Shown one piece after another: positions 1 to 41,102 of a DNA stretch of 41,102 nt. Location: assembly GCA_947623685.1 (NCBI GenBank), contig CANQHF010000008.1, positions 1 through 41,102 on the forward strand, in the 5' to 3' direction. A program made the translations under genes and the position numbers. The notes beneath the pieces are model-generated. The model made no database searches and was not told where the DNA came from. It saw nothing but the letters and a program-made list of their open reading frames with translations. How positions within the stretch are numbered: position 1 is the first letter of the stretch; every line of letters starts with the position of its first letter. The DNA is from an uncultured Bacilli bacterium (GTDB taxonomy: Bacteria; Bacillota_I; Bacilli_A; RF39; UBA660).

Positions 1-87
1 CTATTTAAACAATAAAATTTTTAATCCTACATTTTAACTTTTTTATCAAAAATCCCCAAAACTCTTTACATTAACAATATATTTATA

Positions 88-122
88 TAAAAAAACATTA
101 ATAATTACTTACTTATTAATGT
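88..122 (-). terminator. Rho-independent terminator overlapping the mtaB stop codon
   Basis: 10-bp stem ACATTAATAA(95-104)/TTATTAATGT(113-122) followed on the minus strand by a T tract (88-94). Confidence 0.7.
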
Positions 123-1409
123 TCCTTTTAATATTTTATCTTCGTATTCTGTTAATTTTACTTTTACTTCTTTTCCAATTAACTCTTTACACCCCTTAAA
201 AATAACCTTTAAATAATTATCAGTATGTCCTGTTACATATCCATCATTATACACTTCTGGTATTACTATCATATTTTTTCCAATATGATTTTTGTAATAA
301 CAATCTTCTAATTTATCAAATACGCTAATTAGTTCCTTTGATCTTTTATGTTTTTCTTCATTTGTTATTTGATCATCCATTAAAGCTGCCCTTGTTTTAC
401 TTCTTTTGGAAAAAGGAAATACATGTCCACCAGCAAAAGAAACCTTTTTTACAAAGTTTATTGTCTCATTAAAATCTTCTTTTTTTTCTTTAGGAAATCC
501 TACAATAACATCAGTTGTAATAGCAATATCTGGTCTTATTTTTCTTATTTTATTAATTTTATCTAAATAATATTTAGTATCATATTTTCTATTCATAAGT
601 TTTAATATTTTATCACTTCCGGCTTGTAAAGGAATATGAAGATGATTAACAATCTTATTTGAATTTTTAAGAGTTTTTAAAAATTTATCATTTAACTCAG
701 TTATTTCTATTGAAGAGATTCTTATTCTTTTTAAACCTTCTATTCTTTCTAAATCTAAAAGTAAGTCACTAAAATCATAACCATTTAAATCAGCTCCATA
801 ATGACCTGTATGAATACCAGTTAAAACAATTTCCTTGTAACCATTTTTACAAAGTTGTTCTGCTTCTTTAATAACTTTTTTAGGATCTTTACTTCTTACT
901 TTACCCCTAGTATACGGAATAATGCAATATGAACAGTAATTTTCACACCCATCTTCTATTTTTATTAAAGCTCTTGTTCTTGTGTTAAAATGGCTTATTT
1001 GCATATCATCAAAATCTTCTTTTAAAATGTCTTTTACATCTATTATTTTCTTTTTTGTTTTTATAAATTCTTCAATTAAATCAACGACCCTACTTTTGTC
1101 ATTATTTCCAATTAAAACGTCAGCATAATTAATAATATCATCAAGGTTTTCTTTTATTTGACTAAAACATCCCATTACGGCAATAACGGCGTTTTGATTT
1201 TTCTTTTTCGCTTGTCTTATCATTTTTCTTGATTTTTGATCACTTACGTTAGTAACAGTGCACGTATTAATTAGATAAACGTCAGCATCGCAACAAGAAA
1301 AATCCACAACCTCATAACCACGTTTAACAAACTCTTTTATCGCATATTCACTTTCATAAATATTAACTTTACAACCTAAAGTATATACTGCAACTTTCAT
1401 TTTCATCAC
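105..1409 (-). CDS. mtaB: tRNA (N6-threonylcarbamoyladenosine(37)-C2)-methylthiotransferase MtaB
   Basis: MTTase N-terminal VAVYTLGCKVNIYESE, radical SAM motif CSYCIIPYTRGKVRS, TRAM-like C-terminus; next to rsmE as in Bacillus. Confidence 0.95.
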   Translation of the reverse strand: MMKMKVAVYTLGCKVNIYESEYAIKEFVKRGYEVVDFSCCDADVYLINTCTVTNVSDQKSRKMIRQAKKKNQNAVIAVMGCFSQIKENLDDIINYADVLIGNNDKSRVVDLIEEFIKTKKKIIDVKDILKEDFDDMQISHFNTRTRALIKIEDGCENYCSYCIIPYTRGKVRSKDPKKVIKEAEQLCKNGYKEIVLTGIHTGHYGADLNGYDFSDLLLDLERIEGLKRIRISSIEITELNDKFLKTLKNSNKIVNHLHIPLQAGSDKILKLMNRKYDTKYYLDKINKIRKIRPDIAITTDVIVGFPKEKKEDFNETINFVKKVSFAGGHVFPFSKRSKTRAALMDDQITNEEKHKRSKELISVFDKLEDCYYKNHIGKNMIVIPEVYNDGYVTGHTDNYLKVIFKGCKELIGKEVKVKLTEYEDKILKGTLISK

Positions 1410-1432
1410 TTCCCAAAATAAAAAGCTTATTT

Positions 1433-2035
1433 TTAAGCTTTATTATCATTACCATTAATAGCTTCTTTTTTTATTCCATATATTGGAGATATTACTTGAG
1501 AAACCTTAAAGGCCTTTACTTCTGCATTGTTATTTACGTTTTGATCTTGAGCTTTAACTTCAGATGGTTCTAAATTATATTTTTCTAAATAATTTATTCC
1601 CAAGTTATCATCATCTTCATATGGTTTTAAATCATTTTTCTTTTGCATTAACTCATCTATTGATATAATAGCTGTTTTTTCTTGATCATCTTCAAAATCG
1701 GTAAGGTTTATTATAGATGTATCATTTAACGCATCATTTATTGCGTTTTTAACTTCATCTAGCTTATTTAAATCATTTACTTCTTCATTAGATGAGATTA
1801 ATTCTTGTTTTTTATTTTCCTTTGTTACGTTTTCTTTAGTTTCTTTTTTTATCCTTAAGAAATTTACTTTAGCTTTTATTTCTTCAAGTACGTAAGTGAA
1901 AAAAAGTAAACCACATAAAACTATAATAAGAAAAATTATGATTGAAAAAATCATTTGCCCTTGCGTGTTTAAACTGTTATAAAAGTTATCAAAAGAATAG
2001 GACGCAGCCGCAAATAATTTTTTCATACTACTCAC
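1433..2035 (-). CDS. Hypothetical single-TM membrane protein with acidic, coil-rich cytoplasmic tail
   Basis: ORF between mtaB and rsmE; TM segment MIFSIIIFLIIVLCGLLFFTYVL; no family recognised. Confidence 0.7.
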   Translation of the reverse strand: MSSMKKLFAAASYSFDNFYNSLNTQGQMIFSIIIFLIIVLCGLLFFTYVLEEIKAKVNFLRIKKETKENVTKENKKQELISSNEEVNDLNKLDEVKNAINDALNDTSIINLTDFEDDQEKTAIISIDELMQKKNDLKPYEDDDNLGINYLEKYNLEPSEVKAQDQNVNNNAEVKAFKVSQVISPIYGIKKEAINGNDNKA

Positions 2036-2736
2036 CTCTTAAATTCGTAATTTATCATACTAAGCGCTACTACTGGCGCCGTTTCAGCTCTTAAAACGTT
2101 ATCGCCTAAAGACACACTTATAAAACCATTTTTAATTAGATATTCTTCTTCACTTGGTTCAAAGCCACCTTCTGGGCCTATAACTATTAATATTTTATCA
2201 CACTTATTATTTTTTTGAAGTATTTTTTTTATGTTTTTTGTATTTTTATTTAATGAACATAGTAATTTTAAATCATAATTTAAATTTATTAAGTCGTTTA
2301 TTTTATTAATTTTATTAATTACTGGCACAAAGACCCTAAAAGATTGTTCTGATGCTTCTTTACAAATTTCCTGCCAACGTTTTATTTTAGAATCTTCTTT
2401 TTTTGAATCAATTTTTACAACACACCTTTTTGATGTGACTGGGAAAAATTCATAAGCTCCTAATTCGGTTGATTTTTGTAACAAATAATCTTGCTTTTGT
2501 TCTTTTATAATGCAAAAAGCTATTCCAACTTTTATTTCGTCTTCGTTTTTTCTTTCTTTTTTTATAACATCAAATAAAACCTTATCATTAACGCTTGTTA
2601 AAAGACAAGTATGTATTGTTTTATCATAAATGATTTTTATTATATCACCTTTTTTCATTCTCATAACGCTTTTTATGTGATGATAATCACTATTTTTTAA
2701 TTCTAGGTTTTTATTTATCGCAAAATATTGTTGCAT
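2032..2736 (-). CDS. rsmE: 16S rRNA m3U1498 methyltransferase RsmE
   Basis: Motifs KSTELGAYEFFPVTSKRC, IVIGPEGGFEPSEEE, VSLGDNVLRAETAPVVALS. Confidence 0.95.
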   Translation of the reverse strand: MQQYFAINKNLELKNSDYHHIKSVMRMKKGDIIKIIYDKTIHTCLLTSVNDKVLFDVIKKERKNEDEIKVGIAFCIIKEQKQDYLLQKSTELGAYEFFPVTSKRCVVKIDSKKEDSKIKRWQEICKEASEQSFRVFVPVINKINKINDLINLNYDLKLLCSLNKNTKNIKKILQKNNKCDKILIVIGPEGGFEPSEEEYLIKNGFISVSLGDNVLRAETAPVVALSMINYEFKR

Positions 2737-2868
2737 AACATCATTTCCTTACTAGTAATTAATATAGCAAAAAAATAAAAATTAGTAAACTTAACTTAAA
2801 ACATTAGTAAAAGATAACTTTTTTTGATATAATAATTAAAGTAAGAAACCTAAAAGGAGGTTTTAAAA

Positions 2869-3834
2869 GTGGATGATGTTTTTAAAGATGAAGTACTAAC
2901 ATTTGATGATGATTTAAATAAAAATAGTATTTTAGAAAAATATGGTGAAAACTTAAGTACTAAAAAATACATTACTAATCCCGCAATCGCAAGGGATGAT
3001 GAAATAGAAAAAACAATTTTAACCATGTTAACACCTGATAAGTCTGCTATTTTAGTTGGTAAAGCCGGTATCGGTAAAACTGCCATCGTAGAAGGAATAG
3101 CATATAAGATTCAAAAAAACGACGTTCCAAACGCAATTAAAGGATATGACATAATAAAAGTTAACACCTCGTCTTTACTTGGAAAATACGTAAATGAATA
3201 TGGTGATGAAGAATTAAGAATTAGCGTTTTATTAAAAGAAGTTGAAAAAGCATCAAATGTAATATTATTTATTGATGAAATTCACACGTTGGTAATTGAA
3301 TCAAGAAATAGTGGAATAGATTTTGTAAATGCTTTTAAACCAGCCTTATCAAGGGGTGACGTTAAGGTAATTGGAGCAACAACAGTTGATGAATATAACC
3401 AGTATTTAATAAGAGATAAAGCCTTTTTAAGACGTTTTGAAAAAATTGACGTTGAAGAGCCAAGTGCACAAACAACGGTTAAAATTTTAATGGGAACATA
3501 TCCTAAAATTGAAAATCAAATGAACGTTAAACTTGCCTATTCAAGTTACGTAATTGAAAACATAATGAAATTTATCGTTGATATGACTAGTGAATATAAA
3601 AGGGTTTATGAATTAGGTTCTAGATATCCTGATAATGCACTTTCTCTTTTATCAAAAGCATTTAGTTATGCTAAATTCGATAATAGTAAATACGTTACCT
3701 TTAAACATTTTTATAAAGCAATAATGAATTGCCAAAGTGTTTATTCTGACGTTATAAAAAAAGAAGCCGAAAAATTTAAAGTACAATTTAAAGATTTTTT
3801 AGAAAAAGAAAACGTTGATTTAAACGATTATTAA
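2869..3834 (+). CDS. Stand-alone AAA+ ATPase resembling the ClpA/ClpB/ClpC D1 module
   Basis: Walker A GKAGIGKTAIVEG, Walker B VILFIDEIHTLV, sensor IGATTVDEYNQYL..D.AFLRRF; no N-domain or D2; SD aaaggagg upstream. Confidence 0.85.
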   Translation: MDDVFKDEVLTFDDDLNKNSILEKYGENLSTKKYITNPAIARDDEIEKTILTMLTPDKSAILVGKAGIGKTAIVEGIAYKIQKNDVPNAIKGYDIIKVNTSSLLGKYVNEYGDEELRISVLLKEVEKASNVILFIDEIHTLVIESRNSGIDFVNAFKPALSRGDVKVIGATTVDEYNQYLIRDKAFLRRFEKIDVEEPSAQTTVKILMGTYPKIENQMNVKLAYSSYVIENIMKFIVDMTSEYKRVYELGSRYPDNALSLLSKAFSYAKFDNSKYVTFKHFYKAIMNCQSVYSDVIKKEAEKFKVQFKDFLEKENVDLNDY

Positions 3835-3866
3835 AAAATGATAGATTAATATCTACCATTTTTTTC
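3835..3866. terminator. Bidirectional terminator between the convergent AAA+ gene and folA
   Basis: AAAAAATGaTAGAT-taat-ATCTAcCATTTTTTT hairpin. Confidence 0.7.
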
Positions 3867-4365
3867 TTTTATATAATACTCTTTTATATTTAGGTGTGGC
3901 ATCATTATATGATGCTATTACCTCTTTTTCATATAATTCATCTTTAAATTTTGGAAAATATACATCTGCATCCAAACACTCATCATCAATTAATGTTAAT
4001 AGCATATAATCTGCGCAATTAATCATTTCATTATAAACAGATGCACCACCTATTACGTATATATCATCATCTATTTGTTTTCTTAAAAGATTAAATTCAT
4101 CTAACGAATGAATGCAAATAACTTCTTTAGGAAAAGTATTTTCATCTTTTGTTGTTAAAACTATATGAGTTCTTCCTAAAAGTAATTTAGGTAGTGATAA
4201 AAACGTGTTTTTACCCATTAATATATGGTGATTCATAGTTACACTTTTAAAAAATTTTAAATCTTCTTTTATGTGCCAAATCAAATCATTGCCACGCCCT
4301 AATTCATTATTTTTTCCTATTGCTGCAATCATAATTAACTTATTCATATTATCCCTATTTAGCAA
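3853..4365 (-). CDS. folA: Dihydrofolate reductase
   Basis: MIAAIGKNNELGRGNDLIWHIKEDLKFFKSVT, YVIGGASVYNEMI. Confidence 0.95.
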   Translation of the reverse strand: MLNRDNMNKLIMIAAIGKNNELGRGNDLIWHIKEDLKFFKSVTMNHHILMGKNTFLSLPKLLLGRTHIVLTTKDENTFPKEVICIHSLDEFNLLRKQIDDDIYVIGGASVYNEMINCADYMLLTLIDDECLDADVYFPKFKDELYEKEVIASYNDATPKYKRVLYKRKKW

Positions 4366-5257
4366 TTGGAAAATTAATTTTTCCGTGATGCTTATAATTT
4401 AATATTTTTACATCTTTACAATCTTTGGAATTATCATAATCATAAAAATTCTTAACGTCTTTATTTATCCATAAATCTGGTGCTGGATAATCACCTAATT
4501 CTTTCATCCTTCTTAACTGTTCTTTTACACCATCTACTTGATTAACGTATATATGAGCATCCTTAATACTCCAATCTAACGTACCGGGTTTTAAATCATT
4601 AGTTAAAGCAAGCATGGTAAGAAGGGTTGCATACTGCGTTACGTTAAATGGTAACCCAAGTGGTACGTCACAACTTCTTTGATGAACTAATGCGTTTAAT
4701 TTTCCATCTGTTACGTCCCACTCACTTGACCAAACACAAGATGGTAACACAGCGGTACTTAAATAATCATCTTGCCATAGACTCATAACCATTCTTCTGT
4801 CATTTGGATTATTTTTTATCGCATCTATTAGTCTATCTATTAAACCAAATTTTTTTACTATGTATCCATATGCCGTTCCGATTGTATGAGCGTAATTTTT
4901 TCCAAAATCTTTTTCAACTACAACCGTTTTTAACTTGCCGTCTTCACCTGGTACCTTTTGGGTCGCTTTCCATATTCCGTTTTCATCAATTTCCCACTCA
5001 TCCCATATGTGTACGTTTCTTTCTTTAAGCCATCTTACATCATTACTTTGAACTTGATAAATCCATAGCATTTCAAGAATGGCTTGCCTAAAAAATAGCT
5101 GTTTGGTTGTAAGAACTGGGAATTCTTCTTCCAAATTAAAATCGAAGTGATAAGAAGGAATTTTTATGGTATTTATTCCGGTTCTATTTTCTACTTCTTT
5201 TCCTTCACTTAATATTTTTTCACATAATTTTAAATACTCTTTATCCCATTTAGACAT
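4355..5257 (-). CDS. thyA: Thymidylate synthase
   Basis: NRTGINTIKIPSYHFDFNLEEEFPVLTTK, DRRMVMSLW, LPSCVWSSEW, QRSCDVPLGLPFN; overlaps folA start. Confidence 0.95.
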   Translation of the reverse strand: MSKWDKEYLKLCEKILSEGKEVENRTGINTIKIPSYHFDFNLEEEFPVLTTKQLFFRQAILEMLWIYQVQSNDVRWLKERNVHIWDEWEIDENGIWKATQKVPGEDGKLKTVVVEKDFGKNYAHTIGTAYGYIVKKFGLIDRLIDAIKNNPNDRRMVMSLWQDDYLSTAVLPSCVWSSEWDVTDGKLNALVHQRSCDVPLGLPFNVTQYATLLTMLALTNDLKPGTLDWSIKDAHIYVNQVDGVKEQLRRMKELGDYPAPDLWINKDVKNFYDYDNSKDCKDVKILNYKHHGKINFPIAK

Positions 5258-5303
5258 AAAATACCTACCTTTCTTATCCCCTAGTTATTCTATAAACATT
5301 ATA

Positions 5304-6644
5304 TCAATTATCTTCATTTAACTCAATATTTATTATCTTTAGAACTTCTTCTAAATCAGAAAAATGATACTTTTTATCACCTATTATTTGATAGTCTTCA
5401 TGTCCCTTACCTAATATCATTAATATTTTTTTATTATCAAGTAATTCAATTGCTCTTTTTATAGCCTTACGTCTATCATATATTACTTCAAATTTTCCTT
5501 TAGCACCTTTTAATATATCTTTTATTATGTCTTTTTCATCTTCATTTCTTGGATTATCATTAGTAAAAATTACGTAAGAAGAATTTCTACAAGCTATTTT
5601 ACCCATTATTGGTCTTTTTGTTTTATCTCTATTTCCACCACAACCAACAATGGTAATTATTCCGTTATTCTTTATTTTTTTAACTGTTTTAAGAACTTTT
5701 AAAACAGCATCTGGAGTATGTGCATAGTCAATAAAAATAACATTATCTTTATAAATTATCTTCTGCATTCTTCCAGGTGGCTCTTTAAATAAATTAGATT
5801 TATTAATAAATGAATTTTCGTCATAGCCTAGTTCCTTAACTATCTTATATGCCATTAGATAATTATAAACATTAAAACGGCCAACTAAAGATAGTTTTAT
5901 TTTATAATTGTTTTTATCTTTGAAATAAACCGTTGTATTTTCAAAACTCATGTTAATTTTTTTTATTTTAACATCTTTTCCTATTATGTAGTTATTATTT
6001 TTTCTATTTTTAAAACGCTTATAATACCTATCTTTTTTATTTAATACACACACTCTTTTATTTTTTAACATATTTATTATTTTCATCTTACTTTTTATAT
6101 AATCTTTCATGTTTTTATGATAATCTAAATGATCTTGAGTTATATTTGTTACCGCTACCGCATCAAATAATAACCCATATAATCTTTCTTGCTTTAAAGC
6201 GTGACTTGAAGATTCCATAACAACTACTTTACATCCATTTTCTTTAGCATCTAAAATAAGATTATATAATATATCTATACTAGGTGTTGTATTATCTAAA
6301 CTTTTAACGAATCCATCAACATAAAAGCCAATCGTACCAATATAAGCGGTTTTAACCCCAATATAATTTAATATTTGGTATACAAGATAGCAAGTGGTTG
6401 TTTTACCATTAGTCCCAGTTATTCCAATTAGTTTTATATTATTTATTTTATCACTATAAAAATTTTTAATATAATCATTTATATTATCTACTTTAATGGT
6501 CTTTATATCATACGTATCATTAGTTTGAGTAATTATTTTAGCGGCTTTATTATTAATTGCATCTTGTGCGTATTTTTTATTATTATCATCAACTAAAAAA
6601 TAATCACCTTCCTTAACATATTTAGAATTTTTCCATAGACGCAT
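5304..6644 (-). CDS. murE: UDP-N-acetylmuramoyl-tripeptide synthetase MurE
   Basis: IGITGTNGKTTTCYLVYQIL, ITQDHLDYHKNMKDYIKSK, FTNDNPRNED, ILGKGHEDYQI. Confidence 0.93.
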   Translation of the reverse strand: MRLWKNSKYVKEGDYFLVDDNNKKYAQDAINNKAAKIITQTNDTYDIKTIKVDNINDYIKNFYSDKINNIKLIGITGTNGKTTTCYLVYQILNYIGVKTAYIGTIGFYVDGFVKSLDNTTPSIDILYNLILDAKENGCKVVVMESSSHALKQERLYGLLFDAVAVTNITQDHLDYHKNMKDYIKSKMKIINMLKNKRVCVLNKKDRYYKRFKNRKNNNYIIGKDVKIKKINMSFENTTVYFKDKNNYKIKLSLVGRFNVYNYLMAYKIVKELGYDENSFINKSNLFKEPPGRMQKIIYKDNVIFIDYAHTPDAVLKVLKTVKKIKNNGIITIVGCGGNRDKTKRPIMGKIACRNSSYVIFTNDNPRNEDEKDIIKDILKGAKGKFEVIYDRRKAIKRAIELLDNKKILMILGKGHEDYQIIGDKKYHFSDLEEVLKIINIELNEDN

Positions 6645-6690
6645 ATAATCACCTTCTATATTTGTTTATGTAAAATTCTAAAAATTGCAA

Positions 6691-6720
6691 CAAAAAAAAG
6701 AATAAACTAAAATTTATTCT
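6691..6720 (-). terminator. Rho-independent terminator downstream of the 6737-7420 gene
   Basis: AGAATAAA(6699-6706)/TTTATTCT(6713-6720) stem followed on the minus strand by a T8 tract. Confidence 0.65.
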
Positions 6721-6736
6721 CATATGTTTTTATTTT

Positions 6737-7420
6737 CTATGAATCAGTTGTACTATACGTTAAGGTTATATCTCCAAACTCAACATCAAAATCGCCATCT
6801 GCAACAAAAGCGTTAATATAATAATAAATAGCAATAGCAATCTGTTTAGAAGCACCTTTTTCTAAAGGATGATCTGTTATATTATCTTTCGTATCTGCTA
6901 AAGCATTTATACCCCAACTATTACCAGGGACACCATCATAATATATTTGAAGTACTATGCTTGCACAAGCTTTATCAACTAGTTCTTGTGATGTTCCTTC
7001 TTTAGCAGTACATTTTTTACTTCCAAACTCAATTTTCTTTAAATATGCTGTATATTTTCCTTGATTTGTTACAAAAAATCGCCATTCAACAGTTTGATCT
7101 GGACCAGTAAACGTTGCTTTTAAATTACTAATAGTCGGGTGTGCCGGATTACTATTATCTATTGTTGCAGTAGTTCCTGTCGCATTACCTCTTATATAAC
7201 CAGTACCAATAGGATCAGTTGCAACAGTCCAGCTTGAACTTGAAAACAAAACTTTAAAGTCTGATGGATCTGGTGTTACTGTTGCAGTTGAATTAATATC
7301 TAGATTTTTAGAAAATGCTGAAAATCCTATTGATAATCCTATTACTCCAACCATAAGCACCATGATTATTATTATTTTAGAGTTTTTATTATATCTTTTT
7401 CTTGTTCTTTTACTTTTCAT
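6737..7420 (-). CDS. Secreted/surface protein with SipW/TasA-like signal region (paralog A)
   Basis: RTRKRYNKNSKIIIIMVLMVGVIGLSIGFSAFSKNLDINSTATVTPDPSDF; two conserved Cys (KKCTAKEGTSQELVDKAC); about half-identical to the next gene; SD ggtgg. Confidence 0.75.
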   Translation of the reverse strand: MKSKRTRKRYNKNSKIIIIMVLMVGVIGLSIGFSAFSKNLDINSTATVTPDPSDFKVLFSSSSWTVATDPIGTGYIRGNATGTTATIDNSNPAHPTISNLKATFTGPDQTVEWRFFVTNQGKYTAYLKKIEFGSKKCTAKEGTSQELVDKACASIVLQIYYDGVPGNSWGINALADTKDNITDHPLEKGASKQIAIAIYYYINAFVADGDFDVEFGDITLTYSTTDS

Positions 7421-7455
7421 TTGTTTTCCACCTTTTTTTTTAATTTACTATGTTT

Positions 7456-7483
7456 ATAATATCACTAACCCCCCCCCGGTCAA
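7456..7483 (-). promoter_or_regulatory. Promoter with poly-G9 spacer (putatively phase variable), paralog A
   Basis: Minus strand TTGACC(7483-7478)-GGGGGGGGG(7477-7469)TTAGTGA-TATTAT(7461-7456); 16-nt spacer; TGN extended -10. Confidence 0.75.
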
Positions 7484-7587
7484 GTTTTTTGATGAGTTGT
7501 GGAAAACAAATTGAAAAATCGTTTTAAAAAAAACATACTATTTGGGATTCACATCATTTTGTATGCTTTATTGTTTTAATTTATTGT

Positions 7588-8280
7588 TTACGAATCACTT
7601 GAACTATATGTTAAGGTTATATCTCCAAACGTAACGTCGAAGTCTCCATCTGCTACTGCTGCATCAGTATTTGTATAATCATTCCCTATCCAAATTGTAA
7701 CAGGCTCAAAAACTCCTTTTGCTAATGGATGATTAGTTATAGTGCGCGTTTCAGCAACATCCCTTAAATAATTAGGATTACTAGAATCGCTTAAATTGAA
7801 AGATAATAAGAATTCAATCTTTCTACAAGCATCATCAACTAAATCTTGCGATGTTCCTGGTTTTGCAGTACATGTTTTATCTCCAAATTCTATTTTCTTT
7901 AAATATGCTGTATATTTTCCTTGGTTTGTTACATAAAATTCCCATGCAGCTGATTGTCCTGAATTAGTAAACGTAGCTTTCAATCCAGTTATTTTTGGAT
8001 GTGATGGATCATTATTATCTATTGTTGCAGTAGATCCAGTTGCAGTGCCATCGCCCCAACTAAATTCCAAATTTCCATCTACCACACTATCTTTTGAACT
8101 TGAAAACAAAATTTTAAAGTCTGATGGATCTGGCGTTACTGTTGCAGTTGAATTAATATCTAAATTTTTAGAAAATGCTGAAAATCCTATTGATAATCCT
8201 ATTACTCCAATCATAAGTACCATGATTATTAATATTTTAGTGTTTTTATTATATCTTTTTCTTGTTCTTTTACTATTCAT
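7588..8280 (-). CDS. Secreted/surface protein with SipW/TasA-like signal region (paralog B)
   Basis: Same N-terminus (KRTRKRYNKNTKILIIMVLMIGVIGLSIGFSAFSKNLDINSTATVTPDPSDFKILFSSS) and C-terminus (VADGDFDVTFGDITLTYSSSDS) as paralog A. Confidence 0.75.
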   Translation of the reverse strand: MNSKRTRKRYNKNTKILIIMVLMIGVIGLSIGFSAFSKNLDINSTATVTPDPSDFKILFSSSKDSVVDGNLEFSWGDGTATGSTATIDNNDPSHPKITGLKATFTNSGQSAAWEFYVTNQGKYTAYLKKIEFGDKTCTAKPGTSQDLVDDACRKIEFLLSFNLSDSSNPNYLRDVAETRTITNHPLAKGVFEPVTIWIGNDYTNTDAAVADGDFDVTFGDITLTYSSSDS

Positions 8281-8313
8281 TTGTTTTCCACCTTTTTTTA
8301 ATTTCCTATGTTT

Positions 8314-8341
8314 ATAATATCACTTACCCCCCCCCGGTCAA
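8314..8341 (-). promoter_or_regulatory. Promoter with poly-G9 spacer (putatively phase variable), paralog B
   Basis: Minus strand TTGACC(8341-8336)-GGGGGGGGG(8335-8327)TAAGTGA-TATTAT(8319-8314); 16-nt spacer; TGN extended -10. Confidence 0.75.
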
Positions 8342-8379
8342 GTTTTTTAGTGAGTTGTGGAAAACAAATTGAAAAATCG

Positions 8380-8408
8380 TTTACATATATTTTTTATTAT
8401 TGTATAAT
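8380..8408 (+). promoter_or_regulatory. Sigma-70-type promoter of small RNA
   Basis: TTTACA(8380-8385)-17 nt-TATAAT(8403-8408), no CDS downstream on the plus strand. Confidence 0.7.
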
Positions 8409-8414
8409 TTAATT

Positions 8415-8503
8415 AGTGAGAGCAACCTACTAGGCTAGTTTGCTTTCCTAGAGATTCTAGGAGAAGTTACTACCCCCTTGGGATAGTAACTTCTCTTTTA
8501 TAT
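8415..8503 (+). ncRNA. Putative ~85-nt small RNA, candidate type I antitoxin, ending in a strong terminator
   Basis: Starts ~7 nt after TATAAT; internal hairpin CCTAGA-gat-TCTAGG; terminator GAGAAGTTACTA/TAGTAACTTCTC followed by TTTTATATTTT. Confidence 0.6.
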
Positions 8504-8505
8504 TT
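8461..8505 (+). terminator. Rho-independent terminator of small RNA (convergent with the small peptide gene)
   Basis: 12-bp stem gagaagttacta-cccccttggga-tagtaacttctc then ttttatatttt. Confidence 0.8.
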
Positions 8506-8578
8506 TAAGTATTAGCATTGCTAATAATAAAATTAAAAGTATGTTTATTACTTTAAGAAATATGTTTTCTTTTTTCAT
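8498..8578 (-). CDS. 26-aa hydrophobic peptide, candidate type I toxin (absent from ORF track)
   Basis: Translation MKKENIFLKVINILLILLLAMLILKI*; purine-rich SD region aaggaaaggcggtg upstream; an in-frame ATG at 8584 is an alternative start. Confidence 0.6.
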   Translation of the reverse strand: MKKENIFLKVINILLILLLAMLILKI

Positions 8579-8747
8579 AAGCATCACCGCCTTTCCTTTG
8601 CAAGAAAAAACGGAAAGTTAAACTAGCCCAAATATAGGTGCCCTCATATTAATATTTAGCCATAACTTTTTAAATCCCCCTAAAAATTTTTAAAAAATTA
8701 AAAAAAAATTAACGTATTATACGTTAATCATTTATATATATTGTTTT

Positions 8748-9791
8748 TTATTTATATCTATTGCTAGTTTTTGTAATTGTGTTATCAGAAAAACTTCTAC
8801 TTTCATTAGAACGGAAAGATAAAAAATTGTGGTTTCTAATTCCGTTTAATGCATCATTAACCGCTGTTCTTACGTTTTCCGGAATATTTCCTAAATATTT
8901 TTTATAATAATCCTGTTCATAAACAACGAATTGATGGGGAGCAGTTGCTTGAGCTATTGGATCAGTACCATGAGAATTAATCCAAGCTTTTGATTCACAT
9001 CTATTTAATATCGTTGTTATAACTCCTAAAGCATCATCAAGAGATTTATCACACTCTGCTGCTACAATTGCCATTAAAAATTCTTTATCATCTTCATTTA
9101 TGTTATATTTTTTATTATCATCAGTAACAACAAAACCTAGCTCTTCTTTATTTTTATATTTAGCTGCATCTGGATTTATTTCTTCTTTTTCTTGCTCTTC
9201 ATTATCATTTTCAGTTTTATCATCAGTGTTTTTATTTAATAATATTGGGTTTATTTCTTGTGTATTTAAATCATCTATTGCCGTTAGCATTGGTGATTTT
9301 TCTTTTATATTTAAGTCATTATCTATAACATTATCAGTTATATTAGTTATACTATCCATATCAGTATATGATGTACTTGGTTTAGGGTTATTAGATTTCG
9401 AAGACTCTTTACTTACATTTATTCCACCAGTTAAAATAGTTGTAATAGATAGACCAATTGGGATTATAACTTTAGCTATTTTTCCTTTAACTAATTTATA
9501 TTTCTTTTCATTTATATATTTGAAAATAAACGAAAATTTTTCATCATTTTTAAAATCTTTTTTATTTTTTAAAATAACCTTTATATCATAATTTGATATA
9601 TAAAAAACAAGATCTCCTTTTCTAAAATGAATGTTGGTTATTAATTTGTTATTGTCTCTTAAATTTTTTAACATTTCAAATACATAATCAGGTGAAGCTT
9701 TTTGTCTTATTTTTTTATCATTATCGTCGATATAAAAAGAATTATATGCTTGTATTATGTTCCCAAGTTTTCTTATTTTAAGTTCCATCAT
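8748..9791 (-). CDS. Cell wall hydrolase, SleB/Hydrolase_2-like C-terminal domain, with N-terminal non-secreted domain and internal TM
   Basis: C-terminus FLMAIVAAECDKSLDDALGVITTILNRCES...APHQFVVYEQDYYKKYLGNIPENVRTAVNDALNG; TM AKVIIPIGLSITTILTGGI. Confidence 0.75.
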   Translation of the reverse strand: MMELKIRKLGNIIQAYNSFYIDDNDKKIRQKASPDYVFEMLKNLRDNNKLITNIHFRKGDLVFYISNYDIKVILKNKKDFKNDEKFSFIFKYINEKKYKLVKGKIAKVIIPIGLSITTILTGGINVSKESSKSNNPKPSTSYTDMDSITNITDNVIDNDLNIKEKSPMLTAIDDLNTQEINPILLNKNTDDKTENDNEEQEKEEINPDAAKYKNKEELGFVVTDDNKKYNINEDDKEFLMAIVAAECDKSLDDALGVITTILNRCESKAWINSHGTDPIAQATAPHQFVVYEQDYYKKYLGNIPENVRTAVNDALNGIRNHNFLSFRSNESRSFSDNTITKTSNRYK

Positions 9792-9861
9792 AAATAATCA
9801 CCCATATAATTATATCAATAAAAAAGTATATTTACAATTTTACATATCAAAAAAATGTCAA

Positions 9862-11418
9862 CTATTTGACATTTTCTATTTCTTTTATTTTTTTATCTTT
9901 ATCAATTCTTTCAAATAATATTTCTGGTTTCATATTATCATAAGTATTATTTTCTTTAAAGATTAATGATTTATCGCTGGTGTTTAATTGTTTTAATATT
10001 TCATCAGATGTTTTTGTTAAAAATGGATTTAAAGCGTTTGCACACACCCTAATTGATTCTAGCAAATTATATAAAACTGTTTGTAATCTATCTTTTTTAG
10101 TTTCTTCTTTAGCAAGTTGCCAAGGCATTGTTTCATCAATGTATTTATTACTACGTCTTAATACTTCAAATATTTCATCAAGAGCAAAACCAATTTCTAA
10201 ATTATCCATTTTCTTTTCTAACCTAGAATCAAGAGCGTTAACCATTTTAATAAGTTCATCATCTATTTTTTCATTTACTTTTTTATTAATAATACTTCCA
10301 TTAAAATATTTATTAGCCATCGTAATTGTTCTATTAACCAAGTTGCCTAAAGTGTTTGCTAAATCCGCGTTAGTTCTTTCAATTAATAATTCATAAGTTA
10401 AATTACCATCATTTGCATATGGTATTTCATGAAGTACATAATACCTTACCGCATCAACACCAAATAACTCTACTAAATCATCAGCGTATATGGTATTTCC
10501 TTTACTTTTACTCATTTTATCTGAATTAGTTAAAAGCCAAGGATGTCCAAATACTTGTTTAGGAAGTTCTAATCCTAAACTCCATAAAAAGCATGGCCAG
10601 TAAATGGTATGAAATCTTATTATATCTTTCCCAATTAAATGAAGATCCGCAGGCCATAAATATTTAAATTCATCGCTAGATCCGTCTGGATCATAACCTA
10701 TGTTAGTAATATAATTAGTAAGTGCATCAAGCCATACATATACAACGTGTTTTTTATCCATATCAACTGGTATGCCCCAATCAAATGAAGTTCTAGAAAC
10801 ACATAAATCTTGTAATCCTGGTTTTATAAAATTATTTAACATTTCGTTTTTTCTTGATTCAGGTTTTATGAAATTAGGATGTGATTCAATATATTCTACT
10901 AATTTATCTTGATATTTCGATAATCTAAAAAAGTAAGCTTCTTCTTTTTTTTCTTCAACGAATCTACCACAATCCGGACACTTACCATCAACTAATTGTG
11001 ATGATGTCCAAAAGCTTTCGCATGGTGTACAATAAAGTCCTTTATATTCTCCTTTATATATATCACCATTTTCATACATTTTATCAAATATTTTTTGAAC
11101 TATTCTTTCATGGTTAGGATCAGTTGTTCTAACAAATTTATCATATGAAGTGTTCATAATATCCCAAATTCTTTTTATTTCATTTGATACATCATCAACA
11201 AATTCTTTAGGTGTTACACCCTTTTCTTTTGCTTTTAATTCAATTTTTTCACCGTGTTCATCAGTACCAGTTTGAAAATATACATCATAACCTTTCATTC
11301 TTTTGTATCTTGCAATTGCATCCGCTAAAACAATTTCATAAGTATTTCCAATGTGTGGTTTACCTGACGTATAGGCTATTGCCGTTGTAATATAATATTT
11401 TTTATCCATAATTAGCAC
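9862..11418 (-). CDS. metG: Methionyl-tRNA synthetase (short form lacking the C-terminal tRNA-binding domain)
   Basis: YYITTAIAYTSGKPHIGNTYE (HIGH region), CPDCGRF zinc knuckle, DKMSKSKGN (KMSKS). Confidence 0.96.
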   Translation of the reverse strand: MLIMDKKYYITTAIAYTSGKPHIGNTYEIVLADAIARYKRMKGYDVYFQTGTDEHGEKIELKAKEKGVTPKEFVDDVSNEIKRIWDIMNTSYDKFVRTTDPNHERIVQKIFDKMYENGDIYKGEYKGLYCTPCESFWTSSQLVDGKCPDCGRFVEEKKEEAYFFRLSKYQDKLVEYIESHPNFIKPESRKNEMLNNFIKPGLQDLCVSRTSFDWGIPVDMDKKHVVYVWLDALTNYITNIGYDPDGSSDEFKYLWPADLHLIGKDIIRFHTIYWPCFLWSLGLELPKQVFGHPWLLTNSDKMSKSKGNTIYADDLVELFGVDAVRYYVLHEIPYANDGNLTYELLIERTNADLANTLGNLVNRTITMANKYFNGSIINKKVNEKIDDELIKMVNALDSRLEKKMDNLEIGFALDEIFEVLRRSNKYIDETMPWQLAKEETKKDRLQTVLYNLLESIRVCANALNPFLTKTSDEILKQLNTSDKSLIFKENNTYDNMKPEILFERIDKDKKIKEIENVK

Positions 11419-11472
11419 TCTCCTTTTAGCATTATTATAATTATACTTAATAAATAAACTTATACCATTAAT

Positions 11473-11631
11473 TTATTTATTTTTATTTTTCTTTTGTTTA
11501 TTCTTCTTATAAACTATTATTACTTTATTTAAAGGTTTTGAAGAAAAACCTTTTTTTTCAGAATAAATAATACCATTTGAAAAAGATATCTCACCTTGTT
11601 TTTCAAAATTATACAAAATTTTATTCTTCAT
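11473..11631 (-). CDS. Small basic protein between T-box and metG (track start 11661 lies in the terminator T tract; 11631 preferred)
   Basis: MKNKILYNFEKQGEISFSNGIIYSEKKGFSSKPLNKVIIVYKKNKQKKNKNK; ggtga SD 5 nt upstream of ATG 11631. Confidence 0.45.
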   Translation of the reverse strand: MKNKILYNFEKQGEISFSNGIIYSEKKGFSSKPLNKVIIVYKKNKQKKNKNK

Positions 11632-11649
11632 ATAAATCACCATTAAACC

Positions 11650-11876
11650 AAAAAAAATCATCCTAATTAAAGGACGATTATTAACCGCGGTACCACCTTT
11701 GTTCTAGATTTTTACCTAGCACTTAAACTCTTAACGCAAGTTAACGTTTTAATCTATTAGATTAAACAGCTTTTGAAAACCATCTATATGGTTATTATCT
11801 ATGTATGCTTTCAGCTTACCATACTCTCTTTTAATAGTTTTACCCATACTCTTTTTCATCAATGCCTTTAAAACAA
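11650..11876 (-). promoter_or_regulatory. T-box leader, Met specifier (ATG at 11783-11781)
   Basis: Minus strand AAAGGTGGTACCGCGGTT antiterminator motif; terminator ATCGTCCT-ttaatt-AGGATGAT-TTTTTT; specifier loop TAGATGG flanked by GAAAA/TTTTC; promoter TTGTAT-17-TATAAT (-10 at 11887-11882). Confidence 0.88.
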
Positions 11877-11930
11877 ATAAATTATAACATAATATATTTT
11901 ATAATACAATATTTTAAATTTTCTTTCATT

Positions 11931-14900
11931 TTATTTTTTTCTAGATAACACTAATGCATTTGCCTTTACTATTTCATGTTGATCATTATATGTGAATTTC
12001 CCATTTTTAATTAGTTCATCTACGTTTTTACTATCCAATAAACCATATAAAAACATATAATACTGCATATTTATATCATTTAATAGTGCTTTATAATACT
12101 TTACATCATATATCATATCAATAGAATTTAGTAATTCTATTTGCTTTTCATTTAACTTTTCGTTTCTATATGCTATTCTTTGTCTATTTATCCAAAAACC
12201 TAATTTAATAATATTACCAGTTTCTTCTATAACAACATAATCTTGTGATATTAATAAATTACCATGCTTTTCGTAATATTTTTTAGCAAGATTATAATTT
12301 ATTATCCAATCATTTTTTATTACTTCATTGTTACCATTAACTTTCCAAGCCATTTTTATTTCATTTAGTAATTCTATTTGATTTTTATTTAACTTTCCGT
12401 TTTTATATGCTATTCTTTGTCTATTTATCCAAAAACCTAATTTAATAATATTACCAGTTTCTTCTATAACAACATAATCCCGCGGTATTAATAAATTACC
12501 ATACTCTTCGTAATATTTTTTGGCAAGGTTATAATTTATTATCCAATCATTTTTTATTACTTCATTGTTACCATTAACTTTCCAAGCCATTTTTATTTCA
12601 TTTAGTAATTCTATTTGCTTTTCATTTAACTTTCCGTTTTTATATGCTTGTCTTTGACTATTCATCCATAAACCTAATTTGATAATATTACCAGTTTCTT
12701 CTATAACAACATAATCTTGCGGTATTAATAAATTACTATGTTCTTCGTAATATTCTTTGGCAAGGTTATAATTTCTTACCCATTTGTCTTTTATTAACTC
12801 TTGGCTATAATTGCTATTAACTTTCCATACCATTTTTATTTTATTTAATAATTCTGTTTGTTTTCTATTTAACTTTCCGTTTTTATATACTTGTCTTTGA
12901 ATATTTATCCACCTACCTAATTTAATAATATTACCAGTTTCTTCTATAACAACATAGTCTCGCGGTATTAATAAATTACTATGCTCTTCGTAATATTCTT
13001 TAGCAAAGCTATAATTTTTTATCCATTTGTCCGATATTAATTCTTGATTATAATTACAATTAACTTTCCAAGCCATTTTTATTTCATTTAGTAATTCTAT
13101 TTGTCTTTTATTTAACTTTTCATTTTTATATGTTTGTCTTTGTTTATTTATCCACAAACCTAATTTAATAATATTACCAGTTTCTTCTATAACAACATAG
13201 TCTCGCGGTATTAATAAATTATTATGTTCTTCGTAATATTCTTTAGCAAGGTTATAATTTCTTATCCATTTGTCCGATATTAATTTATGATTATAATTAC
13301 AATTAACTTTCCAGACCATTTTTATTTCATTTAGTAATTCTATTTGTCTTTTATTTAACTTTTCATTTTTATATGCTACTCTTTGATTATTTATCCACAT
13401 ACCTAGTTTAATAATATTACCAGTTTCTTCTATAACAACATAGTTTTGTGGTATTAATAAACTACCATGTTCTTCATAATACTTTTTGGCAAGGTTATAA
13501 TTTCTTATCCAATCGTTTTTTATTACTTCATTGTTACCATTAACTTTCCAGATCATTTTTATTTCATTTAGTAATTCTATTTGTTTTCTATTTAGATTTT
13601 CATTTTTATATGCTTGTCTTTGACTATTTATCCACCTATCTAATTTAATAATATTACCAGTTTCTTCTATAACAACATAATTTCGCGGTATTAATAAATT
13701 ATTATGTTCTTCATAGTATTTTTTAGCAAAGTTATAATTTATTATCCATTTGTCCGATATTAATTCTTGATTATAATTACCATTAACTTTCCATACCATT
13801 TTTATTTCATTTAATAATTCTATTTGTCTTTTATTTAACTTTTCATTTTTATATGCCGTTCTTTGATTATTTATCCAGTTACCTAATTTAATAATACTTC
13901 CGTTTTCATTTTTAGTAACATAATCTTGGGGTATTAATAAATTACTATGTTCTTCGTAATATTTTTTGGCAAGATTATAATTTCTTATCCAATCGTTTTT
14001 TATTACTTCATTGTTACCATTAACTTTCCAGACCATTTCTATTTCATTTAATAATTCTATTTGCTTTTTATTTAACTTTCCGTTTTTATATGCCGTTCTT
14101 TGACTATTTATCCACCTACCTAATTTAATAATATTACCAGTTTCTTCTATAACAACATAATCTCGCGGTATTAACAAATTACTATGTTCTTCGTAATATT
14201 TTTGGGCAAGGTTATAATTTCTTATCCAATCGTTTTTTATTACGTCATTGTTACCATTAACTTTCCAGACCATTTCTATTTCATTTAATAATTCTATTTG
14301 CTTTTTATTTAACTTTTTATTTTTATATGCTTCTCTTTGACTATTTATCCATAAACCTAATTTAATAATACTTCCGTTTTCATCTTTAACAACATAGTTT
14401 TGTGGTATTAATAAATTACTATGTTCTTCGTAATATTTTTGGGCAAGATTATAATTTCTTATCCATTTGTCCGCTATTAATTCTTGATTATAATTACAAT
14501 TAACTTTCCAAACCATTTTTATTTTATTTAATAATTCTATTTGTTTTCTATTTAACTTTCCGTTTTTATATACCGTTCTTTGTCTATTTATCCATAAACC
14601 TAATTTAATAATACTTTCGTTTTTATCTTTAACAACATAGTTTTGTGGTATTAATAAATTACCATGCTTTTCATAATATTTTTTAGCAAAGTTATAATTT
14701 CTTATCCATTTGTCCGATATTAATTCTTGATTATAATTACAATTAACTTTCCAGACCATTTTTATTTCATTTAGTAATTCTATTTGTTTTCTATTTAATT
14801 TTTCATTTTTATATGCTACTCTTTGATTATTTATCCACATACCTAGTTTAATAATATTACCAGTTTCTTCTATAACAACATAGTTTTGTGGTATTAATAA

Positions 14901-15209
14901 ACTACCATGTTCTTCATAATACTTTTTGGCAAGGTTATAATTTCTTATCCAATTGTTTTTTATTAACTCTTGGCCATAATTACAATTAACTTTCCAGACC
15001 ATTTTTATTTCATTTAGTAATTCTATTTGCCTTTTATTTAACTTTTCATTTTTATATGCTTGTCTTTGACTATTTATCCACCTACCTAATTTAATAATAT
15101 TACCAGTTTCTTCTATAACAACATAATCTTGTGATATTAATAAATTACCATGCTTTTCGTAATATTTTTTAGCATAGTTATATTTTTTTAACCATTCATT
15201 TTTAAACAT
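11931..15209 (-). CDS. Giant tandem-repeat protein, 13 helicase-associated (HA, PF03457-like) repeats, no helicase domain
   Basis: Repeat W(I)xNYxxAKxYYEEHxNLLIPxxYVV...GxIIKLGxWINxQRxAYKNxKLNxxQIELLNEIxMVWKVN, ~76-80 aa, 13 copies plus unique C-terminus. Confidence 0.85.
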   Translation of the reverse strand: MFKNEWLKKYNYAKKYYEKHGNLLISQDYVVIEETGNIIKLGRWINSQRQAYKNEKLNKRQIELLNEIKMVWKVNCNYGQELIKNNWIRNYNLAKKYYEEHGSLLIPQNYVVIEETGNIIKLGMWINNQRVAYKNEKLNRKQIELLNEIKMVWKVNCNYNQELISDKWIRNYNFAKKYYEKHGNLLIPQNYVVKDKNESIIKLGLWINRQRTVYKNGKLNRKQIELLNKIKMVWKVNCNYNQELIADKWIRNYNLAQKYYEEHSNLLIPQNYVVKDENGSIIKLGLWINSQREAYKNKKLNKKQIELLNEIEMVWKVNGNNDVIKNDWIRNYNLAQKYYEEHSNLLIPRDYVVIEETGNIIKLGRWINSQRTAYKNGKLNKKQIELLNEIEMVWKVNGNNEVIKNDWIRNYNLAKKYYEEHSNLLIPQDYVTKNENGSIIKLGNWINNQRTAYKNEKLNKRQIELLNEIKMVWKVNGNYNQELISDKWIINYNFAKKYYEEHNNLLIPRNYVVIEETGNIIKLDRWINSQRQAYKNENLNRKQIELLNEIKMIWKVNGNNEVIKNDWIRNYNLAKKYYEEHGSLLIPQNYVVIEETGNIIKLGMWINNQRVAYKNEKLNKRQIELLNEIKMVWKVNCNYNHKLISDKWIRNYNLAKEYYEEHNNLLIPRDYVVIEETGNIIKLGLWINKQRQTYKNEKLNKRQIELLNEIKMAWKVNCNYNQELISDKWIKNYSFAKEYYEEHSNLLIPRDYVVIEETGNIIKLGRWINIQRQVYKNGKLNRKQTELLNKIKMVWKVNSNYSQELIKDKWVRNYNLAKEYYEEHSNLLIPQDYVVIEETGNIIKLGLWMNSQRQAYKNGKLNEKQIELLNEIKMAWKVNGNNEVIKNDWIINYNLAKKYYEEYGNLLIPRDYVVIEETGNIIKLGFWINRQRIAYKNGKLNKNQIELLNEIKMAWKVNGNNEVIKNDWIINYNLAKKYYEKHGNLLISQDYVVIEETGNIIKLGFWINRQRIAYRNEKLNEKQIELLNSIDMIYDVKYYKALLNDINMQYYMFLYGLLDSKNVDELIKNGKFTYNDQHEIVKANALVLSRKK

Positions 15210-15284
15210 AATAACACCTTCTTAAACATTGTTATTATATTTAAAATCTTTTAAAAGTCAAATAAATAGTACTTTTATAATTTA

Positions 15285-17633
15285 TTATATAAACCAATTA
15301 CTTCTTTTTTTAATAATTATGTTTAATAAATTACTTAATAATCTAAATAACCTAGTTGATACATACATTAATGCTAAAAGAATTAATAAAGAATTAGCTG
15401 ATAATATTTCTAATGAAAATATGCTTCTTCCTACCGTGGTTATAATAACTAATAAGAATAAAATACTTAAAACTAAAATAAGTGATTTTCTTAATAAGTT
15501 AAGTGGTTTACTTATTCTATATATTAATAAAACCGCGGTATAAGCCGTTATTATAACTGCTATCGTAGAAGTTTGTTCACTTGGTATTTTTAATAAACTT
15601 GCCACAAAAACCAAAAGTAATACATTTATAACAGTTGTTATTCCACTTGGGATTGCTTTACTTATAACGTTTATGAAAAACTTTCCCTTTACCCTTGTTT
15701 TATTAGGTTCAAGTGCTAAAATAAACGCCGGAATGCCAATGGTAAGAGAATTTATTAAAGTCATTTGAATCGGAATAAAAGGATAAGTATAATTAATAAA
15801 TAAAAATAATAAAGCAAGTAAGGATGCATATATTGTTTTAGATAAAAATAAGGTTGCGGATCTTTCAACGTTATTAATCGTTCTTCTTCCTTCTTTTACT
15901 ATTTCTGGCATAGCATCAAAATTAGAATCTAACAAAACTAATTCGGAAACGTTTCTTGCGGCATCAGCTCCATCATTCATAGCAACGCCACAATCAGATT
16001 CCTTAAGTGCTAAAACATCGTTTACTCCATCCCCGGTCATTGCAACAACGTGTCCACTATTTTTAAGAGCTTTAATTAACATTTGTTTTTGATCCGGTTT
16101 AACCCTTCCAAAAATGTTATTTTCTTCTGCAATTAAATTTAAATCAGTATCATCTTTTATGTATCTTGCATCATATATTCCTTTTACTTTTATTCCAACT
16201 AATGATGCAATATTACTAACCGTTTTTGGATTATCTCCTGAAATAACTTTTATTTCAACGTCATTATCAGCAAAATATTTTATTGTATCAATGGCTTCTT
16301 TTCTTATTTTATCCCTTATTAAAATAAATGCTAAAACATCCATCTTATCTGAAAGTTCATTGTTTTTTAAAGTTGGCATTTTAACTAATACTAATATTCT
16401 ATTTTCTTTTGATAAAGTATCTATTTCGTTTTTATATTCTTTTAAATTATTTTTAAGTACAAATTCTGGTGCTCCCATAATGTATGATTCATTTTTTAAA
16501 ATAACACCAGAGTATTTTCTTTCTGATGAAAAGGAAATATTCTTAACTGATTTTATTTTAGAATCATTACCATACTTTTCATTTATTGCTAAAAAAGTTG
16601 GGTTTTTATCATCTAAGTTAGTTGAAATCATCTGCATTACTTCATCAATTTCATATGCTTTATGGTTACCAACTAAAATTACATCTTTTACTTCCATTTT
16701 TCCATCGGTTATGGTTCCGGTTTTATCTAGGCATAATGTATCTACCCTTGCTAAAGTTTCCAAGGCATATAAATCTTGAACTAAAACATTATGTTTTGAT
16801 AATCTTAAAACACTTATTGCAAGAACGGTTGAAACAAGTAAAATAAGTCCTTCTGGAATCATACCAACCACCGCTGCAACCACCTTTGTAACTGCGTTTT
16901 GCGCTGTGTTACCATCAATAGAAAACTGTCTTAAAAGAAGTAAAATTCCAATTGGAACAAGAGTAATTGAAACGTATTTAACTATTTTTTTAAGAGATCT
17001 CATTATTTGTGAATTAATCTCTTTTTTCATTTTTTTAGCATCCCTAGAAATTACTGACGTATAATTATCAAGTCCAACGTGTATAACCCTTGCTTTTACA
17101 GATCCACTTACAATAAAACTACCAGATAAAATGGTATCTTCTTTTTTCTTATAAATGGTTTTAGCTTCACCAGTTATAAAAGATTCATTTACTTCACATT
17201 CTCCATCAATAATTACTGAATCCGCGATAACTTGATCACCTAATTCATAAATTATTAAATCATCAATAACAATATCATCATTATGAATTTCTTTTTTAAT
17301 TCCATCTCTTATCACCTTGGCCTTTGATGATGATATAACCGATAATTTATCAACGATTTTTTTTGCTCTTATTTCTTGAATCGTACTTATTAAAGTATTA
17401 CAAACCACCACTCCTAAAAATAGTAAATTTTTATATGAACCAACTATTATTATTGCAACGCCTAAAATAATGTTAATAAAATTAAACAATGTAAAAGTAT
17501 TTTCTATTAAAATTTGTTTTATACTCTTACTAGGAGTTGTTGTGTCATAATTTACTTTTCCTTGTCTTATTCTTAGCTCAACTTCTTTTTTAGATAATCC
17601 CTTAAACACAATAAAGTCATCTCTTTCTATCAT
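15285..17633 (-). CDS. P-type cation-transporting ATPase (CtpE-like; substrate unassigned)
   Basis: DKTGTITDG phosphorylation site, ITGEAKTI actuator loop, MTGDGVNDVLALKESDCGVAM hinge, multiple TM helices. Confidence 0.9.
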   Translation of the reverse strand: MIERDDFIVFKGLSKKEVELRIRQGKVNYDTTTPSKSIKQILIENTFTLFNFINIILGVAIIIVGSYKNLLFLGVVVCNTLISTIQEIRAKKIVDKLSVISSSKAKVIRDGIKKEIHNDDIVIDDLIIYELGDQVIADSVIIDGECEVNESFITGEAKTIYKKKEDTILSGSFIVSGSVKARVIHVGLDNYTSVISRDAKKMKKEINSQIMRSLKKIVKYVSITLVPIGILLLLRQFSIDGNTAQNAVTKVVAAVVGMIPEGLILLVSTVLAISVLRLSKHNVLVQDLYALETLARVDTLCLDKTGTITDGKMEVKDVILVGNHKAYEIDEVMQMISTNLDDKNPTFLAINEKYGNDSKIKSVKNISFSSERKYSGVILKNESYIMGAPEFVLKNNLKEYKNEIDTLSKENRILVLVKMPTLKNNELSDKMDVLAFILIRDKIRKEAIDTIKYFADNDVEIKVISGDNPKTVSNIASLVGIKVKGIYDARYIKDDTDLNLIAEENNIFGRVKPDQKQMLIKALKNSGHVVAMTGDGVNDVLALKESDCGVAMNDGADAARNVSELVLLDSNFDAMPEIVKEGRRTINNVERSATLFLSKTIYASLLALLFLFINYTYPFIPIQMTLINSLTIGIPAFILALEPNKTRVKGKFFINVISKAIPSGITTVINVLLLVFVASLLKIPSEQTSTIAVIITAYTAVLLIYRISKPLNLLRKSLILVLSILFLLVIITTVGRSIFSLEILSANSLLILLALMYVSTRLFRLLSNLLNIIIKKRSNWFI

Positions 17634-17702
17634 ATATATTTATTATACCATTTTTTAACAATTTTAAAGAACATAAATAAAAGATAATATATATTTTACA
17701 TA

Positions 17703-18827
17703 TTATCTTTTTAAATATTTTTCATAATTTGAAAATTCACTAGTTTTTAGATTTGTTTTATTTAAATCTTCTAATAATTTCTTTTGTTTTCTATCTAATT
17801 TATTAGGTGTTATAACCTTTAAAATTACGTATAAATCACCAGCGCTGTGCCTTGATGGAGTTTTAAGCCCTTTACCCTTAATCCTATGTCTTTCACCAGA
17901 TTGACTTCCTGCTGGTATAGTTAAAATAACAGCATCTTCAAGGGTTGGTACTTCTTTTTTACATCCTAAAGCAGCTTCTGCTATAGTAAGTGGTAAGGTA
18001 ACGTATAAATCAGCATTATCCCTTCTAAATAATGGATGATCTTTTACTTTTATTTCGATGTATACATCACCATTAGGCCCACCATTTTCTCCGGCCGGCC
18101 CTTTACCAGCTACCCTTAAATGATCACCTGTATCAACACCCTTTGGAACTTTTACAATTATCTTTTTTCTTACCTTTTTCTTTCCAGTACCCTTGCATGA
18201 TGAACACTTACTTGTGTAAGTTTCTCCCGTACCATCACACGTAGGACAGGTTCTTTGGGTAATAAAAGCACCTAATATACTTCTTTGTTGTTCTTTAATG
18301 TAACCTGTTCCACCACAATCTGGGCAAGTTTTAACACCTGTTCCACCATGCCCATTACATTCTTGACATTTATCCATTATGTCAAGTTCAAGTGTTGTTT
18401 CGGTTCCAAAAGCAGCTTCTTCAAAACTCATTTCAAAAATAACATTTAAATCTGGTCCTTTAGTTGCACGCTTAGTTTTTCTTGTGCCACCAGAGAAAAA
18501 TGATGAACCACCGCCAAAGCCAAAGCCAGCTCCAAATATATCTTTTAAAATATCTGATGCATCAAAATCCGCAAAACCAGAAAAATCACCACCAAAGCCT
18601 GCGTTTTGATCAAAGGCAGCGTGTCCAAACTGATCATACCTACTTCTTTTATCCTTATCAGATAAAACGGCATATGCTTCTTGTGCCTCTTTAAATTTTT
18701 CGGCAGCATTAGGTTCTTTTGAAACATCTGGATGATATTTTTTAGCAAGCTTTCTAAAAGCACTTTTTATTTCAGCATCCGTAGCATCTTTAGAAACACC
18801 AAGTACTTCATAATAGTCTTTCTTCAT
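17703..18827 (-). CDS. dnaJ: Chaperone protein DnaJ
   Basis: J domain [33 protein letters not shown], four CxxCxGxG zinc motifs. Confidence 0.98.
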
Positions 18828-18841
18828 AATGCTTATACCTC

Positions 18842-20644
18842 CTAACTATTATATAATAATTCAAACGAATCAATATATTTATCAAACATTTTTATAGCAC
18901 TTTCAATTACTTTTTTATCAGTCATATCAACGCCTGCTACTTTAAGAGCATCAAGTGGGTACTTGCTACCACCAGTTTTTAAAAATGATAAATAATTTTC
19001 TAATGCGTTCTTTTTATTATTTAAAATTCCATCAACTATATAGCAAGCAGCCGAAAGTCCTGTAGCATACTTATATACGTAAAAATCATAATAAAAGTGT
19101 GGTATTCTCATCCATTCATATTTGATTTCTTCATCTAAAACAACTTCATTACCATAGTATTTTTTTAATATTTTATAGTAGCAATCTGATATGTAATCAC
19201 TTGTTAAACTTTCGTTTCGTTCTTTTTTATCATACATCTCATATTCAAACTCCGCGAACATCGTTTGTCTATAAAGAGTTGCTTTAAACATATCAATTAT
19301 ATGATTTAAAATTGATAATTTTTCATCTTTATTTTTAGAATTTTTTAACATGTAATTAGCAAGTAACATTTCATTTACCGTAGATGCTACTTCCGCTACA
19401 AATATTTCGTAATTAGAATATACGTATTTATTATTTTTACATGAATAATAAGTATGCATAGAATGCCCAAGTTCATGAACAACCGTTGAAACATCATCGA
19501 TTGTTCCCTTATAATTTAAAAGTATAAATGGATTAGTATCATAAAAACCAGAAGAATAAGCTCCTGTATATTTTCCCTTGTTATAATAAACGTCTATCCA
19601 TCTTTCATCAAAAGCTCTTTTAATTACGTTTATGTAATCATCGCCTAGTACGCTTAATGATTTTAACGTTAAATCTTTAGCTTCTTCAAATGAATATTTT
19701 TTATCATAATCTTTAACTAATTCTACGTATGTGTCATAAATATGAAATTCATCTAATCCTAATAATTTTTTCTTAACTCGATAAAATTTATATATAACAT
19801 CCATATTATCATTTATACATTTTACCAAATTATTATAAACTTCTATATTTATGTTTTCACTAAATAAGGATGCCTTAACACTACTTTCATAATTTCTAAT
19901 CTTTGATAATGCTATTTCTGTTTCTATGTTTCCATTAAATAAATCCGCGATAACATTCTTATAATTTTTATAACCATTATACAAGGTAATAAAAGCATCC
20001 CGACGTACCTTTCTGTTTTTGGATTTTATTAAGGTGCTATATACGTTATCATTAAATTCAATTTCCTTTTCGTTTTCATCTTTTATTTTATCAAACTTAA
20101 TATCAGAATATATTAATGTTTGATAAGTTTTAGAAGAATTATTTAAAGATTTAGAAAGCATTGCAATTATTTTTTCTTTATCTTCTGATAACGTATGATT
20201 CTTATATCTTAAAATATCATCAAACATAAATTTATATTCTAATAATCCTGGATTATTAGAATAATATTTTTCTAAAATATTATTATCCAAACTTAAGATA
20301 GAAGGAGTAAAAAATGATGTTAACTCTGCATATTTACTACTTAAATCTAGTACTCTATCATTCATTTTTTTATTTTTATCATCTAACGTATTTGAATCAT
20401 AATTTAAATGCGCATAATAATATAATTTACTTATTAATCTATCAATTTTTTCATCAAATTTTAAAAAATTAAATAAGTTATTTGCACTATCTAAAAAACT
20501 ATCTTTATAATTTGGAATTTCTTTTAATAATTCTTCTGCTTTTTTAAAATCTTCTTCCCAGGATTCATCATTTTTATAAATAGTTGTTAAATCCCACTTA
20601 TACTTATCATCTATTTCACTTCTTAATTTGATACTATTATTCAT
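18842..20644 (-). CDS. pepF: Oligoendopeptidase F (M3 family)
   Basis: Zinc motif [14 protein letters not shown]; GYAxGLSAACY-like C-terminal region ([14 protein letters not shown]). Confidence 0.93.
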
Positions 20645-20665
20645 TAAGTCTCCTTTAATTAAGCA

Positions 20666-20692
20666 TAAAGTTCTAGACCAGCTAGAACTTTA
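20666..20692. other. Perfect 11-bp hairpin between pepF and dnaK
   Basis: TAAAGTTCTAG-accag-CTAGAACTTTA; no T tract on the minus (transcribed) strand immediately after it. Confidence 0.6.
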
Positions 20693-20709
20693 CTACTTAT
20701 TTTCCCTTT

Positions 20710-23101
<2,392 letters not shown>

Positions 23102-23104
23102 ACT

Positions 23105-24094
23105 TTACCTTTCTATATTACGCTTTATAAAATCAAGTAATGACACAACCTTTTCATAATCCATCCTTTTTGGACCAACGATTGCAATCGTACCTTCTTC
23201 ACCATTTGCTAAATACTTAGTCTTAATTACGGATACATTATCATCAAAGTTGTTTTCATGACCTATATAAACATTTATATCATTATTATCTGCTTCTATT
23301 TTTTTAACCATTTTATCATCATCAAATTTATTTAACAACGACTTTATTCTAGATACGTTGTCAAACTCTTGATAATCAAGTAATTTCGTTCTACCTGACA
23401 TATGCATATGATTCTTATAAGAAAACTCGTTAAATGCATTATAAAACGCTTGATATAAAGCTTCATGAGATTTAACATAATTACCAATTATTGGTTTTAT
23501 TTCATATTCCAATTTTGCACTTATTTCATTAAGTGGTGTTCCGATAAGTAATTTGTTAATTAACTCAACTACTTTTTTTACCTCTGATGGCAAAACATTA
23601 TTACCAACCTTTAACTCCTTATGTTCCACATGACCTTTATCCGTTATTACAATCGCAATAATTTTATCATTTTCAAGTGGAACAACTTGAACTTCCTTTA
23701 GCTTGTTTATTGCACTATTTGCACCTAAAACAACTGAAGTACAATTAGTTATTTCAGAAATAATTTCCATACTTTTAGTTATAACATCAGATAGTGCAAG
23801 TTGCTTATTATCAAATATTCTCTGAAGTTTAAGTACGTCTTCACCAGTCATTTCTTTAGGTTTCATTAAGTTATCAACGTAATAACGATATCCCATTTCA
23901 CTTGGAATCCTACCACTTGAAGTATGGGTTTTTTCGATGAATCCCATCTCTTCTAGTTGAGCCATCTCATTTCTTATCGTTGCAGAAGAACATTTAAGTT
24001 CTTCATTTAAACTAGTTGAACCAACCGGATTAGCCGTTTTAACATATTCTTCAACGATTAACTTAAGAAGTTTATTTTGTCTTTCACTTAACAA
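23105..24094 (-). CDS. hrcA: Heat-inducible transcription repressor HrcA (TTG start)
   Basis: LSERQNKLLKLIVEEYVKTANPVGSTSL, SSATIRNEMAQLEEMGFIEKTHTSSGRIPSEMGYRYYVD. Confidence 0.97.
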   Translation of the reverse strand: MLSERQNKLLKLIVEEYVKTANPVGSTSLNEELKCSSATIRNEMAQLEEMGFIEKTHTSSGRIPSEMGYRYYVDNLMKPKEMTGEDVLKLQRIFDNKQLALSDVITKSMEIISEITNCTSVVLGANSAINKLKEVQVVPLENDKIIAIVITDKGHVEHKELKVGNNVLPSEVKKVVELINKLLIGTPLNEISAKLEYEIKPIIGNYVKSHEALYQAFYNAFNEFSYKNHMHMSGRTKLLDYQEFDNVSRIKSLLNKFDDDKMVKKIEADNNDINVYIGHENNFDDNVSVIKTKYLANGEEGTIAIVGPKRMDYEKVVSLLDFIKRNIER

Positions 24095-24126
24095 TTTATC
24101 ACCTTCTTTTTTTATGAGCTACTAAT

Positions 24127-24155
24127 ATTATAATATGTCACTTTAGCAAAGTCAA
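24127..24155 (-). promoter_or_regulatory. hrcA-grpE-dnaK promoter
   Basis: TTGACT(24155-24150)-17 nt-TATAAT(24132-24127); -35 lies inside CIRCE. Confidence 0.8.
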
Positions 24156-24169
24156 TACCGGAGTGCTAA
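24143..24169 (-). promoter_or_regulatory. CIRCE operator (HrcA binding site)
   Basis: Minus strand TTAGCACTC-CGGTATTGA-CTTTGCTAA versus consensus TTAGCACTC-N9-GAGTGCTAA. Confidence 0.9.
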
Positions 24170-24179
24170 AAAAATATAA

Positions 24180-24203
24180 AAATAAAAACACCAATAGGTG
24201 TTT
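24180..24203 (-). terminator. Terminator of the 24202-24507 gene
   Basis: AAACACC-aata-GGTGTTT hairpin followed on the minus strand by a T-rich run. Confidence 0.6.
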
Positions 24204-24507
24204 ATTTTATAAATGAAATTACTTTATCTATACCAATTATATATACCACTAATGCCATAATATCCAAAATAAGTAAAATAGAAAGTAAAATTATTAATGG
24301 TGCCTTATTTTTTTTAACGGGTATTTCTTGACTAGTTTCGTTATCTAATTTAACATCATCTTCGATTACTAATTCTTCAGCGTCAGTTGTGGCTTTATTC
24401 TCACCTTTACTTATTGGGGAAACATCTTCTAATTCTTCAATTTCTTCTAATACTTCTTCTTTAGTATCCATAACTAACCTCCATATCCTATATGAATTAT
24501 ACTCCAA
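24202..24507 (-). CDS. Small acidic protein with C-terminal TM helix, function unknown
   Basis: ORF between hemW and hrcA; TM APLIILLSILLILDIMALVVYII. Confidence 0.65.
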   Translation of the reverse strand: MEYNSYRIWRLVMDTKEEVLEEIEELEDVSPISKGENKATTDAEELVIEDDVKLDNETSQEIPVKKNKAPLIILLSILLILDIMALVVYIIGIDKVISFIK

Positions 24508-24512
24508 ATAAA

Positions 24513-25691
24513 TTATTTATTCAAGATATATGAATCAAGTAATCTTATAATTATCTCATTTGATACAAATAATTTATCACTTGGAATAAATAAATTATTT
24601 TTATTTTCCATTAATAACTTATCATCAACAAGTTTTTTATAATCAAATACATCTTCAATTCGCTTGTTATATTTATTTTTAAAAGATAGCTTATCAATTC
24701 CATTTATCTTTCTTAAAGATAGCATTACATAATCATTTATTTCCGTTTTTTTATTTATTTTTTCTTTGTAAACTATTCTTTTACCATTAATGTAATTATC
24801 AACGCTTTTAGTATTATCATACCTTATATTATTAATAAAACCAGATGCTCCCGCTCCAAAACCATAGTATCTATAATTATTCCAATAAGCTAAATTATGG
24901 CAAGATGAAAAACCAGGTTTTGAAAAATTACTTATTTCATAATGAACGTAACCATTTGATTTTAATTTTTCTACTATTTTATAATACATTTTACTTTGTG
25001 CATCATCATTTAGTTCCTTAAAATTATTTACGTATAAAATTGTATGCTCTTCTATTATTAAAGCATAAGTACTTATGTGATTTACGTTAAGTTTTATAAT
25101 TTCATTTAAATCATTTTCCAAATCATCCATTTTTTCATCTGGAAGCGCATAAATCAAATCAACATTTACATTATTAAAATATTCTTTACATAAGTTTACG
25201 TTTTTAATCATTAAATCTTTATCTATTTTTTTATTTAATATTTTTTCATATTTACTATTAAAGGTTTGAAGGCCAATACTTAACCGGTTAACTCGGTTTT
25301 TCTTTAACAAAAGAAGTAATTGATCAGTTATGTCTTCATAATTACATTCAAAAGTAAATTCATAACTATCTTTTAGTTTTAACCTTTTTAATACTTTAAA
25401 TAAATTATTTAAATTTTCAATTGATAAAGAGCTTGGAGAACCACCACCAACATAAATCGTTTCTAATGGTTCATTTTTATATGATGTTAAAATCTCTTTT
25501 TCTAAAGCACTTATGTATTTTTTTGCCTTTTTATCATCATAAAACACCTTGCAAAAATCACAATACGAACATATCTTTTTACAAAAAGGAATATGAATAT
25601 AAGCTGATCGCAATTTATTTTTTTCTATTTCCATTAAATTTTCCGTTTTCATCTTTTGTATATCCATTATTTTCTTGAGATATAATTCCAC
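24513..25691 (-). CDS. hemW: Radical SAM heme chaperone HemW-like (likely start near 25634)
   Basis: SAYIHIPFCKKICSYCDFCKVFY, ETIYVGGGSPSSL, RLSIGLQTFN; adjacent to lepA/hrcA. Confidence 0.9.
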   Translation of the reverse strand: MELYLKKIMDIQKMKTENLMEIEKNKLRSAYIHIPFCKKICSYCDFCKVFYDDKKAKKYISALEKEILTSYKNEPLETIYVGGGSPSSLSIENLNNLFKVLKRLKLKDSYEFTFECNYEDITDQLLLLLKKNRVNRLSIGLQTFNSKYEKILNKKIDKDLMIKNVNLCKEYFNNVNVDLIYALPDEKMDDLENDLNEIIKLNVNHISTYALIIEEHTILYVNNFKELNDDAQSKMYYKIVEKLKSNGYVHYEISNFSKPGFSSCHNLAYWNNYRYYGFGAGASGFINNIRYDNTKSVDNYINGKRIVYKEKINKKTEINDYVMLSLRKINGIDKLSFKNKYNKRIEDVFDYKKLVDDKLLMENKNNLFIPSDKLFVSNEIIIRLLDSYILNK

Positions 25692-25935
25692 CCATAGAAT
25701 GTCCTACTACTTTGTTTTTTTGTTGGTACTCTTTTATTTCATTAATTACAAATTGAGCATCAGAACCATAAATTTCGGTTAATAATTCTTCATTATTAAG
25801 TAATCTTCCAACGGTAGAAGATGGTATTTTATACTTTTTTTCTATTTGCTTTTGATTTAGTTTTTCTCCCAATAATGCATTAACACATATTCTAGTTTTT
25901 TCTTTCATGACAGTAATTTGCTTTTCATTTAACAT
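25615..25935 (-). CDS. Small HTH protein, SpoIIID-like
   Basis: MKEKTRICVNALLGEKLNQKQIEKKYKIPSSTVGRLLNN HTH with SpoIIID-like layout; overlaps hemW 5' end. Confidence 0.5.
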   Translation of the reverse strand: MLNEKQITVMKEKTRICVNALLGEKLNQKQIEKKYKIPSSTVGRLLNNEELLTEIYGSDAQFVINEIKEYQQKNKVVGHSMGGIISQENNGYTKDENGKFNGNRKK

Positions 25936-25946
25936 AATATTCTCCT

Positions 25947-27749
25947 TTAATCATCTACTTTTAAAACTGATAAAAACGCTTCTTGCGGCACATCAACGTT
26001 TCCTACCCTTTTCATTCTTTTTTTACCTTCTTTTTGTTTTTCTAAAAGCTTTCTCTTACGAGTTACATCGCCACCATAACATTTAGCTAAAACGTTTTTC
26101 TTCATTGCTTTAATATCACTTCTTGCAATTACCTTTGTACCTATTACCGCTTGAATTGGTACTTCAAATAATTGCCTAGGTATTAATTTTTTTAGGTTTT
26201 CTGTTACTATCTTACCCCTTTGATAAGCAAAATCTTTATGAGTGATAACTGATAATGCATCTACTATCTCACCATTAATTAAAATATCCATTTTAACCAA
26301 ATTACTAGCTTTATAACCAATTACTTCATAATCAAAAGATGCGTAACCTTTAGTAAAAGATTTTAATTTATCAAAAAAATCATACACGACTTCTGATAAA
26401 GGCATTTCATAATGAATGTTAACTCTTGTCTCATTAATATAATCCATATTTATGTAAGTACCCCTTTTTTCTTGACATAATTCCATAACCTGACCTATGT
26501 AATTACTAGGTACTATTATATTAGTTTTAATATATGGTTCTTTTATTTCCTTTATCTTTTCATTAGAAGGCATATTGCTTGGGTTATCAACTAATATTTT
26601 TTCATTATTTGTTTTAATTACTTCATAAACTACCGATGGACTTGTTGCAACAATATCAATACCAAATTCTCTTTCTATTCTCTCTTCTATTACATCCATA
26701 TGAAGCATTCCTAAAAAGCCGCATCTAAAACCAAAACCAAGTGCCGTTGACGTTTCTGGTTCAAATGATAAAGAAGCATCATTTAATTTTAATTTTTCTA
26801 AAGCTTCTCTTAAAAGATTATACTTATTTGATTCAGTCGGATAAAGACCACAAAAAACCATTGGCTTCATTGGTTTATATCCAGATAATAACGTTGCACT
26901 ATCTTTACTTAAAGTAATTGTATCTCCTACTTTAATATCACTAACACTTTTAATTGAAGCACATAAATAACCTACTTCTCCCGCGGATAAAGTTTTAACT
27001 TTTCTTTCCTTTGGATCATGAATTCCTAATTCTACCACTTCATATTCCGCATTAGTTGATAACATCTTTATTTTATCTCCAACACTTACTTTTCCATTTA
27101 CCACCCTAAGCCAAATAATTGCACCGCGATACGATTCATAAACACTATCAAAAATTAATGCTTGAAGTTTTTTAGTATCACTTCCTTTTGGTGATGGTAT
27201 TTTATTTATGATTGCATCTAACAACTCATCAATACCAACACCAGTTTTAGCACTAGTTAAAATAATTTCATCTTCCATAAAACCAAAAGTATCCATAATC
27301 TCTTTTTTTACCTTTGCAACGTTTGCGTTAGGTAAATCAATTTTATTAATAATCGGAATTATGGTTAAATTATTTTCCAAAGCAAGATATAAATTAGCAA
27401 TCGTTTGAGCTTCTATTCCTTGGGATGCATCAACAACCAAAACAGCTCCTTCACAAGCTGCCAAAGAACGCGATACCTCATATGAAAAATCAACGTGACC
27501 CGGGGTATCAATTAGGTTAAGTAAATACTGTTCATTATCCTTTTTATACACCATAGATACAGAGTTAAGTTTAATGGTAATTCCTCTTTCACGCTCTAAA
27601 TCCATTGAATCCAATAACTGGTCTTTTAACTCTCTTTTAGTAACCGCACCAGTTTTTTCCATTATCCTATCTGCTAAAGTTGATTTACCATGATCAATAT
27701 GAGCAATAATACTAAAGTTCCTTATATTTTCCTTTTCCAAGATAATCAC
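25947..27749 (-). CDS. lepA: Elongation factor 4 (LepA)
   Basis: [57 protein letters not shown]. Confidence 0.98.
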
Positions 27750-27776
27750 CTAGACATAATTATATCATAACAAATT

Positions 27777-27803
27777 AAAAAAGTCTTAATTAAAGACTTT
27801 TTT
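27777..27803 (-). terminator. Terminator of the 27786-28727 gene
   Basis: AAAAAAGTCTT-aatta-AAGACTTTTTT. Confidence 0.7.
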
Positions 27804-28727
27804 AGAATCATTAATTTCTTTTAAATAATCTTCTATGTTAGAATCAACGTAATTATATTTATTTATATCAATTAAATCTTTTATTTCTTTTATGTCAGCG
27901 CCATTAATATACATTTCATCTTGATTGTACATACAATATGATAAAAATTTATCCATATTATAAAATATTTGATTTATTAAGTTAATATCTTTTTTCAAGA
28001 ACAAATATAATGCAATTACATTTTTATTTTTTGTTTCTAATACCATTTTTTCTAACGTAGTTTGTGATATTAAATTCTTTTCAAAACATAAATTAATATA
28101 GCATTTGATTTTATCAATATCATCTGAATTTAATATCCATTTGGTTAGTTCATCTCTATTCTCTTTTGTTAAGCCTTCTACATCTATTGCAAACAAATAA
28201 ATATATTCTGGGTCGTTAGTTTGTATTATACATTTAGTTAATTCATCTTTATTTTCTTTTGTTAAGCCTTCTACATCTATTGCAAAATAATAAATATGGT
28301 ATGCATCATTAGTTTGAACTATTCCTTGGGTTAGTTCATCTTTATTTTCTTTTGTTAAGCATTTTACATCTTTTGCAAAATTATAAATATAGTATGCATC
28401 GTTAGTTTTAATTATTCTTTTGGTTAACTCATCTTTATTTTCTTTTGTTAAATTTTCTACATCTCTTGCAAAATAATAAATATAAAATGCATCATTAGTT
28501 TTAATTATTGCTTTGGTTAATTCATCAATATTTTCTTTTGTTAAACCTTTTACATCTCTTGCAAAATTATAAATATATTCTGCACTGTTAGTTTGAATTA
28601 TTGCTTTGGTTAATTCATTTATATCATTGGATGTTAATTTTTTTTGGTTATCTATTGTAAAATGATATATTTTAGCAGAAGTTTTAGAACCAATTTTATT
28701 AATAAATCTTTTTGTTCTTAAGCTCAT
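27786..28727 (-). CDS. Tandem ~31-aa repeat protein, function unknown
   Basis: At least five copies of (I/V)xTNDAxYIYxFAxDVxxLTKENKDELTKxI. Confidence 0.75.
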   Translation of the reverse strand: MSLRTKRFINKIGSKTSAKIYHFTIDNQKKLTSNDINELTKAIIQTNSAEYIYNFARDVKGLTKENIDELTKAIIKTNDAFYIYYFARDVENLTKENKDELTKRIIKTNDAYYIYNFAKDVKCLTKENKDELTQGIVQTNDAYHIYYFAIDVEGLTKENKDELTKCIIQTNDPEYIYLFAIDVEGLTKENRDELTKWILNSDDIDKIKCYINLCFEKNLISQTTLEKMVLETKNKNVIALYLFLKKDINLINQIFYNMDKFLSYCMYNQDEMYINGADIKEIKDLIDINKYNYVDSNIEDYLKEINDSKKVFN

Positions 28728-28793
28728 AGTAATTTTCTCCTTTTTAATTACTTTTATTTTATATATTTTTAATTTTTTGTCAATTATATCATT

Positions 28794-29837
28794 CTAATCA
28801 AAGTATTCAATTCCCATAGCTTTTTTTACTTCTTTTAATGTTTTAGAAGCTACTAAACGAGCTTTTTTTGTTCCTTCTTTTAAAATATCATATACTTTAT
28901 CAATATCTTGAGCGTACTTTTGTCTTCTTTCCCTAATTGGCTTTAATTCTGCTTGTAAAATATCATTTAAGAATCTTTTTATCTTTATATCGCCAAGACC
29001 ACCACGTCTATAATGATCTTTTAGTTCGTCTAAATTATTGTATTCTGGAAGATATTTTTTAAAATCATCATCTTTACAAAATACATCTAGGTACGTAAAT
29101 ACAGTGTTACCTTCAACTTTACCAGGGTCTTCAATTTTTATATGATTTGGATCAGTGTACATACTCATTACTTTTCTTTTAATTTCTTCTTCTGAATCTT
29201 TTAAATAAATACAGTTACCAAGTGATTTGCTCATTTTAGCTTTCCCATCAATTCCAACTAGCCTAAAACACGCTTCATTTTCTGGCAACATTTCTTTTGG
29301 TTCAACTAAAGTATTTCCATATATAGAATTAAACTTTCTTACTATTTCTCTTGCTTGCTCTATCATTGGTAGTTGATCGTCTCCAACCGGAATAATATTT
29401 GCCTTAAATGCTGTTATATCTGCCGTTTGTGAAACTGGATAAGTAAAAAAACCCGCTGGTATGCTTTCTTCAAATCCTTTTTGTTCTATTTCAGACTTTA
29501 CTGTTGGATTTCTATGTAATCTTGATATTGTAACAAGATTCATATAGTAAAAAGTTAGTTCTGTTAATTCTGGTATCATTGATTGTATAAAAAACGTAAC
29601 TTTAGTTGGATCTAAACCAACCGCTAAATAATCCAATGCAACTTCAATTATGTTATCTTTTATTTTTTTCGGATTATCAAAGTTGTCCGTTAAGGCTTGT
29701 GCATCCGCTAGAAAAACATACATCTCGTCATAGTTTCCTTCGTTTTGCACTTTAACTCTATTTCTTAAGGAACCAACGTAATGTCCAATATGAAGTGGAC
29801 CAGTTGGTCTATCTCCTGTTAGTATAATATTTTTCAT
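28794..29837 (-). CDS. trpS: Tryptophanyl-tRNA synthetase
   Basis: [33 protein letters not shown]. Confidence 0.97.
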
Positions 29838-29937
29838 ATTTTTTTCCTCTTTTCTTTAACATTTTATTTTTTTACTTTAGTAATTAACACCCCATCGCTT
29901 ATCTAATAACATTTTATCACATTTATTTAACAAAAAA

Positions 29938-30168
29938 AACTCATATCCAAATAGGATAAGAGTTTAATCTTACTTTTAATGCCACCTATGTACCATCATA
30001 CATATGTTATAAGGTAACGGATAACTACCGGAAATAGCCTACTTGAAATGTTCTTTCGGTATTCACTTGCAAGCCCATTTACTAAAACTCATATATGATT
30101 TTACATCAGCCAATCACTTTCTTTAATATTTATTTTAGCTACTTTTCTTGCGCATCGCTTTAAATATA
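29938..30168 (-). promoter_or_regulatory. T-box leader, Trp specifier (TGG at 30077-30075)
   Basis: Minus strand stem I AAAGAAAGTGATTGGCTGATGTAAAATC, specifier AAATGGGC, T-box bulge ATAGGTGGCAT, terminator AAACTCTTATCC-tattt-GGATATGAGTTTTTTTT. Confidence 0.85.
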
Positions 30169-30173
30169 TTTAG

Positions 30174-30202
30174 ATTATATATAATTTATATTTATTTGTC
30201 AA
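30174..30202 (-). promoter_or_regulatory. Promoter of T-box/trpS
   Basis: Exact consensus TTGACA(30202-30197)-17 nt-TATAAT(30179-30174). Confidence 0.88.
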
Positions 30203-30206
30203 ATAA

Positions 30207-30533
30207 TTATTCATTCATCATTTTGTCAATACCATTAAAAATTCCGTTCATCGTCCATTTAAAACCATCCGCAAAAACTTTTGAAGTGAAAAGTCCAAAA
30301 TTAGATACCTTATTATCATAATTCTTTTTTATATTTGATACATAGTTTTCTACCTTAATTGTTTTTCCTTCTTTTACATCTTGTTCAAATTGTTTTATTT
30401 TTTCTTGTGTTAAAGATGTTTTTTTATTATTTAAATCTTCGTAATAGCCACCAGCTTGTGCAAAATATAAAACTAAAAATCCAAAAAATAAACACCATAT
30501 AAAGCCATGAAAAATTTTCTTGTAGCTTATCAT
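30207..30533 (-). CDS. Small membrane protein in the position of Bacillus yqxA
   Basis: Directly downstream of spoIIP; N-terminal TM GFIWCLFFGFLVLYFAQAGG; weak sequence resemblance only. Confidence 0.5.
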   Translation of the reverse strand: MISYKKIFHGFIWCLFFGFLVLYFAQAGGYYEDLNNKKTSLTQEKIKQFEQDVKEGKTIKVENYVSNIKKNYDNKVSNFGLFTSKVFADGFKWTMNGIFNGIDKMMNE

Positions 30534-31477
30534 AAAACACCTCTTATGTATTCTATAATCGATTGATATAAAACATCTATGGTATTATCAACTTCTTGTT
30601 TTGTATTATCCTTACCACCTATTTCTACTAAAAATACGTTTTCTGATACATCTTGATTATAAACACCATTATATCCTTTTCCGCCGTGCTCTATTATTCC
30701 CCTTGAAATTCCTGGTACTTTAGATTCCATTATGTCATTTAGTTTTTTGGTAGTTATTTTATTTTTTTCATTATTTGGATTATCTAATCCTATAACAAAA
30801 AGGACTTTTGCATACGCTTTGTTATTATAACTCATCGTACTTATTTTTTTTGATACTGAATCCCGATGTATATCAAAAAAATAAGTAAGATTAGGATTTT
30901 TTTCTCTTGCTTCATCCAAATATTTTCTAGAAGCAGTATATGATTTATAATACTTAAAATTATTTTGTTCTAAAAATACTTTTATACTTTGTTCTTCTAA
31001 ATAAGCTTTGTTTTCGGAAGTATTTAATTTATCAGTTAAAACTTTTGCAGCTTCATAAACGTTATAACTTACGTATTCTTCACTTTGGTGAGTATTATAT
31101 ACGTATATTACCGGCTTATTATTATCATTAGAATTTACGTTTGAAATTTCGTTTTCGGTTTTTTTTGCAACGTTTGTTTTACTTAACGTTGCTTTAACCG
31201 TTTTTAAAGATGCGTTTTTAACGTTTTCATTTAACATACTAACTGGACTGTTAATTACTTCGTCTATTTTATTAGAAATATGTTTTTGAACGTTATAATT
31301 TACATAATTAACATCCTTTTTTAAAATTGAATTTTTTAATCTATTATTTTTTAGATAATTAATCATATAAACGTATGAAAAAAAGAAAAAAAACGTAAAA
31401 ATAAATAATAACATTCTTTTTTTTACTTTATTTTTTCTTATTTTTTTGCCCTTAAACCGTTTCATATTAATCACCAA
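30530..31477 (-). CDS. spoIIP: Stage II sporulation protein P
   Basis: IYVYNTHQSEEY, YFFDIHRDSV, VFLVEIGGKDNT; adjacent to gpr. Confidence 0.92.
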   Translation of the reverse strand: MVINMKRFKGKKIRKNKVKKRMLLFIFTFFFFFSYVYMINYLKNNRLKNSILKKDVNYVNYNVQKHISNKIDEVINSPVSMLNENVKNASLKTVKATLSKTNVAKKTENEISNVNSNDNNKPVIYVYNTHQSEEYVSYNVYEAAKVLTDKLNTSENKAYLEEQSIKVFLEQNNFKYYKSYTASRKYLDEAREKNPNLTYFFDIHRDSVSKKISTMSYNNKAYAKVLFVIGLDNPNNEKNKITTKKLNDIMESKVPGISRGIIEHGGKGYNGVYNQDVSENVFLVEIGGKDNTKQEVDNTIDVLYQSIIEYIRGVL

Positions 31478-31536
31478 AAATAAAATACCATATCATAAGT
31501 ATTATATTTGTCGAACTAGTGAATTATTAAAAATAT

Positions 31537-32547
31537 TTATATATTATGAAGTGAATGATTTATTCCATAACTTATTATGTCACTTAACTTTTCAATTACA
31601 AAGTCAACTTCTTTAGGAGTTACCATTAAGTTATATCCTATTGGGGTTAAAACTTCATAAGTTAATTTTTTTAATTCTTCTTCATTTAAAGTACCAATTA
31701 ATCCAAGTAAGGTTTTTTTATCTTCATTACTTACAATTACATCTTTATTAAGATAATTAACTGGTCTATTAATAAATTTAGCTATCTTTGTTTTTTGAAA
31801 ATTTTTATTATATGCATAGTTTTTTATCATATAATTAATCGTATCTGATACTATAACAACGGCGTCAACAACGGTTGGAACACCAACCGAAATAACCGGT
31901 ACACCAGTGGTTTGTTTTGATATTTCTTTTCTTTTATTTCCAATTCCGCTACCTGGTGAAATACCAGTATCTGATACTTGAATACTTTTGTTTACCCTTG
32001 AAATAGAAGTAGATGCTAGTGCATCAATTACGATTATTAAATCTGGTTTTATTTCTTTTACCACTCCATTTATAAAGTCACTTGTTTCAATTCCGGTTTG
32101 ACCAGTTACCCCAGGATAAAAAGCAGATACGTTAGAAAAAGATGAATCAACGTTAAAATTCATATCAAAAAGATGCTTTGTAACAATCATTTTATTAACT
32201 GCTTGTGGGCCTATTGCATCGGGAGTTGATTTTATGTTACCTAACCCTATAATAACCGTTTTCATATTGCTTTTAAAACCTATTATATTTAACATCTTCT
32301 TAAATTCTTTATTAAAGATGGTGGCCACTTTTTTTTTAGCATCATCATCAGTTACGTCATCAAATTCTAAGGTAAGATAAGTGCCTGCTTTTTTGCCTAT
32401 CGTATTATTTTCATCTAATTTTATCCAAGATATTTTAACGTTTTGTTCCGTTGTTACTTTTGGTTTAAAATTCTTCTTATCTTTTTCAAGTAAATCAATT
32501 GCCATATCAGTTCTTATTTGATACTTATCTAAATCAATGTTATGCAT
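31537..32547 (-). CDS. gpr: GPR endopeptidase (germination protease for SASPs)
   Basis: YQIRTDMAIDLLE, IGLGNIKSTPDAIGPQAVNKMIVTKHLF, GVTGQTGIETSDFINGVV, PDLIIVIDALAS. Confidence 0.95.
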   Translation of the reverse strand: MHNIDLDKYQIRTDMAIDLLEKDKKNFKPKVTTEQNVKISWIKLDENNTIGKKAGTYLTLEFDDVTDDDAKKKVATIFNKEFKKMLNIIGFKSNMKTVIIGLGNIKSTPDAIGPQAVNKMIVTKHLFDMNFNVDSSFSNVSAFYPGVTGQTGIETSDFINGVVKEIKPDLIIVIDALASTSISRVNKSIQVSDTGISPGSGIGNKRKEISKQTTGVPVISVGVPTVVDAVVIVSDTINYMIKNYAYNKNFQKTKIAKFINRPVNYLNKDVIVSNEDKKTLLGLIGTLNEEELKKLTYEVLTPIGYNLMVTPKEVDFVIEKLSDIISYGINHSLHNI

Positions 32548-32653
32548 TAATTATCACCTATTGTTATTTTTACCAAAAATATTAAATATTATTGATTTTT
32601 TATATTTTTTTTGATAAACTATAAGAAGTTGTGAAACGCCAGGAGGTGAAAAC

Positions 32654-32896
32654 ATGCCAAATATTAAAAGTGCTAAAAAAAGAGTTAAAGTAAACAAAGT
32701 AAAGCACGAAGCTAACATAATGCCAAAAGGAGCTATGAAAACAGCCGTTAAAAAGGCAAGAAATGAAGCTACAGATGAAAATATTAAACTTGCTAACAAA
32801 AGAATTGATAAAGCGGTTAACAAAGGAATTATAACAAAAAATAAAGCAGCTCGTTTAAAATCAAACATATCTAAAAAAAATAATGAAACGAAGTAA
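32654..32896 (+). CDS. rpsT: 30S ribosomal protein S20
   Basis: MPNIKSAKKRVKVNKVK...NKGIITKNKAARLKSNISKK; SD aggaggtg. Confidence 0.97.
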   Translation: MPNIKSAKKRVKVNKVKHEANIMPKGAMKTAVKKARNEATDENIKLANKRIDKAVNKGIITKNKAARLKSNISKKNNETK

Positions 32897-32911
32897 ATCT
32901 ACTTCTTTTTT
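32884..32911 (+). terminator. rpsT terminator
   Basis: GAAGTA-aatc-TACTTC-TTTTTTT. Confidence 0.75.
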
Positions 32912-32946
32912 TTATGCAAAGTTGGTATAATAATTATGGTGATGAT

Positions 32947-33876
32947 ATGAATATTAAGAAATTAATTAAAATAGCAGTTATGGTAATTATAATTGTCTTT
33001 TTGTTTTATCTTATTAAGGATAATTATTATTTAATTACCAATAAAATAGATTATGTATACAAAAAATATATGCAGCCTAAAATAAGACAAACCCTAGTTG
33101 ATAATGAATACAGAAAAAAAGAAAATTATGAATATTTAAAAATATATGAAGATACCAACATAAATAATAAAACCGAAGCTAAAAATATGATATATACATT
33201 TTTAGATTCTGGTTGGGATAGTTATACGGTAAAGTGTAATCCTGATTATTTAAATTGTGTTAATGACATAATTGAAATGGCACAAAACGAAACTTATTTA
33301 ACTGATTTAAGTAATTTCGTTCATCCGTTTAACACCTTTGAAGAAGTAAATACAACTTTTACATCAGCTGGTAAAATGACCTTAAAAAAAGTAAGTAAAT
33401 ACTCTGATGAACAAATTAAAGTAATAAATGAAAAAGTAAATGAAATATATGATAAATATTATGATCCATCAAAAAATGTAAAAGAAAACATTAAAATATT
33501 CCATGATTATATAATAAATAATACAAAATATGATTCTGATAATAAAACTGGTGCTTCTTCAACTGATTCTAGTACTGCTTATGGGGTTTTAATTAATGGG
33601 GTTGGTATATGTAGTGGTTATACCGATGCGATGGCTTTGTTTTTAGAGAAAATGAACGTTAAAAATTACCGATTATCATCTTCTTCCCACGTGTGGAATT
33701 TAGTATATGTAGGTGGTAAATGGCTCCATCTTGACTTAACGTGGGATGATCCTATAATGGAAGATAAATCCGATGCAATAAGTGATGAATATTTTTTAAT
33801 TGACACAAATGAATTATTATCAAAAGAAGATAATGAGCACGAATTTGATAGTACGATATACATAGAAGCAAAATAA
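32947..33876 (+). CDS. Membrane-anchored transglutaminase-like protein
   Basis: GVCSGYTD-type Cys region (GVGICSGYTDAMALFLEKMN), SSSHVWNLVYVGGKWLHLDLTWDDP (His/Asp); N-terminal TM; ATG 32947 preferred over track start 32914. Confidence 0.85.
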   Translation: MNIKKLIKIAVMVIIIVFLFYLIKDNYYLITNKIDYVYKKYMQPKIRQTLVDNEYRKKENYEYLKIYEDTNINNKTEAKNMIYTFLDSGWDSYTVKCNPDYLNCVNDIIEMAQNETYLTDLSNFVHPFNTFEEVNTTFTSAGKMTLKKVSKYSDEQIKVINEKVNEIYDKYYDPSKNVKENIKIFHDYIINNTKYDSDNKTGASSTDSSTAYGVLINGVGICSGYTDAMALFLEKMNVKNYRLSSSSHVWNLVYVGGKWLHLDLTWDDPIMEDKSDAISDEYFLIDTNELLSKEDNEHEFDSTIYIEAK

Positions 33877-33907
33877 AACAAGTAATTTACGTTTACTTGT
33901 TTTTTTA
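33877..33907. terminator. Terminator between convergent genes
   Basis: AAACAAGTAA-tttacg-TTTACTTGTTTTTTT. Confidence 0.75.
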
Positions 33908-34084
33908 TTTGAATAAATTTATAATGCTTGCTTTTAATGCTTCATAAAAACTTGGATTAATAATAGTTAACGCCGTTAATGAAAGAAGAACCATAAAAAT
34001 AATTATTACAATAATAAAACTAACATTAAAACCCTTCATTGCTTCTTTATCTATTTTTGAAGGTCTACCTACTTTTTTTCGCAT
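33905..34084 (-). CDS. 59-aa membrane protein (just under ORF-track cutoff)
   Basis: MRKKVGRPSKIDKEAMKGFNVSFIIVIIIFMVLLSLTALTIINPSFYEALKASIINLFK*; fills the gap between the transglutaminase gene and miaA. Confidence 0.65.
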   Translation of the reverse strand: MRKKVGRPSKIDKEAMKGFNVSFIIVIIIFMVLLSLTALTIINPSFYEALKASIINLFK

Positions 34085-34118
34085 TTAATCACCTACTAAT
34101 AATATGATACAAAATTTA

Positions 34119-34985
34119 TTAATTATTTTCAATATAACTTATTACTTCTTTTATTGTTTGTCCAAAATTATTTACGTTTACAAAAAACCATTTTACATTC
34201 ATTTGATTTTTAAACCAAGTATATTGTCTTTTAGCATAATTTCTACTTCTTTTTTTAATTAAGTCAACTGCTTCATCTAAAGTTATTTTTCCATCAAAAT
34301 ATAAATATAACTCCTTATAAGAAATAGCCGTATTTATTGCTTTACTTTTTACTTTATCATCATAAAAACATCTTGCTTCATCTATTAAGCCATTTTTAAT
34401 CATATCATCTACCCTATTATTAATTGCTTCATATAACTCATCTCTTGGTCTTGTAAGTCCAATAAATTTAACGTCTTCATATAATAATTTACTTTCTTTT
34501 TTATCGATGTTATTTTTATGATTATTTAAGTAACTTTCTAGTCTTTGTCTGTTATTAACGTGTATTTTAGTATTTTTATCTATTTTTAATACCATATCAT
34601 ATAGTTTTTCATTAGTATATGATGAATAATCTTTTCTTCCATTATTTTTTTCAAATTCATAATTATATAATAATGCTTTTAGATATAATCCAGTTCCACC
34701 AACAATAACAACGTTTTTATTTTCTTTTAATAATTTATCTAGTACTTTTCTTGCATCTTTTTGATAATCATAAACTGAATAATCATCATTTACATCCTTT
34801 ATATCTATTAAATGATGAATAATACCTTCTTTTTCTTCTTCTGTTACTTTAGCAGTACCTATATCCATTTTTTTATATATTTGCATACTATCGCAAGATA
34901 TTATTTCTGCACTATATTTTTTTGCAAGTTCGACAGATAATTTTGTTTTGCCAACCGCGGTTGGCCCTACTACCACAATTATCAT
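34119..34985 (-). CDS. miaA: tRNA dimethylallyltransferase
   Basis: MIIVVVGPTAVGKTKLSVELAKKYSAEIISCDSMQIYKKMDIGTAK. Confidence 0.97.
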   Translation of the reverse strand: MIIVVVGPTAVGKTKLSVELAKKYSAEIISCDSMQIYKKMDIGTAKVTEEEKEGIIHHLIDIKDVNDDYSVYDYQKDARKVLDKLLKENKNVVIVGGTGLYLKALLYNYEFEKNNGRKDYSSYTNEKLYDMVLKIDKNTKIHVNNRQRLESYLNNHKNNIDKKESKLLYEDVKFIGLTRPRDELYEAINNRVDDMIKNGLIDEARCFYDDKVKSKAINTAISYKELYLYFDGKITLDEAVDLIKKRSRNYAKRQYTWFKNQMNVKWFFVNVNNFGQTIKEVISYIENN

Positions 34986-35106
34986 AATACCTCCGTTTAA
35001 TAAATTAAGTATTAAATTTTTTTAAAGTAAATAATACATTATTTATTTTATTATGTAATTTCTTATTAACAACAAATATTATAATTAAAAACAAAGCTAT
35101 GTCAAA

Positions 35107-36894
35107 TTACATAGCTCTTTTAAACATTTTTTCAAGTTCATAATTACTATAAAATATGGTAGTTGGTCTTCCATGTGGACATGTATATGGATTATCACAA
35201 CGTCTTAAATCATCAATTAACGCTTCCATTTCTTCCATTGATATGTTTGTATTTGCTTTAATAGCCATTTTACAACTAAGCATAATGGCAGCTTTTTCTC
35301 TAAATTTTTCAATTGTAAAATTCTTTTCTTCACTTATTATTACTTCTAAAATTCTTTTAATTGACTCTTCTTCGTATCCTTCTTTAATCCAAGTAGGATG
35401 CTCTTTTATAACAAATGAGTTTATACCACTTTCTTCAATATCAAAATGCATATCTTTTAAAACGTTAATGTTTTGTTTTATTATTATAAATTCGTTAGAT
35501 GGAAATTCTAAAGTAAGTGGAATAAGCATTTTTATGCTATCACTTTTTGGATTGCCGAACGCTTTTAAATAACCTTCATAATTTATTCTTTCTTTTGCGG
35601 CATGCTGATCTATCATATAAAGTCCTAGTTCATTATGGCATATTATGTACGTTCCTTTAGCAAGTCCTACCGGGTACATCTCTGGCATAATTATTTTTTT
35701 ATTTTCTGCTTTTGTTTTATCATTTTTTTCTTCATTATAACTTGTTATATCTTCATTTACTTCCATTACCGGTTCATCAAAAATAGAATAATCTATCGCA
35801 CTAGATGAAATTACGTTTTGTCTTTCTAAATTAAGTTGTTGTAATTCTACTTTAGGTTTTTCATCAATTACTTCTTTCTTTTCAATTTTAGGAATTAAAA
35901 GTGCTTTATCCAAAACGTTTTTTATTCCCGTTTTAATAAGTTCTTTTAAATCATCAAAATTACTGAATTTTATATCTAACTTTGAAGGATGTACGTTAAC
36001 ATCAACAAGTGATGGATCAGTCGTTATATTAAGAACAACAATTGGATATCTAGTTTCAGGCTTATACGTATGATAACCATCGTTTATTGCCCTGTTTAAT
36101 TCGGTATTTCTTATAACTCTATTGTTAACCAAAGTAATCATATGATTTCTAGATGATCTGGTAACTTCTGGTAACGCAATGTACCCATCAACGTCATAAT
36201 CATCATTATATATTGATATTTTAAGCATTTTTCTTGCAACGTCTGATCCATATATTTCTTTTATAACCTTAAGTAAATTACCAGTACCATCGGTATTTAA
36301 TAAAGTTTTACCATCACTTATTAAAGTAAATTTTATATTAGGATAAGATAAAGCCATTTTATTTACGTAATCACAAACATTAGCAAGTTCAGTATAAGTA
36401 CTATTTAAATACTTTAATCTAGCAGGAGTATTATAAAACAAATTTTTAACGGTAATTATTGTTCCTTTTCTTGCGTCTGATGGTTCTTCTAAAACTTTTT
36501 TACCACCTTCTATTTTGAGTTTTGTACCAACGTCCCCTAAAGATGTTTTTAAAGTAACTTCTGAAACGGAAGCAATCGAAGGCAATGCTTCTCCCCTAAA
36601 GCCTAAAGATGAAATTCTAAAAAGATCCATTTCATCTAAAAGTTTACTTGTAGCGTGCCTTTCAAAAGCTAAAATGGCATCATCATGACTCATACCACTT
36701 CCGTTATCGCTTACTTTAATTAATTTAGTTCCAGCTTCTTCAACTTCAATTTTAATTTCATTAGCTCCCGCATCTACGCTATTTTCAACTAATTCTTTTA
36801 CTACTGAAGCACATTTTTCAACAACTTCTCCTGCTGCTATCTTATTTGCTAAAACTTCATCCATAACTTTTATTTTATTCAAACATACCACCAC
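35107..36894 (-). CDS. mutL: DNA mismatch repair protein MutL
   Basis: DEVLANKIAAGEVVEKCASVVKELVENSVDAGA, SLGFRGEALPSIASVS, C-terminal CPHGRPT. Confidence 0.97.
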   Translation of the reverse strand: MVVCLNKIKVMDEVLANKIAAGEVVEKCASVVKELVENSVDAGANEIKIEVEEAGTKLIKVSDNGSGMSHDDAILAFERHATSKLLDEMDLFRISSLGFRGEALPSIASVSEVTLKTSLGDVGTKLKIEGGKKVLEEPSDARKGTIITVKNLFYNTPARLKYLNSTYTELANVCDYVNKMALSYPNIKFTLISDGKTLLNTDGTGNLLKVIKEIYGSDVARKMLKISIYNDDYDVDGYIALPEVTRSSRNHMITLVNNRVIRNTELNRAINDGYHTYKPETRYPIVVLNITTDPSLVDVNVHPSKLDIKFSNFDDLKELIKTGIKNVLDKALLIPKIEKKEVIDEKPKVELQQLNLERQNVISSSAIDYSIFDEPVMEVNEDITSYNEEKNDKTKAENKKIIMPEMYPVGLAKGTYIICHNELGLYMIDQHAAKERINYEGYLKAFGNPKSDSIKMLIPLTLEFPSNEFIIIKQNINVLKDMHFDIEESGINSFVIKEHPTWIKEGYEEESIKRILEVIISEEKNFTIEKFREKAAIMLSCKMAIKANTNISMEEMEALIDDLRRCDNPYTCPHGRPTTIFYSNYELEKMFKRAM

Positions 36895-36999
36895 CTATAT
36901 ATCATTATAATTATAACACATATATATTAAACATGTAATAATTACCCTATTACATTTAACCTATTATTACATATAATACTTTAAGGAAGGTGAAATTGT

Positions 37000-37260
37000 A
37001 TGAACAAAGGATATCAACCATCAAATCAAATACCAGTAAATAATGCTTTATATGGATATTATGTTCCATATAACTATTCTAACGTTAAAGGGCAAAATGA
37101 TGAAAGACTAGCCGGTGGATTTATTTTTCCATTCTTATTAGGTGGTGTAACTGGTGCCGCAGTTGCTCCTGCTTTTTGGAATAATGGCTATAACAATAGA
37201 CCAAATTATTATTATGTACCAGGACCATATTATCCATATCCACCAAGAAGATGGTTTTAA
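37000..37260 (+). CDS. Small Tyr/Asn/Pro-rich protein, possibly spore coat-like
   Basis: GYNNRPNYYYVPGPYYPYPPRRWF C-terminus, Gly/Ala segment in the middle; SD aaggaaggtg. Confidence 0.55.
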   Translation: MNKGYQPSNQIPVNNALYGYYVPYNYSNVKGQNDERLAGGFIFPFLLGGVTGAAVAPAFWNNGYNNRPNYYYVPGPYYPYPPRRWF

Positions 37261-37299
37261 AAAAGATTTAGTTTTCTTTAACTAAATCTTTTTTTCTTA
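37256..37299. terminator. Bidirectional terminator
   Basis: AAAAAGATTTAGTT-ttcttt-AACTAAATCTTTTTTT. Confidence 0.75.
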
Positions 37300-37846
37300 T
37301 TAAACGATATGTAGCAATATATTCATAATTTACGAGAGCATTTGGTACGTCAGCATAACAAACAAAATCAGATGGTAAGATAATTTGTTTATTATTATCA
37401 TCAACAAACTTTATGTCTCCATAAGGAAACTTATGAGACCAGGTTTTATCATTAAAATTCTTTTTTAAAAAATGGAAATCAGTTCTCTTGCTATTAAAAT
37501 AATAAAAAGAATCAGTTAAAAAAAGGGCAACCAACCATTCATCTTCCATCGTAAGTTCATAGTCTTCATCGACTTTTTTGGCACTTATTTCTAAAAGTTT
37601 GCAATCTTCTAAAAACGCAAATACTAATTCTTCTTTATTAATATCTTTTTTAGAATTATTGCTTACTTCACCAACGTCCCAAGCACAATGACATTTTAAA
37701 TCCTTATCAATGTATAAAACTTTTTCGGTTGGCACATCGCAATTCATGGCATATAAAAAGCAATTAATATCTAAATTAACCCACTCATCTGTTTTTTTAG
37801 GTTTAATACTTTTTTTCATAAGATCGATTATTTCACTATTTAACAT
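37268..37846 (-). CDS. Hypothetical protein, no family recognised
   Basis: 192-aa ORF with SD and terminator context. Confidence 0.6.
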   Translation of the reverse strand: MLNSEIIDLMKKSIKPKKTDEWVNLDINCFLYAMNCDVPTEKVLYIDKDLKCHCAWDVGEVSNNSKKDINKEELVFAFLEDCKLLEISAKKVDEDYELTMEDEWLVALFLTDSFYYFNSKRTDFHFLKKNFNDKTWSHKFPYGDIKFVDDNNKQIILPSDFVCYADVPNALVNYEYIATYRLIRKKDLVKEN

Positions 37847-37902
37847 AATATTCTCCCTTTCTTTAGCAAGTTATTATAGTAAATAATTAATATATTGTCA
37901 AT

Positions 37903-39126
37903 TTATAATATATAACTTACATCAACTAATCCTTCTATTCCAGGAATTTTTGCCTTGGAAGTATATTGCCACATAGAATATGCTTCGTTATATTTACAAG
38001 TTGAATTATATTCTGCTACCCAATCAACATACTTTCTTGCCGAATCACTTAATCTATTTAATGCATACCACCTTCCAGAATATACTTTTACTTTATATTT
38101 ATAATTAACATAATTACTAACACTATTTACATAATATTGTATAATTTCATCATAACGTAATTTAGATATGTTATTTGAACTACTTGTTTTGGTACTCCAA
38201 CTTTCAATGTCATAATAAATCCCAAGGGTAGGCGTTATTTCATACTTGCTAATCATATTTTGAGTAAATAACGCTTCTTTTTTAGCACCATTTAATGTGG
38301 TTGCATAACTAAATAAATATATTCCGTATGGAATATTAAGTCTTTTTAATTCACTTATGTTTCTTTCAAATTTTTTATCTAACGTATCATAATAACCAAG
38401 CCTTAATATAACTCCATAACAATCACTTTGTTCCTTAAATAAATCCCAGTTAATATCTTTTTGATAGTAGCTTACGTCAACCACTTTAATACTAGACGTT
38501 CCTAAATATTTACCAGTTGCCGAAAAATAATTATTAACTCCGTTAATTTGCTTTATACCAGTTACTTTATTACCATTTTCATAATAATAAGTTATTCCAT
38601 TTTCATTTACGAAACCATTTTTTAAATCAATTTTTTTGGTATCACTTAAATTATTATTAACATCATTATAATCTAAATTATCTTTCGAATCATTATTTTC
38701 ATCTTCTATAGTTTCTTTATCTAAATTATTTTCATCTTCTAAAGATGATGATATTTCTTCTTTTGCTTCATTATTATTAATTTCATTATCATTAACTTCG
38801 TTTTCATTAACTTCATTATCATCAGCTACATTATCATCTTGTTTTATATCGTTAGTTTCAGTTTGAATATCGCTACCTTCTTCATTTTCATCAAATGGTA
38901 TAAAGTCCACTACATTTTCTTTTTTTGGTACATTCAAATTATTAATTGTATAATCTTGATTAATTTGTGGTACCACACTTACATATAATGATTTTTGTTT
39001 TGATACTGTTTGCGCTTTTACTTTTACTTTTACATTATTAGTATTATTTTGTACTTTTAAAATATCTAATTTTAAAAGTGATAAAATAATACTTGGTAAT
39101 AAAATCAAAAATATTATTTTTTTCAT
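37903..39126 (-). CDS. Secreted GH25 lysozyme-like protein with acidic Asn/Asp/Glu linker and a cell-wall-binding-type repeat
   Basis: KVVDVSYYQKDINWDLFKEQSDCYGVILRLGYYDT...GIYYDIESWSTK; GITYYYENGNKVTGIKQINGVNNYF repeat; signal peptide. Confidence 0.85.
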   Translation of the reverse strand: MKKIIFLILLPSIILSLLKLDILKVQNNTNNVKVKVKAQTVSKQKSLYVSVVPQINQDYTINNLNVPKKENVVDFIPFDENEEGSDIQTETNDIKQDDNVADDNEVNENEVNDNEINNNEAKEEISSSLEDENNLDKETIEDENNDSKDNLDYNDVNNNLSDTKKIDLKNGFVNENGITYYYENGNKVTGIKQINGVNNYFSATGKYLGTSSIKVVDVSYYQKDINWDLFKEQSDCYGVILRLGYYDTLDKKFERNISELKRLNIPYGIYLFSYATTLNGAKKEALFTQNMISKYEITPTLGIYYDIESWSTKTSSSNNISKLRYDEIIQYYVNSVSNYVNYKYKVKVYSGRWYALNRLSDSARKYVDWVAEYNSTCKYNEAYSMWQYTSKAKIPGIEGLVDVSYIL

Positions 39127-39245
39127 ATTTAACTTGCATTCCTTTCTTTTGATTTTTTTAAGCTATAAAGGTGGAAATAGTAAACTTTAATAAACTATCT
39201 CCTACTTTTTTATTCTCCTTAAAAAACAAAATACCCTTAAAAAAA

Positions 39246-39279
39246 ATAAAAAAAATTAGATTTTTTTCTAATTTTTTTC
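39246..39279. terminator. Terminator overlapping the 3' end of uvrC
   Basis: AAAAAAATTAGA-ttttt-TCTAATTTTTTT. Confidence 0.7.
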
Positions 39280-41031
39280 ATTTCTTAAAAATTCATATAA
39301 ATCATTTGCTACTTTATAAGGTAAGTCTTCTTGTAATTCTTCTTTATTCAAGGTTTTTAGTTTTGTTATCGTTTTATATTTTTTTAATAACTCTTTTTTC
39401 CTTTTTGGCCCTATTCCTGGCACGTTATCCAAAATGCTTGATAAACTACCCTTACTTCTTATGTCTTTATGATAATTAATTGTGTAACGATGCACTTCAT
39501 CTTGAATTCTAGTAAGCAAATGAAATACATCCGATGTTTTATCTATGTTATATTCTTTTTCAGTACTTATCAAAGCGGTGGTGGTGTGTTTATCATTTTT
39601 CTTAAGTCCCAAAACGGGTATATCTAAATATAAACTATCTAATATATCTTTAGCGGCGTTAACTTGAATAATACCACCATCAACAATTATTAAATCTGGT
39701 CTTTCTAATTTTTCTGATAATACTCTATAATATCTTCTATAAATAACTTCCTGCATAGTATGATAATCATCTTTAGAATCCGAATTTATTTTATATTTGC
39801 GATATTCTTTTTTATCTGGTTTACCATCTTTAAAAACAATCATACCAGATACGGTAAAAGTACCAAATAAATGGGCGTTATCAAATACTTCAATTCTTCT
39901 TAAATTAGGAATACCAATTATTTTACCTAGTTGTTCATTTGCCAAAGTGGTCCTTTTTTCGTCTCTTATAATAAGTTCAAATTTTTCATCTAATACAATT
40001 TTAGCATTTAAATATGCCATATCAATTAATCTTTTTTTAATTCCTTTAGTAATTGTTATAACTTTGGTATTTAATGCTAAAGACAATAGTTTTACATCAA
40101 AATCTTGGCCAACTAATATTTCTTTTGGCACTTCGTTTTTATCATAAAAACTAGTAACAAAATAAGATAAAGTATCATCTATTTCATCAAATAAAGGAAA
40201 TACCTCACCATCTCTTTTATTTATTTTTCCATCTCTTAAATGTAAAACTTGAAATGATATATAATCGTTTTTAACATAGTAATTAATAACGTCACGATCT
40301 ACGTTATCAGTAAAAGTTATTTTTTGTTTTTCTAATACTTTATCTACGTATTCTAACATTTCTTTATACTCAATTGCTTTTTCAAAATTAAGATTAGAAG
40401 ATGCTTCATTCATTAAATTAACGATTTTTTTTCTTACTCCATCATAATTACCCTTTAAGAAACTTGTTATTTCGCTAATCATCTGATTAACGTAATTTAA
40501 ATCTATCTTTTTTTCACAATATCCCAAACACTCATTTAAATGATAATATAAACACACTTTTTTTTCCATTAACTTACATTTTCTAAGTGGATATATTCTA
40601 TTTAATAATTCTACTGTTTTTCTAGCAGCATTAGCGTTAGGATAAGGCCCAAATAATTTACCTTTATGATTTTTTATTTTTCTGGGTCTTGATATAATTA
40701 ATCTTGGGTATTTATCACTGGTTATTTCAATATATGGATAGGATTTATTATCCTTTAACAAAATATTATATTTAGGTGAATATTTTTTAATTAAATTTAT
40801 TTCTAAAAGTAATGATTCAACTTCGCTTGAAGTTACTATGTATTCAAAATCTTTAATGTTTTCAACCAAAGCCTTAGTTTTACCAGTATGTTCTTTATTA
40901 AAATAAGATGAAACTCTTTTCTTTAAGTTTTTAGCTTTACCAACATAAATTATGTTTCCGTTTTCATTTTTCATAAGATAACAACCTGGTTTGGTTGTTA
41001 GTAACTTTAATTTTTCCTTAATTTTATCCAT
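39268..41031 (-). CDS. uvrC: UvrABC system protein C
   Basis: KPGCYLMKNENGNIIYVGKAKNLKKRVSSYF GIY-YIG domain, RRIEVFDNAHLFGTFTVSGMIVF, IVDGGIIQVNAA, C-terminal HhH. Confidence 0.97.
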   Translation of the reverse strand: MDKIKEKLKLLTTKPGCYLMKNENGNIIYVGKAKNLKKRVSSYFNKEHTGKTKALVENIKDFEYIVTSSEVESLLLEINLIKKYSPKYNILLKDNKSYPYIEITSDKYPRLIISRPRKIKNHKGKLFGPYPNANAARKTVELLNRIYPLRKCKLMEKKVCLYYHLNECLGYCEKKIDLNYVNQMISEITSFLKGNYDGVRKKIVNLMNEASSNLNFEKAIEYKEMLEYVDKVLEKQKITFTDNVDRDVINYYVKNDYISFQVLHLRDGKINKRDGEVFPLFDEIDDTLSYFVTSFYDKNEVPKEILVGQDFDVKLLSLALNTKVITITKGIKKRLIDMAYLNAKIVLDEKFELIIRDEKRTTLANEQLGKIIGIPNLRRIEVFDNAHLFGTFTVSGMIVFKDGKPDKKEYRKYKINSDSKDDYHTMQEVIYRRYYRVLSEKLERPDLIIVDGGIIQVNAAKDILDSLYLDIPVLGLKKNDKHTTTALISTEKEYNIDKTSDVFHLLTRIQDEVHRYTINYHKDIRSKGSLSSILDNVPGIGPKRKKELLKKYKTITKLKTLNKEELQEDLPYKVANDLYEFLRNEKN

Positions 41032-41102
41032 AAAAACCTCACATTCCTTTCACTTCGTTCAAGGCACACATAGTCATGAAAAAATTGAATAAAATTTATT
41101 TT

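Follow-up and report, generated by a model that had tools for sequence, protein, structure and literature searches.

The window analyzed here is a 41,102-nucleotide stretch of DNA from an uncultured bacterium of the candidate genus Aphodocola, whose genome is represented by a 1.24 Mb assembly in 65 contigs (95.6% complete). Two paralogous genes for secreted proteins are found on the minus strand of this window. Paralog A (6737..7420, ATG at 7420) encodes a protein of 227 aa, and paralog B (7588..8280) encodes a protein of 230 aa with 65% identity to A. The promoter of paralog A reads TTGACC-G9-TTAGTGA-TATTAT at positions 7483-7456 of the minus strand, with a spacer of 16 nt. The -35 element TTGACC is located at 7478..7483, the G9 homopolymer at 7469..7477, and the extended -10 element TGA-TATTAT at 7456..7464, within which the TATTAT hexamer occupies 7461-7456. 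A Shine-Dalgarno-like GGTGG is present at 7428..7432, and a DnaA-box 9-mer, TTTTCCACA, is found at 7498..7506, 14 nt upstream of the -35 element, all on the minus strand. The layout of TTGACC, TATTAT, GGTGG, and ATG with a 16-nt spacer was thus recovered exactly as described in the original prediction, in which the extended TG motif and the DnaA box of this promoter were absent. A terminator-like hairpin followed by a T-run lies 3' of paralog A (6692..6721, minus strand; -6.9 kcal/mol, z -3.1); this hairpin was not reported by the GC-stem scan.

The same promoter precedes paralog B on the minus strand, with the 9-mer TTTTCCACA at 8356..8364, the -35 element TTGACC at 8336..8341, the G9 homopolymer at 8327..8335, and the extended -10 element TGA-TATTAT at 8314..8322. 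In both proteins, an N-terminal membrane helix is combined with a domain predicted to be beta-rich (model pLDDT 82). No Pfam match was obtained for either paralog. The search of NCBIfam with the window protein returned only a weak match below the cut-off, the sequence search of the PDB returned no match, and the fold search with the model returned nothing significant (best E 2e-3, query TM 0.25).

The GC content of the window is 26.7%. Two G9 tracts were counted in the window and none in 100 dinucleotide-preserving shuffles of it, in agreement with the earlier statement that such a tract is unlikely to arise by chance. A scan of the window with the -35/-10 hexamer consensus gave 12 sites, relative to 11.5 expected from the shuffles, and hence no excess. 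Because shuffled sequence matches the two hexamers about equally well, the identification of the promoter rests on conservation among 111 promoters of the genus. The TTGAC, TGn-TATTAT, and NAACAT elements are conserved across these 111 promoters from 13 species, which strongly supports the proposed placement of the G tract between the -35 and -10 elements. TG precedes the -10 hexamer in 109 of the 111 promoters, the hexamer is TATTAT in 100, and the G residues are always on the coding strand.

The 111 poly-G promoters are distributed over 13 genomes of the genus, all of which are consensus assemblies from metagenomes, with a single assembly for each species. The genome containing the window has the most, with 33 complete promoters and one further tract truncated where contig C39 ends (approximately 34 in total). 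The element had originally been read as a property of one gene. This reading was incorrect, as the element and its DnaA box are shared by paralog B and by a genome-wide class of promoters. Nearly all runs of at least eight G in this genome fall inside a poly-G promoter, as do 106 of the 113 tracts of at least eight G in the 13 genomes. The 33 tracts of the source genome consist of 28 with G9, two with G7, one with G8, and two with G10, and the corresponding spacers are 16 nt (22 promoters), 17 nt (9), 15 nt (1), and 14 nt (1). Across the genus (n = 111), tracts of 7, 8, 9, 10, and 11 G were counted 5, 14, 60, 24, and 8 times, respectively. In a short spacer class (n = 92), TTGAC is followed by no more than two bases before the tract, and the spacers are 13-18 nt, with 55 at 16 nt and 23 at 17 nt. 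In a second class (n = 19), TTGACNNN precedes the tract and the spacers are mostly 19-20 nt. Some ten other genera in the family contain one or a few poly-G promoters each. A viral origin of the promoter was considered and rejected, as the pattern of box, -35 element, and G7 was absent from viral contigs.

Many gut metagenome-assembled genomes outside the family (L047-L158), including Clostridia, Faecalibacterium, Spirochaetaceae, and others, also have TTGAC separated from an extended -10 element by poly-G spacers. These lack a DnaA box, include some chance matches, and often precede genes for lipoproteins or secreted proteins, with several copies per genome in some cases. A second type of poly-G promoter (L056/L168, G013:C6, and others) has a -10 element of TATAAT and a DnaA-box-like AATCCACA at the probable start. 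A G16 run at a contig end (L165, G013:C2:190043) is probably a sequencing artefact.

Of 107 promoters, 82 have the sequence TTWTNCACA on the promoter strand at a distance of 5-26 nt upstream of TTGAC, relative to 0.14 expected from the rate in the window; the opposite orientation was found in two of the 107. Both the position and the orientation of the box are fixed relative to the poly-G promoter, and the usual distance to TTGAC in the short spacer class is 13-14 nt. In the second spacer class, TTGAC is approximately 3 nt nearer the upstream box, and the distance from the box to the -10 element is still near 35-36 nt. The same 9-mers as at the poly-G promoters, TTTTCCACA and TTATCCACA, cluster within approximately 210 bp upstream of dnaA in the source genome, and this cluster is probably the origin. 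When this genome was searched for the box, TTGA, and the extended -10 element with the spacer ignored, essentially only poly-G promoters were returned; two matches without a G run look like chance. The motif suggests that DnaA binds to the 9-mer box.

The genes under poly-G promoters are mainly surface or secretion genes, with acetyltransferase-like and sigma-like genes as exceptions. A second family of approximately 550-580 aa has an N-terminus similar to that of the window proteins. The first gene of a WXG100 (type VII) gene cluster (L010 2-3218, G000:C18) is driven by a poly-G promoter and encodes a protein of 82 aa. On contig C39 (L016 99-2137), a SipW-like signal peptidase gene, whose product scores above the TIGR02228 cut-off, lies directly 3', on the same strand, of a substrate-like gene driven by a poly-G promoter. 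A SipW/TasA-type identity was considered for the window protein; the genome has this peptidase, and the protein itself gave the weak NCBIfam match noted above and none in Pfam. In related species the same promoter is found ahead of genes for RpoD-like sigma factors, an acetyltransferase, and pilin-like proteins. RpoD-like sigma factors with long C-terminal extensions are directly under poly-G promoters at L174 (G013:C17:12496), L282 (G008:C28), L283 (G006:C5), and L288 (G010:C42). On contigs C9, C10, C19, C23, C24, and C2 of the source genome, shorter sigma factors were observed that resemble, by eye, sporulation SigF/G and SigE/K.

Tract lengths were compared between closely related copies. 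The promoters at C1:61930 and C19:8495 are followed by 350 nt with 99.1% identity, yet one has G7 (spacer 14 nt) and the other G9 (spacer 16 nt). Five paralogous promoters with closely similar flanks in a relative from another genus (G319) have tracts of 9, 9, 10, 11, and 12 G. Within genomes, the tract length differs in 12 of 28 pairs with no more than one mismatch over 45 flanking nt; these pairs are not independent, and the excess of pairwise tract change is moderate. In the three genomes compared, promoters with the nearest flanks share a tract length no more often than chance predicts (0.75 vs 0.77, 0.18 vs 0.34, and 0.47 vs 0.40), whereas the four bases beside the tract track the relatedness of the flanks in two of the three. 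At a coarse scale, by contrast, a Mantel test was positive for two of these genomes, which counts against slippage. One inserted G had been predicted to give a 17-nt spacer, and this fits the paralogs at C14:24275 and C23:200, which have G10 and 17 nt; six paralogs of the source genome attain 17 nt through one extra base ahead of G9.

Orthologous loci show shifts in tract length with little alteration of the spacer. For the first gene of the WXG100 cluster, the spacer is 17 nt with C-G9 in the source genome, 17 nt with G11 in G006, and 16 nt with G8 in G147, and at the acetyltransferase locus it is 17 nt in three species. The tract length and the length of the rest of the spacer are negatively correlated (rho -0.49, within-genome permutation P 0.004), but this correlation arises in part by construction, because replacement of C by G at the border makes the tract longer and the remainder of the spacer shorter; it was not used as proof of compensation. 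In the family of the window proteins, 12 of 13 promoters have G9, and the A-run before GGTGG varies from 7 to 9 among members with an uninterrupted A-run while the G run remains at 9. The tract length therefore appears constrained, since 28 of the 33 tracts in the source genome are G9 while the A-run of the leader varies. In about a dozen relatives, genes of the same kinds retain the promoter with its G run interrupted or missing; the interrupted tracts are presumably locked. MutS is encoded in 17 of the 18 genomes examined, and loss of mismatch repair was rejected as the source of tract variation.

The best-supported mechanism, which we consider somewhat favored by these data, is that slippage in the G run of the spacer tunes the distance between the -35 and -10 elements and thereby expression, as phase variation. 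The tract would serve as the spacer of a conserved, extended -10 promoter of the sigma-A type, which the lineage may have copied ahead of many surface and secretion genes together with a DnaA-box 9-mer at a fixed upstream place. A pure G run would slip during replication, and each G gained or lost would alter both the -35/-10 spacing (14-17 nt in the source genome, with an optimum of about 17 nt) and how far the DnaA-type box lies from the -10 element. Each gene could then drift independently toward higher or lower expression, which would give approximately 34 contingency loci. The control is probably graded and not strictly ON/OFF, because an extended -10 element lessens the dependence on the -35 element. 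From sequence, we infer both slippage within a clone and an effect of the tract on transcription. The concentration of 78 of the 92 short-class spacers at 16-17 nt supports spacing tuned by slippage. The presence of MutS counts against slippage, as it would damp slippage in mononucleotide runs.

The phase-variable promoter originally proposed therefore stands in part: near-identical copies do differ in tract length, but the predominance of G9 in the source genome and the interrupted tracts in relatives weigh against it. The suggested comparison across related genomes gave lengths of 7-12 G, with mostly G9 in the source genome itself. A uniform G9 in consensus sequences is compatible with switching, because tprL of Treponema pallidum mixes lengths though 9 G dominates (PMC7864442). 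A broader reading, offered tentatively and judged rather improbable, is that the approximately 34 units (surface, type VII, and signal-peptidase-linked) constitute a single regulon with a DnaA box and a slippery poly-G tract in nearly every promoter. Stochastic switching would then be layered on control by DnaA (replication or cell cycle), and slippage would also shift the helical phase between DnaA and RNA polymerase.

The main rival to slippage-tuned spacing is that these promoters form a co-regulated class in which the G-rich spacer has a fixed function, with its length held by selection and no switch. The spacer could act through a stiff G:C spacer geometry, or through contact with RNA polymerase or a regulator, together with the DnaA-type box. 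This explanation is a serious possibility, though not the expected one. It is consistent with G9 at 28 of the 33 promoters while nearby A-runs vary, with the invariable placement of G on the coding strand, and with interrupted G-rich versions (GGGGAGGGGG, GGGAAGGGGG, and AGGTAGGGGGG) that retain similar spacers at paralogous or orthologous genes. The box also remains near 35-36 nt from the -10 element when TTGAC lies 3 nt further upstream. Tracts of 7-12 G between close copies, including the 99%-identical pair, and tract lengths that do not track relatedness argue against a fixed length. Furthermore, a pilin-type operon has the box, -35, and -10 elements without a G run, so the run is not required. 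Alternatively, the tract may have been inherited with a duplicated promoter and have little effect, slipping neutrally within the tolerance of the extended -10 element. Extended -10 promoters tolerate changes in the spacer, and these promoters spread with duplicated modules. This account is nevertheless unlikely, given that G runs are confined almost perfectly to promoters in AT-rich genomes, that the spacers are tight at 16-17 nt, and that poly-G spacers recur in unrelated lineages ahead of genes for secreted proteins and lipoproteins.

Recognition of the promoter class by a dedicated alternative sigma factor, with the G run as part of its site, is very improbable. Several species do have RpoD-like paralogs under the same promoter, and the source genome has eight sigma-region matches, but TTGAC and TGn-TATTAT are elements of the housekeeping type. 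This candidate was rejected since the source genome, the richest in poly-G promoters, has only the standard RpoD and shorter sigma-like proteins, with no RpoD-like paralog in its assembly (95.6% complete). Contig ends near poly-G promoters are more frequent than expected (4/34, 4/22, and 5/15), and one G16 is found at a contig end, as might result from a sequencing or assembly artefact. Contig breaks are expected at repeated promoters, and an artefact is refuted by the recurrence of the element with its full flanks in independently assembled genomes from 13 species, which leaves it a negligible probability.

Spacer slippage in promoters of surface-protein genes is already known. In porA of Neisseria meningitidis, a poly-G tract lies between the -35 and -10 elements, and strains or phase variants with 9-11 G differ in PorA level (PMC3639595). 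The homopolymeric spacer is alike, whereas porA is one experimentally demonstrated gene of a Gram-negative pathogen, with no shared promoter class or DnaA box described (PMC3639595). Promoters of T. pallidum surface-protein genes (tp0126, tprL, and tprE/G/J) also contain poly-G; the tract of tp0126 separates the -35 and -10 elements, for which 17 nt is optimal, and that of tprL is mostly 9 G but ranges from 7 to 11 within isolates (PMC7864442). The tprL tract overlaps the -10 region and hence does not act as a spacer, and this spirochaete has fewer loci and a CRP homolog as the partner instead of a DnaA box. For porA and tp0126, spacer tracts of similar length to those found here change transcription (PMC3639595, PMC7864442). 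In the vlp genes of Mycoplasma hyorhinis and vmm of M. mycoides, ON/OFF expression is tied to the length of a short promoter repeat, and every vlp gene is transcribed separately and carries a tract of its own (PMC10502178). These mycoplasma sets likewise encode surface proteins with the repeat inside the promoter, but the repeat is poly-A (vlp) or a dinucleotide (vmm), the products are lipoproteins, and no DnaA box is described (PMC10502178). In nadA/NadR of N. meningitidis, repeat length also alters how far a regulator site lies from the core promoter (PMC2791445), although there a TAAA repeat lies upstream of the core promoter and a repressor mechanism has been demonstrated.

Surface-gene sets with their own repeat-bearing promoters, and the action of repeat length through regulator spacing, are thus established; the genome-wide scale, the lineage, and the pairing with a DnaA box are new. 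The literature covered, which was partial, contained no description of poly-G spacer promoters in this lineage, on a comparable scale, or combined with a DnaA box. Aphodocola is named in a single paper of it. It likewise contained no report joining RF39 and Tenericutes with phase variation, or joining a DnaA box and a transcription factor with a surface-protein promoter and regulon. If the proposed mechanism is correct, phase variation by promoter slippage, known mainly in pathogens and mycoplasmas, would extend genome-wide to a large lineage of uncultured gut commensals and would account for the ability of a 1.2-Mb genome to vary an extensive surface repertoire. Given the conserved DnaA box, it can be asked, and tested, whether surface expression depends on the replication state. 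The poly-G spacers in other gut lineages suggest that the device is under-recognized in commensals, and it can be searched for in existing metagenome reads.

Two additional features were observed in the window. A T-box leader (RF00230; 11667-11871, minus strand) is present upstream of a methionyl-tRNA synthetase-like gene (9862-11418). Upstream of paralog B, a divergent unit at 8380-8600 contains a promoter-like TTTACA-17-TATAAT on the plus strand with a short RNA region ending in a hairpin, and a 28-aa hydrophobic open reading frame, MLMKKENIFLKVINILLILLLAMLILKI, on the minus strand. The unit is reminiscent of a type I toxin-antitoxin pair, and no Rfam family was found for it at or above the cut-off. 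Full or partial copies of it are located upstream of seven other poly-G promoters of the source genome and of two in G017, with 92% identity at one.

Follow-up and report, generated by a model that had tools for sequence, protein, structure and literature searches.

The genome of the uncultured Bacilli bacterium studied here carries a set of promoters in which a run of guanines separates the -35 from the -10 element, and the best explanation, which is considered likely, is a promoter-spacing phase variation of the kind described for porA, fetA and tp0126, spread genome-wide and acting mostly on surface genes. The G run would probably serve as a random on/off or dimmer switch, with a population that wears many coats. 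The window, i.e., the whole analysed stretch of 41,102 nucleotides, is contig C8 of a draft genome (G000) of 1,236,186 bases in 65 contigs, in which 33 matches to the pattern TTGACN(0-6)G6+N(0-12)TATTAT were found. Each of the 31 G runs of this genome that are G8 or longer and follow a non-G base lies inside such a promoter with the G on the coding strand, a further tract being truncated where contig C39 starts; the homopolymer is placed between the -35 and -10 elements as these are assigned by consensus only. As a pure spacer, C would serve equally well on the coding strand.

Two of these promoters, A and B, stand in the window (Table 1). Promoter B reads TTGACC-GGGGGGGGG-TAAGTGA-TATTAT on the minus strand, with TG at the extended -10 position, and promoter A differs from it by a single spacer base, the spacing between -35 and -10 being 16 nt in each. 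The identical geometry of a second G9 promoter, reported in the initial annotation, was thus confirmed for both sites, including the TTGACC, G9, TG and TATTAT elements. The two G8 tracts of the window (four overlapping matches) are to be compared with 0.08 expected from dinucleotide shuffles, and in 321 kb of the own genome, at 27.4% GC, these two are the only G runs of at least 7. The two promoters are not independent, as had been supposed, because the copies hardly differ between a point ~70 nt before the tract and about codon 60, while the remainder of the genes has strongly diverged; the conservation of the tract between A and B is, therefore, weak evidence in itself. The proposed function of the tract draws its support instead from the genome- and family-wide recurrence and from the length differences described below, and the suggested two switches with four expression states are too small a figure for a genome with ~33 of them.

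Table 1. Coordinates of the features discussed in the text (window positions, unless a contig or locus is named)
Feature	Position	Strand	Description
Promoter B	8314..8341	minus	TTGACC 8336-8341, G9 8327-8335, TAAGTGA 8320-8326, TATTAT 8314-8319
DnaA-box-like TTTTCCACA of promoter B	8356..8364	minus	end 14 nt upstream of -35
Promoter A	7456..7483	minus	TTGACC 7478-7483, G9 7469-7477, TTAGTGA, TATTAT 7456-7461
DnaA-box-like TTTTCCACA of promoter A	7498..7506	minus	end 14 nt upstream of -35
Paralogue B, P0002, 230 aa	7588..8280	minus	N-terminal hydrophobic segment and predicted beta-sandwich; weak SipW/TasA similarity
Paralogue A, P0001, 227 aa	6737..7420	minus	63% amino acid identity to B
Repeated element, ~260 bp	8380-8640
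Protein of 1092 aa	11931-15209		13 helicase-associated (HA) domain repeats
SipW-type signal peptidase	G000:C39:1745-2131		TIGR02228 over cut-off
Type VII secretion operon	G000 C18 (L060:450-2718)		spacing of its poly-G promoter 17 nt
Sigma-70 genes (regions 1.2-4)	L117:4420-6489; L131:3075-4922; L137:3357-5585; L257		behind poly-G promoters

The products P0001 and P0002 gave no match above the cut-off to any family, including the PF12389, TasA and TIGR04090 models. The structure model of paralogue B consists of an N-terminal helix and a beta-sandwich (mean pLDDT 80), with a carbohydrate-binding module as its best PDB match (E 7e-4, low TM), while the TasA fibre 8aur was a weak match at rank 17 (E 4e-3, TM 0.27); paralogue B is called SipW/TasA-like solely by its signal region and its company. 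In 280 kb sampled elsewhere in the own genome, the A/B family had no relative. Beside the pair lies a repeated element of ~260 bp. Eleven copies of it occur in the loci retrieved from the own genome, all of them adjoining a poly-G gene cluster, and the 280-kb background has no full-length copy. With a short hydrophobic ORF on the minus strand (MLMKKENIFLKVINILLILLLAMLILKI), a TTTACA-TATAAT promoter facing it and a hairpin that resembles a terminator, the element has the look of a type I toxin-antitoxin or sRNA module; Rfam yielded nothing above the cut-off. The window also encodes a 1092-aa protein of unusual architecture, which has helicase-associated repeats.

Within the own genome the poly-G genes belong to a ~220-aa family, which includes A and B, a ~550-aa family and a ~400-aa family. 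An operon on C39 consists of a 217-aa gene followed by the SipW-like signal peptidase, and the type VII secretion operon on C18 begins with an 82-aa protein, which looks like EsaB/YukD and is without a Pfam match, followed by several WXG100 proteins.

The pattern is present in 15 of the 18 genomes of the genus, one being that of Candidatus Aphodocola excrementigallinarum (Candidatus Aphodocola is placed in Bacilli incertae sedis), so that the further members for which the initial annotation had advised a search exist both in the genome and in its relatives, and the refutation proposed there by a lack of members in relatives failed. It was found in 25 of the 147 genomes of the family, presumably UBA660 of the order RF39 in GTDB, and, at the level of the order, in 56 of 289 genomes and in 26 of the 104 genera sampled; the other families of the class yielded six single matches only, among ~260 genomes, the viral contigs searched gave no match, and the reversed-pattern control gave zero in every genome. 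The number of G8+ tracts per genome reaches 54 (G274), and the pattern counts of some genomes are inflated by two overlapping -10 readings, each of which was counted. The flanks are specific to lineages: TTGACRTG9TAGTTTTATAAT in G114 and G288, TTGACTTG8TTCATTATATAAT in G064, TTGACTG8TAGTATTATATAAT in G067, TTGACAGCTG8TATATTATACT in G110, and TTGACAAAGTA-G14..16-TATAAT (also listed as TTGACAAAGTAG14-16TATAAT) in G325. That the tract has been kept while its flanks were replaced is the strongest argument for its function. A separate arrangement was noted in G021 (L212-L216), where 26 G8+ tracts occur without a TTGAC -35 element as TTCATAAATC-G8/9-TACTTTTAATAAGA-TATAAT, the tract taking the expected -35 position as in opc; since the pattern searches miss this type, the family-wide counts are lower bounds.

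Depending on the lineage, the tracts are 7 to 16 Gs long, as read from the consensus sequences of draft genomes, most of them metagenome-assembled, and the spacing from TTGACN to the -10 element is 15-17 nt in 229 of the 288 tabulated promoters; the others, belonging to few lineages, have mostly 18-20 nt, a spacing at which several lineages lie beyond the usual sigma-70 optimum. Among 163 promoters grouped into 13 classes with identical flanks within single genomes (G210 and G329 by hand count), 35 tracts depart from the mode of their class and more than one length occurs in nine classes, with 12 G8 and 13 G9 tracts in G284. Similarly, among paralogue pairs with an identity of 90% or more over 320 flanking nucleotides, the two tracts are of unequal length in 6 of 26 in the own genome and in 4 of 8 in G284. 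Such differences are what slippage would leave behind, as judged from paralogues rather than from alleles (the genomes of the two collections compared are apparently the same assemblies, with no second strain among them), and the within-genome counts are not independent events because the copies are related by duplication or conversion. The loss of mismatch repair as the source of hypermutability was rejected, MutS being intact in 34 of 36 genomes, including genomes with 31-54 tracts.

At the same time, the lengths in the own genome (28 G9, 2 G10, 1 G8 and 2 G7; n = 33), together with such uniform lineages as G114 (10 of 10 G9) and G064 (7 of 7 G8), look more like a stabilised length than free ON/OFF mixing. 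This bears on a serious alternative, namely that the G run is a fixed-length recognition element, whose shape or sequence is read by a regulator or a sigma factor and which is held at 8-9 Gs without any switching. It agrees with the predominance of G9 despite a total spacing of 16 or 17 nt, with the several lineages that show one length only and with the invariable coding-strand orientation in the own genome, unnecessary for a pure spacer. However, the length runs from 7 to 16 across lineages, G8 and G9 stand at ~1:1 with invariant flanks in G284, and even near-identical paralogues vary, so that this alternative is regarded as unlikely.

A feature beyond the initial annotation precedes the -35, namely a DnaA-box-like element. 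Such a box, TTTTCCACA, stands before 30 of the 31 promoters tested in the own genome, ending 14 nt before TTGAC in 29 and 15 nt in one; one promoter carries TTTTGCACA, and the sole promoter without the box, the G7 copy at C1:61930, has TTTTCCACC. In the other members of the genus, TTWTNCACA stands at 34 of 50 promoters, mostly 13-14 nt upstream, with the variants TTTTACACA and TTATCCACA, both within the DnaA consensus; most of the other genera examined are without it, and G153 has it. The dnaA region of the own genome contains clustered TTTTCCACA and TTATCCACA boxes, and TTTTCCACA is, therefore, also used at the presumed oriC. The background amounts to 39 TTWTNCACA in 321 kb on both strands, with just four TTTTCCACA, two of which are those of the window, although a binomial significance is overstated because the copies are related. 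Its constant position, and variants in several species that keep to the consensus, speak for a genuine site, and by its match to the oriC box the element at about -53 is a candidate for DnaA binding. This association is the most novel part of the promoter design.

The block from TTTTCCACA to the gene start may also be seen as a recombination cassette that swaps promoters or N-termini between genes, crossing over at the G tract or at the box. The homology of the paralogues is indeed concentrated in the promoter and the first 60 codons, the same 22-nt upstream variants precede different gene types, and many tracts are found at contig ends, as repeats are. Nevertheless, no recombinase or inverted-repeat arrangement was noticed in a cursory view of the loci, and a cassette predicts neither the length variation nor the conservation of spacing; it is a serious alternative to be weighed, though an improbable one. 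Either the cassette or the fixed recognition element could coexist with slippage.

The products of the genes behind the tracts are, by their predicted sequence features, in the great majority secreted or anchored at the N-terminus. Within the first 60 residues, a segment of 17 strongly hydrophobic residues was found in 75 of 84 targets (ORFs of 150 aa or more that follow the tracts in loci from other genera and from G013), compared with 57 of 243 ORFs taken as background from the own genome, a difference whose Fisher P of 3e-27 is indicative only because the paralogues are not independent. Among 122 scanned targets, Peptidase_M73 (TasA/camelysin) was matched in 11, TIGR04090 and TasA in five each, and the SipW-dependent, Big_2 (Ig), LRR, DUF285, InlB-repeat, laminin-G-like and pilin N-methylation models were matched as well, which, with the SipW-like peptidase in a poly-G operon, bears out the early assignment of the targets to SipW/TasA-like surface genes. 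The exceptions include GNAT, P-type ATPase and sigma-70 proteins, the last having long C-terminal extensions in four members of the genus (G006, G008, G010 and G013). Two of the four sigma-70 genes stand upstream of a P-type ATPase, and a sigma-70 protein driven in this way is possibly a phase-variable sigma factor. Two other identities were considered for these genes and rejected: the anti-phage MZA system, whose MzaA match is partial and covers the sigma part only, the neighbours (DnaJ, P-type ATPase and enolase) not forming a defence operon; and the primary sigma factor, the gene not adjoining dnaG in the three loci inspected.

The diversity of these targets also speaks to the notion that a single promoter was copied passively along with an expanding gene family, the tract itself being meaningless. 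The copies of the own genome do have much of the promoter region in common, and the two in the window hardly differ at their 5' ends. However, unrelated families follow the tract (82 to ~580 aa; type VII, sigma factor, P-type ATPase, GNAT), the flanks of other genera are unrelated and their spacer still contains G8+, and without selection a G8 run would decay at 27% GC, which leaves passive inheritance highly improbable and, by the cross-genus recurrence, effectively excluded. The same recurrence, in genomes from unrelated projects, refutes in practice a sequencing or assembly artefact, for which the chance is negligible: the genomes are drafts and poly-G is a known read-end artefact (dark cycles) of the two-colour short-read chemistry, but the tracts are internal, have conserved promoter elements on both sides and lie on one strand relative to the genes.

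According to the phase-variation model, the -35 and -10 elements of a sigma-A-type promoter would be separated by the poly-G as a hypermutable spacer, in which slipped-strand mispairing would gain or lose one G per step. The -35/-10 spacing would, thus, shift around its optimum (16 nt at G9 in the own genome), and the transcription level of each gene would change independently. As ~33 promoters are predicted to drive TasA/SipW-like and other exported proteins, the SipW-like peptidase and the type VII operon, a clonal population undergoing such slippage would give rise to very many surface combinations. In the genus, the DnaA-box-like element probably adds a trans-acting input. A wider version, which is put forward as tentative and rather doubtful, holds that 30-50 poly-G promoters would randomise the exported proteome, the SipW-type and type VII operons and, in relatives, a sigma-70 factor, with the DnaA box tying all of them to the replication initiator and the cell cycle.

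Switches of this type are known from several bacteria. In Neisseria, porA (poly-G) and fetA (poly-C) have a homopolymer between the -35 and -10 elements, the length of which alters the spacing and the transcription of surface proteins (PMC5320596, PMC7864442), and just three transcriptional phase-variable genes were listed for a gonococcal strain (PMC5320596). The spacer homopolymer is shared with the promoters described here, whereas ~33 promoters of one design and a DnaA-box-like element upstream are not. Treponema pallidum has poly-G tracts upstream of several surface-protein genes, including tp0126, where the tract lies between -35 and -10 and transcription is optimal at a spacing of 17 nt (PMC7864442). 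The tprL tract of this species is mostly G9 in the population, with 7-11 in vivo (PMC7864442), and the G9-centred lengths of the own genome parallel it, since a predominant G9 there is accompanied by other lengths. In this spirochaete, however, the tpr tracts adjoin the start site and others are in coding regions, while the position and flanks are standardised here. The Bordetella genes fim2, fim3 and fimX, which are paralogous fimbrial genes with a C-stretch in their promoters and a conserved 'fim box' alongside, are similar in combining homopolymer promoters with an accompanying box, but differ in the poly-C, the few genes involved and, in the available part of the source, the absence of a reported DnaA box (PMC1891110). 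The TasA/CalY-SipW system of Bacillus resembles the present one in the SipW/TasA-like N-termini of the products and the SipW-like peptidase encoded in a poly-G operon, although the window proteins have no TasA family match above the cut-off and their fold resembles the TasA fibre weakly. The open-access literature searched contained no paper joining phase variation with RF39, and of its papers naming the DnaA box, phase variation and promoter, none appears by title and abstract to describe such a switch. The type of switch is, thus, known, while its scale, lineage, standardised architecture and association with a DnaA box do not appear in the open-access literature searched.

Promoter-tract phase variation has so far been known mainly from few genes per genome in cultured pathogens, and here it is apparently the standard way of driving surface genes in many genera of uncultured small-genome gut Bacilli. 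If this is true, the strain-level surface variation of these commensals could be predicted from sequence and measured in long reads that already exist. The DnaA box, with its fixed position, suggests a link of surface variation to the initiation of replication that can be tested directly, and, should the more tentative version with the box as a cell-cycle input hold as well, surface expression would be stochastic and at the same time coupled to the cell cycle.
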